Origin: Puniceicoccaceae bacterium 5H
Lineage (GTDB): Bacteria; Verrucomicrobiota; Verrucomicrobiia; Opitutales; Oceanipulchritudinaceae
Direction of reading: 5' to 3'
NCBI GenBank assembly: GCA_009772895.1
Contig: WOUP01000002.1
Location: 62,001 to 126,000 of the forward strand
Length of the DNA stretch: 64,000 nt
The stretch's first letter is position 1. Each line of letters starts with the position of its first letter. Of this stretch, positions 1-64,000 are shown piece by piece. Below the pieces are notes generated by a model. That model was given only the letters and a program-made list of their open reading frames with translations, was not told the origin of the DNA and ran no database searches. Position numbers and translations under genes: made by a program.

Positions 1-1067
1 AGATCGTCGAGAAATACAATCCCGAAGGCGTCAGCATCATCGTGAGCGATCCCCGCACGGGCGAGATCCGCGCGATGGGCAATTACCCGAAGTTCGATCC
101 CAACGAGTTCTGGGAATACCCGATCGAAAATCAGCGCAACCGCGCCGTGACGGATGTCTACGAACCGGGTTCGACTTTCAAGATCGTGGCCGCGTCCGGT
201 GCCCTCGAAGAAGGCCTGGTGACGCCCGATACGATCATCGACTGCAGCAAGCCGGTGGTGGAATACCGCGGCCGCCGCATCCGGATGCCTAATGACGACC
301 ACGCGCTGGGCGAGATCCCGGTGTCGACCGTCATCGCCAAGTCCAGCAATCGCGGGGCGGCAACGCTGGGCATGATGCTGGGCGACCAACGCATGCACGA
401 TTACGCGGCCAGCTTCGGCTTCGGCACGGAAACGGGCTGGGGCCCGGCGGGCGAAGTCGGCGGCATCCTCCACGATGTGAAGGACTGGGACGGCCTCACC
501 ATTTCGCGCCTGCCGGCCGGTTATGCGGTCTCGGCGACCCCCTTGCAGGTGCACATGGCGATGTCGACCATCGCCAACGATGGTGTGTTGATGCACCCGC
601 GCGTCGTGCATGAGATCAAGGACCGTAACGGCAACGCCATTGTGGAATTTACCCCGCGCCCGCGTGAACGCGTGATCTCGGACGAGACGGCGCGCAAGGT
701 CCGGGCCATGCTCAACCGCGTGGTCAGCACGGAGGGCACGGCCCGCCGCGCGATGATCGACGGCTACACCGTGGCCGGCAAGACCGGCACCTCCCGCAAG
801 ATCGTGAACGGGCACTACTCGCACCGCGAGCACGTCGGCTCGTTCTCCGGCTTCTTCCCGGTCAGCGATCCACAGGTGGTCATCACGGTGATGGTCAACA
901 ACCCGCGCTTTCCGGGCATCGGCTACGGCGGCGTGGTGGCGGCCCCGGCCTTTCAGTCGCTCGGCGAACAGTTGGCGTCCTACTACGCGATCCCGCGCGA
1001 CGACGAAGACGAATCTAAACGGCCTGGCGGGCTTTACGTGGCCCAACAGATGGAGACGGTACGGTGA
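1..1067 (+). CDS. ftsI: Penicillin-binding protein, FtsI/PBP3-type transpeptidase, 3' part
   Basis: C-terminal part of a class B penicillin-binding protein, the D,D-transpeptidase that cross-links septal peptidoglycan in the periplasm. The reading frame is open from base 3, so the N-terminal anchor and dimerisation domain lie upstream of the window. The three transpeptidase motifs are visible in order: PGSTFK with its nucleophile Ser codon at 171-173, then KSSN, then GKTGTS near 777-797. The stop overlaps a possible GTG start for murE. It heads the dcw cluster, so FtsI is favoured over a general PBP2. Family assignment is firm; the symbol rests on context. Confidence 0.92.
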   Translation, partial: IVEKYNPEGVSIIVSDPRTGEIRAMGNYPKFDPNEFWEYPIENQRNRAVTDVYEPGSTFKIVAASGALEEGLVTPDTIIDCSKPVVEYRGRRIRMPNDDHALGEIPVSTVIAKSSNRGAATLGMMLGDQRMHDYAASFGFGTETGWGPAGEVGGILHDVKDWDGLTISRLPAGYAVSATPLQVHMAMSTIANDGVLMHPRVVHEIKDRNGNAIVEFTPRPRERVISDETARKVRAMLNRVVSTEGTARRAMIDGYTVAGKTGTSRKIVNGHYSHREHVGSFSGFFPVSDPQVVITVMVNNPRFPGIGYGGVVAAPAFQSLGEQLASYYAIPRDDEDESKRPGGLYVAQQMETVR

Positions 1068-1092
1068 CCCCTTTTTCCCTGCTTGCTCATAC

Positions 1093-1108
1093 GCCTGCCT
1101 CCGCAGGC
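1093..1108 (+). other. Stem-loop in the ftsI-murE spacer
   Basis: GCCTGC (1093-1098) and GCAGGC (1103-1108) form a 6-bp stem around a CTCC loop. It lies in the 107-base stretch between the ftsI stop and the preferred murE start. This supports reading that stretch as a spacer and not as an N-terminal extension of MurE. No T tract follows, so it is not a clear terminator. Confidence 0.4.
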
Positions 1109-1174
1109 GACCAACGACTGCACGAGGCGAGTTCAGTCCTGCTGCAGCGCATGGTCCAGCCCAGGAATGTGACG

Positions 1175-2653
1175 ATGATGACATTGGCCCAACTCTTCCG
1201 CGATCTCCCCGGTATGGAGCTGAAAGGCCCGGATGACGTGTCGGTGCGGGCCCTGTGCATCGACAGCCGTCGCGTGGCTCCAGGGGCGGTCTTTTTCGCC
1301 CTGCCGGGGCGCCGCACCCACGGCCTCAAATACATCGAGGAGGCCATGGACCGCGGGGCGACCGCCATCGTGACCGATCAGGATATCTGGGTGCCGCGCA
1401 AGACTGCGCTCGTGCACGTGCCCAACGTGCGGGCGGCGCTCGTGACGGCTTCCCGCCGCTTTTACCACAATCCGCAGCAACACCTGCACCTCGTGGGCGT
1501 GACGGGCACCAGCGGCAAGACGGTGGTCTCCAGCCTCCTGCATGACTGGTGGAGCGCGGAAGCCCCGACCGGCCTGCTCGGCACGATCCACTATGCGCTC
1601 GGCAGCCGCACACTGCCGGCCAACCGCACGACGCCGGAACCGATCGACCTCTATGCCATGTTGGCGCAGATGCACCAGGCCGGTTGTCAGCGCGCGGTGA
1701 TGGAGGTCAGTTCGCACGCGCTCGACCAGGAACGGGTGCGCGATCTGGCCTACGAGACGGTTGCCTTTCTCAACCTGACGCCCGAGCACCTCGATTACCA
1801 CGGCTCGATGGAGGGCTATTTCGAGTCGGTGGCGCGACTCTTCGACGGTCGCAACGGTCCGGCGCCCAAGCGCGCGGTGATCAACCTCGACGACCCGTAT
1901 GGCGATATGCTCATTTCCCGCCTGCCGGCGGACGCGAAAGTCGTGACCTTTGGCCGCGATCCACGGGCGGACCTGCGGCTGGAGGATGTCCAGTGCAGCC
2001 GCTACGGTGCGAGCTTCAAGCTGCACACGCCGGACGAAGTGCTTTCCGTGCACTCACCGCTGGTGGGCGAGTTCAACGTCGACAACGTGGCGGCCGCGCT
2101 GGCCGTCGCCTGCGTCGAGGGCACCGACCTGCACCACTGCGTGCGTCAACTGGCGCGCTTTGGCGGCGTGCGGGGGCGCCTGGAGCTGGTGAACGAGGGG
2201 CAGGAGTTTGCGGTGCTGGTCGACTACGCGCACACGCCGCAGGCCTACCGCCGCGTCTTGCGCACCCTGCGCGCCATCACGCCCGGTCGCCTGTTGGTGG
2301 TCTTCGGCTGTGGGGGGGATCGCGATCCGGCTCGCCGCCCGGAAGTCACCCAGGTAGTGGCCGAAGAAGCCGATCTGGCCTGGGCGACGGCCGACAACCC
2401 GCGCAGCGAACACCTCAACGACATTTTTCGCCACATGCGGGCGGGCCTGCCCAAGCAGCACTCGGTGCGCTTCCTCGAGGACCGCCGCCACGCCATCAGC
2501 ACGGCGCTGGATGCTGCCCGCGAGGGCGACACGGTGCTCATCGCCGGCAAGGGCCACGAAACGTTTCAACAGCACGCTGACTCGGTCGTCCCGTTCGACG
2601 ATCGGGCCGTCGCGCGCCAACTCCTGCGTTACCGCCGCGAGCTTTCTTCCTGA
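1175..2653 (+). CDS. murE: UDP-MurNAc-tripeptide synthetase MurE (mDAP-type)
   Basis: Cytoplasmic Mur ligase adding the third amino acid to UDP-MurNAc-L-Ala-D-Glu. The P-loop GVTGTSGKT is at about residues 108-116. A DNPR motif at about 407-410 is the signature of meso-diaminopimelate-specific enzymes, and GKGHE follows near the C terminus. The frame is open back to a GTG at 1064 that overlaps ftsI. I chose ATG 1175 because AGGA lies 8 bases upstream and homologous MurE proteins begin close to this point (MTLAQLF). The stop overlaps the murF start by one base, which indicates translational coupling. Confidence 0.95.
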   Translation: MMTLAQLFRDLPGMELKGPDDVSVRALCIDSRRVAPGAVFFALPGRRTHGLKYIEEAMDRGATAIVTDQDIWVPRKTALVHVPNVRAALVTASRRFYHNPQQHLHLVGVTGTSGKTVVSSLLHDWWSAEAPTGLLGTIHYALGSRTLPANRTTPEPIDLYAMLAQMHQAGCQRAVMEVSSHALDQERVRDLAYETVAFLNLTPEHLDYHGSMEGYFESVARLFDGRNGPAPKRAVINLDDPYGDMLISRLPADAKVVTFGRDPRADLRLEDVQCSRYGASFKLHTPDEVLSVHSPLVGEFNVDNVAAALAVACVEGTDLHHCVRQLARFGGVRGRLELVNEGQEFAVLVDYAHTPQAYRRVLRTLRAITPGRLLVVFGCGGDRDPARRPEVTQVVAEEADLAWATADNPRSEHLNDIFRHMRAGLPKQHSVRFLEDRRHAISTALDAAREGDTVLIAGKGHETFQQHADSVVPFDDRAVARQLLRYRRELSS

Positions 2654-4107
2654 TGTCGATCTTTAGCGCCAGTCAACTCGCCGCCTGGACCGACGGGACC
2701 TGGACCCCGCAGGCGCCGGAGCGCGTGACCGGTTTCCACTTCGACTCCCGGCAAATCGTGCCGGGCGATCTCTTTGTGGCCCTGCGCTCCGAACGCCGGG
2801 ACGGGCACGACTTTGTGGCGGCCGCGGCAGATCAGGGTGCGGCGGCGGCGTTGGTCTCTCGGGGCATGCCCCATCCGCTGCCGCAGCTGGTGGTGCACGA
2901 TCCCTTGACTGCCCTGCACGCGATTGCGCGGGCGCATCGGGCGGCCTGGCCGCACCCGGTGGTCGGCATCACGGGCAGCGTGGGCAAGACCTCGACCAAA
3001 GATCTGCTGGCGCATCTGTTGGGACGCGAAACGACGGCGGCCACGCCCGGCAACTTCAACAATCACCTCGGCGTGCCGCTTTCGATCCTGCAGGCCGAGC
3101 CGAATGTGCACCAGGCACTGGTGCTCGAAGCCGGCACCAACAGCCCGGGTGAAATCGCGCAACTGGCGGAGCTGATCCAGCCGCTGGTCGCGATCGTCAC
3201 GTCAGTGGGGCCGGCGCACCTCGACCGACTGCACGACCTCGCGGGGGTCGCGGCGGAAAAAGCGGCGCTACTGCAGGCTGCGACCGCGCCGGAGCTGGCC
3301 ATCTTCCCGGCCGAGCTGACCACCTACCAACCTTTTCAACACATCTCCTGCCACGCCTGGCCAGTCTATCAGGGAGACGGGCCGGCCGAGGCGGGACGTG
3401 TTGTTTACCAAACGACCAAACTAGAAACTGGAACGAGTGAAACAGACAGGCAGGTTAGCGTATACCAGCCTCAACCAGCACCCTCGGACGCGGCGGTCGG
3501 ACTGACCATCTGGCTGCCGCCCGAGGTCGTGCCGGGTGGGGAGCCCGTGCGCGCGACGTTCCACTCCTGCAGTGAGGGCATGGCCCGCAACGCCGCCCTT
3601 GCGGTCGCGGCTGCCGCCCGGCTCGGGGTGTCGCCCAAAACGATTGCCGAGCGGCTGCAGTCGTGGCGCCCGCTGGAGGACCGCGGCAGCTGGCGCGAAC
3701 AAGGAGGCCGTTCCTATTACGTGGATTGCTACAACGCCAATCCCAAGTCTTTTGTCGATTCGCTCCAGGCCTTTCATCAACACTGTTCCGCGCCACCGCG
3801 TGTCTTCGTGCTAGGGGCCATGTTCGAGCTCGGGGCCGAACGCGCCCGCTGGCACCGCTGGGTCGCGGAGCGCATCCCCGCGCACGCGGGTGACCGCATC
3901 ATCCTAGTGGGCGAGGGCAGCGACGCCTACCTGCCGGGCCTGCTGGTGTTCCAGCGTTCCGGCGTGATGGTCACTCAAGTGGCGACGGCCGAAGCGGCGT
4001 CCGAGTTGCTCAAGGCCTCGGACGCACCCGTTTACCTGAAGGGCGGCCACGCGTCGCGCCTCGAAGTGCTGGCCCCCAAGGCGGAGGAGGTGTCGCATGC
4101 TGACTGA
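2653..4107 (+). CDS. murF: UDP-MurNAc-tripeptide:D-Ala-D-Ala ligase MurF
   Basis: Mur ligase that attaches D-Ala-D-Ala to complete the cytoplasmic pentapeptide precursor. The P-loop GITGSVGKTST is at residues 105-115, followed by the typical TPGNFNNHLGVP and EAGTNSPGEI stretches and, in the C-terminal domain, DCYNANPKS. The 484-residue length is slightly above the family norm. The excess lies around residues 250-276 (about 3400-3480), where the DNA is less GC-rich and uses different codons from its surroundings. It overlaps murE by 1 base and mraY by 11 bases, so it sits in one coupled operon. Confidence 0.95.
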   Translation: MSIFSASQLAAWTDGTWTPQAPERVTGFHFDSRQIVPGDLFVALRSERRDGHDFVAAAADQGAAAALVSRGMPHPLPQLVVHDPLTALHAIARAHRAAWPHPVVGITGSVGKTSTKDLLAHLLGRETTAATPGNFNNHLGVPLSILQAEPNVHQALVLEAGTNSPGEIAQLAELIQPLVAIVTSVGPAHLDRLHDLAGVAAEKAALLQAATAPELAIFPAELTTYQPFQHISCHAWPVYQGDGPAEAGRVVYQTTKLETGTSETDRQVSVYQPQPAPSDAAVGLTIWLPPEVVPGGEPVRATFHSCSEGMARNAALAVAAAARLGVSPKTIAERLQSWRPLEDRGSWREQGGRSYYVDCYNANPKSFVDSLQAFHQHCSAPPRVFVLGAMFELGAERARWHRWVAERIPAHAGDRIILVGEGSDAYLPGLLVFQRSGVMVTQVATAEAASELLKASDAPVYLKGGHASRLEVLAPKAEEVSHAD

Positions 4108-5203
4108 GCTCGCTCAATATCAGGATTTGTGGAGTCCCCTGCGCCTCTTCACCTACATTTCTTTCCGCAGCATCATGGGGGCGGCGACCGCGCTGTTCCT
4201 CGGCATGATTCTGGCCCCGATTCTGATCCGCCGGCTGCGTGCATTCAAGCTGGCCCAGGTCTTCCGCAACCAGCAGGAGGTGGGCAAGCTGGCGGAGTTG
4301 CACGCGGGCAAGAAGGGCACGCCGACCATGGGCGGGTTGATCATCTACCTGAGTGTGACGATCAGCACGCTCCTCTGGGCCGAGTGGAATGTCTTCATCG
4401 AGGCAGCGTTGCTCGTCTATACCGGGCTGACCGTGATCGGCTTTCTCGACGACTACCTCAAGATCACCAAGCGCAGCTCCGGCGGCCTCCAGGGGCGCTA
4501 CAAGCTGATCGGCCAGCTGCTGCTGACGCTGGGCGCGCTGGCGCTGCTGCTGACCGATCCGGTGACGGCGGAACCGATCCGCGAACTGTGGGTGCCCTTC
4601 CTCAAGGCGCCGATCATCGGCACCATGCCGTTGGTGGTGCTCTTCGTGCTCGCCTTTCTCGTGCTCGCGGGCTCCAGCAACGCGATCAACCTCACCGACG
4701 GCGTGGACGGCCTCGCGATCGGCTGCACGCTTACGGTAGCGATGGCCTACGGGTTGATGGCCTACGCTACAGGCAACTTCAAGTATGCCGATTATCTCCT
4801 TCTGCGCTTCCTGCCCGGCGCGGGTGAGTTGACGGTGCTGTGTGCGATTCTCTGCGCCGCCTGCCTCGCCTTCCTCTGGCACAATGCGCACCCGGCCAAC
4901 GTGTTCATGGGGGACACGGGCTCACTGGCGCTCGGCGGCCTCGTCGGCATTATAGCGCTGATGATCCTGCAGCCCTTCACTCTGGTCATCGTCGGCGGGG
5001 TGTTCGTTTGCGAGGCGCTGTCCGTCATCATCCAGGTGGGGGTGTTCAAGGCCTCGGGCCGCAAGCACCGCTTCTTCCGGATGGCCCCGATTCACCACCA
5101 TTTCGAACTCGGCGGCTGGGCCGAAACCCAGGTCGTCGTGCGTTTCTGGATTCTTTCCCTCATTTGCGCGATCGCCGGTTTGGCGACCTTGAAACTTCGC
5201 TGA
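4097..5203 (+). CDS. mraY: Phospho-MurNAc-pentapeptide transferase MraY
   Basis: Polytopic inner-membrane enzyme making lipid I from UDP-MurNAc-pentapeptide and undecaprenyl phosphate. About ten hydrophobic segments are visible. Family motifs include KKGTPTMGG near residue 73, FLDDYLK, the NLTDGVDGLA loop, MGDTGSLALGG and the histidine cluster HHHFELGGW near the C terminus. The 368-residue length is normal. It starts inside the end of murF, the usual dcw order. Confidence 0.97.
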   Translation: MLTELAQYQDLWSPLRLFTYISFRSIMGAATALFLGMILAPILIRRLRAFKLAQVFRNQQEVGKLAELHAGKKGTPTMGGLIIYLSVTISTLLWAEWNVFIEAALLVYTGLTVIGFLDDYLKITKRSSGGLQGRYKLIGQLLLTLGALALLLTDPVTAEPIRELWVPFLKAPIIGTMPLVVLFVLAFLVLAGSSNAINLTDGVDGLAIGCTLTVAMAYGLMAYATGNFKYADYLLLRFLPGAGELTVLCAILCAACLAFLWHNAHPANVFMGDTGSLALGGLVGIIALMILQPFTLVIVGGVFVCEALSVIIQVGVFKASGRKHRFFRMAPIHHHFELGGWAETQVVVRFWILSLICAIAGLATLKLR

Positions 5204-5279
5204 TACAAAATGCGCACTTCTTCACGTTTCCTTCACCTTTCCATTGCCCATCGGGCAAGCAACTTCACACTCAGAATCC

Positions 5280-6380
5280 ATGGACTCTGAAGCATCCCGT
5301 CCGCCCATGAAATTTCCACAGCTCCTCGGTCTGATCGTGGCCGTACATGCTGGCCTCATCGGCATTCTTTTCTTCCAACCCGGCTGCCGCACCACAGAAG
5401 AGGCGGCGCCCGCGCCGCAGAGCTCGCTGCCGCAGACGCAAGACACGACCGCGAGCCGCTCGACGCCCACTCAAAGCACCACCGCTCAAAACCAGCCGCG
5501 ACAGCAGGTCGACCCGGCTTTCAACGCCAATCTGCCCGGCAGTGGCGGCGGCGCCTCCTCCAGTAATGCAGGACTTTACCCGCCGACGCGCCCGGAGCGC
5601 TCCTCCACGCCGAGTTCGCCGGCTTCGACCAGCTCGTCCTATAACCGCTCCAGCTCGAGCCGCTCGACTTCCAACGAGCCGGTGCTGCAGCCGCTGAATC
5701 CTGAAGTCGACCGTAGTTCTTCGAGCTCCAGCAGCACGGCGAGTTCGGCTCCCGACACGGAATCCCGCGTCTATGTGGTGAAGCGTGGTGACAGCCTCAG
5801 CCGCATCGCCAAGCAACAGGGCACCACGGTGGCTGCTCTGCGCGCCGCGAACAACCTGAAGGGCGACACCATTTTCCCGGATCAGGAGCTCTACATTCCC
5901 GATGAGGGCAGCACGGTCTCGAACGTGCCGAGCCAAGCGCAGCGCAGCCACGCCAACGAGTCGAAGCCGCAGCTCGCGAATGGTCAGGAATACACGATCC
6001 AGAAGGGCGACAGTCTCAGCCGGATCGCGTCGAAGTTTGGCACGACGATCACAGCAATCAAGCGTGCGAACAACCTGAACAGCAATATGATCCGCGCGGG
6101 GGATAAGCTCGTGATCCCGGGCGCCGGCGGCTCGAGCAGTTCGTCCGCCTCCAGCAGCCGTGCGACGACTTCGAGCAGTTCCAGCTCTTCCTCCAGCAGT
6201 TCTACCCGCCTGCAGCCGCAAAGCAGCGAGCCCCTGATTCTGGGCGGCTCGAGCAGCACCAGCGGTTCCGGTTCCACCACGTCTTCCTCCAGCGACGAGG
6301 ATACCCTCAACGAGCTAGAGTTCGACGATCTGCCGCCGGTGCAGGTCGAAACGCAGGACGAAGGCGACTCCAACAACTAA
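5280..6380 (+). CDS. Envelope LysM-repeat protein with Ser-rich linkers
   Basis: Predicted envelope protein that binds peptidoglycan through two LysM domains at about residues 164-207 and 237-281, each with the xGDSLSRIA core. An N-terminal hydrophobic segment (about residues 14-31) ends in QPGC. It could be a signal anchor or an atypical lipoprotein signal. The rest is Ser/Thr/Pro-rich linker, and the C-terminal tail is acidic. The frame is open to a TTG at 5244; ATG 5280 is preferred, and ATG 5307 is possible. It sits between mraY and ftsW, where many bacteria have murD, which suggests a role in septal or wall assembly. No catalytic domain is visible. Confidence 0.85.
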   Translation: MDSEASRPPMKFPQLLGLIVAVHAGLIGILFFQPGCRTTEEAAPAPQSSLPQTQDTTASRSTPTQSTTAQNQPRQQVDPAFNANLPGSGGGASSSNAGLYPPTRPERSSTPSSPASTSSSYNRSSSSRSTSNEPVLQPLNPEVDRSSSSSSSTASSAPDTESRVYVVKRGDSLSRIAKQQGTTVAALRAANNLKGDTIFPDQELYIPDEGSTVSNVPSQAQRSHANESKPQLANGQEYTIQKGDSLSRIASKFGTTITAIKRANNLNSNMIRAGDKLVIPGAGGSSSSSASSSRATTSSSSSSSSSSSTRLQPQSSEPLILGGSSSTSGSGSTTSSSSDEDTLNELEFDDLPPVQVETQDEGDSNN

Positions 6381-6401
6381 GCCTTCCGCTCCACGATCCG
6401 C

Positions 6402-7571
6402 ATGTTTGCCAGCGATACAGTCGAAGCACCAGAGCCCTCCCGGATGAACGTCGTTCGCCGGGGCTGGGTGGAGCTGGTCATCGTCTTGCTGGTGGCGTGC
6501 ATCTGCTGGCTGGGCTTGCTGATGCTCTACAGCATTGGACGGGGGGCCCAGCCGGGCAAGGAGCTCTATTACTTCACGCGCCAGGCGATCTTCATGGGCA
6601 TTGCGCTCGGGGGCATGTTCGTGGCCTGGCGGCTCAACCTCGAGCGCTTGCGGGCGCTGGCGTGGCCTATCGCAGCGGCAGGGATGCTGTTGCTGGTGAT
6701 CGTGCTGATCCCGGGCATCGGCAAGGAGACCAACGGTGCGCGCCGCTGGATCCTCCTGGGGCCGTTGACGCTGCAGGCGACGGATATGGCGAAGGTGGCG
6801 CTGCTCTTTACGCTCAGCCACTTCCTCGCCAACAACCAGCGCCATCACGGCACCTTCCTGCGCGGGTTCATCCTGCCTGGGATTGTGGTCGGCATACCGG
6901 TCGTGCTCGTCTTCCTTGAGCCCGACTACGGGACTGCGGTGCTCTTTGCGGCGGTGGGCGGCATCCTGCTTTTCCTGGCTGGCGTGCGCCTGTATTATCT
7001 GATCCCGACCGCATTGGCCGGGGTGGGCGCCTTCGCTTACCTGGTCTCCAACGACCCGGTGCGCCTGGCGCGTATCACCTCCTTTCTCGATCTCGAGGCC
7101 AACCGCTCGGAGGGCGCCTACCAGCTCTGGCAGGGCATCGTGGGCTTTGGCGTCGGCGGCATCGACGGCGTGGGGCTGGGGCAGGGGCGGCAGCAGCTGG
7201 CCTTTTTGCCCGAAGCGCACACCGACTTCATTTTTCCTATCATCGGGGAGGAGATGGGGCTGATCGCGACCTCGCTCGTGGTGGCCGGCTTCGCGCTCTT
7301 TTTTGTGCTGGTCACCTCCCAGCTGCGGCGCGCGCCCAACCTCTTCCAGTTCCTGCTCGTGACCGGCGCGATGCTCTTCATCACCCTGCAGGCGCTGATC
7401 AATTTCGGCGTGTCGACGGGGCTGCTGCCGACCAAGGGCATGTCCCTGCCCATGATCAGTTACGGCGGCTCCAACCTGCTCGGCAATTTCATCCTCATCG
7501 GCATCATCCTCAACTGCCTGCACGAGTGGCGTCGCCCGCTGCGCGATGTGGCGGGGGAGGTGACCTACTGA
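6402..7571 (+). CDS. ftsW: Septal peptidoglycan glycosyltransferase FtsW (SEDS family)
   Basis: SEDS-family membrane protein of about ten helices that polymerises lipid II at the septum with its partner FtsI. Visible hallmarks are KEL near residue 50, the ARRWI-type loop, FLEPDYGTA, the GLGQGRQQLAFLPEAHTDF loop, FPIIGEE, and SYGGSNL near the C terminus. The 389-residue length is normal. FtsW is favoured over RodA because ftsI, ftsQ, ftsA and ftsZ are nearby. Its stop is 3 bases from the murG start. Confidence 0.95.
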   Translation: MFASDTVEAPEPSRMNVVRRGWVELVIVLLVACICWLGLLMLYSIGRGAQPGKELYYFTRQAIFMGIALGGMFVAWRLNLERLRALAWPIAAAGMLLLVIVLIPGIGKETNGARRWILLGPLTLQATDMAKVALLFTLSHFLANNQRHHGTFLRGFILPGIVVGIPVVLVFLEPDYGTAVLFAAVGGILLFLAGVRLYYLIPTALAGVGAFAYLVSNDPVRLARITSFLDLEANRSEGAYQLWQGIVGFGVGGIDGVGLGQGRQQLAFLPEAHTDFIFPIIGEEMGLIATSLVVAGFALFFVLVTSQLRRAPNLFQFLLVTGAMLFITLQALINFGVSTGLLPTKGMSLPMISYGGSNLLGNFILIGIILNCLHEWRRPLRDVAGEVTY

Positions 7572-7574
7572 GCC

Positions 7575-8705
7575 ATGGCCAAGGCCTACATCATCTGTGG
7601 CGGCACCGGCGGGCATCTGGCTCCGGGTATCGCCCTCGCCCAGCGTTGGACCGCGCGTGGGCATAGCTGCCGCCTCGTCGTCAGCAATAAGGATGTGGAC
7701 AGCCGCCTCGCGCGGCACCACCCCGATCTCGATTTTCTCAAGGCGCCCGGTCGCCCGTTTTCCTGGAACCCGCTCAAGCTGGTGCGCTTTTTCTGGGCGT
7801 ATCTGCGGGCCTTCGTCATCGCACTCACGCTGTTGCGCCGCGATCACCCGAGCGTCGTGGTCAGCTTTGGCGGCTTTCTGGGCATGCCGTGGGTCCTGAT
7901 GGCCAAGTGGCTGGAGATTCCCATCGTATTGCACGAGGCCAACCGCGTGCCCGGCCGCGCGACCCGTTTCCTTTCGCCTTTTGCCAACCGCGTTTACCTG
8001 CCCTCGGGGGTACGCCTCAGCCGTGTGCCCAGCCACCTCATCCGCCCGCTCGGGCTGCCGCTGCGGCAGGAAGTCCAGCACATCAAAAAGGCAGAGGTGC
8101 GCGAAAAGTGGGACATCCCGATGGGCGTGAAGCTCATTGTCGTGCTCGGCGGCAGCCAGGGGGCGACTTCGCTGAACGAATGGGTGGAAGACCACCGCGA
8201 CGTCATGGTGCGCGAGGGTATCTGGATGATCTGTCTGACGGGCCCGGCCAAGGGGGAGGAAAAGGTGGAGGAGTTCGACTCGCCGGAGGGCTTCCGCGTG
8301 CGCTTCCAATGGATCCCCTTTACCGACCGCATGGCGGAGCTGCTTTCGGTGGCTGATATCGCCATCACACGCGCCGGCGCCGGCACCATTGCCGAGCTGA
8401 TCCAGTGCCTGACTCCCTCGATCTTCGTGCCCTATCCCTTTGCGGCGGATAACCACCAGGTGGCCAACGCTAATTATCTTGAGCAGCGCGGCGGCGGCAT
8501 CGTCGTCATGCAAAACAAGCTCTCCACCTTGCTGACCGAAGCGCTCGACCTCGTCTTCAACGACTGGTTGCTCAGCCGCATGCGCGAAAACCTGCGCCTG
8601 CTGGGCCAGGAAGACGCCGCGCTCGCCATGGCGCAAGACATCGAATTTCTGCTTTCCGCCCGTCAAATGGCCGATCCCTCGGCCGTCGTCAGTTCGCCTT
8701 CGTGA
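7575..8705 (+). CDS. murG: UDP-GlcNAc:lipid I N-acetylglucosaminyltransferase MurG
   Basis: Peripheral membrane glycosyltransferase (GT28) converting lipid I to lipid II on the inner face of the membrane. The N-terminal glycine loop GGTGGHLAPG is at residues 9-18. The second domain has GGSQGA and the donor-binding stretch ITRAGAGTIAELI, followed by PYPFAADNHQ. At 376 residues it is of normal length. It is tightly packed after ftsW and overlaps the ddl start by 4 bases (GTGA), so coupling is likely. In many dcw clusters murC and murB follow murG; here ddl does. Confidence 0.96.
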   Translation: MAKAYIICGGTGGHLAPGIALAQRWTARGHSCRLVVSNKDVDSRLARHHPDLDFLKAPGRPFSWNPLKLVRFFWAYLRAFVIALTLLRRDHPSVVVSFGGFLGMPWVLMAKWLEIPIVLHEANRVPGRATRFLSPFANRVYLPSGVRLSRVPSHLIRPLGLPLRQEVQHIKKAEVREKWDIPMGVKLIVVLGGSQGATSLNEWVEDHRDVMVREGIWMICLTGPAKGEEKVEEFDSPEGFRVRFQWIPFTDRMAELLSVADIAITRAGAGTIAELIQCLTPSIFVPYPFAADNHQVANANYLEQRGGGIVVMQNKLSTLLTEALDLVFNDWLLSRMRENLRLLGQEDAALAMAQDIEFLLSARQMADPSAVVSSPS

Positions 8706-9652
8706 AAACCAGCCTCGGACAACATCAACCTCGCATCGCCGTTCTGCACGGTGGCACCTCGCCGGAGCGCGACGTGTCGCTGGTGTCGGGTCGCGCAGTC
8801 GCGCATGCGCTCGAGGGCTTGTATGACGTGGATCTGATCGACTGGCAAAGCGAGTCGCTGCCCGAGTCGCTGGACCCGGCCGAAACGGTGGTCTTTCCGG
8901 CCCTGCATGGCGGCGCTGGGGAGGATGGGCATTTGCAGGCCCAGCTGGAGGCTGCCGGTTTTGCCTATGTCGGCAGCGATGCCAAATCGAGCGAGCTGTG
9001 CATGGACAAGCAGCTGACCAAGGAGGCCGTGAGCCGGGTGGGGGTGACCATTGCTCCGGGCGTGCCGTGGCATCCGCAGGACGCGATGGATGCGGCCGAC
9101 ACTTTTGCCCGCCTCGGGCCGGAACTGATCGTGAAACCGCGCTTTGGCGGCAGCAGTATCGGCCTGGTCATGATCCACTCCCAGGAAGAACTGGAGCGGG
9201 CGGTGCAGGACCTGCCGGCTGACCATTACCTGATCGAGCAGCGCATTGCCGGGCGCGAGCTTTCCATCGGCGTGGTGAATGGCGAGCCGTTGGTAGTGGT
9301 CGAGATCGTGCCGCGCAGCGGCGTCTACGACTACGCGAGCAAATACACGGCTGGCGCGACCGAATACCGTTACCCTGCCGCACTGCCCGATCGCCTCACG
9401 CAGCGCATCCGCTCGCTGGCCCGGGCTTCGTTCCGCGCCTGCAGCTGCCGGGATGTCGCCCGCGTCGATTTTCTGCTGCGGGAGGACGAACCCTATTTTC
9501 TGGAAGTGAACACCTTGCCGGGCCTGACGCCGACCAGCCTGCTGCCGAAGAGCGCCGCCGCCCACCTCAATCTGGATTTTCCGACTCTCATCAACCGCCT
9601 CCTTCAACCCGCGTTGCTGCGCTTCGCCGCCCAGCGCCGCGCCTCCGAATAA
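8702..9652 (+). CDS. ddl: D-alanine--D-alanine ligase
   Basis: ATP-grasp enzyme making the D-Ala-D-Ala dipeptide used by MurF. The N-terminal motif HGGTSPERDVSLVSG includes the conserved Glu. HGGAGEDG, the MDKQLTKE segment, KPRFGGSSIG and the metal-binding LEVNTLPGLT with its preceding RVDFL follow in order. At 316 residues it is of typical length. The GTG start at 8702 overlaps the murG stop. Confidence 0.96.
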   Translation: MKTSLGQHQPRIAVLHGGTSPERDVSLVSGRAVAHALEGLYDVDLIDWQSESLPESLDPAETVVFPALHGGAGEDGHLQAQLEAAGFAYVGSDAKSSELCMDKQLTKEAVSRVGVTIAPGVPWHPQDAMDAADTFARLGPELIVKPRFGGSSIGLVMIHSQEELERAVQDLPADHYLIEQRIAGRELSIGVVNGEPLVVVEIVPRSGVYDYASKYTAGATEYRYPAALPDRLTQRIRSLARASFRACSCRDVARVDFLLREDEPYFLEVNTLPGLTPTSLLPKSAAAHLNLDFPTLINRLLQPALLRFAAQRRASE

Positions 9653-9655
9653 GCC

Positions 9656-10591
9656 ATGCCGCGCAAGAGCAAGACCCAGTCCAAATCTGCCGCCTCGTCC
9701 GAGGCTAGCCACTGGCGCTCCCTGCAGACGCAGAAGGCCAAGCGCAAGGTGCGCCCGCAGACGCGCCAGGCTCGGCAGCGGCGTTGGCTCAAAGGCCTGC
9801 GGGTGACGGCGCTCGCCACGCTTTCGCTCCTGCTCGTGGGCGGACTGGCCTGGAGTGTGTGGTTTGCGAACGACAATTGGGAGGTGCTTTCCACCCCGCG
9901 CCCGGAGTCGCAACTGCAGGAGATTCAGGTGACGACCGACGGTGTGCTGACGCGCGACTGGATCATCGGGCATCTGGAACTGAGCGCGGAGCCGAACCCG
10001 TTGGAACTCGATCTCTTTGCCCTCAAGCAGCAGCTCGAATCGCAACCGCAGATCGCATCCGCCGAGCTGCGCCTCGAGCTGCCCGGCACACTGCATGTGG
10101 ATGTGCTGGAGCGTGAGCCGGTCTTGCGGATGCGCACGCGTTGGCCCGACGGCAGCACCGGGGTGGCTCTGATCGCCCGTGATGGCACGGTCTACGAAGG
10201 CTACAACTACTCGCGTGAACGCTTGATGCGCCTGCCCGGGGCGGTGGGCATCCGCCTGGTTTCGACCGGCCCGGGCCGTTACGAGCCGATCCAGGGCGTC
10301 GACGTGGTGGCCGATTTACTGGAGGTGGCGGCCCATCGTGCACCCGAGCTGTCGCAGGACTGGAAGCTCATTTCGTTCGAGCGTTTCGATGGCGACGTAA
10401 ATGCACCCGATGCCCTCATCACGATCTACGGGCGCTATGTGCACGAATGGGTTTTCTCCCCGGCAGAGGACTTCCCGTCGCAGCTCGCCGCTGCCCGCCA
10501 GCTATACCGCCAGGCCAAATCAAGCCGCCTCAGCACGCTGGCGCAGGTCGACGTATCCTTTCCCGATCACGCCTTCGTGCGTGCGCAGTAA
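9656..10591 (+). CDS. ftsQ: Cell-division protein FtsQ/DivIB-like
   Basis: Bitopic membrane protein linking cytoplasmic FtsZ/FtsA to septal synthesis. A basic N-terminal tail of about 45 residues precedes one membrane helix (about 46-68). A POTRA-like region follows at about 80-155, ending in ELPGTLHVDVLEREPV, which is typical of FtsQ. The C-terminal part is poorly conserved. Position between ddl and ftsA is canonical. The sequence alone is weaker than the context, as is usual for FtsQ. Confidence 0.87.
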   Translation: MPRKSKTQSKSAASSEASHWRSLQTQKAKRKVRPQTRQARQRRWLKGLRVTALATLSLLLVGGLAWSVWFANDNWEVLSTPRPESQLQEIQVTTDGVLTRDWIIGHLELSAEPNPLELDLFALKQQLESQPQIASAELRLELPGTLHVDVLEREPVLRMRTRWPDGSTGVALIARDGTVYEGYNYSRERLMRLPGAVGIRLVSTGPGRYEPIQGVDVVADLLEVAAHRAPELSQDWKLISFERFDGDVNAPDALITIYGRYVHEWVFSPAEDFPSQLAAARQLYRQAKSSRLSTLAQVDVSFPDHAFVRAQ

Positions 10592-10615
10592 TTTCAATCC
10601 TCTCCCTCATTCCAC

Positions 10616-11839
10616 ATGTCTCTCCCCCGCAGCAAGATCATCGGAGCCGTCGAAATGGGCACCTCCAAAATCGTGGTGCTCGTCGGTGAAGTCCATCAAG
10701 GCCGGAGCCTGAACATCATCGGGCTGGGCCAATGCACCTCCATGGGCATCAAGAAGGGCGAGATCATCGACATGCGGCAGGCCAGCGACGGCGTGCATGC
10801 GGCGTTGGCCCAGGCCGAAAAGCAGGCGGGGGCGCAGATTGAGGGCATCTACCTCGCGCTGAGCGGCAGTCACCTGCAGGGCTTTTCCAATCCCGGCGTC
10901 GTCACGGTGGCGGACCCGGACAACTTTGTCATGCGCGAAGACCTGCGCCGTGCGGCGACCAACGCCAAGGGCAAGGCGCTGCCTCCGGGCCGCGTCTACA
11001 TCCACCACGTGCGCAGCGGTTACATGCTCGACAGCCGGGAGGTGACGGACCCGATCGGGATGCAGGGCCAGTCGCTCGAAGCGCGTTATTGGCACGTGCA
11101 CGGTGATGAGCGCAAGGTGAGCGACGCCTTGCACGTGATCAACGGCTATGGCATGGACGTCGACGACGTGGTGATCTCGAGCATCGCCTCGGGCAGCATG
11201 GTGGCGAGCGATGCCGAGAAGCAACTGGGGGTGCTGGTGCTCGATATCGGGGCCGGCACGACGGATTATGTGCTCTACCGCCAGGGTCACATCATTCGCA
11301 CCGGGACGCTGGCCGTCGGCGGCGACCACATGACGAACGACCTCAGCCTGGGGCTGCGTTTGCAAAACCGGGTGGCGGAGTCCCTCAAGCGGCGTGCGGG
11401 GCGCGCGGTTTTCACCAAGGACGACCGCGAGAAGGCCGTCATGGCGTTCAACGACCTTTCGATCGGCGACCGCCCGATCCCGATGCTCTCGATTTCGCGC
11501 ATCCTCCATGCGCGCTGCGAAGAGCTGCTGATGATCCTCAAGAATCGCCTCGGCAGCCAGGTGAGCCCGCAGCATTTGCCGGGCGGCGTGGTGCTGACGG
11601 GGGCGGCTTCGCAGCTGCCGGGTCTGCCCGAGCTGGCGGAACACGTCATCGGCGTGCCCGTGCGGCGCGGCAGCAATCCGGATTGGGTGGTGCACAAGGA
11701 GCTGTGCACGCCCGAATACAGCACCGTGCTGGGCCTGCTGCACTATGGCCTGCGCAATCAGCAGCGTCCGACCGCTCCGGCCGAGACGCAGGCGCGCAAG
11801 CCAGGGCTGCTGACGATGGTCAGCCAACTTTTCAAATAG
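10616..11839 (+). CDS. ftsA: Cell-division protein FtsA
   Basis: Actin-like ATPase tethering FtsZ to the membrane. GAVEMGTSKIVVLVGE near residue 10 is phosphate-binding loop 1, and VLDIGAGTTDYVLY near residue 208 is phosphate loop 2. GGVVLTGAASQLPGL is the adenosine motif. The last residues (GLLTMVSQLFK) form the short amphipathic membrane-targeting helix. At 407 residues it is typical. It lies 16 bases before ftsZ. Confidence 0.96.
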   Translation: MSLPRSKIIGAVEMGTSKIVVLVGEVHQGRSLNIIGLGQCTSMGIKKGEIIDMRQASDGVHAALAQAEKQAGAQIEGIYLALSGSHLQGFSNPGVVTVADPDNFVMREDLRRAATNAKGKALPPGRVYIHHVRSGYMLDSREVTDPIGMQGQSLEARYWHVHGDERKVSDALHVINGYGMDVDDVVISSIASGSMVASDAEKQLGVLVLDIGAGTTDYVLYRQGHIIRTGTLAVGGDHMTNDLSLGLRLQNRVAESLKRRAGRAVFTKDDREKAVMAFNDLSIGDRPIPMLSISRILHARCEELLMILKNRLGSQVSPQHLPGGVVLTGAASQLPGLPELAEHVIGVPVRRGSNPDWVVHKELCTPEYSTVLGLLHYGLRNQQRPTAPAETQARKPGLLTMVSQLFK

Positions 11840-11855
11840 GCCGGAGCCTCCCGAC

Positions 11856-13190
11856 ATGAACAACTTCACCTCAGAGAGTCCCCTGCAAGCGGCGGATCTC
11901 GACGCTTCCGGTTTGCGCGTCAAGATCATCGGTGTCGGCGGTGCCGGCAACAACGCGGTCGACCGCCTCAAGATCGACCAGCTGGACCAGGTCGACCTCG
12001 CCGTCGTCAATACCGACACCAAGACGCTTTCCGTCTCCCTCATCAGTGAGAAGGTCATGCTTGGCCGCTCGATCACGCGCGGCCTCAGCGCCGGTGGCGA
12101 AGCCGAGATCGGGCGTCAGGCGGCCGACGTGGACCGCCACCTGATCGAGCAGATGGTCAACGGCGTGGACCTCGTGTTCTTGCTCGCCGGCTTGGGCGGA
12201 GGCACCGGCAGCGGCGCCACGCCGCTCATCGCGGAGATTGCCGAGGCCTCGGGCGCGTTGGTGGTGGCATTCGTCACCATGCCTTTTACGCGGGAGGGCA
12301 GTCGCCGCCTGCAACAGGCGGACGAGGCGCTGGTAAAGCTGCGCGAGCACTGTCATGCCGTGGTCTCGTTGCCCAACGACCTGTTGCTGCAGCAGATCGA
12401 CGAGCAGGCGACGGTGATGGAAGCCTTTGCGCTGGCCGACGAATGGATCAGCAAGGGCGTGCGCTCGATCTGGTCGATGCTCTTCATGCAGGGGCTGATC
12501 AATGTGGACTTTGCGACGCTCAAGAGCGCCTTCACCTGCCGGGGCGGCAAGACCCTCTTTGGCACGGCGGAGGGGGAGGGCGAGCACGCGGTGGCCGACG
12601 TCATCCGCAACCTCGACCTCTGCCCCTTGCTGCACCTGCCGGAAAACCGCTACCTGCGCAAGGCCGACCGCCTGATCGTGAACATCACCGGCGGCACTTC
12701 GCTCACGATGACGCAGGTCCACGAGATCCTGCAACACGTGACGGATCGCTTTGGCAGTAAGGAGCATACGGTGCTGGGAGCCGTGATCGACTCGGAGCTG
12801 GGCGACAAGTTGACGCTCACCGTGATCGGCACGACGGACGTCGGCACCAGCCACAAACCGGGCAAGCGTTACGCGCCTGTGCCCGCCGCGAATGCTGCCA
12901 GCCAGGCGCCGCAGCCCAAGGCAAAGCCGCGTCAGGCGGAACCGATTGCGTTGGATCCCGACGCGGAGCTGTTTGAGACCAAGGTGGAAGCGCCGGAGCT
13001 GGACGAGCACGAGATCGACGACGGCCCGGTCGATCCCGGCAAGCAATCAGAATTCGACTTCCCGCGGCTGGAGGACAACCGTGGTCTCTTCGAGCGCACG
13101 GAGGCCAATCTCTATGAGGGCGAAGACCTCGACATCCCCACCTACTTGCGTCGCGGCATCAAGGTCGCGGTCGAAGTAAAAAAGGGTTGA
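11856..13190 (+). CDS. ftsZ: Cell-division GTPase FtsZ with altered T7 loop
   Basis: Tubulin-like GTPase that forms the division ring. Visible: GVGGAGNNAV near residue 26, NTD, the G-box GLGGGTGSGA near residue 112, PNDLLL, and a C-terminal tail with DIPTYLRRGI, matching the conserved peptide that binds FtsA and ZipA-like partners. The T7 loop reads GLINVDFATLK. Thr221 (codon 12516-12518) stands where the family has the second acidic residue of NxDxxD/E that activates GTP hydrolysis in the neighbouring subunit. Asn216 and Asp218 are kept. The gene is intact and last in the cluster, so it is probably the working FtsZ. Confidence 0.95.
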   Translation: MNNFTSESPLQAADLDASGLRVKIIGVGGAGNNAVDRLKIDQLDQVDLAVVNTDTKTLSVSLISEKVMLGRSITRGLSAGGEAEIGRQAADVDRHLIEQMVNGVDLVFLLAGLGGGTGSGATPLIAEIAEASGALVVAFVTMPFTREGSRRLQQADEALVKLREHCHAVVSLPNDLLLQQIDEQATVMEAFALADEWISKGVRSIWSMLFMQGLINVDFATLKSAFTCRGGKTLFGTAEGEGEHAVADVIRNLDLCPLLHLPENRYLRKADRLIVNITGGTSLTMTQVHEILQHVTDRFGSKEHTVLGAVIDSELGDKLTLTVIGTTDVGTSHKPGKRYAPVPAANAASQAPQPKAKPRQAEPIALDPDAELFETKVEAPELDEHEIDDGPVDPGKQSEFDFPRLEDNRGLFERTEANLYEGEDLDIPTYLRRGIKVAVEVKKG

Positions 13191-13213
13191 GCCCTGCTAG
13201 CATTTCCTGCCTG

Positions 13214-13239
13214 AAGCCCGTCGAATCACCGGCGGGCTT
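13214..13239 (+). terminator. Stem-loop after ftsZ
   Basis: AAGCCCG (13214-13220) pairs with CGGGCTT (13233-13239) around a 12-base loop, 24 bases after the ftsZ stop. The stem ends in only three T residues. It is a plausible but weak intrinsic terminator for the dcw operon. Confidence 0.5.
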
Positions 13240-13248
13240 TGGCGTGTA

Positions 13249-13341
13249 CTAGAGCGCCAGCAGGCCGATCAGGGCGAGAGTGGAGAGGATCAGCAGCACC
13301 ACCAATGCGTATTTTTCCTGCTTGGTCAGCTCGAAGGGCAT
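13249..13341 (-). CDS. Possible 30-residue single-helix membrane peptide
   Basis: A complete small frame, ATG to TAG, encodes 30 residues. The charged start MPFELTKQEKYA precedes one unbroken hydrophobic stretch (LVVLLILSTLALIGLLAL) that runs to the end, the layout of a tail-anchored or single-pass micropeptide. It is transcribed toward the ftsZ terminator. No good ribosome-binding site is visible. The N terminus resembles the start of ComEA-type proteins, so it could be a remnant. Function unknown. Confidence 0.35.
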   Translation of the reverse strand: MPFELTKQEKYALVVLLILSTLALIGLLAL

Positions 13342-13471
13342 AGACGAAAAGGTGTCGTAGAAACGTATCTTTGGCGAGTGTGAAGCCTTTTGTTAACCTT
13401 GTTAACTAAATGCAGAACATTTAATTAACATATTGCCATCGGCGTCCATGTTCTAGAGGAAGGACCTGAAT

Positions 13472-15340
13472 TTGAAATCCGACATGCGAATTCAGCCGAC
13501 CCTTTTGACGACTTTGGCCACCCTGCTGGGCACAACGCAGCTGGTGGGCGAGGATGTGTTTGAACTGCCGCCGATCACGACGACTCGGAGCCCGGTGGCC
13601 AATGAAGTGCCCGCGAGCGGATTTGCGCTGCCGGTGACGCTCCTGCGTTACGAGCCGCGCGTGGATGTGCAGGGGCGCGGCCTGGCCGAAAACCAGGCCG
13701 ACGTCACGATTCGTGGGGGCATCTTCGAAAATACGGGCTTCACGTTGGGCGCGCTACCGCTCTACGACCCGCAGACGGGGCACTACTTTGCGGAGTTGCC
13801 GCTGGACCCGCACATGCTGCTGCGCCCCACGATCAAGACGGGCGTCGCGAGCGCGATGGGCAGCCTGAACGCCACCACAGGCACGGTCGCCTACGGCTTT
13901 GCGCCGATCGACACCCAGGGCGAGGCGAGCATCGGCTACACCTTGCCCGATGGCCACAGCGAGTCGCTCTACCAGGGCTACCGGCTGGCGCAGCCGGTCC
14001 TGGGGCAGACGCTGGCCTTCGATTTCGGGGCCGCCCGGGCCAGCGGCGAGGGTACGGTCGATCGCGGTGATTACCAGACCGAGCGGCTGGGTGGTCGAAT
14101 GCAGCTGCAGGGAGAGGATCGGCAAACGGATCTCTTTGCGACCTACATGGACAAGGAATACGGCTGGCCGGGCTTGTACGTGGGCGATGTCTTCGGCCGT
14201 CTCTATCCGGAATACGATTCCTACGAGGTGTTCCTGGCCGGCCTGAACCACCAGCAGCGCTACGGCGCGGGCAGTGAGGTTGTCGCCGGCGTCTATTACC
14301 GCAACCTGCTGGACGACTATGAGTTTGACCGCGATGCGCCGGACAATGCCTATGAGCACGAGACGACCGTCTCCGGCGCGGGTGTGCAGGGGCGTCACGT
14401 CCTCAATCCAACCTGGGCGGTGCTCTACGGGGCGGCGGCGATGATGGACAGCATCGAGTCGTCGAACCTGACGCACGGCAAGTTCATGAGCCGCAGCTAC
14501 TGGAGTGCCGATGCGGCCGCCGAATATCGCTACAGCCTGGGGACCGACTCCGAGCTGGTGGTGCTGGGCGGGGTGAGCTACTTTGAGACCAACCGCGACG
14601 ACGGCACCATCTCTCCCCAGGCCCGGGTGAGCTGGCGCCAGCAACAAGCTGCACGACAGCAGACGGTTTACGCCGAGTTGTCGGGCGCGAGCCAGGTGAT
14701 GGGCTATACCGCGCTCAACTCGAGCACGACCGGCGGGCTTTTTCGCGGCAATGCCGATCTGGGGCCGGTCGAGACGCTGAACTATGAGCTGGGCTACACC
14801 GTCGAGTCCCAGGATTATGTGGCGCGGGCTGCGGTCTTTTACCGCACGGCAGACGATTTTGTGGACTGGGTTTACATCCAGGGAGGCAGCGCGGGCCGCT
14901 ACGCTCGGGCGTTCGATGTCGATACGACGGGCGTGGAGTTGATGGGCACCCGGCGTTGGGAAAAGGCCAGCGCGACCCTCGGCTATACCTACCTGGACAA
15001 GGATCCCGATTACGGCGACCTGGATCAGCCCTTCGATGCCTCCTTCTACGGGCTCAATTACGCCGAGCACCGTCTGACGCTCTCAGGGGTGCTGAATCTG
15101 CCGCAGGCATTTGAGTGGCGGGCGGATATTGAGGCCCGTCAACAGGAGGAAAACGCGTTGCGCAGTGACGGCGATGAGGCGCTGCTCATCTCGCTGGGCG
15201 GCACCTGGCAGCCTGGCTGGAACGAGCATCTCGCGCTCGACCTGGTGGTGGACAACGTGCTCAACACCAACTTTCAGGAGCTGCCCGGCACCCCCAGTGA
15301 AGGCCGTTCCGCTTCGTTGCGTGCGACCTATCGCTGGTAA
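13472..15340 (+). CDS. TonB-dependent outer-membrane receptor
   Basis: Outer-membrane beta-barrel importer with an N-terminal plug domain (about residues 45-155, including QADVTIRGG, the usual plug pattern) and a barrel ending in a terminal aromatic (ATYRW). The 622-residue length fits vitamin B12, siderophore or metal receptors better than the 900-1000-residue carbohydrate receptors. The TTG start at 13472 is preferred over ATG 13484 because AGAGGAAGGA lies 7 bases before it. The upstream stretch 13342-13471 is AT-rich and probably holds the promoter. No cobalamin riboswitch or Fur box was recognised there. Substrate unknown. Confidence 0.85.
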   Translation: MKSDMRIQPTLLTTLATLLGTTQLVGEDVFELPPITTTRSPVANEVPASGFALPVTLLRYEPRVDVQGRGLAENQADVTIRGGIFENTGFTLGALPLYDPQTGHYFAELPLDPHMLLRPTIKTGVASAMGSLNATTGTVAYGFAPIDTQGEASIGYTLPDGHSESLYQGYRLAQPVLGQTLAFDFGAARASGEGTVDRGDYQTERLGGRMQLQGEDRQTDLFATYMDKEYGWPGLYVGDVFGRLYPEYDSYEVFLAGLNHQQRYGAGSEVVAGVYYRNLLDDYEFDRDAPDNAYEHETTVSGAGVQGRHVLNPTWAVLYGAAAMMDSIESSNLTHGKFMSRSYWSADAAAEYRYSLGTDSELVVLGGVSYFETNRDDGTISPQARVSWRQQQAARQQTVYAELSGASQVMGYTALNSSTTGGLFRGNADLGPVETLNYELGYTVESQDYVARAAVFYRTADDFVDWVYIQGGSAGRYARAFDVDTTGVELMGTRRWEKASATLGYTYLDKDPDYGDLDQPFDASFYGLNYAEHRLTLSGVLNLPQAFEWRADIEARQQEENALRSDGDEALLISLGGTWQPGWNEHLALDLVVDNVLNTNFQELPGTPSEGRSASLRATYRW

Positions 15341-15386
15341 AGCACTTTGCCTGAAACAGAGCTCCTCAAGGAAAGCTACGGTTACC

Positions 15387-15412
15387 GCCCGGACTGTTTT
15401 ACCAGTCCGGGC
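15387..15412 (+). terminator. Strong stem-loop after the TonB receptor gene
   Basis: A perfect 10-bp stem, GCCCGGACTG (15387-15396) with CAGTCCGGGC (15403-15412), and a TTTTAC loop, 47 bases after the stop. No long T tract follows. It is probably the 3' end of the receptor transcript. Confidence 0.55.
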
Positions 15413-15428
15413 TTCCGTGTAGAGGCAC

Positions 15429-15455
15429 AAAAAAACCTGCCCGAAAGGGCAGGTT
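15429..15455 (-). terminator. Intrinsic terminator of the 15481-16122 gene
   Basis: Reading the reverse strand: AACCTGCCC, loop TTTC, GGGCAGGTT, then a run of T (A tract 15429-15435 on the plus strand). It starts 26 bases past the stop of the reverse-strand gene and is a textbook rho-independent terminator. Confidence 0.88.
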
Positions 15456-15480
15456 GGTAAAGTGATCGTTGAGCGCTTGC

Positions 15481-16122
15481 CTAGTTCTGGAAATCGGCGT
15501 CGGTGGGCTGCACCGGGTCGATGTCCGGGTCTTCGACGATCGGCTCGGATTCCGCATCTTCGTCTTCCGGGAGTTCAACTTCGGTGGAATCGCCGTCGCC
15601 CTCGCCTTCGTCCACATCCGTGTCATCGGGGATGTCGTCCTGACCGGCGGTGTCACCGACATCGGTCACGACTTCCGGTTCGACGTTGGCGCCTTGGGCG
15701 GCCGGGGTGTAAAGTTCTTCAGCCGTCGTATCGTTACCCGCGTTCTGCAGCGCGGCAGCGGTGGTGTTGGCGATACGGGCAGCGGCCTGAGCGCGGGCCT
15801 GCGGATCGGATTGGCCGGCCGTCACGGCGGCGGCGGCGGCAGAAACGATCTGCGGCGCGGCATCGGGTGCAGCGACAGAGGCGACCGCAGCAATCTGCGA
15901 GGCGAGCGTGGGATTTTGGGACACGGCGGCCTGCACGGCAGATGCGAGTTGATCCGGCGTAGCCGTTTCAAGCGTCACACCCCGGGGCAGCTGGCTTTCG
16001 ATGGCCGAGCGCACGCTGGCACCCGTCTGCTGGGTGCTCGATTGAGTGGTGACTTGAGCGGAGAGGAAAGGTACCGGGGCCAGCGAAGCCACCAAAAGAG
16101 CGATCAGTTGCGTTTGTTTCAT
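15481..16122 (-). CDS. Secreted Ala-rich protein with acidic tail, unknown function
   Basis: 213 residues from ATG 16122; an in-frame ATG at 16131 is possible. A signal peptide (MKQTQLIALLVASLAPVPFL, then SAQ) is followed by an Ala/Gln-rich, probably helical region of about 110 residues with a repeated pattern of the type DPQARAQAAARIA. The last 70 residues are strongly acidic (Asp/Glu about half) and look disordered. No catalytic motif or Cys is visible. It has its own terminator and a candidate promoter, so it is monocistronic. Function unknown; an envelope or calcium-binding role would be a guess. Confidence 0.7.
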   Translation of the reverse strand: MKQTQLIALLVASLAPVPFLSAQVTTQSSTQQTGASVRSAIESQLPRGVTLETATPDQLASAVQAAVSQNPTLASQIAAVASVAAPDAAPQIVSAAAAAVTAGQSDPQARAQAAARIANTTAAALQNAGNDTTAEELYTPAAQGANVEPEVVTDVGDTAGQDDIPDDTDVDEGEGDGDSTEVELPEDEDAESEPIVEDPDIDPVQPTDADFQN

Positions 16123-16151
16123 AGCTTCCAAGAGAGTATGGTTAAGAGAAT

Positions 16152-16181
16152 CGTATACTGGGATACGAAGAATCGGGCCAA
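16152..16181 (-). promoter_or_regulatory. Candidate sigma-70 promoter for the secreted Ala-rich protein
   Basis: On the reverse strand, TTGGCC (16176-16181) and TATACG (16152-16157) are separated by 18 bases, about 30 bases before the ATG. The match to TTGACA/TATAAT is moderate. Confidence 0.35.
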
Positions 16182-16246
16182 ATACAAACCTTTTCTGTAG
16201 TGCTAACTTGGCTAAGTCTAACTAAAAGGCAATAGCAGCCCCAGTT

Positions 16247-16909
16247 TTACAACTCATTTAAGGTGTCGTCCTTGCCGCTGAGCTGAGTCCAGCCCAAGGC
16301 TTCCATCCGCAGATAGAGCAAACGGCTTGTCCACGCATCCGTGGCGGCATAGACGAGTTGGTTTTCGCTGAGATCCGGGCGGGCCCAATTCGAGACCTGG
16401 GCGCCTTTGGAGATGCGAAAGCCCAGCAACAGGGCGGTGAGGCTGCGCAGGCCGGTGTTGACGATCCCGGCTGCCTGGCTGATATCGGCCAGCTCGACAA
16501 AGCCGGCCGGCTTGAACTCGTAGTGTTCGCGCAGCTTGCGTACGTCGTCGTGAATCGCCACGCCCACTTTCTTGATGCTGGGGTTGGAAAGCAACTTCAG
16601 CACGGGCTTCAGCTCCGTCAGTTGGAGAAGCTGGAAAAGGTAGATTTCTTCCGGGCCGCCCAATTGCAGGACGGCGGGCGGGAAATTCTGCCCGCGCTTG
16701 AAAGAGGGGCGGCTCTCGGTATCGAAGCCGAGCAAGTTTTGTTTTGCGAGCGTTTCGGCTGCTGCCGCCACATCTTCATCGCGGCTGATGACGCGGATCG
16801 GGCCTTCGTAGCGGCCGAGAGGCAGATCGTTGATCTGTTCCTTCGAAATGGTGCGCGCGATTTGGTTGGCTATGGCTGCTGGTTCACTCACAACGACTTC
16901 TTTCGACAT
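16247..16909 (-). CDS. 3'-5' exonuclease domain protein (RNase D-like, DEDDy)
   Basis: Single-domain 3'-5' exonuclease of the DEDD superfamily, 220 residues from ATG 16909 (the frame continues to 16942). The first motif is GFDTESRPSF with the paired Asp and Glu. VGVAIHDDVRKL holds the second Asp region, and VYAATDAWTSRLLY gives the YxxxD of the DEDDy subgroup. It lacks the HRDC domains of true RNase D, so it could trim small RNAs or DNA. It is separated from the downstream-facing thioesterase gene by a short gap. Confidence 0.85.
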   Translation of the reverse strand: MSKEVVVSEPAAIANQIARTISKEQINDLPLGRYEGPIRVISRDEDVAAAAETLAKQNLLGFDTESRPSFKRGQNFPPAVLQLGGPEEIYLFQLLQLTELKPVLKLLSNPSIKKVGVAIHDDVRKLREHYEFKPAGFVELADISQAAGIVNTGLRSLTALLLGFRISKGAQVSNWARPDLSENQLVYAATDAWTSRLLYLRMEALGWTQLSGKDDTLNEL

Positions 16910-16957
16910 TTCGTGCGTTGGGAGACAAGTTAGTCTGCGCAAACCCTTTCCTGCAAT

Positions 16958-17404
16958 CTATTTTTGTGCATCTGCCGGTTCCTCGGTGCAGTAGCGCTCA
17001 AGTCGCTCTCTCAGCGCATCGGGCACGAGGGCGGGGGCGATCCCCTCGCTGGCGGCGTCCCGCCGGGCGTAGATGGTGGTGTATTGCCCGTAGGCACAGA
17101 CGTCTGGACCGCGGCGAAACGTAAACTGCCAGGTCAGCGCCGACGCCCGTAGTTTTCGCAGCGCCACCTCGATCGTAAACACGTCGTCGAAGTAGAGCGG
17201 CCGCCGGTAATCGCACTCGGCCGCACGCTTGGGAAAGCCGGCGATGACGCCTTGCTCACTCGTGAAAAGCGGCCAGTCGATCGCGCGAAACAGCGCCGCC
17301 TCGGCCTCCTCCATGTAGCGAAAGAAATTGCTGAAGTGGACCAGTCCGGCGGCATCCGTCTCGGCAAACCCCACACGGCGTTCGAAGGAAAAGGCTTCGG
17401 GCAT
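16958..17404 (-). CDS. Hotdog-fold acyl-CoA thioesterase (YbgC/4HBT-like)
   Basis: 148-residue single hotdog domain. The signature FAETDAAGLVHFSNFFRYMEEAE contains the catalytic Asp of the 4-hydroxybenzoyl-CoA thioesterase family (TDAAGxVHFSNY pattern). Tail residues such as YRRPLYFDD and CAYGQYTTIYAR fit the strand order. The frame runs on to 17527, but ATG 17404 (MPEAFSFERR) is the start that matches the family. It is divergent from the SNF2 gene, whose start lies 104 bases away. The substrate is probably an acyl-CoA or acyl-ACP. Confidence 0.85.
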   Translation of the reverse strand: MPEAFSFERRVGFAETDAAGLVHFSNFFRYMEEAEAALFRAIDWPLFTSEQGVIAGFPKRAAECDYRRPLYFDDVFTIEVALRKLRASALTWQFTFRRGPDVCAYGQYTTIYARRDAASEGIAPALVPDALRERLERYCTEEPADAQK

Positions 17405-17507
17405 GGTCTCCAAAGTGGCTCTGGCAGCGGGATTGGCAAGCTTGTCGCGCGTCGGCGGCGATTCGCGCTTGCTCGACGGTCCATCGATTCCACAAGATGA
17501 TCGGTTC

Positions 17508-20000
17508 ATGACTGCGCGTCGTGCCATCCGCCGCCACTATACCAGGACCGCTCTGCAGCGCTGGCTGGAGCGTCTGGCTTTGCCATGGGAGAAGCATTTC
17601 GAGCCCCAGGAACTGAAGTTGGGGCGCGACTGGTATCGCCACGGGATGCTGATGGCGGTCGAGCTGGAGCCCGATCTGGCGGTGATCACCCGCAAATACG
17701 AACGCTCCCCCACCTACGCGACCCTCGAGTGGGACGAGGATAAGTTGCGGGTGCGCGCCTCGCACGAGAATGCCCTGCAGGGCCGCGCGCTGGCCGTCGC
17801 CGGGCTCTACGAAATCGAGGAGCTGGTGGGGGATGAGCTGACGCCGCTGCCGGATGCGGAGGGTGAGGCCGAAGCGGAAGCCGACGAGACGGAGACAGAG
17901 ACAGCCGCGGCGCCCGAGCGCAGCATTTCCGCCCAACCGCCGGAACCCGCCGGACCGCCTCCGTTGGAGCTCGACTGGAGTTTGACGCCGAAGGGGCTGC
18001 GGTTACGAGCTTTCTGGCGTGACGGCCAGGGCGGGGCGCTGCGCCCGATCAATGGCCAGCCTTTGCCCAACGGAGCCGCGCGGGAAGCCTTGATCCGCTT
18101 GACGGCCAAGGTGCACCAGAGCTCGCTCAAGCCGCGCAGTTCAGGCGAATTTCTGTTGGAGGATTCCGAACGCCTGCCCGATTTTGTGCGCTACGAGTTG
18201 CCGCGTTGGCGGGAGAGCTTCCCTTCGCGTACGACCCCTGAGGTCGAGCGGCTGGCCGAAGGCGTGCAGACCGTGCGGGGTTGGCTGGAGGCCGACATCG
18301 AACAGGGTGAGGTGCGCCTTTCCTGGCAGTTGAGACTGCGGGGCGAGCCGGTGCCCGACGATGTGCTCAAGCGCCTGCTGGCCCGTCCGGCGCAGGTATT
18401 GGTCCACCGCGAACTGGGGCTGATCGCGTGGCCGCGCTCGTGGCAGAGCTGGCTGACCGGCGGGGTGGCGTCCGAAGCGCTCAAGGGCAATCGACCGTGT
18501 CCGCGCTATCTGTTGCGGGCGTTGCTCGACCAGAGCCCGTTCCGCGTCGAGCTGAGCGGGGAGCTGCACGAGTGGGAGGCCCTGGTGCGGGGCGGTCCGC
18601 GGCATCTGGACGACTTGCCGCCGGAGCTGCGCGATTACCAGCGGCACGGGGTGGAGTGGCTTCATCACGTGTTGGAAGTCGGGGGGCATCCCTTGCTGGC
18701 CGACGAGATGGGCTTGGGCAAGACGCTGCAGACGCTTTGCCTGTTACGCCGCGAATGGCAGGGCCAACCGGCGCCGCTGCTGGTGGTGGCTCCGGCGAGC
18801 GTCATCCCGGTGTGGGAGCGTGAGGCGGCCCGCTGGGTGCCCGAGCTCCCGATCAGGATCGTGGACCGCCAGCTGCGGGATGCGTTTACCGACGAGCCGG
18901 CGCTCTATCTGTCGAGCTACGCCCAGGTGCGCCGCCGCAAGGCATGGTTTGGCCAAGGGCGGTGGCAAACGGTCGTCCTGGACGAGGCCCACACGATCAA
19001 GAACCCCGCGGCAAAGGTCACCCAGGCTTGCTGGAGCCTCAAGGCGGACCGGCGGCTGGCCTTGACGGGCACGCCGGTGGAGAATCGTCCGTTGGACTTG
19101 TGGTCGATCATGCGCTTCCTCATGCCCGGCCTGCTCGGGAGTGCGCAGCGTTGGCAGGAAGGCGCGGCCACGGCGGAAGACACCACGGCGGTGGCGGAGC
19201 TGCGTGAGCGGTGCGAGCCCTTCATGTTGCGTCGAACCAAGGAACTGGTGGCCAAGGAGCTGCCGCCCAAGACGGAAATGGTCGAGTGGTGCCCGCTTAC
19301 GTCGACACAGCGGCACCTGTACCAACACCTCACCGAGCACGGCTCGCCGACCCCGGAGGGCGGTTGGCCCAAGGGCAAGATGCAGGTGCTCAGCTTGCTC
19401 ACGCGTCTGCGCCAGGTCTGCTGCGATCCCTCGCTCTTGCCAGGCGAGCGGCATGCGTGGGAACACAGCGCGAAGTTGGTGCGCCTGGTCGAGCTGCTCG
19501 ACCCGATTGTGCAGAGTGGGCACAAGGTGGTCATCTTCAGCCAGTTTACCCAGTTGCTCAATCAGGTGGGCCGGGTGCTGAAGCAGACGATGCCCGAGCT
19601 GCGCCAATTCCTGCTGACGGGGCAGACGCGCAAGCGCGGCGAGTTGGTGGAAACCTTTCAACAGCACGAAGGCGCGGGCGTCTTCCTCATCAGCCTCAAG
19701 GCGGGTGGCGTCGGTATCACGCTGCACGCGGCCGACTATGTCTTCCTGCTCGACCCGTGGTGGAATCCGGCGGTGGAAGCCCAGGCGATCGACCGCGTGC
19801 ACCGCATCGGTCAGGAGCAACCGGTGATGGTCTATCGTTTCGTGACCAAGGGCACGATCGAAGAGCGGGTGGAAGAGCTGAAGCAGCAAAAGGCTTCGCT
19901 CTTGGCCGAGATTGTGGACGATGTCTCCGGCCCGGCCGCGCTCGAGCGCGAATTCGACTCGTTATTGGAGCTCATCCGCTACCGGGTGAGTAACGACTGA
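17508..20000 (+). CDS. SNF2-family DNA helicase/ATPase
   Basis: 830-residue Swi2/Snf2 DNA translocase from ATG 17508; an upstream extension to 17328 would overlap the divergent thioesterase gene. The N-terminal 380 residues are family-variable with an acidic linker around residue 125. Helicase motifs follow in order: DEMGLGKT (about 399-406), LDEAHTIKN, LTGTPVENR, ISLKAGGVGITLHAAD, and the motif VI region DRVHRIGQ. It is likely involved in remodelling protein-DNA complexes or in recombination. No nuclease or methylase neighbour suggests a defence island. Confidence 0.93.
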   Translation: MTARRAIRRHYTRTALQRWLERLALPWEKHFEPQELKLGRDWYRHGMLMAVELEPDLAVITRKYERSPTYATLEWDEDKLRVRASHENALQGRALAVAGLYEIEELVGDELTPLPDAEGEAEAEADETETETAAAPERSISAQPPEPAGPPPLELDWSLTPKGLRLRAFWRDGQGGALRPINGQPLPNGAAREALIRLTAKVHQSSLKPRSSGEFLLEDSERLPDFVRYELPRWRESFPSRTTPEVERLAEGVQTVRGWLEADIEQGEVRLSWQLRLRGEPVPDDVLKRLLARPAQVLVHRELGLIAWPRSWQSWLTGGVASEALKGNRPCPRYLLRALLDQSPFRVELSGELHEWEALVRGGPRHLDDLPPELRDYQRHGVEWLHHVLEVGGHPLLADEMGLGKTLQTLCLLRREWQGQPAPLLVVAPASVIPVWEREAARWVPELPIRIVDRQLRDAFTDEPALYLSSYAQVRRRKAWFGQGRWQTVVLDEAHTIKNPAAKVTQACWSLKADRRLALTGTPVENRPLDLWSIMRFLMPGLLGSAQRWQEGAATAEDTTAVAELRERCEPFMLRRTKELVAKELPPKTEMVEWCPLTSTQRHLYQHLTEHGSPTPEGGWPKGKMQVLSLLTRLRQVCCDPSLLPGERHAWEHSAKLVRLVELLDPIVQSGHKVVIFSQFTQLLNQVGRVLKQTMPELRQFLLTGQTRKRGELVETFQQHEGAGVFLISLKAGGVGITLHAADYVFLLDPWWNPAVEAQAIDRVHRIGQEQPVMVYRFVTKGTIEERVEELKQQKASLLAEIVDDVSGPAALEREFDSLLELIRYRVSND

Positions 20001-20078
20001 TTGCAAAATCGCGGCTTATATTTGTCTGGATTGAAAACATTTTCGTTCAAAAAAAGAACGAAGAATGCGTAAAAAGGC

Positions 20079-20107
20079 TTTACAGCTGTCATGGCAAAAG
20101 GGATACT
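20079..20107 (+). promoter_or_regulatory. Candidate sigma-70 promoter for an intergenic RNA
   Basis: TTTACA (20079-20084), a 17-base spacer and GATACT (20102-20107) match the -35 (5 of 6) and -10 (4 of 6) consensus at optimal spacing. A transcript would begin near 20114 and reach a terminator 60-95 bases later without a coding frame. Confidence 0.45.
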
Positions 20108-20113
20108 TTGGGA

Positions 20114-20210
20114 AGCAAAGCACTTCGCTGCTTTCTACTACTCAAACATCCTTATAGTTCCCCCCAATCCCTAAAAGCCTCGCCGGTACCCCGCTGGCGG
20201 GGCTTTTGCG
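20114..20210 (+). ncRNA. Candidate small RNA between the SNF2 gene and phoU
   Basis: About 95 bases between a candidate promoter and a strong terminator. A small hairpin, AAAGCA (20117-20122) with TGCTTT (20129-20134), opens the transcript. A single-stranded C-rich stretch (TTCCCCCCAATCCC, 20158-20171) follows, then the terminator. The C-rich stretch could pair with G-rich ribosome-binding sites, as in known regulatory RNAs. No known RNA family was recognised. Alternatively it is simply the 3' end of the SNF2 message. Confidence 0.35.
20173..20207 (+). terminator. Intrinsic terminator before phoU
   Basis: AAAAGCCTCGCC (20173-20184) pairs with GGCGGGGCTTTT (20196-20207), with one G-T pair in a 12-bp stem, and ends in four T residues. 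It works for either strand in principle. It lies 173 bases past the SNF2 stop and 102 bases before phoU. Confidence 0.85.
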
Positions 20211-20308
20211 TTAGGGTGAGGTTTCTGGCTTAGTTGCAGAAGATCAACGCTTTGTCTATTCGTTTGACCCACCTGTAAAGTGATGGCATGTTACCCCGAA
20301 AAGATTAA

Positions 20309-21058
20309 GTGACCGCCGATTCTTCCGATATTACCGTTATCGATTTTCCCGCCATGCGTCGTTTCTACCACAGCGAACTCGAGGCCTTCCGCAGCAACCT
20401 GGTGTTGATGGGGGAGAAAGCGATCGAGCAAGTGCGCTTTTCCATGAGGGCGCTGATCGAGCAGCAGCCGGAGTTTGCGACGCGCGTGCTGGAGCTTGAT
20501 GACGAGGTCGACGCACTGGAAAAGGAGATCGACAACGAGGGCATCCGCTATATCTCCCTACGTTCGCCGGTCGCTTCCGACCTGCGTTTGATCACCACGG
20601 GGATGAAGGCGGGGCACGATCTCGAGCGCGTGGGAGACGAGGCGTCCACCATCGCCAAGCGCACCCTGCGCATCCTCAATACCGCGCCGCATCCCTCCCT
20701 CAACCGGCTGCCGGAGCTGGGGGAACTCGCGGTCGAGATGTTGCGCGATTCGATCGACTGCTTCCTCAACGAGGATGCCGAACGGGCAGTGCAGATCCCA
20801 CCGCGCGACGGTCAGGCCGATGCGATCCACCGCGAGATCTATAAGGCCTACGGGGAGCTGATGGCCGAACATGCCGACCAGGTGCAGGTGTACCTCGATC
20901 TGGTCTTTGTGGCCAAGTCGCTCGAGCGTATCGCCGACCATGCGACCAATCTGGCGGAAGAGGTCGTCTATATGTATCGGGCGCAGGACCTGCGGCACAA
21001 TGACGACATGAAGCGGGTGAAGCGCGCGCAGCGCAAGGAAGCTGAATTCGGCGCCTAA
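20309..21058 (+). CDS. phoU: Phosphate-signalling complex protein PhoU
   Basis: All-helical cytoplasmic protein made of two three-helix PhoU repeats; it modulates the Pst transporter and PhoR kinase. Repeat 1 shows EIDNEGIRYISLRSPVASDLR followed by DLERVGDEASTIAKR. Repeat 2 shows FVAKSLERIADHATNLAEE. Both carry the ExxxD metal-binding patterns. GTG 20309 gives 249 residues; ATG 20354 (MRRFYHSE) is the alternative and matches the usual PhoU start better. No pst or phoBR genes lie in the window. Confidence 0.93.
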   Translation: MTADSSDITVIDFPAMRRFYHSELEAFRSNLVLMGEKAIEQVRFSMRALIEQQPEFATRVLELDDEVDALEKEIDNEGIRYISLRSPVASDLRLITTGMKAGHDLERVGDEASTIAKRTLRILNTAPHPSLNRLPELGELAVEMLRDSIDCFLNEDAERAVQIPPRDGQADAIHREIYKAYGELMAEHADQVQVYLDLVFVAKSLERIADHATNLAEEVVYMYRAQDLRHNDDMKRVKRAQRKEAEFGA

Positions 21059-21111
21059 TCGGGCTGCGCAGTTGCGGGCTATCCAGAACTGGGATAGCTT
21101 GGCGCTGTCGA

Positions 21112-22029
21112 ATGCTTTCTCTCACCCTCGTTATCTTGGCAGCGGGGACAGGTAGTCGCTTTGGCGGACCCAAGCAGTGGGCTGCAGTGGGGCCGGAGGG
21201 CGAGTCCTTGCTCGAATACACGATCGCCGACGCTATGGCCGCAGGCTTTGAGCGCGTGCTGTTCGTGATCCGGAGGGAAGACAAGCCGACCTTTCGCGAG
21301 CGGGTGCTCAAGCGCCTGCTCCATCACGTGCCGATCGACTACACCTTTCAGGAGGGGCCGGACCTGGCGGAACGCACCGACGAAACCGATCAGGCCTTCA
21401 TGCCGGGCGGCTCGGCGGCGGCGTTGCTCTGTGTGCGGCCTTTGCTGGAGCAACAGGCGTTTGGCGTCGTCCGGGCGGATACCTGGTATGGCCGGGCGAG
21501 TCTGGAGCGGCTGGCCGAATACCTGAAGCGCGTGCATGTCTATTGGCCGCCCCATTTTTCCCTGTTGAGCTTTCCGGTCGAGGCCGCCTCGGGAGCCCGT
21601 CCTCTGGCTCCTTCCGTGCGTTGTGAGTTGGACGATGAAGGCGATTTGAAGCGTCTCGACGTCGAGGAGGATACGGAAGGGCCGGTCCAGCTCAGCGCAC
21701 ACGCCTACGGTTTTTCGCCTGCGATTTTCGATTTTCTGGAAGAGCAGCTACGAGAGTTGACGGAGGCCCAGGAGGAGGGGCAAGTCCGGGATGAATTCAC
21801 CTTGGCTTCGGCACTGTCCAAGATGATCCTGCGGCGCCAGGCGCGGATCGAACTGCTCTCGGTGTCGCAACCGGCGCTGAGCATCATTCGTCCCGAGGAT
21901 GTCGAGCCGATGCAGGCGCACCTGCAGGCTTGCCTGGCCCGTGGAGAATATGGGGCGCCACTCTGGCCGGCACGGGATCCGGCAGCGATCACTGCTTTGG
22001 CCGCACGCCGCGCTTCGGCGGGCTCGTGA
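21112..22029 (+). CDS. Nucleotidyltransferase (NTP_transferase-like), substrate unknown
   Basis: 305-residue protein with a Rossmann-like nucleotidyltransferase domain. The N-terminal pyrophosphorylase signature is LAAGTGSRFGGPKQW (residues 9-23). A mid-domain RADTWYGR replaces the metal-binding NADDFYG seen in relatives, keeping one Asp. The C-terminal part is specific to the subgroup. It probably transfers NMP to a sugar phosphate or similar acceptor. The neighbours give no pathway. Its end faces the PP2C gene 12 bases away. Confidence 0.75.
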   Translation: MLSLTLVILAAGTGSRFGGPKQWAAVGPEGESLLEYTIADAMAAGFERVLFVIRREDKPTFRERVLKRLLHHVPIDYTFQEGPDLAERTDETDQAFMPGGSAAALLCVRPLLEQQAFGVVRADTWYGRASLERLAEYLKRVHVYWPPHFSLLSFPVEAASGARPLAPSVRCELDDEGDLKRLDVEEDTEGPVQLSAHAYGFSPAIFDFLEEQLRELTEAQEEGQVRDEFTLASALSKMILRRQARIELLSVSQPALSIIRPEDVEPMQAHLQACLARGEYGAPLWPARDPAAITALAARRASAGS

Positions 22030-22041
22030 ACCTATCCAGCT

Positions 22042-22758
22042 CTAGTCTGCGTGCACGTAGACGAGCACGAGGGAAACATTGTCGGGCGCGCCTTCCTTCA
22101 GGGCATCTTCGATGAGGCTGCGGCCGGCGGCTTCGGGAGAGAGGTTGGCTTCGATCGTGTTGAGGATGTCCTCGTGACCCACGACTTTGGTCAATCCATC
22201 GGTGCAGAGCAGGATGCGGTCACCGTCCTGCAGCGGTATTTCGCCCTCATCGACCTCCACCGTATCCTTTTGGCCGATGCAGCGCGTGAGCGTGTGGTAA
22301 AAGTATTCCGGCATCTCCTCCCAATCCGAACCCATGCGGCTTTCGAGCTCGGCCGCCAGGGTATGATCTTCGGTCAGCGGGCTGAGTGTACCGCGTCGGA
22401 TCAGGTAGGCCGAGGAATCGCCCACGTGGCCGATGAAGAGCGTATCCTGCCAGGCTTTGACGCAGGTAAGCGTCGTGCCGATGCCGATCCCGGGGTGCAG
22501 GCGTTGGCCTTCGGCGTGCACCGTCTCATTGATGCGGGCAAAGAGCTGCTTGAAGTCGCGTGCCGCCTCCGCGAGGTGTTCCGGAGCCCATTCGCGGATA
22601 TGGGCCACCGTCATTTCCGAGGCGGTACTGCCCCCCGGCAGGCCGCCGAGGCCATCCGCGACTGCGTAGACGTGAAGCTCGTCGTCGAGGTGCACGCGGT
22701 CTTCGTTTACGGCCCGCACGCGACCGATATCGGATATGCCAAAGGAGGAAAGCTTCAT
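22042..22758 (-). CDS. PP2C-family Ser/Thr protein phosphatase (Stp-like)
   Basis: Soluble 238-residue metal-dependent phosphatase with a complete motif set: VNEDR near residue 18, VADGLGGLPGG, GHVGDSSAYL, LTEDHTL, LLCTDGLTKVV and the C-terminal GAPDNVSLVLV. The metal-binding Asp residues are all present. These enzymes usually oppose Hanks-type Ser/Thr kinases; none lies nearby. It is followed at its 5' side by a hybrid kinase gene in the same direction, 70 bases upstream, so the two may be co-transcribed. Confidence 0.92.
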   Translation of the reverse strand: MKLSSFGISDIGRVRAVNEDRVHLDDELHVYAVADGLGGLPGGSTASEMTVAHIREWAPEHLAEAARDFKQLFARINETVHAEGQRLHPGIGIGTTLTCVKAWQDTLFIGHVGDSSAYLIRRGTLSPLTEDHTLAAELESRMGSDWEEMPEYFYHTLTRCIGQKDTVEVDEGEIPLQDGDRILLCTDGLTKVVGHEDILNTIEANLSPEAAGRSLIEDALKEGAPDNVSLVLVYVHAD

Positions 22759-22828
22759 CGCAGCCGCATCCGTCCTAAACGATCTGCGGCCAATGACAAC
22801 CTTTTACACTTTGCGTGGGGTGTCGCCG

Positions 22829-24292
<1,464 letters not shown>

Positions 24293-24428
24293 GGACGTGA
24301 AAGACACAGGCAATGTTAGCGTTCAAGCGTGCTGATGGGACGGGAGCCAAAGCAATGAAAACCGCTACGGCAACCTATAAATGGTACGCTCCTCCAGTGA
24401 AAGTCGTATGAAATCCAGTGCGTTTGAG

Positions 24429-26519
24429 TTATTTATAGGAAATTAACCTTACTGCGTGTCTAAAGCTTTCGTCTTGATCGTATTGGGTGAAGCGATGGAT
24501 CAGCGGCTGGGGGATCACGGACAGGAATTGCCGCCCATACGGTTTCTGCAGGATGCGTGGGTCGAGGATCGTGACCAGACCGCGATCGTCCGAGCGGCGG
24601 ATGAGGCGCCCGATGCCCTGGCGGAACTTGATCAGGGCCGCTGGCAGCGTGAGCACGCCAAAGGGTGAATGGCCTGCCGCCTGCACGCGTTCGGCTCGCG
24701 CCTGAGCCACGGGGTGGCTCGGGTTTTCGAAAGGCAGGCGCGTGATGATGATCTGCTGGAGCGCCGGACCCGCGATGTCGACGCCCGTCCAGAAGCTCTC
24801 CGTGCCGAAGAGCACGCCGTTGCCGGTCTTGCGCAGCCCCTGGGCGAGTGCGCCGCGCGAACCACCCTGACCCTGGCGAAAGAACGGGCGCCCGGCTGCA
24901 TGCAGGTCCGGCTCCACCCGTTGCGCTACGTGGTCGAGGTCGCGGTAGCTGGTAAAGAGCACCAGACTGCCGCCTGGCACCAGTTGTACGGCGCGGCTGA
25001 TGGCGGTCGCGAGCCACTGGGTGTCGAGGCGGGCGTTGCGGGGGTTCGGCGCCGGGGCATCCGTCGCGATCATCACCTGCATGTTGCGCTCGAAGTCGAA
25101 AGGGGAGGGCGTCTGCTCCGCGCGCTGGCCGGAGGCGCCGATCTTGTGCTGAAAGGAGCGCATGTCTACCCCCTCGGCGAGGGTGGCGCTGGTCACGACC
25201 ACGCCGGTGTCGCGGCGGAAGAGGCGTTCGCGCAGGATCGGGGCGACCGCGAGCGGTGCGGAGCGCAGGGTGATGATCTGTTCGCGCTGCCCCGTCTGTT
25301 CCAGCCAATAGACGCTGTCCTCTTCGGCGCATTGCAGGCAGTTGAGCAGGCTCACGCGGTAGGTGTTCAGCAGGTCGCGCGCGCCCTTCAGTTCGTCCCG
25401 CTCCGGCCCGTCGGGCATGCGGTCCCAATTCTGGTCCACCGGCTTGAGCACCGCGCTGAGCACGTGAAACAGGTGGTCCTCGGCCCAGCCGCCTTCGCGC
25501 AGGCGCAGGATCGACTGGTCTTGCAACAGCGTGTCCTTGAGGTTGGCGAAAAACAGGTCGGTCTCCGCCAGGGCCAGCGTCACCTCGTCCTTGCCGCGGG
25601 TTCCGGGCCATTTGGCCATCAGGCCGTTGCGCTTTTCCGGATACCACAGGCGCCGCAGCGCCCGCTTGAGCCCGTAGGAGCTGAGGCGCTCGCCAAAGTG
25701 TTCGGTCGCCACGTTGTAGACGGTGTGACCTTCGTCCAGCACCAGCGCGTCCTCCGGGAAGAGCACGCCCGGGCGGTCCCCCTGTGGATAAAAACCGGCC
25801 GCGAGCAGGGCGAAGAGCAGGCTGTGGTTGACGATGCGGATCTGCGAGGCGTCGATCAGCTGCCGTGCCTTGCGGTAAAAGCAGGTGTCGGGCGTGCAGT
25901 TGCGGTTGTTGCAAGCGTGGCCGTCCGCGCTCACCCATTCCCAGACATCGGCGCGCGGGGCAGGGTCGAGCTCCTGTCGCATCCCGGTCTTCGATTGCTG
26001 CGCCCACTTGGCAATGCGCTCGAGTTCCCGCGCCTCCGGGCCTTTGAAAAGCTCGTGGTGGCGCGCCTGGGCCTGTTTCAGCCGCGTGCCGCACAGGTAG
26101 TTGCCCTTGCCCACGAGCAGGGCGGAGCGAAAGTCCGCGTATTTTTCCAGCTCCGGCACGCGACGAAAGAGCGAGCGGCACAGCTCGAGGTCTTTCTGCA
26201 AAATCTGCTCCTGCAGCGCAATGGTGTGAGAGGAGACGACGAAGGGCCGCTTGGTCTCCTGCGCCCAGATCAATCCCGGGATGAGGTAGGCCAGGCTTTT
26301 GCCCACGCCGGTGCCGGCCTCGAAGAGCAGCGGCTCCAGCCCGCCCAGGCTCTCGGCCACGGCACGGGCCATCTGGGCCTGCGCGGGGCGGTGCTCCAGC
26401 TCGAGGCGCCGTACGAGCATACCCTCCGGGCCGAAGATGCGGTCCACGAGCGGCGGCAGCTGGCGGGCGGCATCAAAGGCCGGCTCCGAAGTGGCGGGCG
26501 TCTCGTGATAACCGATCAT
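24429..26519 (-). CDS. dinG: DinG-like ATP-dependent helicase (XPD family)
   Basis: 696-residue superfamily 2 helicase. Walker A is GTGVGKS (residues 69-75) and the DEAH box appears as DEGH (262-265). Four Cys (143, 203, 208, 213) sit between them in the spacing of the iron-sulfur domain of DinG/XPD. The C-terminal motor half contains FGTESFWTGVDIAG and the motif VI sequence QGIGRLIRR. DinG unwinds forked DNA and R-loops with 5'-3' polarity. It is divergent from the zinc-ribbon gene. Confidence 0.92.
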   Translation of the reverse strand: MIGYHETPATSEPAFDAARQLPPLVDRIFGPEGMLVRRLELEHRPAQAQMARAVAESLGGLEPLLFEAGTGVGKSLAYLIPGLIWAQETKRPFVVSSHTIALQEQILQKDLELCRSLFRRVPELEKYADFRSALLVGKGNYLCGTRLKQAQARHHELFKGPEARELERIAKWAQQSKTGMRQELDPAPRADVWEWVSADGHACNNRNCTPDTCFYRKARQLIDASQIRIVNHSLLFALLAAGFYPQGDRPGVLFPEDALVLDEGHTVYNVATEHFGERLSSYGLKRALRRLWYPEKRNGLMAKWPGTRGKDEVTLALAETDLFFANLKDTLLQDQSILRLREGGWAEDHLFHVLSAVLKPVDQNWDRMPDGPERDELKGARDLLNTYRVSLLNCLQCAEEDSVYWLEQTGQREQIITLRSAPLAVAPILRERLFRRDTGVVVTSATLAEGVDMRSFQHKIGASGQRAEQTPSPFDFERNMQVMIATDAPAPNPRNARLDTQWLATAISRAVQLVPGGSLVLFTSYRDLDHVAQRVEPDLHAAGRPFFRQGQGGSRGALAQGLRKTGNGVLFGTESFWTGVDIAGPALQQIIITRLPFENPSHPVAQARAERVQAAGHSPFGVLTLPAALIKFRQGIGRLIRRSDDRGLVTILDPRILQKPYGRQFLSVIPQPLIHRFTQYDQDESFRHAVRLISYK

Positions 26520-26726
26520 GTTGACTGATGTAACCGGGGATACACCCTCACGGTCGAGGATATTCCGGCGTGATGGTGTGTTCTAGTGTTCACAAGAAAC
26601 GGCGGGCACGCAATCCCTCTTTTGACGCCCCGTGGCTTCTGTGCCGTGCGGTCGGGCAGGTCGGCCCCATTCCGTGCCGGTTTGGGGTTGCCAGTTGCCA
26701 ATGTGCGTCAAGACTGGTCAACACTC

Positions 26727-27440
26727 ATGGATCGGCAAGAAATCGAGCGCCTGTTGGTGTGGCAAGACCGCGACGTCCGCGTGGACGGATTGAAAAAACA
26801 ACTGGCAAAGCTGCCCCGCGAGGTGGAGCTGGCCGAGACCGAGATCCGGGAGGAGCGCGCGCGGTTGGAAGCGGCGGAACAGGCCCTGAAGGCCCTCGAG
26901 ATCAAACGCCAGAGCACGGAGGGCCAGATTGCCAGCCATGAGGATGCCATCGTGCGCTACAAGACGCAGCAGCTGCAGGTGAAGAAGAACGAAGCGTATG
27001 CCGCCCTGCAGCACGAGATCGATGTCGAACAGGGCAAGATCAGTGATCTGGAGGACACCGTGCTGGAGCTGCTCGACGAGGTGGAGACCCAGCGCGAGAC
27101 GGTCGTGGGCCTGCGCGATGAGGTCGAACGGAGCGTGGCGCGCCTCGAGAAGCAGATCGCCGGCCTGCAGGAGCAGGAAGAGGTGGCCAAGGGTGAAGTC
27201 GAGGCCGCCGAACAAGCGGCAGTCGAGGCCGCCAATGCGGTGGAGGAGGGCACCCGCAAGGCCTATACGTTCGTCAAGACGCAGGTCAAACGCCCCCCCT
27301 ATGCCGTGCCCCTCAGCGACGACAAGAAGTGCCCCGCCTGCCACCTGCGCGTTTCGGGTGAAATCGAGGCCCAGGTCCGCCGCAGCGAAGGCCATCCCCG
27401 CTGCAACAACTGCGGGCGCATGCTCTACTGGGAAGCGTAG
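26727..27440 (+). CDS. Coiled-coil protein with C4 zinc ribbon (CT398-like)
   Basis: 237 residues from ATG 26727 (MDRQEIERL). A long coiled coil (about residues 10-180, rich in Glu, Lys and Gln) ends in a zinc ribbon, CPACHLRV then CNNCGRMLYW. This layout defines the zf-RING_7/CT398 family, which is widespread in Chlamydiae and Verrucomicrobia. Some members are thought to bind nucleic acid or assist secretion-related proteins. The frame extends upstream to 26586, but that stretch lacks coiled-coil character. Role unknown. Confidence 0.88.
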   Translation: MDRQEIERLLVWQDRDVRVDGLKKQLAKLPREVELAETEIREERARLEAAEQALKALEIKRQSTEGQIASHEDAIVRYKTQQLQVKKNEAYAALQHEIDVEQGKISDLEDTVLELLDEVETQRETVVGLRDEVERSVARLEKQIAGLQEQEEVAKGEVEAAEQAAVEAANAVEEGTRKAYTFVKTQVKRPPYAVPLSDDKKCPACHLRVSGEIEAQVRRSEGHPRCNNCGRMLYWEA

Positions 27441-27538
27441 GGCGTAGCCGGTTGAGGGCCCGCGGCCAGTGCTGTCGGCAGTTTCAATGGAGCTATTTTA
27501 GGGTTGCCTATTGAATATTAACTAATTTTTATTAGAGA

Positions 27539-29398
27539 ATGCTTACCCCCGGCACGCCCCTTCACGCTCTTGCTTCAACGCGCTCGCTTTGCTTGGCGGG
27601 GCTGTGCCTGCTCGGCACGGTCGCCCAGGCGGCGAGCTTTCCCAGTGCGATCGACTACGACGGCACCTGGCGCTTCGACCCCTCGCTGGGCTGGTTCGTC
27701 GAATACGACGGGGGCTGGATCTGGAGCGAGGGCAACGGTTTTCTCTATGTGACCGAGGAGGGCAACTGGGATACGGATGGGGTTTATTTTTACGACCACG
27801 GCATGCAGCGCTGGTTTTACTCCGACCACGATGCCTACCCGTGGGTTTATGCCTGGGGCGACGACATGGGCTGGCAGAAGGTCGTGACCGTCGGCAGCAG
27901 CGGTGATCGTCATTTCTATCTCTCCGAGGCCGACCGCACGATTTTTGAAGACGGGTATGTCGTGACCGGCACCACCTACGAGGTCGACAGCCGCAGCGCG
28001 TTCGACGACGCGGTGGCTGCTGCGGGCGCGGGCGACCTGATCCTCGTTTCCGGCAATCTCGCGGACACCAGTTTCTCGGTCAAAAACAAGGTGGTCGCCG
28101 ACGGCTATCTGCGGATCCGTGCCGCCGACAAGGGCTCCACGGCGCTCAAGGCGTTCACGATCGACAACTGTGAGGGCATCTCGCTCGAGGGCTTCACCTT
28201 TGGCCCCAATACGAGCTCCACTCTGCTCAAGATCGTCAACTCCACGCGCCTGCAGATCCTGCAGAACACCTTCGACTTTCAGGACGTGGAGAACAACCAG
28301 AACGGGATCGTGACCACCCAGGGAACTGCGGACGTCGAGATTGCCTACAACGTCTTCAAAAACAAGAACGTCAGCGCGACCGAAACTCAGTCCAAGGTCT
28401 CCGGCAGCTACATCAAGACGCAGTATGACGAGCCGCAGATGACCAAGCGGCTGCACATCCACCACAACTACTTCAAGGGGATCGTGCCGCTGCTCGAGGG
28501 AGATCGTTTTGCCGGCGATTCGGACCGCGAGTGCATCGTCTTTGGCGTCAGCGATTCGCAGGACGTCGAGACGCACCACGTGGTCGAGCAAAACCTCTTT
28601 GAAGATTGCGACGGCGAGAACGAGATCATCACGATCAAGACCTCCTACAACACGATCCGCAACAATACCTTCCACAACTCGCTCGGGTCAGTCTCCATCC
28701 GCTTTGGCACGGGTACCGAGGTGTCGGGCAACTTCTTTATCGGCGACGAAAACAACCAGAACGTCTTCGGCAACGACCTGGGAGGCATTCGCGCCTACGG
28801 CAGCCAACACAAGATCTACAACAATTATTTTCAGGGCCTGACCGGTAACAGTTACCGCATTCCCATCCTGCTCGATTCCGGCGACACCACGGACAGCACC
28901 GGCGGTGACGGCCACCAGCGGGCGACCGACTGCGAGGTGGTCCACAACACGATCGTGGATTGCGCCTGGGGCATCGCACTGGGCCTGAACTACAGCCTGA
29001 CGCCCAAGGACAATCACATCGCCAACAACGTCGTCCAGAACCGCAAGAACGCCCTCTATTACATTGGCTCCAATGCGCAGGGCGAAAGCAGTAACGTCTT
29101 CGAACACAATATCGGCCACTCGTTGGATGCCGCCAGTATCGGCTTCGAGGGCAGCGACAGTGAGGTGTGGGCGACGGATCCGCAGCTGGAGGCCACGAAT
29201 TTCAACGGTTGGTCCATCTACCGCCCGACCGCGGCCAGCCCCGTCGTGGATTACGGCGCCGCAGGTTACGCTTACGTGGGGGTCGATTTCGAGGGCCAGA
29301 CGCGTCTGACGCCCGATGCGGGGGCGGATGAAGTCGGTGGCGGCGCCCCGCTCATCTGGCCCGTCAACGCCTGGCAGGTCGGCCCCAACCCGCGCTGA
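27539..29398 (+). CDS. Secreted polysaccharide lyase family 6 (alginate/chondroitin lyase-like)
   Basis: 619 residues with a signal peptide (cleavage near AQAAS). A Trp/Tyr-rich module (about 40-115, with repeating patterns such as GWIWS, NGFLYV and YPWVYAWG) precedes a right-handed beta-helix of the chondroitinase B fold. The catalytic Lys (K367, EIITIKTSYNTIRNN) and Arg (R388, GSVSIRFGTG) are 21 residues apart, as in chondroitinase B, and the acidic calcium ligands DGENE precede the Lys. PL6 enzymes depolymerise alginate or dermatan by beta-elimination. No other alginate gene is near. A strong terminator follows. Confidence 0.9.
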   Translation: MLTPGTPLHALASTRSLCLAGLCLLGTVAQAASFPSAIDYDGTWRFDPSLGWFVEYDGGWIWSEGNGFLYVTEEGNWDTDGVYFYDHGMQRWFYSDHDAYPWVYAWGDDMGWQKVVTVGSSGDRHFYLSEADRTIFEDGYVVTGTTYEVDSRSAFDDAVAAAGAGDLILVSGNLADTSFSVKNKVVADGYLRIRAADKGSTALKAFTIDNCEGISLEGFTFGPNTSSTLLKIVNSTRLQILQNTFDFQDVENNQNGIVTTQGTADVEIAYNVFKNKNVSATETQSKVSGSYIKTQYDEPQMTKRLHIHHNYFKGIVPLLEGDRFAGDSDRECIVFGVSDSQDVETHHVVEQNLFEDCDGENEIITIKTSYNTIRNNTFHNSLGSVSIRFGTGTEVSGNFFIGDENNQNVFGNDLGGIRAYGSQHKIYNNYFQGLTGNSYRIPILLDSGDTTDSTGGDGHQRATDCEVVHNTIVDCAWGIALGLNYSLTPKDNHIANNVVQNRKNALYYIGSNAQGESSNVFEHNIGHSLDAASIGFEGSDSEVWATDPQLEATNFNGWSIYRPTAASPVVDYGAAGYAYVGVDFEGQTRLTPDAGADEVGGGAPLIWPVNAWQVGPNPR

Positions 29399-29432
29399 TC
29401 GTTCCCTTTTTGTAAACAGATTGGGTATATGG

Positions 29433-29465
29433 GGCGTCGTGGCACCTGCTGTCACGGCGCCTTTT
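29433..29465 (+). terminator. Intrinsic terminator of the PL6 gene
   Basis: GGCGTCGTG (29433-29441) pairs with CACGGCGCC (29453-29461), with one G-T pair, followed by TTTTCTTTTT. It lies 34 bases after the stop. Confidence 0.88.
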
Positions 29466-29510
29466 CTTTTTCGTGCGGCAACGTTGATGACTTCGTTGAT
29501 GCTGGTGCAG

Positions 29511-29600
29511 GCTGCATGCTTCTTCTTCGGAGGGTGTTGAAGTGGCGTGAATTATGGAGGTGGAACGGATTTTGCAAAGCGAGGAAGCTGCATGCTTCTT
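29511..29600 (+). repeat. Pair of 14-base direct repeats
   Basis: GCTGCATGCTTCTT occurs at 29511-29524 and again at 29587-29600, 76 bases apart start to start. The second copy spans the proposed start codon of the 29592 gene, so a local duplication may have created or copied the translation start region. Confidence 0.6.
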
Positions 29601-30236
29601 TTGGGATTTGTAGAATGGATGAACAGCAACAGTGGCGCGTTGAGCGTGCTGACCAACGGTGGCATGTTGATCGTCTGGATCGTTTACGCGCAACTGCTGC
29701 TGCGTAGCTACCGCCGCCGTCGTCGCCCGCGTATGGCTATCAGCAGCTCTTCGAGCAAGCAAGAGGGGGGACGTATCATCGCCTGTAACCTGGCGGCCAA
29801 CTCCATCTTTGTGGAGTGCATCATGCTCTGCCTCACTTACGAGGACGACCAGAAGCGCCGTCGCTTCCTGGATGAGAGCGTAATGGGCGAGACTGCGCGC
29901 GATGGACCGGTCGGGGCCTTGAAGTCCGGCCACTCCTTCGACCTCGGCACGATCAAGGACCTCATCGAAAGCTCCTTCGGGCGGGCCAAGGACCAGAACG
30001 GCCACTTTCTGGAGGGCACGAAGGCGATCCAGGTGGTGGTAATCGGGTTTTACGCCGAGAACAAGATGCCCTTTGCCGCCGGTCGCCACTTCGACATCGA
30101 GTGCGAAGGGGAGCATATGAAGCTGCATACGGACAGCGTTTTTACCGATCACTGGACGAGCAAGCGCGAGCGTTACGAGGCCTGCGAATGGCTGAAGGAA
30201 TACTACGGCGCTCGGCGCAACAGGTCCGAGGATTAG
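29592..30236 (+). CDS. Unknown protein with N-terminal membrane helix
   Basis: 214 residues from ATG 29592, chosen because GAGGAAG lies at 29581-29587, at good spacing. An upstream in-frame start at 29547 has no comparable site. One hydrophobic helix (about residues 18-36) is followed by a strongly basic RRRRRPR stop-transfer sequence. A soluble domain of about 160 residues, with alternating hydrophobic strands, probably lies in the cytoplasm. No catalytic motif or known family was recognised. The start codon sits inside the second copy of a 14-base direct repeat. Confidence 0.7.
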   Translation: MLLLGFVEWMNSNSGALSVLTNGGMLIVWIVYAQLLLRSYRRRRRPRMAISSSSSKQEGGRIIACNLAANSIFVECIMLCLTYEDDQKRRRFLDESVMGETARDGPVGALKSGHSFDLGTIKDLIESSFGRAKDQNGHFLEGTKAIQVVVIGFYAENKMPFAAGRHFDIECEGEHMKLHTDSVFTDHWTSKRERYEACEWLKEYYGARRNRSED

Positions 30237-30300
30237 CGCCCCACGTCGGCCTTCCGTGCTTGCCATGCCGCCCGGGCTGTGCGTGCATGGCCGCTTGACC

Positions 30301-31314
30301 ATGACGACGTCGACGAATCGCTACTATCCGCAACTGGCACCGCAGCTGGCCGAGGGCCTGGCGGAGCTGGAGGGTCGCAAAATCGCCGTGTTGGGCCACG
30401 TCCGCCCCGACGGAGACTGTATCGGCAGCACCGTGGCGCTCGTGCGCGCCCTGCGGGCCAAGGGCTTCGACGCGGTCGGCGTCAATCACCATGCGGTGCC
30501 GGCCAACCTGCGTGCCTTCGTCGGCGATACCCCGATGTTTCTCGACAGCGAAGTGGCAGACCTGAAGGAACGGGTCGCCGTGGCGGTCGATTGTGCGGGC
30601 CGCAAGCGCCTCGGCCAGCCGGTGATGGATGTCTTTGCCGACGTTGCGATCAACATCGACCACCACATTTCCAACGAGCAGTACGCCCAACACAACCTGA
30701 TCGACGGCGAGGCTTCCGCCACGGCGGAAATGCTGGCCGCGCTGTTCATCGACCTCGGCTTCGAGATCGACGCGGTGACGGCCCAGGCCCTCTACCTCGG
30801 GATCGCAACCGATACCGGCCAGTTTCGCTTTTCCTCGACGACCAAGCGCACGTTCGACCTCGCCTGCCACCTGCTGGAGCAGGGGGCCAATCCGGCGGTC
30901 GCCGCGCACGAACTTTACGCCAACGAGAGCAAGGCCAAGCTGGCCCTGTTGCAGCGCTTTTTGGCCACCTTCCGCTACATGTGCGGCGGGCGCGTCTGCC
31001 TCGGCGTGATCCGCAATGACGACTGGGCCGCCACCGGCGCGGTCAAGGACGATACCGAGGGGCTGGTCGATTATGCGCGCGACATCGAGGGCGTCGATAT
31101 CGGCGTGCTGCTCGAGGAGCGCGACGGGCAGCTGAAAGGAAGCTTCCGCGCCAAGAATGGGCGCCAACGAGTCGACCTGTTGGCCAAGCAATTCAATGGA
31201 GGCGGGCACGCGGCTGCGGCCGGTTTCAACCCCTCCGGCACGATCGACGAGGTGCAGCAGCAGCTGGAAGCCGCGTTGGAAAAACACTTTGCCTCTCTGG
31301 ACGAGGCGCGCTAA
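30301..31314 (+). CDS. nrnA: DHH-family phosphoesterase (NrnA-like oligoribonuclease)
   Basis: 337-residue DHH-DHHA1 protein from ATG 30301. Metal-binding motifs appear in order: LGHVRPDGDCIGS (His33, Asp37, Asp39), AVDC, INIDHHISN, ATDTGQF, and the DHHA1 motif GGGHAAAAG near residue 305. NrnA proteins degrade short oligoribonucleotides and 3'-phosphoadenosine 5'-phosphate. It directly precedes truB and ribF, as in the nrnA-truB-ribF order common in bacteria, often downstream of rbfA. Confidence 0.9.
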   Translation: MTTSTNRYYPQLAPQLAEGLAELEGRKIAVLGHVRPDGDCIGSTVALVRALRAKGFDAVGVNHHAVPANLRAFVGDTPMFLDSEVADLKERVAVAVDCAGRKRLGQPVMDVFADVAINIDHHISNEQYAQHNLIDGEASATAEMLAALFIDLGFEIDAVTAQALYLGIATDTGQFRFSSTTKRTFDLACHLLEQGANPAVAAHELYANESKAKLALLQRFLATFRYMCGGRVCLGVIRNDDWAATGAVKDDTEGLVDYARDIEGVDIGVLLEERDGQLKGSFRAKNGRQRVDLLAKQFNGGGHAAAAGFNPSGTIDEVQQQLEAALEKHFASLDEAR

Positions 31315-31371
31315 AGTAATCTACTTTTTACTTTGCTTCAGGACGTAGGAACCGTCCGGAGCTGCAGTGAT

Positions 31372-32091
31372 ATGGCACAAGGAGACTTCGAAGGCGTTTT
31401 GCTGATAGACAAGCCGGCGGGCATGACCTCGCACGACGTGGTAGACCGCGTCCGCCGCAAGCTGAAGATGAAGCGGATAGGGCACGCCGGCACGCTGGAC
31501 CCCAGCGCGACCGGGCTCATGATCCTGCTGGTCGGCAAGGCGACCAAGCTCAGCCAGTTCCTCATGGGGCTGGACAAGGTGTATGAGGGCACGGTCCACT
31601 TCGGCCAGACCACCAACACTCAGGACGCCGAGGGCGAAGTGGTGGAGGAAAAGCCGGTGCCGGAGATGGACGCGGAGCAGTTGCAGAACTACCTCAACGA
31701 GTTCCTCGGCGACCAGTATCAGATGCCCCCGATGTTTTCGGCCAAGAAGATCGACGGGGTGCCGCTCTACAAGCTGGCGCGCAAGGGCAAGGAAGTGGAG
31801 CGCGAGCCCCGCGTGATCCGCATCATCAGCTTTACGCTCGACACCTGGAACAGCCCGGATGCGGAAGTGACGGTCGCCTGCAGCAAGGGCACCTACGTCC
31901 GCACCCTCGCCCACGACCTGGGCCAGAAGGTCGGCTGTGGCGCGCACCTCAAGGATTTGCGCCGCGTCGAGATCGACAAGTTCGTGATCGAAGACAGCCT
32001 GGAGCTGGCGGATTTTGAGGCGCTCGAGCCGAGCGAAATCCGCCGTTATCTCATCCCGCCCTATCAGGCGGTGCCCAGCCACGTCCTCTAG
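31372..32091 (+). CDS. truB: tRNA pseudouridine-55 synthase TruB
   Basis: 239 residues from ATG 31372. It makes pseudouridine 55 in the T loop of tRNAs. The N-terminal [15 protein letters not shown] and the catalytic motif [12 protein letters not shown] (Asp43) are intact, and [15 protein letters not shown] follows. It lacks the C-terminal PUA extension of longer homologues. Its stop is 9 bases before ribF. Confidence 0.95.
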
Positions 32092-32100
32092 CGCTCCGGC

Positions 32101-33099
32101 ATGGAAAGCTACACCAGCGTCAAGGGGGCCATCGAGTTGCCGGAGGCGACGATCGATCTGGCCCCGCAAGTGCCGCTGGAGCGGCTGCGCCGCCACCCTC
32201 TGTCGCTGGCCGTCGGCATGTTCGACGGCGTGCATCGGGGTCATCAGGCGGTCATTCGCGGCGCCTTGGAAAAGGCCAAGCTGCAGGGCGGCGTGCCCGG
32301 TGTGCTGACCTTCTGGCCGCACCCGAGTCGCCTCTTCCGCCCCGAGGAGCCCACGCGCATGCTCCAGCCGGTGGAGCAAAAGCGCGAGCGCCTCTTCCGC
32401 GCCGGCATGCAGCTCATCATCTGGAAGGCCTTTACGCGCCACTTTGCCGCGGTGCCGGCCGAGGACTTCATTCGGCTGCTGCAGGAGTCGATGCCAGGGC
32501 TCAAGAGCCTGCACGTGGGCAGCAATTTCCGCTTTGGCCGCGGCCGCCAAGGGGACGCCGAACAGCTGACCGAGCTCGGCCGGCAATCCGGCGTCGAGGT
32601 CGTCATCACCCCCCGCCTGCAGCACGAGGAGGAACCCATCAGCAGCTCGCGCATCCGTGAGTGCCTCGAGCAAGGCCGGATGGACCTCGTCAACCAGCTG
32701 CTCGGCTACACCTACCGCAGCCGGGGCAAGCTGCAGCCGGGGCGACGCCTGGGCCGTATGATCGGCTTTCCCACGCTCAACCTCGCCTGGGACCCTGAGC
32801 TGCCGCCGCGTCGGGGCGTGTATGTCGTCGGCATTCGCCGCCCGGGCGAAGACGCCTGGCGCCCCGGCATCGCCAACTACGGCATCCGCCCCACCGTCGA
32901 AAAAGGTCCCGTTGCCGCCATCGTGGAGGTCTACATCCTCGACCGCGACGACGTCGCCTATGAAGAAGGCGAAGAACTCGAGCTGGCCTGGCACCACTTC
33001 ATCCGCGGCGAACGCAAGTTCGAAGGACTCGATGCCCTCCAGCAGCAAATCGCCCTCGACTGCGACACCGCCCGCGCCTGGTGGCAACAACAGGGGTAG
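32101..33099 (+). CDS. ribF: Bifunctional riboflavin kinase/FAD synthetase
   Basis: 332 residues in two domains. The N-terminal FAD synthetase (adenylyltransferase) domain has GMFDGVHRGHQ at residues 39-49 and the ISSSRIRE signature. The C-terminal riboflavin kinase has GRMIGFPTLNL and the beta-barrel segment with ANYGIRPTV. It makes FMN and FAD in the cytoplasm. It is coupled with truB. No FMN riboswitch was seen upstream. Confidence 0.95.
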   Translation: MESYTSVKGAIELPEATIDLAPQVPLERLRRHPLSLAVGMFDGVHRGHQAVIRGALEKAKLQGGVPGVLTFWPHPSRLFRPEEPTRMLQPVEQKRERLFRAGMQLIIWKAFTRHFAAVPAEDFIRLLQESMPGLKSLHVGSNFRFGRGRQGDAEQLTELGRQSGVEVVITPRLQHEEEPISSSRIRECLEQGRMDLVNQLLGYTYRSRGKLQPGRRLGRMIGFPTLNLAWDPELPPRRGVYVVGIRRPGEDAWRPGIANYGIRPTVEKGPVAAIVEVYILDRDDVAYEEGEELELAWHHFIRGERKFEGLDALQQQIALDCDTARAWWQQQG

Positions 33100-33115
33100 A
33101 GGACCCTCAACGAAC

Positions 33116-33208
33116 AGGAGTTCAAAAGCGTTTAATGAGTTTCTTTAGTCTGTTCCATCAGATAAATTCGATCGCAAAACTGGCTCTTTTTAACTCCTTT
33201 TAACGCTT
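33116..33208 (+). promoter_or_regulatory. Interlocking inverted repeats before trpA
   Basis: AGGAGTT (33116-33122) and AAGCGTT (33126-33132) are complementary to AACTCCT (33192-33198) and AACGCTT (33202-33208). The order is A-B-A'-B', with 3 bases between A and B and between A' and B'. In RNA this is a pseudoknot topology. The segment fills most of the ribF-trpA gap and ends 70 bases before the trpA start. Confidence 0.4.
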
Positions 33209-33277
33209 GTGGTGATTGTTTCCGGGCAGGGAAAGTCGCGACTTGCTTCCGGGCTGCTGGCGGATTTAGCTGACCGG

Positions 33278-34078
33278 ATGAATCGCATCGCGCAACAGTT
33301 TGCCGAAGGCAAGGCCGCGGATCGCTCCCTCTTCATCGCCTACCTCTGTGCGGGCGATCCCACGCTGGAGGACTCCTTCCGGGCCTGCGAAAGCGTGCTG
33401 GAGGCGGGCACGGACCTGCTCGAGCTCGGCGTGCCGTTTTCCGATCCGTTGGCGGACGGCAAGACCAACCAGCTGGCGGCCCAGCGCGCGCTGCAGAACG
33501 ACATCCACCAGAAGGACATCTTCACCCTGGCCAAGCGGGTGCGCGGCATCACCGAAAAGCCGATCATTTTCTACACCTACTACAACCTGGTGTTTGCCAA
33601 TGGCGTCGACAACTACGTGCGCCAGGTGAAGGAGGCAGGTGTGGACGGCATCCTCGTGCTCGACCTGCCCCCGGAAGAAGCCGACGAAGTGCTGGAGGCC
33701 TGTGAGCGCCATGATGTGAAGACGGTTTTCATCGTGGCCCCCACGACACCGCCCGAGCGCCTCGCGATTATCGCGGAAGCGACGACCGGCTTTATCTACT
33801 ACGTTTCGCAGGAAGGCGTGACCGGGGTGCGCAAGACCTTGGCCGAGGGCATCGGCGACAAGGTGGCCGAGATCAAGGAGCATACCGAGCTGCCCGTGGT
33901 GGTCGGCTTCGGCATCTCGACGCCCGAACAGGTCAAGACTGTTGCCAGCGTGGCCGATGGCGTGGTCGTCGGCAGTGCGCTGGTCAACTGCATCGGCAGC
34001 AACCTCGACAACCCGCAAAAGGCGGTTTCCACCCTCGGTGCCAAAGCCCACGAACTCGTCGGCGGCCTGAGCCTGTAG
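33278..34078 (+). CDS. trpA: Tryptophan synthase alpha chain
   Basis: 266-residue TIM-barrel enzyme splitting indole-3-glycerol phosphate to indole and glyceraldehyde 3-phosphate. The catalytic residues are in place: Glu49 and Asp60 in TDLLELGVPFSDPLADG. The phosphate-binding end shows VGFGISTPEQVK and VVGSALV. ATG 33278 gives a family-normal N terminus; the frame is open to 33209. It stands apart from trpB and other trp genes, which are not in the window. Confidence 0.95.
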   Translation: MNRIAQQFAEGKAADRSLFIAYLCAGDPTLEDSFRACESVLEAGTDLLELGVPFSDPLADGKTNQLAAQRALQNDIHQKDIFTLAKRVRGITEKPIIFYTYYNLVFANGVDNYVRQVKEAGVDGILVLDLPPEEADEVLEACERHDVKTVFIVAPTTPPERLAIIAEATTGFIYYVSQEGVTGVRKTLAEGIGDKVAEIKEHTELPVVVGFGISTPEQVKTVASVADGVVVGSALVNCIGSNLDNPQKAVSTLGAKAHELVGGLSL

Positions 34079-34139
34079 AGATCCTCATACCAACCCGGAG
34101 CGTAGGCAGCCTATATCTGGTGGCCGATACCATCGGTGG

Positions 34140-34419
34140 TTGTCAATGGTTCCCGATGCGCCCTGAAGGGATGTCACTCCAGGGCTCTCTCCGCCAAAAA
34201 ACCAGGCCCGCCACGGTGAGCGGCAGGCTTTGGATAGATCCCTATGCTGGATGGCACCCCTTCAGGGTGCTCGTGTGGGATTCGCTTTCCGGGGGTGTCG
34301 CCGACCCAGGTAGACTCAACCCCCGGCTACTGTCTGGCAAGCCTTCAGCTTGCTGAATCGTGAAGCATCCGCTGGATGCAGATCATAGCTGGATGCCGGA
34401 GCGCAACGAGACTTCCAGC
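34140..34419. repeat. Highly structured, probably dispersed non-coding element
   Basis: A 280-base gene-free stretch holds a row of perfect stems: GCCCTG/CAGGGC (34160-34185), GCACCC/GGGTGC with a CTTCA loop (34254-34270), CCGGGGGT/ACCCCCGG (34289-34326), GCAAGC/GCTTGC with the same CTTCA loop (34337-34353), GCATCC/GGATGC (34365-34379) and GCTGGA/TCCAGC (34388-34419). The octamer GCTGGATG occurs three times (34246, 34371, 34388). The density of stems and the reused loop suggest a repeat-family insertion or a structured RNA, not ordinary spacer. Confidence 0.55.
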
Positions 34420-34471
34420 CTCGGAACCCTGGAGCACGTGCCCGACACGGTGCCAGACCGGCGGCGGTGCT

Positions 34472-37204
34472 CTATTGCCCCTTTTGCGCTGGATTGAGCA
34501 CGACGGTTTGCATGGCTTCGGCTGCGATTTCCCCTTGTAGCAGCTCCCCGTCAATCTGGATGGCAAAAGTCTTGGCTTCGGGCTCCTGGTTGAGCAGGAC
34601 GACGGCGATGGAGCCATCGGGGTTGGCAAAGGCTACCGCCCACAGGCCGAGCATGATTTCGGGACAGCGGATGCGCTTGGCTCCCGGGCGCACGTATTTG
34701 CTTACGTGGGCCATGGCGTAGTAGAGCGGGGTGTAGTAGACGCGGCCGCTTGCGGGGTCGGCCAGCACGGGCGCGAGGCACCAGTTGTCGGCCAGATTGG
34801 GGCCGCCCTCGAAGGTGAGCACCATGTTCCAGTCGATCCAGCCCGTAAGGCCTGCGCCGAGGCCGCCGACGAGGTCGCGGGCATAGCGGTAAAACGCGCT
34901 GTATTTGGGGTGGCGGTAGCGGTCCTGCTCCGGCGCCCAGCGGTAGCCCCAGTCGGTGGCCGCCTGCTGCCAGTACCAGTCATCCTTCAGCCACGCGCCC
35001 GGCTTCTCGGTGTCGCCGATGGCGTCGATGCAGCCCTCGGTGTGCATGATGGTCTTGTCCGGGTAGCGTTCCTGCACCCGGCGCAAGATCTCGCGACGCA
35101 CCTGCACCGTGCTGTCATACCAGTGTACGGCCATGCCGGTCGCGTATCGCTTCGCCTTTTCGTTGGCGTAGTAGGTGTCCGCCCAGTGCTCCGCGCCACC
35201 GCGGTTCTGGTCGAAGAAAAAGATCTTCACGTCGCCGTGGCCGTCCTGCTCGAACTGCGGCCCGAGGTGTTCCGCCACCAACTCGGCCATTTCGTCGGGG
35301 CGCATGCGCACGCTCTCCCACTGGCCGCCGTTGCCCTCGGGCTCGTTGAACGGCGTGATGCCCCAGATGTCGATGCCCTCGTCGGCGTAGGCGGTGAGGT
35401 ATTTGGAGAAATAGCGCGCATAGGTCGGGTAATACTGCTTCAGCAGCACGCCGTCCTCCCACTCGTTGTTGTCCTTCATCCAGGGCGGGGGCGTCCACGG
35501 CGAGGCGAGGATCTTGAAGCCATCGCTGGAAGCGCGCATCGCGTCCTGAATCAGTGGAATCAGCGCCTCGCGGTCGTGCTCGATGGTGAAGCTCTGCAGC
35601 TCGGTATCGTCCGGCACTGGCGCGTAGGTGTAGTGGTCGAGCGAGAAATCGCAGCTGGCCACGTGGGTGCGGGTGAGGGAATAGTGGGCGCCGGCATCGC
35701 TGAAATACGCGTCGATCACCTCCTGGCGCTGCTCGGCGGGCAGCTGTTGCAGCACCCACGCCGTGGACTCCGTGAACGCGCCGCCAATGCCCTCGATGGT
35801 CTGGAAGGTCTGGCTCGCATCGAGGTCCAGCCGGATTTCCGAGGCGTGGCCGGCATCGACCACCTTCAGCGTTGGCAAGGGGCTCAAGCGATCGCCCTCG
35901 CGGGAGGTCTGCACGCGCTCGACTTCAAAACTGCCGGCCCGGCGCGGCCCCATGACCAGAAACGGGATGTTGGCCGTGGCCGCCTTGCCGTGGTCGTGAA
36001 GGTAGGCGTAGAGCCGGTATTCACCGGGCTCCTGCGGGGCCAGGAAATGCACCGTCTTGTCGTGTGATTGCAGGTGGGTATCGACCTGCGCGGGCGGGTC
36101 TTCCGGATCGCCGCCAGAGCCCTTCTGGTGGTCGTCGACGCGCAGCTCCCAGTCGATCCTGGCGTCCGGGCTGGCCTGCAGGACGGGCAGGGTGGCCGAG
36201 AGTTCGACGCCGGGTTCGACCTGCACATTGTCGCCTGCGTCCTGCTCGTTCAGGCTCAGGTCTTCCACGCGCGGGGCCGGTTGCGCCGGCGCCTGCCCGG
36301 TCCAGGTCTGCTGGAGTGCGTCGACGCTTTCCAGCGGCGTGCCGTCTTCCAGGAACATGCTGAACCAGGTGGGCGTCGTTTCGTTTTTCATGCCCCAATA
36401 AAAGACATAACCGCCCAGGCAGCGTTGGGCATCCTGCTGCAAGTAGGCGTGACGGGTGGCGCGTTGTCGGGCCGCCTCAGTCGAGGTTGGCTCGATACGG
36501 GCGCCCCAACGCGTCTGCCCGACCTCCCAGGTGCCGTTCGGGCCCCATTCGGTCACGACATACGGGCCGTCCCAACCGGAGTCGCGCACCGTTTGGCCGA
36601 CGATGTTGAGCGGGGCGTAAGCGTTGACGCCGAGGATGTCGATGCTCGGAGCGCGGCGTTTGATTTCCTGGGCTGTCTCTTCGTCGATAAAGGCCGTGAC
36701 CGTCATCGTGGGGTGGTGTGGATCGACTTCGTGGATATAGGCGGCGAGTTCCTCCACGGCAGCCCACACCACCGGGTCCGCATCCCCCATTTCGAGTTCG
36801 TTGCCGATGCCCCAGGCGAGCAACGCCGGGTGGTCCTTGAACTGCAGCACCTCCTGCTTCAAGCGCTCCAACTGGGCCTTCACGGCGGTCTTGTCATGGT
36901 AGTCCATACCCTGGCGCTCCTGGGTCATCCAGAGCCCGGCCGTTACGGTCAGGCCGAGGCGCTCGGCCTCGTCCAGCAGGGCCTCGGTCTGGTCGCTGCC
37001 CCAGGTGCGGATGGAGTTGCCTCCGATTTCGGCCAGAGTCTCGAGGTGATCGCTGCCGCCGGCTCCTTTGATGAAGTAGGGCTGGCCGTCGCGCAGGAGT
37101 TCGAAGCCGTGGGCTGTTTCGTGGATCTGGACCGTTACGGGCATGGCGGACAGGGAGGCGCAAAGGGCGGTGAAGGTGCTGAACCAGGCGAGGGGGTGTC
37201 TCAT
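34472..37204 (-). CDS. Secreted two-domain glycosidase: GH-A barrel (GH2/GH158-like) plus GH30
   Basis: 910 residues with a signal peptide (about 1-20). Domain 1 (about 25-305) is a clan GH-A TIM barrel with acid/base Glu136 (GIGNELEMG) and nucleophile Glu219 (VVTEWGPNG). It resembles GH2 barrels and could belong to GH158 endo-beta-1,3-glucanases. A beta-sandwich-like linker (about 310-440) follows. Domain 2 (about 445-905) is GH30 with acid/base Glu621 (ITPFNEPEGN) and nucleophile Glu723 (MHTEGCID). GH30 relatives include beta-1,6-glucanases and beta-glucosidases. The enzyme may therefore cut both backbone and branches of laminarin. It overlaps the upstream symporter gene by ATGA, so the two are co-translated. 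Confidence 0.88.
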   Translation of the reverse strand: MRHPLAWFSTFTALCASLSAMPVTVQIHETAHGFELLRDGQPYFIKGAGGSDHLETLAEIGGNSIRTWGSDQTEALLDEAERLGLTVTAGLWMTQERQGMDYHDKTAVKAQLERLKQEVLQFKDHPALLAWGIGNELEMGDADPVVWAAVEELAAYIHEVDPHHPTMTVTAFIDEETAQEIKRRAPSIDILGVNAYAPLNIVGQTVRDSGWDGPYVVTEWGPNGTWEVGQTRWGARIEPTSTEAARQRATRHAYLQQDAQRCLGGYVFYWGMKNETTPTWFSMFLEDGTPLESVDALQQTWTGQAPAQPAPRVEDLSLNEQDAGDNVQVEPGVELSATLPVLQASPDARIDWELRVDDHQKGSGGDPEDPPAQVDTHLQSHDKTVHFLAPQEPGEYRLYAYLHDHGKAATANIPFLVMGPRRAGSFEVERVQTSREGDRLSPLPTLKVVDAGHASEIRLDLDASQTFQTIEGIGGAFTESTAWVLQQLPAEQRQEVIDAYFSDAGAHYSLTRTHVASCDFSLDHYTYAPVPDDTELQSFTIEHDREALIPLIQDAMRASSDGFKILASPWTPPPWMKDNNEWEDGVLLKQYYPTYARYFSKYLTAYADEGIDIWGITPFNEPEGNGGQWESVRMRPDEMAELVAEHLGPQFEQDGHGDVKIFFFDQNRGGAEHWADTYYANEKAKRYATGMAVHWYDSTVQVRREILRRVQERYPDKTIMHTEGCIDAIGDTEKPGAWLKDDWYWQQAATDWGYRWAPEQDRYRHPKYSAFYRYARDLVGGLGAGLTGWIDWNMVLTFEGGPNLADNWCLAPVLADPASGRVYYTPLYYAMAHVSKYVRPGAKRIRCPEIMLGLWAVAFANPDGSIAVVLLNQEPEAKTFAIQIDGELLQGEIAAEAMQTVVLNPAQKGQ

Positions 37205-38583
37205 GAAGCGGCAGCGGTCAGGGGTTGGGGGTCGGGGTGATTGTCGCGCAGGTCCTGTAGCTCGGTTTCGATCTGGCGGACCTTGTCTTCGGTGAGTGGG
37301 TAAAGGATCATCACGAGCGCATTGGCTCCGGCAAAGATGGCGGGGATGACGCTATACATGAGGCGGATGCCGAGCAGCGCGGTGCCCGTCTGGGCCGCGT
37401 TGGCCACAAAGCCGAAGCCCTCCAGCAGCCATCCGGAGCAAAAGCCGCCGATGGTGAGGCCGGCCTTTTGCGCAAACTGCGCGGCGGAGAAGATCAGGGC
37501 GGTGGCGCGGCGCCCGTACTTCCACTCCGAGTAGTCGGCCACGTCGGAATACATGGCCCAGACGAGTGCCGGAGTCGGGCCGGCGAGGAAGGTGCCGACG
37601 ATGTTGACCACATACATCAGGACCAGCTGGTCGGAGGGGATGAAGAAAAAGAGCAGGATGCAGAGGGCGTTCGCGGCGTTGAGCCAGATCATCAGTGTGC
37701 GCTTGTCCCAGCGCTGGGTGAAGAACTTCGTCGACATCACGCCGAGCACCATCGCGCCCATGCCCACCGTCATGAAGAGGGAGGCCGCGGCCTCGTCCTC
37801 CAGGTAATACTTGAAGAAGTAGACGGTCGCGCCGTTGCGGATCGCGACATTCGTCATGGTAAAGACGGCCGCGGCGACCATGACGAGCCACGGGCGGTTG
37901 CCCATCAGGTCGCTGAGGTCCTTGCCCAGCGAGCCTTTGCTGCGCGGGGTGGGCTTTAGGCGCTCCTTGGTCAGAAAAAAGGTGCAGCAGAAGAGCGCGA
38001 TCGAGATGACGCCGAACAGCGCCATGGTGTAGCGAAAACCGGTCGCCTCATCCCCACCGCCCAGGGCGTCCTTGAGCGGCAGCACCATCGCCGTGACGAG
38101 CATGCCGCCGCCGAACGCGCCGACGAAGCGAAAGGTCGAGAGGGTGGTGCGCTCCGCCGAGGAGGGCGTCATCACTGCCATCAGCGCCGCATAGGGGATG
38201 TTGATCGCAGTGTAGACCATCATCATGGCGGTGTAGGTCACAGCCGCATAGACCATGCGCCCCGTCAGATCCAGGTCGGGGTTGGCGAACATGAGGAAGC
38301 CCACGAGGCCGTAGGGGATGGCGAAGAACAGCAGGTAAGGCCGGTATTTGCCCCAGCGCGTGCTCGTGCGGTCCGCGATGATGCCCATCAACGGGTCGTT
38401 CACGGCATCCCAGATCCGGCTCACCAGAAACATCGTGCCGACGAATCCCGCCGGGATGCCGAAGATGTCCGTGTAGTAGTAGAGCAGGAAAATGTTGAAG
38501 GTCTGGAAGAAGAAATTGGAGGCGGTATCGCCCAGGCCATAGCCCAATCTCTCCGAAAAGCGCAGGGATGCTGCTTGTGCCAT
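37201..38583 (-). CDS. GPH-family sugar:cation symporter
   Basis: 460-residue inner-membrane transporter of the glycoside-pentoside-hexuronide family (MelB type, MFS fold) with about twelve helices. Signatures include the N-terminal RLGYGLGDTASNF, the loop VSRIWDAVNDPLMGIIADRT with its cation-site Asp residues, and KYRPYLL. The gene is preceded by a palindromic operator and followed, with a 4-base overlap, by the glycosidase gene. The cargo is therefore inferred to be a beta-gluco-oligosaccharide entering with Na+ or H+. Confidence 0.92.
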   Translation of the reverse strand: MAQAASLRFSERLGYGLGDTASNFFFQTFNIFLLYYYTDIFGIPAGFVGTMFLVSRIWDAVNDPLMGIIADRTSTRWGKYRPYLLFFAIPYGLVGFLMFANPDLDLTGRMVYAAVTYTAMMMVYTAINIPYAALMAVMTPSSAERTTLSTFRFVGAFGGGMLVTAMVLPLKDALGGGDEATGFRYTMALFGVISIALFCCTFFLTKERLKPTPRSKGSLGKDLSDLMGNRPWLVMVAAAVFTMTNVAIRNGATVYFFKYYLEDEAAASLFMTVGMGAMVLGVMSTKFFTQRWDKRTLMIWLNAANALCILLFFFIPSDQLVLMYVVNIVGTFLAGPTPALVWAMYSDVADYSEWKYGRRATALIFSAAQFAQKAGLTIGGFCSGWLLEGFGFVANAAQTGTALLGIRLMYSVIPAIFAGANALVMILYPLTEDKVRQIETELQDLRDNHPDPQPLTAAAS

Positions 38584-38663
38584 GTGGGGTATAGGGGTTG
38601 AAGGAGTCTGACGCGTTCGGGGTATGCACGCAGCCTAGAACCGGCCGGATAAAGCGCAATGCA

Positions 38664-38685
38664 AAAGTGCACTACTGTGCATTTT
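38664..38685 (-). promoter_or_regulatory. Predicted LacI-family operator, symporter-glycosidase operon
   Basis: Half-sites AAAGTGCAC (38664-38672) and GTGCATTTT (38677-38685) flank TACT, forming a near-perfect palindrome typical of LacI-family targets. An almost identical site lies at 43848-43869. On the reverse strand TTGGCG (-35-like) and TAGTGC (-10-like) are 17 bases apart and embed the operator, so binding would block polymerase. It lies 80 bases upstream of the symporter start. Confidence 0.75.
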
Positions 38686-38750
38686 AAAATCCGCCAATCT
38701 GGTGGGATGCGCCAGCGGTCTTTAGGTAAGCTGCGTGCTATGAGGGCAGG

Positions 38751-39629
38751 TCAGCGTTCTGTTTTGCTTTGCTGATAAACGCGTACGTAATCCACTTCCA
38801 TGCGCTGGGGAAACACGTCGGGATCGACGCCTTGCTCGCCGCCCCAGGCACCGCCGACGGCGATATTGAGGATGAGATAAAAATCCTGCGTGTACGGCCA
38901 CTTGCTCCAGCCGAGCCCCTCGTTCTCGTATTCGAAGTAGAGCCTGTCGTCGACGAACGCGCGGATCACGTCGGGCGTCCATTCGAGGATGTAGTCATGA
39001 AAGGCCGTCGTGGCGTCCGGGATTTCGATCGTGCCGGTCTTCTGCGTGCCGACCTGCCATTGGTAGTCTCTGGAGTGCGCCGATGCATGGATGACGCCGA
39101 GGTTGTGGCCTACGTGTTCCATGATGTCCAGTTCCCCCACATCGGGCCAGCCGCCGTCTCCGGTGGTCCACTCGACCGGCAGCATCCAGATCGCGGGCCA
39201 GGTGCCGCGGCCTTCGGGCAGACGGGCACGGATGACGAAGCGGCCATGCGTCCATTCGCCGTGTCCCTTGGTGGTCAGGCGGGCGGAGGTGTATTCGGCC
39301 CCTTCGTAGGCCTCGTGCCGGGCTTCGATGATCAGGTGGCCGTCCTTGATGCGGGCATTTTCCGCGCGGGCCTCCGTGTAGGATTGCAGCTCGTTGTTGC
39401 CCCAGCCGTGGCCGCCCACGTCGTAGCTCCAGTGGCTGGGGTCGGGCAGGCCGCTGCCGTCAAATTCATCGTGCCAGACCATTTCCCAGCCTTCGGGGAC
39501 GGTGGGCTGTTGAGACGTGGAAGGGGCTTCGGCGGCGGAGCGCTGACAGGCGCTGTAGGCAAAGGCGCCGGCGCAGAGCGCGAGCAGGGGAAATCGGCGG
39601 CGAGCGCCGCGCAAAGAGGATGCGGTCAT
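38751..39629 (-). CDS. GH16 endo-beta-1,3-glucanase (laminarinase-like) lipoprotein
   Basis: 292 residues. The N-terminal signal ends in AYSAC (Cys28), a lipoprotein-like cleavage site. The jelly-roll GH16 domain starts at WHDEFDG and contains the catalytic signature GELDIMEHVG, with nucleophile Glu166, Asp168 and acid/base Glu171. NNELQSYT and the WPAIWMLP stretch are typical of the laminarinase subfamily GH16_3. It probably cuts beta-1,3-glucan at the cell surface. It lies 51 bases downstream of the LacI gene in the same direction and may share its transcript. Confidence 0.92.
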   Translation of the reverse strand: MTASSLRGARRRFPLLALCAGAFAYSACQRSAAEAPSTSQQPTVPEGWEMVWHDEFDGSGLPDPSHWSYDVGGHGWGNNELQSYTEARAENARIKDGHLIIEARHEAYEGAEYTSARLTTKGHGEWTHGRFVIRARLPEGRGTWPAIWMLPVEWTTGDGGWPDVGELDIMEHVGHNLGVIHASAHSRDYQWQVGTQKTGTIEIPDATTAFHDYILEWTPDVIRAFVDDRLYFEYENEGLGWSKWPYTQDFYLILNIAVGGAWGGEQGVDPDVFPQRMEVDYVRVYQQSKTER

Positions 39630-39680
39630 ATCGTAAGGGTGGGGTTAAAGCGTGATGACCGCGACACGCGCCCCGCGGGA

Positions 39681-40742
39681 TCAGCGGGCGGGCGGCGCGG
39701 TCGTGGCGCCGGGGACTTCCTTGCCCATTACCAGCACGTGGCGGCGCTGGGCGGCGGAGTCCATGATCTTGCGTTGCAGGGAGTGCACGGCCGAGACGCC
39801 GATGTCGCGAAAGGCCACGCGGATAGTCGTGAGCTGCGGCATGCCGATGGGCGGGGGCACGCCGTCGAAGCCCGTGACCGAGACGTCTTCGGGCACGCGC
39901 AGGCCCATCTCCTGCAGGCCGTCGATCAGGTGGTAGGCCTGGTGATCGGCGGCGCAGACCCAGGCGGTGACGCCGTCGCGCGTGCGTTCGGCGGCCAGAC
40001 GGGTCAGCTCGGGCAGGGGGATGCGTTCATCGGCTTGCGTGTTGAGAACGTCGGATGGATTGAAAGGCAGGTTGAAGCGGTAAAGGCTCTCGACGTAGGC
40101 GCCGAAGCGGCGTTCCACCCAGGCGGCGGGTACCTGATATTTCCAGGTCAGAAAGCCGATGCGCCGGTGGCCGAGTTGGTGGAGGTGCTGCACCATCAGG
40201 CGAATGCCGTGCACCTGGTCCGCATCCACGCAATCCACCTCCGGAAAGTCGTATTCATCGAGCACCGAGAGGGTGGGGAACTTCGTCATCAGGTTGCGCA
40301 CGGCCTGCTCCTGTAGCGGATAGAGCAGCAAGACGCCGCGCCACGAGGCCGTATTGACGTTCTTGATGATCTTCCGCGGACGCGGCGAGGGCATGAAAGT
40401 GGTGGGATCTACGTAATGGAGCTGGAGTTCGAGGCGTTCGGAGGCCGTTTTCTCGCTGATCCCGGCGAGAATATGGCTGGCGGTATCGACCACCTGGCCT
40501 TGCGGCAGGCCGATCAAGACGGCGATCACGTTGCGCTCATCACCCTTGGTTTCGCGATTCTGGTTACGCTGGGCCGTGTAGTCGTAGCCCATTTCGGCGG
40601 CCAGCTGGAAGACCTTGGCGCGCGTCTCGGGGCTGATCTTCGGGTGATTCGTAAAACACCGGGAGACGGTCGTCCTCGAAAGGTTGAGCCGTTCGGCAAT
40701 GAGCTGTTGGTTGAGTTTGGCCATGGGCGACGGGCTCATCAT
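39681..40742 (-). CDS. LacI-family transcriptional regulator of the beta-glucan locus
   Basis: 353 residues; ATG 40724 (MAKLNQQL) is an equally good start. An N-terminal helix-turn-helix (AERLNLSRTTVSRCFTNHPKISPETR) with the LacI hinge precedes a periplasmic-binding-protein-like effector domain, which ends with the typical VTGFDGVPPP stretch. Gene position and the two palindromes at 38664 and 43848 suggest it controls the symporter, glycosidase, receptor and phosphorylase genes, with a glucan oligosaccharide or glucose derivative as inducer. The effector is inferred. Confidence 0.92.
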   Translation of the reverse strand: MMSPSPMAKLNQQLIAERLNLSRTTVSRCFTNHPKISPETRAKVFQLAAEMGYDYTAQRNQNRETKGDERNVIAVLIGLPQGQVVDTASHILAGISEKTASERLELQLHYVDPTTFMPSPRPRKIIKNVNTASWRGVLLLYPLQEQAVRNLMTKFPTLSVLDEYDFPEVDCVDADQVHGIRLMVQHLHQLGHRRIGFLTWKYQVPAAWVERRFGAYVESLYRFNLPFNPSDVLNTQADERIPLPELTRLAAERTRDGVTAWVCAADHQAYHLIDGLQEMGLRVPEDVSVTGFDGVPPPIGMPQLTTIRVAFRDIGVSAVHSLQRKIMDSAAQRRHVLVMGKEVPGATTAPPAR

Positions 40743-40772
40743 CGGTATTGCCCGCCCGAGTTCAACTGTGAA

Positions 40773-40801
40773 GCGCGCCGCACCGGCGGGATGCGGCGCG
40801 C
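40773..40801 (-). terminator. Strong stem-loop between the TonB receptor and lacI-type gene
   Basis: GCGCGCCGC (40773-40781) pairs perfectly with GCGGCGCGC (40793-40801) around an 11-base loop, 25 bases after the receptor stop. The T tract is poor on both strands. It may end the receptor transcript or reduce read-through into the regulator gene. Confidence 0.55.
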
Positions 40802-40826
40802 GAGATGGAGAATATTAGCCGCAGGT

Positions 40827-43757
40827 CTAGAACGTGACCCCTACCTGCAGGCGGTAGGAGAGGCCCGGGGCGTAGATGAAGCCATACTGGTCGGTGTCGT
40901 CCAGCAGGTTGTCGACGTTCAGCTGGGTGAAGAGGTCGTAGTGCTCGAAGCTCTTGCTGTACTTGGCCATGGCGTTGATCGTCAGGCGCGGATCGGTCTT
41001 GGCGCTGATCTTGACGCCGGTCTCGTTGAGCTTCTTCGAGCCCGAGGTGCTGAAGGAGGAAGCGTATTCGCGCTCGCTCTCCCAGGTGCCGCCGAGGCCG
41101 AGTTGCAGGCCTTGCAGCGGGCCTTCCAGGAAGCGGTAGGTGCCCCAGGCCGAAACCACGTGCTCCGGCGTATCGTCGAGGCTTTCTCCCGCGCCGTAAC
41201 CCACCCCCGACCAGGACGACGTATCGTAGTTGGGCTCTCCGTTTTCACCGCCGGGATACATGATCTCGTCGTTGACGCCGGTGAGGCCCCAGGCGGAATT
41301 CGGGAAATACCACACCGCCCAGCGGTCGACGTTGCCGTCCGCATATGGGTAAGAGGCAAAGTTACCGGGGTTGTCGACCTGACGCGTGACGTGCGAGTAG
41401 TTGAGCACCATCTGCAGGGAGTCCGTCGGGGTCAGCATGACGGAGGCCTCCCAGCCTTCGGAGGAGTCGGCGATCGTCTGGTGGTAGCCTCCGGAGGACC
41501 AGTCTTCGGTGGCGATGTTGACCTCGTCGTCCTCGGGGAACCCGTTATACAGCCAACCGGCCCACGGGTCCATGTCCGTGCGTTGGTCGAGCGGTTGGTT
41601 GAATTCGTCCTTCAGCTCGGCAAAGACTGCGTCGAGGTAGGCCGCGCCTTCGGTGGTGGAGGCGTTCAGGTATTTGTTGCCGTTCTTTTCGTAGACGGCG
41701 CCCGAGTCGACGGCGGCCTGCCATTCTTCCATGGCGCCCTGCAGGTAGCGATTTTCCTCCTTGCCTTCGGCCGTCGGGTCGAAGTCGTCCATGCGATAGA
41801 TGATGTCGTCGTTCGGGCGAAAGTTGCCGGCGGCAGGGGCGGGGGCCCACCAGTAGCTGAACGGCACGCCGGAGCGCTCGATCTTGAAGCTGCTGATGGT
41901 GGCGGCGACCTTGCCCTCGAACAGGTTGAGCTTCACGCCCCATTCCTTGGCTTCAGCCGTGGCGGCTTCGATCGGGTTGCCGTAGCCGTCGATGAGGCCC
42001 TCGAAGTTGGGGTTCACGCCCTCGGACTTCAACGCGAAGAGCGTCACGCCGTTGATCACCTCAAAGCTGATGCCATACTGCTCGCTCACGTGGCTCAGTT
42101 CGTCACTTTCGGTCCAGGCGCGATTGGCGTCGGGGTTGTCATAGTCTTCCGACTCGGTGCCGACGGAGTTCTTGTCCTGGCGTATCCCGGCGACGATGAA
42201 CAGGCGGTCGTTGAGGAAGCGGCCGGAGTAGACGCCGTAGATGCCCTTGTTGGTGGCCTCGCTGTGATCGTAGGTGTCGCCCACGATGGGGTTGCTCGGG
42301 CTGCCGTCGCCCTGCACGTCGTAGCGGATGTAGGAGCTGTCGGTCGGGCTTTTCCAGTTCCAGTCGTCCGAGACCCACTTGGTGGTTTCCTTATCCGCCA
42401 GCTCGTAGGAATAACCGGCGAGGATGTTGTGCTGCATGCGCAGCCACTTGCGGTCCTCCATCAGCTCGAGCTGGTAGTTGGCTTCGACGCGTGCCTGGTC
42501 GCGCACGTTGTCCTCTTCGCTCAGCGACCAGTTGTACTGCAGGATCACGTTTTCGACCTCCGTGTAAACGTCGGTATCCTGGCCGTCGATCACCTGACGG
42601 GCGCGGATGGTGTCGCGCAGTTCTTCCGGTCCGGTGTTGACCACGAGGCCACCGAAGACGTCGCGCACATCGAAGAACGCGCCCGAGCGGTTATAGCCCG
42701 CCTGGATGTTGAAGCCCTCGAAAATCTCCTGCTGCACCTCGACCAGTGCGTTGTAGGACTCGGTGTTGAGGGCTGTATCCGGGCCGGACCAGCGGTAGGT
42801 GCGCACGTCCTTGCCCTCGAACTGCAGGAAGCCGTAGGTCTCCATGCGGTCGGTCTGGTCGACCGGAATCTCGATGCTCGGCGTGCGCACGCTCTGGAAG
42901 CCCACTCCGTCGTCCTCCGCGCGGCCATACTCGAAGTCCAGCTTGATCTTGGTCTTTTCAAAGGGCTTGAAGGTGAAGACCGGCGAGATGAACCAGTGGC
43001 TCGATTCCTTCAGGTCGGTCCAGTCTTGGGATTGCTCGTAAGCGGCGGTGACGCGGTAGCCGGCGTCCCAGGTGTCCGTCAAGGGCCCGGAGCTGTCGAT
43101 GGTCGAGCGATACAGGCTGTCCGAACCGAGGGAGAAGGTCACCTCCTGCTGCGGCTCGCTCGTGGGCTCCTTGGCGACGTAGTTCACGATGCCGCCGAAG
43201 TTGCCGATGCCGTAGAGCAGGGCGGAGGGGCCGCGCACGACTTCCACGCGTTCGATGTTGATCGAGTCGGTCGCGTGCTGGCGGCGGAAGCCCTCGCGCA
43301 ACACGTTGTCCGTCACAAAACCGCGGACCTTGAAGGACGTGTTGGTCTTGTTGTTGGTGACGCCCTCCGGGTTGTTGACGTTCCCGATGTCCGAGAAACT
43401 CGCCTGGTTGAGTGCATCATTTTGCGTTGTGAGCAAGATGCCTGCGCTGTACTGCAGCGAGCTGCGCAGATCCGTCGCCCCGGTATCCTCGATGAATTCA
43501 TTGGTCACCACCTCGATGTTCAGCGGGATGTCCTGGATGGGGACGTTCACGCGAGTACCGGTGATGGCGTTGCTGGCAAAATAACCGCGATCATTCGAGA
43601 CCGCGACTTCGAAAGGAGAAAGTTCGAATACCGGCTCTTGCTCTTCTTTAGCGGTATTCTGGGCAAGGAGGGCTGAACAGGGGAAAGACAGCACCTGTGC
43701 GGCGATCAGGGCCTGAGCGAGGCCAAAGCGCCGCAGCGAGTTCTTCAACTGCATCAT
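40827..43757 (-). CDS. TonB-dependent receptor, carbohydrate type
   Basis: 976 residues from ATG 43757; a TTG at 43805 is unlikely. A signal peptide is followed by FELSPFEVAV, the plug-start motif frequent in verrucomicrobial receptors, then GTRVNVPIQDIPLNIEVVT and VEVVRGPSALLYG. The long barrel ends in the aromatic QVGVTF. Its size and place in a glucan locus suggest uptake of oligosaccharides across the outer membrane. No SusD partner is present, unlike in Bacteroidetes loci. The promoter region carries the shared palindrome. Confidence 0.93.
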   Translation of the reverse strand: MMQLKNSLRRFGLAQALIAAQVLSFPCSALLAQNTAKEEQEPVFELSPFEVAVSNDRGYFASNAITGTRVNVPIQDIPLNIEVVTNEFIEDTGATDLRSSLQYSAGILLTTQNDALNQASFSDIGNVNNPEGVTNNKTNTSFKVRGFVTDNVLREGFRRQHATDSINIERVEVVRGPSALLYGIGNFGGIVNYVAKEPTSEPQQEVTFSLGSDSLYRSTIDSSGPLTDTWDAGYRVTAAYEQSQDWTDLKESSHWFISPVFTFKPFEKTKIKLDFEYGRAEDDGVGFQSVRTPSIEIPVDQTDRMETYGFLQFEGKDVRTYRWSGPDTALNTESYNALVEVQQEIFEGFNIQAGYNRSGAFFDVRDVFGGLVVNTGPEELRDTIRARQVIDGQDTDVYTEVENVILQYNWSLSEEDNVRDQARVEANYQLELMEDRKWLRMQHNILAGYSYELADKETTKWVSDDWNWKSPTDSSYIRYDVQGDGSPSNPIVGDTYDHSEATNKGIYGVYSGRFLNDRLFIVAGIRQDKNSVGTESEDYDNPDANRAWTESDELSHVSEQYGISFEVINGVTLFALKSEGVNPNFEGLIDGYGNPIEAATAEAKEWGVKLNLFEGKVAATISSFKIERSGVPFSYWWAPAPAAGNFRPNDDIIYRMDDFDPTAEGKEENRYLQGAMEEWQAAVDSGAVYEKNGNKYLNASTTEGAAYLDAVFAELKDEFNQPLDQRTDMDPWAGWLYNGFPEDDEVNIATEDWSSGGYHQTIADSSEGWEASVMLTPTDSLQMVLNYSHVTRQVDNPGNFASYPYADGNVDRWAVWYFPNSAWGLTGVNDEIMYPGGENGEPNYDTSSWSGVGYGAGESLDDTPEHVVSAWGTYRFLEGPLQGLQLGLGGTWESEREYASSFSTSGSKKLNETGVKISAKTDPRLTINAMAKYSKSFEHYDLFTQLNVDNLLDDTDQYGFIYAPGLSYRLQVGVTF

Positions 43758-43847
43758 GTTTACTTGGGGTTTGGAGTAGACGGGCACAATGGCATTTTGT
43801 GCCAACGGTTGGCAATCAACACCCGGCCCTGTTTTGCGTCAATGCTA

Positions 43848-43869
43848 AAAGTGCATTAGTGTGCACTTT
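43848..43869. promoter_or_regulatory. Predicted LacI-family operator between receptor and phosphorylase genes
   Basis: Half-sites AAAGTGCAT (43848-43856) and GTGCACTTT (43861-43869) flank TAGT. The palindrome and about 14 further bases match the site at 38664-38685. On the reverse strand TTGGTC and TAATGC are 17 bases apart, giving the same promoter-operator layout. It lies 91 bases upstream of the receptor start and 95 bases upstream of the divergent phosphorylase gene, so it could control both. Confidence 0.78.
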
Positions 43870-43963
43870 AAAATTGACCAATTAAACAGGGCGAAGTTGT
43901 CTGGCCTCACTTCCCCGACCGCGGTCGCGGCGGCGGAAACCCAACTCCTTTCCTATCATCGAG

Positions 43964-46900
43964 ATGACTTTTGCTCCTTCCCGCCCTGCGCCTGGCGCTG
44001 ACCGCGCATGTCCTGCCCAACCAGCCCCCGGGCTGCAATTCGCGACGGTCGATGGTGAGCCCGGCTATGTGATCGAGCATCCAGACCGGATGCCGCCGTT
44101 TTTGATGCACCTGGCGAGCGATCACGACCACTGGGTGTATCTGAGCAGTCACGGCGCGATTTCCGCCGGACGGCGCAATCCCGACCACCAGCTCTTTCCC
44201 TATTACACGCACGACAAGCTGTTCGACCTCGCGCCCACCATTGGGTCGGTCTGCCTCCTGCGGGTGCACACCAGTGATGGCCCGGTGCTTTGGGAGCCGT
44301 TTCGCGATGAGGTAGGGCTCGTCGATCTGCCGGTGCAGCACCGCCTCTACAAGAGCGAGTTGTGCACCAAGGTGATCTTCGAGGCCGACCACGCGGGGTT
44401 GGGACTGACCGTGCGGCTGCTGTGGTCGGTCAGTCGCCGGTTCGGGTTCGTCCGCCGGATTGAACTGCAAAATACGGGCGAAGCCTGCCGCATCGAAGCG
44501 CTCGACGGCCTGCAAAATCTGGTGCCCTACGGCCTGACGCAAGGCTTTCAGGCGCAGTTCAGCAACCTTGCCGACGCCTACAAGCGCAGCGAGTTGCGCC
44601 CCGACAGCGGCGTGGGGCTCTACTACCTCAGCTCGATCCCCACTGATCGCGCGGAGCCCAGCGAGGCGCTCAAGGCGACAGTGGTGTGGTCATACGGGCC
44701 GGAGGCGCAGGCCCGCTTGCTGAGCACGGAGCAGGTGGAGGCTTTTCGCGCCGGCGGCGTTCCGGCGACCGAATACGACCTGCGCGCGCGCCGTGGGGCT
44801 TATCTCGCCTACCGCGATCTCCAGTTGGAGACCGGCCAATCTCTCCAGTGGTGGACGGTTGCCGAGATCGACCAGTCGGCGGCCCAAATCGAAGGGCTGG
44901 AAGCGTTTGTGACCGCGTCACCGGACCTGACGGACGCATTGCAGGCGTCCATTGACACGACTGCCGCGAACCTGAAGCGCCTGTTGACCGCCGCGGATGG
45001 TTGGCAGGATTCGGCGGACCGCCTGCGGGCGAGCCGTCACCTCACCAACACCCTCAACAACGTGCTGCGTGGCGGGATCTTCAAGCACGGTTATGCGGTG
45101 CCGGCCGCCGACCTCGCGCGCACGATTCGCCATTTCAACCGCCCTGTCTGGCAGCGGCACCAAGCGTGGCTGGAGGCGCTGCCGGCGAGCTTGCCAGTGG
45201 GCGCGTTACTGGAACAGGCGACCGACCGGGCCGACCCCAACCTGTTGCGCCTCTGCCGGGAGTACCTGCCGCTCACCTTCAGCCGGCGTCATGGCGATCC
45301 GAGCCGCCCCTGGAACCGTTTCAGCATCGAGCTGGAGGACGCGCAGGGTCAGCCGCGTTACGCCTACGAGGGCAATTGGCGCGACATCTTCCAGAACTGG
45401 GAGGCGCTGATGCACGCATTTCCGGAGTTTTTGGAGGCCAGCATCTTCCGCTTTCTCAACGCCACGACCGCCGACGGTTACAACCCGTATCGCGTGACGA
45501 AGGACGGCTTCGATTGGGAGGTCCTCGCCCCCGATGAGCCGTGGTCCAACATCGGCTATTGGGGCGACCACCAGATCATCTACCTGCTGCGCCTGCTTGA
45601 GGCGTCGCGCCGCTTCCATCCCGCGCAGTTACCGCAACTGCTGACGGCCCGCCTGTTTGTTTATGCGCACGTGCCCTACCGCCTGAAGGACTTCGAGGCG
45701 ATCCTGACCGACCCGCGCCGCTCGATCGACTACGACCACGCGGCGGCAGAGGCGATGGCCGAGCGGTGCCGCGAGATTGGCCACGACGGCAAGTTGCTGA
45801 CGGATGCGCAGGGTGACATCCTGCTGGTCAGCCTGGCCGAAAAGCTGCTCGTGCCGCTGCTGGCCAAGCTCTCCAACTACGTGCCCGACGGGGGCATCTG
45901 GATGAATACGCAGCGTCCGGAGTGGAACGATGCCAACAACGCGCTGGCCGGCTACGGGCTGTCGGTCGTCACGCTCGGGTATCTGCACCGCTACCTCGCG
46001 TTCCTCGAGCGGCTGTTTGCGGACGCGGAAACGGGTGGGTTGGCGCTGAGCCGCGAAGTCATGGCCTGGTGGCAGGCGCAAGCCGAGGTGTTTGCCGCCA
46101 TCGCGGAAGCGGGCATGGACTTTGACCCCGCCCGGCGCGAACAGGTTATGCGGCAGCTCGGGCGGGCTGCCAGCGCCTACCACCGCGGGCTCTACGGTGA
46201 GGGCTTGAGCGGAGAGACGGTCGCGCTCTCGCGGGAGCAGCTGCTCGAATACCTCCGCCATGCGCGCGCAGCTGTGGCCGCTGGGCTGCACCGGAACCGT
46301 CGCCCCGATGCGCTCTACCACGCCTATAACCTGTTGGAGCACTCCCCCGGCGAAGGCGTGCATATCGGGCGACTGAGCCTCATGCTGGAGGGACAGGTCT
46401 CGATCCTCAGCGCCCAGGTGCTCGGGGCTTCGGAGGCGGTCGAACTGCTCAATGCCTTGCGTGCCAGCCCGCTCTACGAGCCGCGTCAACAGAGTTACCT
46501 GCTGTATCCCGATCAGGACTTGCCGGGCTTTTTGGCGCGCAACCGGGTGCCGTCCGAGGCGGTGGACGCGAACCCGTTGCTGCAGGCGCTGCTCGTGAGG
46601 GGCGATCACCGGATCGTGGAGCCTACCCCGAGCGGCGGTTACCGCTTCAACGGGGCGTTCCGCAATGGCGGCGACTTGCGGGACGCCTTGGATGAGTTGG
46701 CCGACGCGGCTGCTGATGCGGCTTTGGTCGCTGCGCATCGGGACGCGGTCGAAGGGCTCTACGAAGCGGTGTTCGCTCACCGGGCTTTCACGGGACGCTC
46801 CTCCAGCTTTTTTGCCTACGAAGGGCTGGGCAGCATTTACTGGCACATGGTGTCCAAGCTGCACCTCGCGATCCAGGAGGGCTACCTCGCCGCAGCAGCC

Positions 46901-47431
46901 GAGGGGGAGTCCAGGTCGACGCTCGAAGCCCTGCGCGCGCACTACGGGGCGGTATTTGTGGGACTGGGGCTGCGCAAGTCGCCGGAGCTCTACGGCGCGT
47001 TTCCCACTGATCCTTACTCGCACACACCCGCTCATGCCGGTGCACAGCAACCGGGCATGACCGGTCAGGTGAAGGAGGATCTGCTGGTGCGTCTGGGTGA
47101 GCTGGGCGTGACGGTGTCCGACGGCTGCGTGGCGTTCCGCCCTCAGTTGCTGTCCGCCGAAGAGTTCGCCACCGAGGAGCGCACCGTCGCCCTCTACGAC
47201 GTGCACGGCGCATTGCAGACGCTGCACCTGCCGGCAGGCAGCATCGCGTTCACCTTTTGTCAGGTGCCGGTCGTCTATGCGTGGGGTGAGAGTGTTCGCC
47301 TACGCCTCGAGTTTGCGGACGCCGATCCGCTGGAGCGCGTCGAGCCTCAGTTGACCGAGGCGGAGTCGCAAAGCCTCTTCCGCCGCGAGGGCATGCTCCG
47401 CTGTCTGCGCGTGACGCTCCCCCGGCGGTAG
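43964..47431 (+). CDS. GH94-related glycoside phosphorylase-like protein, 1155 residues
   Basis: Large cytoplasmic protein with no signal peptide. An N-terminal beta-sandwich (about 30-330) precedes an (alpha/alpha)6 barrel of the cellobiose phosphorylase kind. PEWNDANNALAGYGLS (Trp654-Asn655-Asp656) matches the WND motif that carries the catalytic acid in GH94. It is much longer than GH94 (about 800) and close in length to the GH149 and GH161 beta-1,3-glucan phosphorylases; I cannot choose between these and an unassigned relative. The context suggests phosphorolysis of imported beta-1,3-gluco-oligosaccharides to glucose 1-phosphate. It is divergent from the receptor and shares the operator. 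Confidence 0.78.
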   Translation: MTFAPSRPAPGADRACPAQPAPGLQFATVDGEPGYVIEHPDRMPPFLMHLASDHDHWVYLSSHGAISAGRRNPDHQLFPYYTHDKLFDLAPTIGSVCLLRVHTSDGPVLWEPFRDEVGLVDLPVQHRLYKSELCTKVIFEADHAGLGLTVRLLWSVSRRFGFVRRIELQNTGEACRIEALDGLQNLVPYGLTQGFQAQFSNLADAYKRSELRPDSGVGLYYLSSIPTDRAEPSEALKATVVWSYGPEAQARLLSTEQVEAFRAGGVPATEYDLRARRGAYLAYRDLQLETGQSLQWWTVAEIDQSAAQIEGLEAFVTASPDLTDALQASIDTTAANLKRLLTAADGWQDSADRLRASRHLTNTLNNVLRGGIFKHGYAVPAADLARTIRHFNRPVWQRHQAWLEALPASLPVGALLEQATDRADPNLLRLCREYLPLTFSRRHGDPSRPWNRFSIELEDAQGQPRYAYEGNWRDIFQNWEALMHAFPEFLEASIFRFLNATTADGYNPYRVTKDGFDWEVLAPDEPWSNIGYWGDHQIIYLLRLLEASRRFHPAQLPQLLTARLFVYAHVPYRLKDFEAILTDPRRSIDYDHAAAEAMAERCREIGHDGKLLTDAQGDILLVSLAEKLLVPLLAKLSNYVPDGGIWMNTQRPEWNDANNALAGYGLSVVTLGYLHRYLAFLERLFADAETGGLALSREVMAWWQAQAEVFAAIAEAGMDFDPARREQVMRQLGRAASAYHRGLYGEGLSGETVALSREQLLEYLRHARAAVAAGLHRNRRPDALYHAYNLLEHSPGEGVHIGRLSLMLEGQVSILSAQVLGASEAVELLNALRASPLYEPRQQSYLLYPDQDLPGFLARNRVPSEAVDANPLLQALLVRGDHRIVEPTPSGGYRFNGAFRNGGDLRDALDELADAAADAALVAAHRDAVEGLYEAVFAHRAFTGRSSSFFAYEGLGSIYWHMVSKLHLAIQEGYLAAAAEGESRSTLEALRAHYGAVFVGLGLRKSPELYGAFPTDPYSHTPAHAGAQQPGMTGQVKEDLLVRLGELGVTVSDGCVAFRPQLLSAEEFATEERTVALYDVHGALQTLHLPAGSIAFTFCQVPVVYAWGESVRLRLEFADADPLERVEPQLTEAESQSLFRREGMLRCLRVTLPRR

Positions 47432-47494
47432 CCGCGTGGCTGCTTTTTCTGCGCGCAAGGGCTGCGTCGGGCGGGATTCGCTGTAGGTTTTCGG

Positions 47495-47641
47495 ATGGAC
47501 AAGACGCAAAAGTTCCGGGTCGCGGCGATCACACTGCTGGTGTTGGGCGTTGCAATGCTCATCGGCGGTATTGCGGGAGGCCTGGTGCCTCCGGCGCTGA
47601 CGGGCATCGGCTTTCTTGTGCTTGGCTGGGCGCTCTGGTGA
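47495..47641 (+). CDS. Small 48-residue membrane protein
   Basis: A complete frame, ATG 47495 to TGA, encodes MDKTQKFR followed by two hydrophobic helices (about 9-29 and 31-48) separated by a Gly/Pro turn (GGLVPP), ending in GWALW. The basic start suggests N-in topology. It lies 64 bases after the phosphorylase gene in the same direction and could be in its transcript. Function unknown, but the composition is clearly membrane-protein-like. Confidence 0.6.
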   Translation: MDKTQKFRVAAITLLVLGVAMLIGGIAGGLVPPALTGIGFLVLGWALW

Positions 47642-47656
47642 AGCTTGTACAATAAC

Positions 47657-47684
47657 AAAAAACCGTCCTTCGGATGAAGGACGG
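47657..47684 (-). terminator. Intrinsic terminator of tRNA-Arg
   Basis: CCGTCCTT (47663-47670) pairs with AAGGACGG (47677-47684). On the reverse strand the stem is followed by TTTTTT (A tract 47657-47662). It ends the tRNA transcript 11 bases after the CCA and probably also stops transcription arriving from the plus strand. Confidence 0.85.
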
Positions 47685-47695
47685 CTTCTTGAAAG

Positions 47696-47772
47696 TGGCA
47701 CGGGGCAAGGGAGTCGAACCCCTAACCTCCTGATCCGTAGTCAGGTGCTCTATCCAATTGAGCTAGCCCCGC
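47696..47772 (-). tRNA. tRNA-Arg (anticodon ACG)
   Basis: A complete 77-base cloverleaf on the reverse strand. The acceptor pairs GCGGGGC with GCCCCGT (one G-T). The D arm is GCTC/GAGC, the anticodon stem CCTGA/TCAGG encloses loop CTACGGA with anticodon ACG, and the T arm has loop TTCGACT. The discriminator base is G and the 3' CCA is encoded. A34 would be deaminated to inosine to read CGU, CGC and CGA codons. Confidence 0.96.
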
Positions 47773-47825
47773 TCAAGTGAAAGATTGAATAAGATAGGAT
47801 TTCGGGATGCTGTGCAAGCCCTTTT

Positions 47826-48200
47826 TTAAAGAAAATCCACGTAAGGGTGGAGGTACACCGCGGTGACCGCGACGGCGCCGAGAATCCAGGTGAGCCACCA
47901 CCAGACACCGGCGAGCTTGGGCTGGCGGTTGATCAGGGCGTTCATGGCCGCGAGGCAGACCCAGACGCCGATTTTGACCCAGATCCAGGGGGCCTTGATG
48001 CTGTAGCCCATGCGGGCCATGAGGCCGAAGCCGCCGACGATGATGGCGAGGAGGGCGATGCCGCCGGTGATGCTGGCAAACTTCTTCAGGCCGGGCTTGT
48101 CGCTGCCGGCCATGGCGCGGCCCATCAGGCCGCCGTAGGAGAGAAAGAGCAGCAGAATACCGCTGAGGTGGAGGATGTGATAGATGACGGAGCGATCCAT
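47826..48200 (-). CDS. Small four-helix membrane protein (SirB-like)
   Basis: 124 residues with four hydrophobic helices (about 8-28, 42-62, 72-90 and 98-120). Conserved-looking features are the N-terminal YHILHLSGILLLF with a His in the first helix and the Trp-rich WWWLTW in the fourth. The layout recalls SirB2-like or cytochrome-associated membrane proteins. No firm family assignment is possible, and the neighbours (tRNA, hpf) give no functional hint. Confidence 0.7.
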   Translation of the reverse strand: MDRSVIYHILHLSGILLLFLSYGGLMGRAMAGSDKPGLKKFASITGGIALLAIIVGGFGLMARMGYSIKAPWIWVKIGVWVCLAAMNALINRQPKLAGVWWWLTWILGAVAVTAVYLHPYVDFL

Positions 48201-48251
48201 GTATCCATCAAATGCGCTTTGGCTTCTATTGCAAACTCTTGTGGCGGCACG

Positions 48252-48280
48252 AAAAAGCCGCCCGGGGTCAACCGGGCGGC
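48252..48280 (-). terminator. Intrinsic terminator of hpf
   Basis: GCCGCCCGG (48257-48265) pairs perfectly with CCGGGCGGC (48272-48280). On the reverse strand the stem is followed by TTTTT (A tract 48252-48256). It lies 39 bases after the hpf stop. Confidence 0.88.
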
Positions 48281-48318
48281 GGAAAGGGCAAGAATGTTGT
48301 CGTTAGCCAATCGAGAGG

Positions 48319-48693
48319 TCAGGCTGTCTGCACCTTGGGCAAACCAGCAGGGATTTCCACCGCTTGGGTCTTCTTCCGTTTGACGCGAGCCAGGCGATGC
48401 CGGCGGCGAAGCAGGCGATCCAGCTTGATGGCCATGCCATCGATGGACTTGTAGAGATCGTGGCTGTGCTCGTTGACGATGAGGTCGTTGCCTTTGATCT
48501 CGATCAGTCCCTTGGCGCTGAATTCCTTTTCTTTTCGGGCATCTGGGGTGTGACCGAGCTCAACGCGGATTCGAATGATTTGTGAGTCGTGCTCAAACAG
48601 CTTGGATACCTTTTCCTGGACCATGCTTTTCAGCGCGTCCGTCAGTTCGAGGTGGTAGCCGGAGATAATCACATCATTCGCGCGGTTGTTCAT
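48319..48693 (-). CDS. hpf: Ribosome hibernation-promoting factor, short form
   Basis: 124-residue HPF/RaiA/YfiA-family protein that binds the 30S decoding region and stores ribosomes as inactive particles. The family pattern is visible: VIISGYHLELTDALKSMVQEKVSKL, an acidic and basic central sheet, then DLYKSIDGMAIKLDRLLRR. It lacks the C-terminal dimerisation domain of long HPF. A clear ribosome-binding site GAAGGAG (48701-48707) lies 7 bases before the ATG. A TTCCTC/GAGGAA hairpin at 48733-48751 lies in its leader. Confidence 0.92.
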   Translation of the reverse strand: MNNRANDVIISGYHLELTDALKSMVQEKVSKLFEHDSQIIRIRVELGHTPDARKEKEFSAKGLIEIKGNDLIVNEHSHDLYKSIDGMAIKLDRLLRRRHRLARVKRKKTQAVEIPAGLPKVQTA

Positions 48694-48920
48694 AGGAATG
48701 CTCCTTCTTTGCTGTTTTTGTTTGCGTTAGTTTTCCTCCTTCGGTGAGGAAGGAAAGGATATAAAGGGTTGGCCGGAAGTTAGTTGCGTTCGCGGCGGGA
48801 GGGGAGTCGTAGTGTGCCTACCAAGTATATCGACAACACCATCGCACTCCTGAGTCGTAGCGGGCTTGTTGTCGAAAAAAACTTCGTTGCCCGGCGCGTT
48901 TGATGCCACTAGCGTAAGGC

Positions 48921-49739
48921 ATGAACGCACTCCAGAAAGCAATGGCTCCATTTAGCACCGTGGTGCTGACGGGAGGCTCGTCTGGAATCGGGAGATCCTT
49001 CATCGAAGCGATTAAAGTATTAGTCGGGAACGGGGTCATTTGCAACCTTTCTCGTTCATCTCCTCAAAAAAACGTGCTCGCCGACAAGGTGACGCACATA
49101 GAGTGTGACCTGCAGAAACCGGGTGCCGTTCAAAACGTGTTTCCTTATCTGGGCAGCTGGATCGATGAAAACCTAGGTGACGGTAAGTTATTGCTTATCA
49201 ATAACAGCGGCTTCGGGAGTTTTGGCGTTTTTCCGGCCCCCGATCTGGAGCACCAACTGGGCATGATCGACGTGAATGTGCGTGCGATGGTCGAGTTGAC
49301 CGGTCGGCTGCAGCCATATCTGGAGCGGCAGGGTGGGGCGGTGCTCAACGTGGCGAGCACGGCAGCCTTTCAGCCCACCCCCTACCTTGCGACCTACGCG
49401 GCGACCAAGGCCTTTGTGCTGCATTGGAGCCTCGCCTTGCATGAAGAGTGGAAGACGCGCGGGGTGCCGGTGCTGGCGCTCTGCCCCGGGCCGACGGAAA
49501 GCCAGTTCTTTCGCCGCGCGGGCTTCAATCAGCCGCCCAATGCGGTGCGCGGCCAGACGGCGGAAGAGGTCGTGGAAGCGGCCATTCGCGCGTTGGGTCG
49601 GCAGGATTCGCTGGTGGTGACAGGTTGGGCCAACCGTTTGCTTGCGATGATTTCCAGCCGCTTGCCCAAGACGTGGCAGGCGCCGGTCGCCGCCGCCGCG
49701 ATCCGGAGGAGCGGCATCGTGGAGAAGGCTGGGCAGTAG
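48921..49739 (+). CDS. Short-chain dehydrogenase/reductase
   Basis: 272-residue classical SDR. The NAD(P)-binding motif TGGSSGIG is at residues 17-24, followed by NNSG (94-97), and the catalytic Ser146, Tyr159 and Lys163 (YAATK). The CPGPTES stretch after the active site matches the DltE/YqjQ-like subgroup often annotated as acting on fatty acyl or lipid substrates. Substrate unknown. The gene-free 228 bases upstream contain the hpf leader on the other strand. Confidence 0.9.
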   Translation: MNALQKAMAPFSTVVLTGGSSGIGRSFIEAIKVLVGNGVICNLSRSSPQKNVLADKVTHIECDLQKPGAVQNVFPYLGSWIDENLGDGKLLLINNSGFGSFGVFPAPDLEHQLGMIDVNVRAMVELTGRLQPYLERQGGAVLNVASTAAFQPTPYLATYAATKAFVLHWSLALHEEWKTRGVPVLALCPGPTESQFFRRAGFNQPPNAVRGQTAEEVVEAAIRALGRQDSLVVTGWANRLLAMISSRLPKTWQAPVAAAAIRRSGIVEKAGQ

Positions 49740-49826
49740 CATGTTCTGTAAAAATTGGTTTAGGAATCCATTGGACCGTATTTCGTACGTGCAAGTGTTC
49801 GGATTCTCCAGATTCTGCTGTTCTTG

Positions 49827-50642
49827 ATGCCTGCACCGTCACTTTTGTTAGCCTCCGAAGCCGCCCTGATTCAACCGGAGTGGTTGGAAGAATGGATCGT
49901 GCTCGACGACGACGAAGTCCTGGTCCTGAACAAGCCGGGCTGGGTGGTGTGTCACCCTTCCAAGAACGGGCCGTGGTCGAGCCTGGTGGGGGCGGTGAAA
50001 GAGTGGCGGGCGCTCAAGCGAGTGCATCTCGTCGCGCGCCTCGACCGGGAGACTTCCGGGCTGGTCGTGCTGGCCAAACACCGTCTGGCGGCGCGCAACC
50101 TGCAGATGGCGCTCGAGGCGCGCTCCGTCACCAAACGCTACCTCGCCTTTCTGGAGGGGGTCATGACGGACCCCGTGACGGTCGATGAGCCGATCGGACG
50201 CGATCCTTTTGCCGAGGTGGCGGTGATGCAAATGGTGCGGCCGGAGCGGCGGGGGCAGAGCGCGGTGACGCATTACCAGCCGCTGGCCAACAACGGTCGC
50301 CTCACGCTCGCACTGGTGACGCCACACACGGGGCGCAAACACCAGATCCGCGTCCATGCAGCCTGGCTGGGGCACCCGGTGGTGGGCGACAAGATCTACG
50401 GCGGACATCCGGAGGCCTACCTGGAGTTTATTCGCCACGGCTGGACGGGTGAGATGTCGCGGCAACTGCGGTGGCCGCGACAGGCGCTGCACGCTTTTGA
50501 GGTGACCTTCAATCTGGAGGATGGGCCACGCACCTGGCAGGCACCTCTGGCCCCCGATCTCCAGGACTTGGCTAAAATTGAGCACCTGCCGCTGGATCTG
50601 CCGGTTTCAGGTAGTGTGGAGGGGAGAACTGCCGATCTATAA
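49827..50642 (+). CDS. RluA-family RNA pseudouridine synthase
   Basis: 271 residues from ATG 49827. The catalytic motif ARLDRETSGLVV carries Asp73, and VTKRYLAFLEG and HQIRVHAAWLGHPVVGDKIYG follow as expected. It lacks an N-terminal S4 domain, so it resembles the short TruC/RluA forms that modify tRNA or 23S rRNA. The exact target cannot be read from the sequence. The next gene starts 31 bases on. Confidence 0.9.
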   Translation: MPAPSLLLASEAALIQPEWLEEWIVLDDDEVLVLNKPGWVVCHPSKNGPWSSLVGAVKEWRALKRVHLVARLDRETSGLVVLAKHRLAARNLQMALEARSVTKRYLAFLEGVMTDPVTVDEPIGRDPFAEVAVMQMVRPERRGQSAVTHYQPLANNGRLTLALVTPHTGRKHQIRVHAAWLGHPVVGDKIYGGHPEAYLEFIRHGWTGEMSRQLRWPRQALHAFEVTFNLEDGPRTWQAPLAPDLQDLAKIEHLPLDLPVSGSVEGRTADL

Positions 50643-50673
50643 GTCATCCCTGAGCCCCACCCATTGAGCTGCT

Positions 50674-52929
50674 GTGAAACTGTTGCCCAAGTTTTCGTTA
50701 ATTTTCATTGGTACCGCGAGCATCATTCTAATGCTGCTGACTGCGGCCCTGCTCCGGTGGAATAAGGCCTACCGCGAACTTTTCGATCACCTGATCCGGG
50801 AAAAGAGCGAACAGACGGCGGGCATCGAGACGCTGAAGCAAGAGAGCCTGACGCACTTCGTCTACGACTACAGCTGGTGGCAGGATACGATCGACTTTGT
50901 GCAGGCTCCGAACGACGACTGGTGGACTGAAGAGCTGGAGGGGGTCCCGGAATTGTTTCAGGCCGATCTCATCTGGTTCTACGATCGTTCCGGGCAGATG
51001 GTTTATGAACGCAACGAGCGCAACGAACTGCCGGTTGGGCAGCTGCGATTGCCGGCACGTTCCCAGTTTGAGACGTGGATGAGCGATCTCGCCTATCCGC
51101 ACTTTTTCATCTCTACCGAGTACGGGCTGTTGGAGGTTGCGGGTTCGCCGCTGCAGCCAGGCGAGGATCTGCAACGCGTCACGCCGGCCCAGGGGATGAT
51201 GTTCGCGGGGCGCTTTTTCACCGAAGAATATCTGGGTGAACTCCAGGATCTGACCAACGCTTATATCCGGTTCGAGCCCCGGCATTCTCTCCCCGAAGGT
51301 CAGCCGAGCGCCAACCTCCTGCAGAACTCCCACCTGCAGACGGCAACTCCGCTCTACGGCTGGGACGGCCAGCTGATCGGCCAGCTGGTTTACGACCACC
51401 AGACGCAGATATTTGCGCTTTTTAAGCAGCACTTGCGTTCGGTGGTTTTTCTGTTTGTGGCCATCCTGCTGGTGATTGTGGTTGTGGCGGCCTTTTCCCT
51501 GCCGAGCATGGTCCTGAACCCCATCATCCGCTTGCGGACCGCGCTGACGGAGCAGAAGGAGCGCCCACTCTACCCGCTGCTGGACCGTCGGGACGAGTTG
51601 GGGCAGCTGGCGCGCCTGGTGCGGGATTTCTTTCAGCAGAAAGAAACCTTGACCAATGAGATGGCGGCCCGGGCGAAGGCGGTGCGTGCGGCGGAGGAAG
51701 CGGCCCGGGAAGCGCGTCGCCTCGAGCGGGTGAAGTCGGAGTTTCTCGCCACGATGAGCCATGAGATTCGCACTCCGATGAATGCCGTAGTGGGATTTGC
51801 GGAACTGCTGCGTGAGGGCGAGTTGCCGACGGAGGAGCAGGAATACGCCAAGATCGTGGTCGAGAACAGCTACGCGTTGTTGCACCTGCTGGATGACATC
51901 CTCGACTACTCCAAACTGGAGTCCGACAAGATCGAGCTGCAGCTGGAGTGGGTGAATCTGCCGGATCTGGTCAAGCAGATCGTCTCTACACACCAGGCGA
52001 AGGCCAAAGCCAAGGGCGTGCAGGTTAACATGGTGATCGATGAGCGCTTACCGACGCTTTTCGAGATCGATAATGCACGCTTGCGTCAGGTGCTGAACAA
52101 CCTGATCGACAATGCGATCAAGTTTACCGAACGGGGCTCGGTCCGGATCAGCCTCGAGACCAACCGGGCTTACGAAGCCGGCAAAATGGTGGAGGTGCAG
52201 TTCTCGGTGCGCGACAGCGGCATCGGCATCCGCGAATCGCAGCAGCGCAACATCTTCGAGCCGTTCACCCAGGCAGACAGCTCCACGACGCGTCGCTTTG
52301 GCGGCACCGGGCTCGGCCTGGCCATTTCGTCTCACCTGGTCGCGCTGATGGGCGGCAAGTTGGAAGTCGAATCTTCCTATGGCCGGGGCTCGACGTTCAG
52401 CTTCAAGCTGCCACTGCAGTCGGTGGTGGAAGAGACCCAGGCGGAAAACGGCGCAGTGCCTGTTGCCGCCAAAAACAAGCGCCTGGCGGAGTCGCTACCG
52501 CTCCACATCCTCGTGGTGGAAGACAACCCGACCTCGGGCCAGCTGATCCACATCCACCTGCGACGGCTCGGCTACAATGCCGCGCTTGTGACGGACGGGA
52601 TGGATGCGCTCGAACGGGTGCAGCGGGAGCGCTTCGACCTGATCCTACTCGACTTGCAGATGCCGCGCATGGATGGCTGGACGTTTGTCAATCGCCTGCG
52701 CGGGTTGGCGGACGCTCCCTGGACTCAGGATGTCAAGATCATCGCAGTCTCGGCCAACAAGCTGCGGGTGGAGACTTCCGCGCTGGTCATAGCCGGGATT
52801 CAGGGCTTCATCAGCAAGCCCTATACGTTTGGCGCGTTGGTCAACGAGATCCGCCGTGTGTGCAGTGCCGATCGTCCTGACGTGGAGGATCTGGGCACGC
52901 CTAGCTCACGTGATGGAGCAGCCAGTTGA
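50674..52929 (+). CDS. Hybrid sensor histidine kinase with CHASE4-like sensor
   Basis: 751 residues from GTG 50674. Two membrane helices (about 8-28 and 256-280) bracket a periplasmic sensor containing YDYSWWQDTIDF (64-75), characteristic of CHASE4. A HAMP-like linker leads to the H box SHEIRTP (His363). The ATP domain is complete: N box NNLIDNAIKF, G1 DSGIGI, G2 GGTGLGLA. A C-terminal receiver follows with Asp660 (LDLQMPRMDGW). No separate response regulator is adjacent. Its 3' end overlaps the convergent M14 gene by 29 bases. Confidence 0.93.
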   Translation: MKLLPKFSLIFIGTASIILMLLTAALLRWNKAYRELFDHLIREKSEQTAGIETLKQESLTHFVYDYSWWQDTIDFVQAPNDDWWTEELEGVPELFQADLIWFYDRSGQMVYERNERNELPVGQLRLPARSQFETWMSDLAYPHFFISTEYGLLEVAGSPLQPGEDLQRVTPAQGMMFAGRFFTEEYLGELQDLTNAYIRFEPRHSLPEGQPSANLLQNSHLQTATPLYGWDGQLIGQLVYDHQTQIFALFKQHLRSVVFLFVAILLVIVVVAAFSLPSMVLNPIIRLRTALTEQKERPLYPLLDRRDELGQLARLVRDFFQQKETLTNEMAARAKAVRAAEEAAREARRLERVKSEFLATMSHEIRTPMNAVVGFAELLREGELPTEEQEYAKIVVENSYALLHLLDDILDYSKLESDKIELQLEWVNLPDLVKQIVSTHQAKAKAKGVQVNMVIDERLPTLFEIDNARLRQVLNNLIDNAIKFTERGSVRISLETNRAYEAGKMVEVQFSVRDSGIGIRESQQRNIFEPFTQADSSTTRRFGGTGLGLAISSHLVALMGGKLEVESSYGRGSTFSFKLPLQSVVEETQAENGAVPVAAKNKRLAESLPLHILVVEDNPTSGQLIHIHLRRLGYNAALVTDGMDALERVQRERFDLILLDLQMPRMDGWTFVNRLRGLADAPWTQDVKIIAVSANKLRVETSALVIAGIQGFISKPYTFGALVNEIRRVCSADRPDVEDLGTPSSRDGAAS

Positions 52930-53683
52930 CGCCCGCCTGGATCACGGCGCCGTGGCAGGCGACGCGGTCCACGATGTTGGCCGCCGTGCTGGGCGTCTCC
53001 GTGGTAAAGCACCAGGGCGCATGGTGGCGCAGTAGCTGGATGGCTTCAGGCAGGTCTTCCGTCCACGTCTCGGTCCGCTCTTCCGGCGGCCGCATTAGGC
53101 CCTTGTCTGCCGGAAAGCCGTCGATCTCTTCACTCAAGTCGATCGGCAAATGCTCCGCACCGGCCGCCAGCAGGTCGCGTGCGGGGGAGGGGAAGGCGTG
53201 GGAGGTGCGGCGCGGGTCGTCCTTGGGCAGGCGCTCAGGCGCGAGTTCGTAGAGGTAAAAGCCAGTGGCCTCGAAATCTTCGTGCAGGCAGATGGCGAGG
53301 TCGAACTGGCGATCCTTCAGCCACGCCTGGTGGGCCACGGCCTCGGGCGTGCTGGGGGTGGGGCCGTAGCTGCGGTTGACGTCCTGGCCCTTGTCGTTTT
53401 CGCGCGTCTTCGCCTCGAGTCCGAGCGGGTTGACGAGGGGGACAAGGTAGTAGGCCACGTCGTCGCGAAACGCCTTTTTGCGCAACAGGTCGAGCAAGGC
53501 CATCGGCCCGGCCGGTTCGTCGCCATGCACTCCGGCCGAGAGGTAAACGCTGGCCTTGGCGTCTTCCGGCACGCGGTGGAAGGCCATCAGGCTGTGGTCT
53601 TCACGTTTGCCGTAGTATTCGACTTGAAAACGAGCCCGGCGGGCCGCATCCACCAGGCGGTCACTCAGTTCCTTAACGCGCAT
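52901..53683 (-). CDS. M14-family zinc carboxypeptidase/deacylase-like hydrolase
   Basis: 260 residues from ATG 53683; the frame continues to a TTG at 53719. The zinc-binding HxxE (GVHGDEPAG) and a later metal His (LAICLHEDFE) are present. VNPLGLE and a DVNRSYG segment, with the substrate-binding Asn-Arg pair, lie between them. This matches M14 carboxypeptidases and succinylglutamate desuccinylase/aspartoacylase-like proteins. No signal peptide is evident, so a cytoplasmic peptide or acylated amino acid is the likely substrate. Confidence 0.85.
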   Translation of the reverse strand: MRVKELSDRLVDAARRARFQVEYYGKREDHSLMAFHRVPEDAKASVYLSAGVHGDEPAGPMALLDLLRKKAFRDDVAYYLVPLVNPLGLEAKTRENDKGQDVNRSYGPTPSTPEAVAHQAWLKDRQFDLAICLHEDFEATGFYLYELAPERLPKDDPRRTSHAFPSPARDLLAAGAEHLPIDLSEEIDGFPADKGLMRPPEERTETWTEDLPEAIQLLRHHAPWCFTTETPSTAANIVDRVACHGAVIQAGVNWLLHHVS

Positions 53684-53755
53684 TCCGTCCAATGAAGGCA
53701 GGATCCGGGGCGATGGCAAGTAACAGCGTCTGCTGAGGCGGGATGCCGCAGGTAC

Positions 53756-53787
53756 AAAAAAATCCCCCCGGCCAATGACCGGAGGGA
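53756..53787 (-). terminator. Intrinsic terminator of the amt-PII operon
   Basis: TCCCCCCGG (53763-53771) pairs with CCGGAGGGA (53779-53787) with one mismatch. On the reverse strand the stem is followed by seven T (A tract 53756-53762). It lies 34 bases after the PII stop. Confidence 0.87.
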
Positions 53788-53820
53788 AGCGTGAGTGTGC
53801 TTTGAAAGCGTGGAGCGGAT

Positions 53821-54162
<342 letters not shown>

Positions 54163-54227
54163 TCAGATCCTAGAGTTCGCGTTTATATAGTGTTAGCACG
54201 CGTTGGTTTCAAGCTCGTAAGCGTGGC

Positions 54228-55583
54228 TTAGTGAGCGCCTTGGAAATCGGGGTAGGCTTCCTGGCCGTGTTCGCCCACGTCCAGGCCACCGACTTCCTCT
54301 TCTTCGCTGACCCGCAGACCCATGATGGCCTTGACCGCGATGAAGATGACAAAAGAGGTTACGAAGGCAAGCGCGGCTACCGAGAGGGAACCCACGAGTT
54401 GGGTCACGATCGAATAGTCGCCGCCGATGCCGAAGATGCCGACGGCCCAAGTGCCCCAGAGGCCGCAGATGCCGTGCACGGAGATGGCACCGACCGGGTC
54501 GTCGATCTTGATCTTGTCGAAGAACAGGACGGAGAAGACCACAATCACACCGGCGATGAAGCCGACGATCAGGGCCGACCAGGGACCCATCTGGTCCGCA
54601 CCGGCGGTGATGCCCACCAGGCCGGCGAGGATGCCGTTGAGGGACATCGAGAGGTCAGGCTTTTTCAGCACGATCCAGGACGTGAACATGGAGGCGAGGC
54701 CGCCGCCGCAAGCCGCGATCATCGTGGTGACGAAAACGAGGGAGACGAGGGCCGGATCGGCGCTCAGCACGGAGCCGCCGTTAAACCCGAACCAACCGAG
54801 GATGAGCAGGAAGACGCCGATCGCGACGAGCGGCATGGAGTGGCCGAGCACCGGCTTGATCTTGCCGCCGGGCAGATACTTGCCCTTGCGCGGGCCGAGC
54901 ACGAGCACTGCGGCGAGCGCGGCGAAGCCACCGAAGGCGTGCACCAGCGTCGAACCGGCAAAGTCGTAGAAGCCCATAGCATCGAGCCAGCCGCCGCCCC
55001 ACTTCCAATAGCCGGAAATCGGGTAGATAAAGGTCACGAGCAGGGTCGCGCCCACCATGAAGCTGCCGAGCTTGATGCGTTCGGCTACAGCACCGGAAAC
55101 GATCGTCGCGGCAGTCGCGGCGAACATGGCCTGGAAAATGAAGTCCGCCCAGTAGGTGTAGTCAGCGTATGAACTGGTCATCAGATCATCGCCGCCCGCA
55201 TTGAGCGCGTTGGAGATCGGGGCGCCCATGGCGAAGAAGCCATTGCCGTCACCCGGATACATCGAGTTGAACCCCCAAGCCGCATAGACGACGATGCCCA
55301 TGCAGATGATAAAGGTGTTCTTGAACAGGATGTTGACCGTGTTTTTGCTCTGGCCGAGGCCGGATTCCACGGTCGCGAAGCCCAAGTGCATGATAAACAC
55401 GAGCGCGGCCGCGATCAGGATCCATAGATTGTCAGTTCGAAACGCGGCGTCACTGGCGGCAGTGGCGACGGAATCGAGGGTAGCCCCGGCGTCTTGGGCC
55501 GAGAGAGTGCTGGACAGGGCTCCTGAAGCCATCAGGAGGGGAAGCATCCACCAGACTCGAGGGTGTTTGAGGTGCTGCATCAT
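54228..55583 (-). CDS. amt: Ammonium transporter Amt
   Basis: 451 residues with a signal peptide (cleaved near LSAQD) and eleven hydrophobic helices. Conserved family features are FATVESGLG, DFAGSTLVHAFGG with the first pore His, VHGICGLWGT with the second, and a C-terminal cytoplasmic region reaching GLRVSEEEE. It imports ammonium/ammonia across the inner membrane. The order amt then PII in one operon is functionally standard. A sigma-54-like promoter lies upstream. Confidence 0.96.
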   Translation of the reverse strand: MMQHLKHPRVWWMLPLLMASGALSSTLSAQDAGATLDSVATAASDAAFRTDNLWILIAAALVFIMHLGFATVESGLGQSKNTVNILFKNTFIICMGIVVYAAWGFNSMYPGDGNGFFAMGAPISNALNAGGDDLMTSSYADYTYWADFIFQAMFAATAATIVSGAVAERIKLGSFMVGATLLVTFIYPISGYWKWGGGWLDAMGFYDFAGSTLVHAFGGFAALAAVLVLGPRKGKYLPGGKIKPVLGHSMPLVAIGVFLLILGWFGFNGGSVLSADPALVSLVFVTTMIAACGGGLASMFTSWIVLKKPDLSMSLNGILAGLVGITAGADQMGPWSALIVGFIAGVIVVFSVLFFDKIKIDDPVGAISVHGICGLWGTWAVGIFGIGGDYSIVTQLVGSLSVAALAFVTSFVIFIAVKAIMGLRVSEEEEVGGLDVGEHGQEAYPDFQGAH

Positions 55584-55647
55584 CTTTGTTAGTTAATGGT
55601 GATCAAATGGTTGTAAAACAGACGAGGCGTAGAACTCCTCTATTTGA

Positions 55648-55662
55648 GCACCCGATGTGCCA
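55648..55662 (-). promoter_or_regulatory. Predicted sigma-54 promoter of amt-PII
   Basis: On the reverse strand TGGCAC, 5 bases, then GTGC matches the -24/-12 consensus TGGCAC-N5-TTGC with one mismatch. The GG and GC pairs have the required 12-base spacing. It would start transcription near 55637, about 54 bases before the amt ATG. Nitrogen control of amt by sigma-54 and NtrC is common. No convincing NtrC site was found. Confidence 0.65.
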
Positions 55663-55846
55663 GCGGCCTCTGCCACTGTTCAGTTTTTAGTCGGTAGGTA
55701 TTGTAACTTGTTGATTTTCAGTGCGCCGGTATGAATTTTAAAACGTTCTGTGTGCACCTTGGGGCGTGCGGGCATAAGTGCCCACCCCTGCGCGCTTTAA
55801 CGTTTGAGTGGTAAAAAATATACAGGACCAAAAGTGCGCAGACACG

Positions 55847-55876
55847 AAAAAGGCCTCTCCGCAAGAGGGAGAGGCC
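55847..55876 (-). terminator. Intrinsic terminator of aspS
   Basis: GGCCTCTCC (55852-55860) pairs with GGAGAGGCC (55868-55876). On the reverse strand the stem is followed by TTTTT (A tract 55847-55851). It lies 34 bases after the aspS stop. Confidence 0.88.
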
Positions 55877-55910
55877 CGCTGGTTAAATCTGATCAATTTT
55901 GACCGCTCGC

Positions 55911-57719
55911 CTATTCGGCGTCCGCTTCTTCGTCCAGCTCGACCGTTTCGATGTGGAGGTCGCGCAGCTGGCGCGGCGTAGCGGTGGTCGGCGCATCGGC
56001 CATGAGGTCCTGCCCCTTCTGGGTCTTGGGGAAGGCGATCACTTCGCGGATGGAGGTCGCACCCGTCATGAGCGTGATCATGCGGTCGAAGCCGAAGGCG
56101 ATGCCGCCATGGGGCGGGGCCCCGTAGCGGAACGCGTTGAGCATGTAGCCAAAGCGCTCCTGCACCACGTCCTTCGGGATCTGCAGCACGTCTTCGAAGA
56201 CCTTCTTTTGCAGCTCGGGCTGGTGGATACGGATGGAGCCGCCACCGATTTCCCACCCGTTGAGCACGAGGTCGTAGTGCTGGCCGCGCACGGCCTTGGG
56301 GTCGCTGTCGAGCAGCTCCACGTCTTCCGGCACCGGGGCGGTGAAGGGGTGGTGGGCGGCCACGTAGCGGCCTTGCTCTTCATCGTGGAGCATCAGCGGG
56401 AATTCGATTACCCAGAGGAAGTTGTATTGCGAGGCCGAGAGCTCGAGCTTCTCGCGCTTCACGAGCAGCTTGGCGCACTCGAGGCGCACGCGGCCGAGGA
56501 TGGTGCAGGCGCGTTCCCACTCGGCGGCGGAGAACAGCACGAGGTCGCCCGGCTGAATGTCGAGGCGCTCTTGCAGGGCCGCTTTTTCCTCGTCGCTGAA
56601 GAACTTGACGATCGGGCTCTTCCACTCGCCGCTTTCGTCGATGCGGATGAAGGCGAGGCCCTTGGCGCCGAAGTTCTTGGCGGTGTTTTCGAGGTCGCGG
56701 TGCTCGCCCTGGGTCAAGTCGGCGAGTTCCGGCACCTTCATGGCCTTGATGGCGCCATCGCCGCTGTTGGCGATGGTCTTGAAGACCTTGAACGAGCTGT
56801 TCTTGAAGGCTTCGGTAAAGTCCTCGAAGGTCAGGCCGAAGCGCGTGTCCGGCTTGTCCACCCCGTAGCGGTTCATGGCCTCGAAGTAGGACATGCGCGG
56901 GAACGGCGTCTGCAGGTCCACGCCCAGCACGTCCTTCCAGATGCGCTTCATCAGGCCTTCCATCGTCGCGTACATGTCCTCGCGGTCGATGAACGACATT
57001 TCGATGTCGATCTGGGTAAACTCGGGCTGGCGGTCGGCGCGCAGGTCTTCGTCGCGGAAGCAGCGGGCGAGCTGGTAATAGCGCTCGACGCCGGCCACCA
57101 TCAGCATCTGCTTGTATTGCTGCGGGCTCTGGTTGAGCGCGTAAAACTTGCCGGGGTTCAGGCGGCTGGGCACGAGAAACTCGCGCGCGCCTTCCGGCGT
57201 GCTCTTGAAGAGGCTCGGCGTCTCGATCTCGAGAAATTCCTGGCTGTCGAGGTAGTCGCGCATCGCCTTGGCCGCCTTGCTGCGCACCCGCAGGTTGCGA
57301 TACATGTTGGGGCGGCGCAGGTCGAGGAAGCGGTATTGCAGGCGCAAGTCCTCGTTGACCTTGTTGGCCTTGTCGTCGTCGAGCGGGAAGGGCGGCGTCT
57401 CGGCGACGTTGTGGATCGTCAGCTGCCGGGCGACGACTTCGATTTCACCCGTCGGCAGCTTCGCATTCACCTCGCTCTCGCCACGGGCGCGGACGGTGCC
57501 CGTCACCTCGATCACCGACTCGGGGCGGATGCGGTCCGCCTGTTGGCTGAGCTCAGCATCTTCATTGGTGAAGAGGATCTGCGTGATGCCTTCGCGGTCG
57601 CGAAGGTCGATGAACTGGATGCCGCCGTGGTCGCGACGGACGTCGACCCAGCCAACCAGGGTGACTTCCTGACCGACTTGGTCACGGCGGAGGGCATTGC
57701 AAGTATGCGTGCGCTTCAT
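55911..57719 (-). CDS. aspS: Aspartyl-tRNA synthetase
   Basis: 602-residue class II synthetase from ATG 57719 (MKRTHTCNALR); the frame extends to 57806 without family similarity. An OB-fold anticodon-binding domain (VTLVGWVDVRRDHGG) is followed by class II motif 1, motif 2 FRDEDLRADRQPEFTQIDIEMSF, the bacterial GAD insertion around residues 290-410, and motif 3 GIAFGFDRMITLM. Length and insertion are those of bacterial-type AspRS. Some such enzymes also charge tRNA-Asn; the sequence does not decide this here. Confidence 0.96.
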   Translation of the reverse strand: MKRTHTCNALRRDQVGQEVTLVGWVDVRRDHGGIQFIDLRDREGITQILFTNEDAELSQQADRIRPESVIEVTGTVRARGESEVNAKLPTGEIEVVARQLTIHNVAETPPFPLDDDKANKVNEDLRLQYRFLDLRRPNMYRNLRVRSKAAKAMRDYLDSQEFLEIETPSLFKSTPEGAREFLVPSRLNPGKFYALNQSPQQYKQMLMVAGVERYYQLARCFRDEDLRADRQPEFTQIDIEMSFIDREDMYATMEGLMKRIWKDVLGVDLQTPFPRMSYFEAMNRYGVDKPDTRFGLTFEDFTEAFKNSSFKVFKTIANSGDGAIKAMKVPELADLTQGEHRDLENTAKNFGAKGLAFIRIDESGEWKSPIVKFFSDEEKAALQERLDIQPGDLVLFSAAEWERACTILGRVRLECAKLLVKREKLELSASQYNFLWVIEFPLMLHDEEQGRYVAAHHPFTAPVPEDVELLDSDPKAVRGQHYDLVLNGWEIGGGSIRIHQPELQKKVFEDVLQIPKDVVQERFGYMLNAFRYGAPPHGGIAFGFDRMITLMTGATSIREVIAFPKTQKGQDLMADAPTTATPRQLRDLHIETVELDEEADAE

Positions 57720-57835
57720 TGGGCAGTAAGCTGCGGTTGCAGGCAAAGTCCGTGACCTTGCGGCATGTCTGCGCCGGGCGCAAGAAAGGAAAAGCACGCG
57801 GGCCAAAAAGCAGCCGGGCTCGGGTCGTACACAAC

Positions 57836-57865
57836 AAACGCCCGCGGTCGAAACCAGGGGCGTTT
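57836..57865 (-). terminator. Stem-loop between the 57981 gene and aspS
   Basis: AAACGCCC (57836-57843) pairs with GGGCGTTT (57858-57865) around a 14-base loop. On the reverse strand TTTGTTG follows. It probably ends the 57981-58436 transcript. The rest of the 57720-57980 spacer shows no supported gene; a 63-residue frame there has no convincing start site or family. Confidence 0.5.
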
Positions 57866-57980
57866 TGCTATGAAAACCTCAAACTGCTTGCTCTCTCTAT
57901 CTCTCAACTACCATTAACCAGCTCGGAGCTTGAAGGTTTCACTCAACTGACGGGAAAAGTCGGTTGGGCGAATCCTCACT

Positions 57981-58436
57981 TTAGAGAAAATCTTCATCAT
58001 TTTCATCGTAAGGCTCGTCGGCTTCGTCGGCCTCGGTGACTTCCCGGGCCACGGCGTCACGCAGGGCTTGACGCGGCGCCCAGGACACGACCTCGACTTC
58101 GAGGGTGCGCAGGGCGTCGATCACGGCGGGCAGTTCCTCGTCAAAGGGCGTGATTTGGGCGACCAGCCGCGCGACGCGGATGTAGAGCAAGGGCCAGTTG
58201 ATCGTCCGGGCGTCGGCCAGACTCGCGATCACCGCCAGTTCCTCCAGCATGGCCTGTCGCGCGGGCCCCTCAAAGAGGTCCGTGCGTTTCAGCACGCCAG
58301 TGGCCACGGTTTGCAGCCGGTTCAGGATGGCAGCACGGGCGTCAGTCGACGCGGCCGCACCGTGCCGCGCTTCCGACTCGGGCGAGGGGGAGCGGAAGCG
58401 GGCGTCAAAGTGGCTGCGGAAATCGGAACGTCGCAT
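57981..58436 (-). CDS. Unknown small protein with acidic tail
   Basis: 151 residues. A basic, Ser/Arg-rich start of about 30 residues is followed by an amphipathic helical core (about 35-125) and a strongly acidic C terminus rich in Glu and Asp. There is no signal peptide, membrane helix or Cys motif. The core could be a protein-binding helical bundle. No family was recognised. It stands alone between aspS and gltX in the same direction. Confidence 0.65.
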   Translation of the reverse strand: MRRSDFRSHFDARFRSPSPESEARHGAAASTDARAAILNRLQTVATGVLKRTDLFEGPARQAMLEELAVIASLADARTINWPLLYIRVARLVAQITPFDEELPAVIDALRTLEVEVVSWAPRQALRDAVAREVTEADEADEPYDENDEDFL

Positions 58437-58629
58437 AATGGCCTTTATAATGCATAAGGTGTGCCATCTGGATGTTCTGCAAGTTGCTGATTAGCAGTGA
58501 ACGGTGTATTTATAAGTCGCGCCCGGTGAGACACCTTGGGCCATAGCGACTCACACCGCTTGTCACAGTGCGAAGGCACACCTGGCGGGTGGCGTCATCG
58601 TTTCTTCGTTCCTGGGTTCCGTCGTCAAA

Positions 58630-58646
58630 GCGGAGCCAGGCTCCGC
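58630..58646 (-). terminator. Candidate terminator of gltX
   Basis: GCGGAG (58630-58635) and CTCCGC (58641-58646) form a stem around CCAGG, 36 bases after the gltX stop. On the reverse strand only TTT follows, so termination strength is uncertain. The remaining spacer 58437-58629 shows nothing else I can support. Confidence 0.45.
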
Positions 58647-58681
58647 ACTCAAAAGGTTGCGGCCGTCTGCGCGGCGAGCGC

Positions 58682-60073
58682 TTAGCCCTCCAGCTGGTCG
58701 TGGAAGCGCTGGACGCGGGCGAGCACGCGTTCGCGGCCCAGCACGGTCAACATGGGGACGAAGTCGGGGCCGCTGGTCGTGCCGCTGACCGCAAAGCGGG
58801 TGATGGGCCACCACTGGAACGGCTTTTCCTGCCCGTGGGCCTGTGCGAGGTCCATAAACGCCTGGTTGATGGCCTCGTCTTCCCATTGCTCGTCGGAGAG
58901 CTGGGAGAGGGCGGCGTGGACTTCGGCCAGACGCTGCTTGGGCGCGCCCTTTTTCAGGAGCTTGGCCTTGGCCTTTTCGTCTTTCGGGTAGTCCTCGCTG
59001 AAGAAATAGCGGGTGAACGAGGGCAGGTTCTGGAGCGCATCCACCTTTTCCTGGCAGAGGGCCAGCACGCGCTGCAGGTAATCCTCGTCCGCATCCTCGG
59101 CGATGAGGCCGGCTTCCGTCAGCACCGGGCGAGCGTGCCAGGCGTAGGTCTCCACCGGCAGCTCCTTCAGGTATTCCTGGTTGAGGTGCGCCATTTTCTT
59201 TTCGTCAAAGCGGGCGGCGCCCTTCTGGATATCCTTCAGCTCGAATTTCTCAATGATCTCACCGATGTCCATCTTTTCGCGGTCGTCCTTGGGCGACCAG
59301 CCGAGCAGGGCCAGGTAGTTGCGTACGGCGGCGGGCAGGAAGTGGCGCTCCTGGTATTCCTCGATCAAGGCCCCCCGGTCGCGCTTGCTCATCTTGCCTT
59401 TGCCATCCTGCGGATCCTTCAGGATCAGGGGCAGGTGGGCGTATTGTGGCACGGGCGCGCCAAAGGCGTGAAAGAGTTCGACGTGCTTGCTCGTGTTGGA
59501 AAGGTGGTCCTCACCGCGCACGACGTGGGTGATCTTCATCTCGATGTCGTCCACCACATTGACGAAGTGGAAGGTGGGGCTGCCGTCGGCGCGGCAGATG
59601 ACGAAGTCCCGGCTCTCGGCGCGAACGACCTTGCCGCGGATGGCGTCGTCGATCTCGACCGGGGCGGCCTTTACCTTTTCGACCTCGGCCTTCAGGTATT
59701 CATCGTATTCCGTGTAGCGCTCGCCTTCGAGGCGGAAGTAGAGCGCGCCGTCCTTCAGATAGGTGCGGCCGGCCTCCTTCAGCTTGTCCAGGTAGCGCTG
59801 ATAGATCTCACCGCGTTCGCTCTGAAAGTAGGGGCCGTAATCGCCGCCGATTTCGGGGCCTTCGTCCCAATCCATGCCCAGCCAGCGCATGCTGTTGTAA
59901 ATGATCTGCAGGAATTCGGGGCGATTGCGCTCCTGGTCTGTATCCTCGATCCGCAGCACGAAGGTGCCCCCGGTGTGGCGGGCATACAGCCAGTTAAACA
60001 AAGCCGTGCGGGCGCTGCCAATATGGAAGAAACCCGTCGGGCTGGGCGCAAAACGGACACGCGTCTCAGTCAT
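58682..60073 (-). CDS. gltX: Glutamyl-tRNA synthetase
   Basis: 463-residue class I synthetase from ATG 60073; the frame runs upstream to 60214 without similarity. The N terminus [28 protein letters not shown] holds the HIGH-type motif HIGS at 17-20, [10 protein letters not shown] follows, and the KMSKR loop is [10 protein letters not shown]. The C-terminal helical anticodon-binding domain is present. It makes Glu-tRNA-Glu. A GatCAB-dependent role in making Gln-tRNA cannot be judged from the window. Confidence 0.95.
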
Positions 60074-60131
60074 GCCCGCAAAGCAAGAGGCCACACCCGC
60101 CGCAGGCAAGCACATTAGGCGGGCATCCGCG

Positions 60132-62429
60132 CTACGACTGTTTCTTTTTCTCCTGCTTTGCGGTCTTCTTTGCCGGCTCGGCCTCCTCCTGCGCATCCGC
60201 CTGATCGTCGTCATCCGCCTGCATTTGCGCCTCGGAAATCTCGAAGCGCACGGGTTGGACGGTCACCTGGTTGGCCTCGTCGCGAATTTCGACGCGGGCG
60301 TGATAGGTGCCGACCGGGAAATCGGTGAAATTGAGCGTCAACCGTTCATGCACGCTGTCGAAGGTCCCGTCGTCGGGCTGCAGCGGTTGGTAAGGCGAGC
60401 CGTCGAGGCTGTAGAAGGCGTTGGCGATCGGGCTCCAGTTATCCGTGGCCTCGATCACGATCGTGGCGTTGCCGCCCGACAGCTTGCGGTCGATCTCTTC
60501 CAGCGTGGGGGCTTCATTATCGATCAGGAACAAGTCGCTGCGGGCTTCGGCGCGCAGGTAGGGATCGGCGTCTTCGCCGTCGTGATAGCCGTCGTAGCTC
60601 TCGACCTTGATCTGGTAGTAGCCCGACTCGAGGCCTTGCACCGGGAAGGTCCAATAGGGGTCGGGCAGGCCTTGCGCGAGCGGCATCCATTCGTCTTCAC
60701 CCGTGCGCTGGAGGGAGACGTCGTGCAGCAGGGGGTCGCCGTTGGGATCGTAGGCTTTCCAGATGACCGAGAACCAGCCTTGGGCGTCCACGCGGTTGAC
60801 CTTGTAGCGCGTTTTCGGCTCACCTTCGACAAAGCTCTGCAGGCCGCGCGCGGTGAAGAGCGTATCCAGGTCGGTATTGGTGGCGGCGCGGTTCACGTTT
60901 TCCTGCACTTCGATGGGGAAGGGCAGCACTTGCACGCTGTGCAGGCTGGGGTTGACGTTCTCCAGCGCGTAAAAGGCACGCACGCGGTAGATGGCACCCT
61001 TGGCCTTGCCGTCGTCGACCGTCAGGCGGTATTGCATGAAGCGCGAGACGAGGGCGTGCGGGAGTTGCGCGACGAGCTTTGTGGGCGTCGAGCTCTCGTC
61101 GTCGAGCACCGCCCAATCGCTCCAGGTGGAGTCCGGCTTGCGCGTCTCGCCGGCGCGGACTTCCAGTTTGATCGGCAGGGTGTTGCTGCGCACGACTTCG
61201 ACCCGCGACCAACTGGCGATCTGGTCGGCATCCCAGACAGTGGAGGTCATCTGGGCCGGCGCATCGCTTTCGCCGCCGACCTTCCAGACGCCGGCAGGCC
61301 GGCTGGTGAAAACGTAATTTTCGCTCGGCTTTTCACCGGGCAGGATGGCGGAAATCTCGGCAGCGCCGGGCACCTGGTGCAAGAGCGCCCAGTCATTGGC
61401 TTCCTGAAACGCGACCAGTTTGGCGCCATCGCTCAGGCCCAGCAGCACGAGGTGGGGGTCGACGACCGACATCGCGTAGATACCGGAGCTGCTGCTGCGC
61501 CAGATGGGGCGCGCGTAGCCACTGGGCGTCAGGCGGTAGAGCTCACTCGAGCCGCTGTTGCCGCTGCCGAGGCTGTCGTCCGCCGTCACGACAAAGGGCG
61601 GCAGGCTGTTCGGGTCGGCGGTGGTGGCTTCCTCCGTGCTTGAGCTCTTCTTGCTGGCGCTGCGATAGGTGGTGAAGAGGCCGCCGCCGTCGCTGAAGGC
61701 GGCCACGTGGTTGACCTCCGCCGCATCGGAGGCATACAGGGCGTAGCCGTCGGCGGGCCCCTGTAAGTAATAGACAACGCCGTCGGGGCTGCTGCCGAGC
61801 CAGAAGGCTCCGCTGTCGTCGCGCGAAATGGAGGTGAAATTGGCTTCCGGGTCGTCGAGATGCCCCCAACTCTCGGGCGTGTCGCCAGCCTGGGCGTCGG
61901 AAGGCAGGTGCATGAGGCTGGCCGGGGTGCCGGTGGCAATCCAGAGCCCCTCGTCGTCCCAGCGCAAGTCCCAGACGTAGGCGGCGGGCACCTGCGTCCA
62001 CAGCTCGGCCCGATCGCCGCCCGGCGGCAGGCGATAGATGCTGCCGCTGGGGTTCACGCCGATGAAAAGCCCGCCCTCGTCGTCGAGCGCCAGCGCACGC
62101 ACGAGCGGGTCCGGAGCCTTGAAGACCTGCTCCTTTTTGCCATCGGGCTGCACGCGGTAGACCTCACCACTGTCGCCCACCGCGACGTAAAAGGTGCCGT
62201 CGGGTGCGCGCACGGCGTCCCAAACTCGTCCACCGGGCAGCTCCGCGACGCGGGTCAGGGCCGGGGATGTTTCCAGCGTGCCGTGATTGCTGAGCGCAAA
62301 ATTCTTCAGCTCGTTCTGGTAAAAGGCGGCGTAGCCCTGGTCGACGATGCTGTTGGTGACTGCCTGGGCAGGGGAAACGAGGGCCCAGCTGCCGACGAGG
62401 CAGCCGAAAAACAAGGAGCGAACAGACAT
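60132..62429 (-). CDS. Secreted beta-propeller protein with Ig-like C-terminal region
   Basis: 765 residues with a signal peptide (ends SPAQA). Residues about 60-400 contain repeated blade-like units of the pattern [25 protein letters not shown] and [12 protein letters not shown], as in NHL/SMP-30-like propellers. Residues about 420-720 look like beta-sandwich domains, with [19 protein letters not shown] near the end. The tail is acidic then Lys-rich. It starts 3 bases after the S55 gene stop, so the two are one operon and may work together in the envelope. Function unknown. Confidence 0.78.
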
Positions 62430-62432
62430 GCT

Positions 62433-64000
62433 TTATCGAATCGTAAGTTGTGCGGAGTAGGAGCCCTGGAAGATGCCCGGCAGGCTGAAGTTCTTTTCGT
62501 CGACGACGATCTGCGAGACGGGTCGGTTGAGGCGCGAGGGGTTGGGCTCGCTCAGTTGTTGCAGCACGCTGGGCGGCAGATTGGGCAGGGCGGCACCTTC
62601 GAGGCCGATGCCTTCGGTCGGCTTGATCAGCGCGGCGTAGAGGCGTCCCGGCACGCGTTCGAGGCTCCAGCTCAGGGCGATGTCCTCGAGGCTGTGCGGC
62701 ACGCCGCCGCCATCGCTCGTCTCGCGGTCGAGCTGTTCCCCGTCGGCGATCACGACGGCAAAGGTATCGCCCTCGTCCGCCGTCGGCGGGATCTGGAGGT
62801 TCACGAGCAGCTTGCGCTCGTCGCCCCGGTAGTTGAGCAACTTCAGCTCTACCTGCACCTGGTCGCCCGGCTGGGGCGCTTCGGGGTAGATGTTGACGCT
62901 GCGCAGGCCGCTGAGCTGCCACGAATCCACGATCTCGAGCGAAAGGTCGATCCGGTCGAGCGTCACCGGCTCGAAGGGATTGTCGAGGAAGTCATACAGC
63001 TCGGCGAACAGACGACGGGCCAGCATCGCGCCGGCGGACGGCCCGGTGGCGACCCGCTCGAAGCTGATGCTGTTCATGCCCTCGGGATAGATCTGGCCGT
63101 GCAGGTAGAGGGTTTGCCGCTCGCCCGCGCTCATCGCGCTGTTGGCGGTCTCGAGCACCGTTGTGGCGGCGAGCAGCGAGGTCCACTGCGGGTGCTGGAT
63201 CAGCTGCGCCTCATAGGTCTCACGCCAGCCGTGGGCGTTGCGCGTGCGCAGGTTCAGCTCCGTCATGGGCGGCTTGGGGCCGATGCGGCCCGCGATACCC
63301 GAGGCGCGGTCCTGGAAGATCGTGCCGACGATGTCGCCAAACTTCGAGAGCTTGAAGGAAAGGCGCTGGTTGCTGACGATCGTCAACACCTCGGCACCGG
63401 CGAGCGGGACCGCCACGTTACCCGCGCCGAGAAAGCTGTGACCGAAGCCCAGCAGGCGCTCGCCGTCGCGCCAGGTAATGGTGCCGGTGGCGGCCGCATT
63501 GAAGTCGCCCGTCATCAGGACCGCGGCCATCGGTTGGCCGGCGTCGAGGCTGTAGTCGGGCTGGCCTTCGCTGGAAGCGCCCATGCCGGTCGTGACCGGT
63601 GCCTGCCAGCCCACCTGCGCGAATTCCGGCTGCAGTGTCTGCAGCGTCTGGGCCGAAATGCCGCCAAAGGAGAGCGGGGTGGGGACCGGCTGCGGCGACC
63701 AGTCCACAAATGACGTATCCTGCACGGGAGTAGTCGTCTGGCTGACGGAGGGGACCGAGAAGGGCGAAAGGGCCTGGAAGCCTTGCTGCTCGCCGAGATC
63801 GAAGGCATCCACGATCTTGAACATCTGCTCGATCGGAGTGATGCCGACGAAGGCCTGATCCTTGGACCAGGTGTAGGTGTAGGAATAGGCGCCCAGCAGC
63901 TTGCCGTCGATGTAGACGGGGCTACCGCTCATGCCGGCCACGCCGCCGATCTGGATCATTTCCGGGTCGGTCGCCAGGCCTACGATCGTCGACCAGCCGG
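62433..64000 (-). CDS. SpoIVB-type S55 serine peptidase domain protein, 5' end missing
   Basis: The gene runs off the right end of the window; the frame is open from the first ATG (63959) to the edge, reading GWSTIVGLATDPEMIQIGG. GGVAGMSGSPVYIDGKLLGAYSY is the serine-protease motif of the SpoIVB S55 family, with its nucleophile in GMSGSP, followed by VGITPIEQM. GFGHSFLGAG and a long C-terminal part of beta-rich segments follow. SpoIVB itself triggers sigma-K processing in spore formers; homologues in non-sporulating bacteria have unknown targets. The His and Asp of the triad lie outside the window. Confidence 0.85.
   Translation of the reverse strand, partial: GWSTIVGLATDPEMIQIGGVAGMSGSPVYIDGKLLGAYSYTYTWSKDQAFVGITPIEQMFKIVDAFDLGEQQGFQALSPFSVPSVSQTTTPVQDTSFVDWSPQPVPTPLSFGGISAQTLQTLQPEFAQVGWQAPVTTGMGASSEGQPDYSLDAGQPMAAVLMTGDFNAAATGTITWRDGERLLGFGHSFLGAGNVAVPLAGAEVLTIVSNQRLSFKLSKFGDIVGTIFQDRASGIAGRIGPKPPMTELNLRTRNAHGWRETYEAQLIQHPQWTSLLAATTVLETANSAMSAGERQTLYLHGQIYPEGMNSISFERVATGPSAGAMLARRLFAELYDFLDNPFEPVTLDRIDLSLEIVDSWQLSGLRSVNIYPEAPQPGDQVQVELKLLNYRGDERKLLVNLQIPPTADEGDTFAVVIADGEQLDRETSDGGGVPHSLEDIALSWSLERVPGRLYAALIKPTEGIGLEGAALPNLPPSVLQQLSEPNPSRLNRPVSQIVVDEKNFSLPGIFQGSYSAQLTIR

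Follow-up and report, generated by a model that had tools for sequence, protein, structure and literature searches.

Conservation across species and a central part in the GTP-driven dynamics of FtsZ are ascribed to the acidic residues of its T7 loop (PMC8936486). The locus considered here lies in a 64,000-nucleotide stretch of contig WOUP01000002.1 of Puniceicoccaceae bacterium 5H (the window), and a reading of its letters alone (the sequence-only reading) had proposed that the second of these acids is missing from the encoded FtsZ. Two questions follow: is the acid truly lost, and how could cell division run on such a protein?

Identity and Context of the ftsZ Gene

The gene, its neighbours and its C-terminal peptide were delineated as follows.

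11856-13190, + strand: ftsZ, 444 aa, over the PF00091 and PF12327 cut-offs and the single match in the genome
10616-11839, + strand: ftsA, directly upstream of ftsZ (TIGR01174)
42-10591, + strand: remaining dcw cluster (NCBIfam scan)
9656-10591, + strand: ORF in the ftsQ position (position only)
13125-13154, + strand: C-terminal FtsA-binding peptide DLDIPTYLRR, residues 424-433 (motif conserved in Opitutales)

The ftsZ open reading frame is intact on inspection of the ORF and its translation, and the product scores 136.9 bits against PF00091 (cut-off 33) and 41.4 bits against PF12327 (cut-off 27). The equivalog cut-off of TIGR00065 is narrowly missed (276.9 against 295.2 bits) and the protein, a divergent sequence, was therefore not filed under that family; its identity as FtsZ is nonetheless given by homology, fold and context. 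An AlphaFold2 model has a core confidence above 90 and an intact FtsZ fold as predicted, and every one of the nearest solved structures is an FtsZ (TM by target about 0.9). No second FtsZ or tubulin-family protein was found in the genome, either by protein search or with PF00091, which answers the search for a second ftsZ suggested at the outset. Comparison with the congeneric sister species G055, whose FtsZ is 83% identical, gave a dN of 0.118, a dS of 1.04 and a dN/dS of approximately 0.11 (NG86), which shows purifying selection on the gene.

The upstream ftsA scores 304.4 bits against TIGR01174 (cut-off 175.85), and the order of the cluster is ftsI-type PBP, murE, murF, mraY, LysM-domain protein, ftsW, murG, ddl, ftsQ-position ORF, ftsA and ftsZ. 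The ORF at 9656-10591 is without an NCBIfam match and is called ftsQ by position only, and the same scan recognised no murD, murC or murB between the ftsI-type gene and ftsZ. The LysM-domain protein is encoded at 5244-6380, between mraY and ftsW. The C-terminal peptide DLDIPTYLRRGIK is present in the window FtsZ; D424, D426, P428, T429 and R432 are nearly invariant in sequence set A1. Among 105 Opitutales FtsZ the strict motif occurs in 82, the others being mostly fragments or close variants (e.g. LDxPTYLR), and nearly all full-length proteins keep the peptide. The sequence-only reading had described the gene as otherwise intact, as bearing a normal FtsA-binding peptide and as part of the dcw cluster, and the 444-aa ORF, DLDIPTYLRRGIK and the NCBIfam scan of the neighbours agree with it on all three.

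Substitution of the Second T7 Acid

The T7 region was located by translation and ungapped alignment, and its residues by motif mapping and, for Thr221, also by alignment.

12492-12524, + strand: T7 loop and start of helix H8, GLINVDFATLK, residues 213-223
12501-12503, + strand: Asn216, the T7 Asn, retained (S. aureus N208)
12507-12509, + strand: Asp218, T7 Asp, retained (S. aureus D210, the swinging catalytic Asp; PMC8936486)
12516-12518, + strand: Thr221 (ACG), replacing the T7 catalytic Asp (S. aureus D213, E. coli D212)

Measured against the canonical NxDxxD/E pattern, the window FtsZ has Asn216 and Asp218 and carries Thr221 in place of the second acid, and it was for this reason not filed as an FtsZ with a canonical site. 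Thr221 aligns without gaps (HMMER) on the second T7 Asp of B. subtilis and S. aureus FtsZ, and its equivalence to S. aureus D213 was set by motif mapping. The AlphaFold2 confidence of the T7 region is approximately 83-90, with a helix predicted at residues 219-225. The loss of the acid beside a retained Asn and first Asp, as originally proposed, is confirmed; the proposed span of 12495-12530 began one codon late, the true start being 12492.

An artefact might be suspected in a draft assembly (4.10 Mb, 40 contigs, 98.6% complete): a sequencing error, a faulty alignment, or a pseudogene whose genuine FtsZ counterpart is encoded elsewhere. However, threonine also occupies this column in the dcw-type FtsZ of the separate sister species G055 and of all other sampled members of the family, so that an error at 12516-12518 is ruled out, and the ungapped alignment to solved FtsZ likewise rules out displacement of the acid by an insertion or deletion. 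With one FtsZ only, an intact ORF and purifying selection also standing against it, an artefact is refuted by the relatives with Thr at this column and carries a negligible probability.

Distribution across Opitutales and Other Bacteria

A total of 132 Opitutales genomes were searched, FtsZ was recovered from 104 and 105 sequences, including the window protein and one second copy, were scored. The T7 column reads T 47, S 19, A 11, D 9, H 7, M 4, Y 4, I 2, E 1 and N 1; the second acid is absent in 95 of the 105, and Thr or Ser stands in 66 of those 95. An alignment across the Opitutae and other Verrucomicrobia had been put forward as a check of the sequence-only reading; the column in Opitutales upholds the loss and enlarges its scale: what had been framed as a feature of one genome is ancient and spans the order. 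All 121 control FtsZ, from four other phyla and two further genomes, carry complete N-D-D. They were sampled around four unrelated genomes, whose record titles gave the group names by inference: 30 each came from Pseudomonadota, Bacteroidota and Bacillota/Mycoplasmatota and 29, besides a fragment, from Actinomycetota, with two more added. The difference between 95 of 105 without the acid and 0 of 121 outside the phylum is far beyond chance.

A DNA-pattern scan for GLINxDF[A/S][T/S/A/P] over a collection of 84,980 species returned at least 119 stretches, at least 103 of them encoding FtsZ. The 103 FtsZ among the matches listed are titled Verrucomicrobiota or Opitutae or members of these, except one titled only 'bacterium', and one of them is labelled Akkermansia; the 16 non-FtsZ among the matches listed are those from other phyla (e.g. 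Actinomyces, Caulobacteraceae, Flavobacterium). Since the counts are lower bounds and the scan used a single sequence context, they indicate strong enrichment in Verrucomicrobiota rather than proving exclusivity.

History of the Loss

In a tree calculated without the T7 columns, the Opitutales FtsZ form one clade against their relatives in the class (SH-aLRT 100); the deep forks are soft, as this was a quick tree. Most of the outgroup sequences carry full N-D-D, and five changes of the acid/non-acid state suffice on 89 sequences. A clade of four N-D-D sequences (L052, L059, L066 and L069; family f24) lies near the base of Opitutales, which implies either a loss at the base with a regain in this clade or a loss just after the clade had split off. 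The tree places the loss of the acid at the root of Opitutales or close to it, and the acids that stand alone in L054 and L068 appear to be reversions. Two members of the acid-bearing clade, L052 and L069, were inspected and have an altered T4 loop reading GGGTGGPA or GGGTGGPV, not GGGTGSGA, so that the nucleotide site is altered there too, at another place.

Conservation of the Remaining Nucleotide Site

The other residues of the site were mapped by translation (T4) or motif mapping.

12195-12215, + strand: T4 tubulin signature GGGTGSG, residues 114-120, retained
12294-12296, + strand: Glu147 (S. aureus E139), nucleotide-site residue, retained
12306-12308, + strand: Arg151 (S. aureus R143, arginine-finger-like), retained
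12021-12023, + strand: Lys56, replacing S. aureus Gln48

The window FtsZ has GGGTGSG, E147, R151, N174 and D195, and equivalents of S. aureus D46, R143, N208 and D210; D213 has become Thr and Q48 has become Lys. In S. aureus, Gln48 helps to lock K+ in the T7 loop of the neighbouring subunit (PMC8936486). Across the order, 98% of FtsZ keep G114 and 100% keep G116 and, in S. aureus numbering, G72 is kept in 103 of the 105 sequences, E139 in 102, N166 in 97, D46 in 96, D210 in 92, R143 in 84 (as R) and N208 in 70. Poorly kept are Q48 (40) and D213 (9). The Q48 position is Q in 121/121 controls and, among the 105 Opitutales FtsZ, Q in 40, K in 23 and R in 20.

It had also been suggested that another acid might substitute for the lost one, and a column-by-column search for D/E gained in the acid-less FtsZ gave no consistent candidate. 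Columns 36, 65, 93, 252, 271, 303, 320 and 328 were rejected because the acid is phylum-wide, occurs in the acid-bearing clade or is inconsistent; position 303 is the sole column with a gained acid missing from both the acid-bearing clade and the class outgroup, yet it is acidic in only 61%. Separately, a conserved RGGK follows helix H8 in Opitutales (12540-12551, residues 229-232), with one extra residue relative to the controls, and residue 232 is basic in 95% of acid-less members that keep the Asn and Asp versus 11% of controls.

T7 Erosion and Apparent FtsZ Loss in the Phylum

Outside Opitutales the T7 triplet is N-D-D in 15 of 48 sequences from the rest of the class, where R-G-D accounts for 8 and others for the remainder, and in 2 of 35 from the rest of the phylum; a few of the most divergent sequences, such as L164-L170, are poorly aligned at T7 and their letters are unreliable. 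The T7 loop is eroding generally in Verrucomicrobiota FtsZ. In part the losses complement each other: many proteins from outside Opitutales drop Asn208/Asp210 and keep Asp213, and the Opitutales mostly do the reverse. Mirror-image T7 loops (LLRVGLDDL, GLIRIGFDDL) were observed in relatives from the class and phylum, e.g. L138, L141, L143, L125, L126 and L112. Fast FtsZ evolution has been described in Methylacidiphilum, and a 'non-functional' Lentisphaera ftsZ is mentioned by a reviewer in the same paper (PMC2474590).

FtsZ was not detected with PF00091 in any of the 20 sampled genomes from four Opitutales families (f7, f25, f27 and f28; 0.8-1.1 Mb, 68-95% complete), the FtsZ-lacking genomes including G006, G025, G029 and G034. 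A true FtsA was likewise missing from these 20, the best matches being at the PilM/MreB-like level (E approximately 1e-10 to 1e-13) or absent. Within Verrucomicrobiota, ftsZ and ftsA thus seem to have been lost together.

Proposed Function and Alternative Explanations

In S. aureus FtsZ, D210 swings during catalysis and positions water, while D213 stays in position, provides the surroundings and is water-linked to R143; the D213N mutation blocks assembly (PMC8936486). Removal of the acid leaves 7% of the GTPase activity in E. coli D212A and approximately 15% in Arabidopsis FtsZ1 D275A (PMC8142252). Hydrolysis by E. coli D212G is roughly tenfold lower and its rings or vortices are static (PMC7320174), and this mutant fails to complement without suppressors (PMC5405962). 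The acid is thus needed in the S. aureus and E. coli backgrounds, as the non-assembling D213N and the non-complementing D212G demonstrate.

On these grounds we infer that the window protein binds GTP, polymerises and is slow. It would then be the working division FtsZ of an Opitutales-type verrucomicrobium, with folding, GTP binding and polymerisation preserved and FtsA as its anchor. Within the filament, the GTP of the neighbouring subunit would be attacked with the help of Asp218 (D210), Arg151 (R143) and Mg2+. Thr221, or Ser in its place, would offer only a hydroxyl, which may hold the waters normally held by D213 and cap helix H8; this is the least certain step of the scheme. Hydrolysis and filament turnover would proceed well below the rates of canonical FtsZ. 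Slow or altered GTP turnover is, in our judgement, the best reading of the window FtsZ, and on balance we favour a working GTP-binding FtsZ whose hydrolysis was slowed, with residual catalysis by Asp218 and Arg151, after the acid had been lost at the base of the order or close to it. A broader proposal, that a whole free-living order divides with an FtsZ hydrolysing GTP too slowly for treadmilling to organise division, in a Z ring that is naturally hydrolysis-independent or near-static, catalysis having relaxed repeatedly in the phylum and FtsZ/FtsA having been lost in places, is doubtful at present.

Two other explanations were weighed against this slow but working FtsZ. The site could have been rebuilt, Thr or Ser221 together with other interface changes (e.g. 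Lys/Arg at Gln48, near the T7 K+ site) giving near-normal hydrolysis. The non-random choice of Thr or Ser in 66/95, the presence of Lys/Arg in 43/105 Opitutales FtsZ at a Gln invariant in the 121 controls, and strong purifying selection all speak for such a site. However, 21 sequences with Thr still have Gln at position 48, which shows the two changes to be uncoupled, and Gln48 to Lys/Arg was rejected as a coupled compensation; no acid has been gained consistently; and a single precise new chemistry is hard to reconcile with the tolerance of His, Met, Tyr and Ala. A rebuilt site with near-normal rates is considered unlikely. Drift at Q48 and other site residues also weighs against the favoured slow FtsZ, since the GTP chemistry may be more disabled than supposed or rebuilt in ways invisible to sequence.

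Alternatively, division in this group may lean less on FtsZ dynamics, FtsZ persisting as a GTP-bound, static scaffold that serves FtsA and wall synthesis and being dropped in some lineages. The scatter of T7 triplets across the phylum, with N-D-D confined to 4 of 105 sequences in the order, 15/48 in the rest of the class and 2/35 in the rest of the phylum, would fit such a relaxation toward loss, as would the 20/20 sampled genomes without FtsZ and true FtsA and the earlier remark that Verrucomicrobiota FtsZ is the most divergent (PMC9871819). Against it stand the conserved nucleotide site and FtsA peptide, the purifying selection on the gene and the essentiality of ftsZ in V. spinosum, which belongs to the same phylum (PMC12283558); moreover, the genomes of the families lacking FtsZ are reduced, and the loss there may have causes of its own. 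We regard this course as rather improbable.

Comparison with Known Systems

Natural loss of the same T7 acid is known within the superfamily from tubulin, where beta-tubulin has Lys254 at the position of alpha-tubulin Glu254 and faces a GTP that is not hydrolysed. Beta-tubulin alternates with an acid-keeping alpha-tubulin, whereas every window FtsZ subunit is without the acid and there is no second FtsZ. The window protein resembles canonical FtsZ (E. coli, B. subtilis, S. aureus) in its fold, T4 loop, GTP contacts, T7 Asn and first Asp, FtsA peptide and dcw location, and differs in Thr at the second T7 acid, Lys at Gln48 and a TIGR00065 score just below the cut-off. The laboratory mutants E. 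coli D212A/G/N, S. aureus D213N and Arabidopsis FtsZ1 D275A lack the same residue and show GTPase at 7-15%, polymers that are static or stable, or a failure to assemble; they are point changes in acid-tuned proteins and mostly defective, whereas the Opitutales change is fixed across a natural order. The FtsZ of Ca. Thiosymbion oneisti is a natural low-GTPase division FtsZ, which the window protein would resemble if its hydrolysis is slow as proposed, but it keeps its catalytic residues and its slowdown has another cause (PMC8953583).

An acid universal in 121 FtsZ of other phyla is missing in nearly all Opitutales, so a core rule of division fails here. As the sole dcw-encoded FtsZ lacks it order-wide, how far division needs GTP turnover and treadmilling can be tested in natural proteins instead of crippled mutants, and Opitutales FtsZ, with its function as proposed above, is a variant offering good experimental leverage. 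The phylum may also present a series of intermediates linking division by canonical FtsZ with the division without FtsZ seen in the related Chlamydiae and Planctomycetes. No published account of T7 loss in Verrucomicrobiota was found in a literature search whose coverage excluded Pilhofer et al. 2008 (J Bacteriol 190:3192).

Other Verrucomicrobiota FtsZ (RGD, PDD, NTD and other triplets) have lost canonical T7 residues as the window protein has, but often drop Asn208 and/or Asp210 and keep Asp213, mostly the opposite of the window's order. A second ftsA-ftsZ pair was observed in the sister species G055 (L078, G055:C5:60000-61900). Its FtsZ is approximately 47% identical to the R-G-D-type FtsZ of the class members L125 and L126, its T7 loop reads GLINVGLDDL and its tail is long and EP-rich; the pair is possibly a lateral gain, or it may be contamination.
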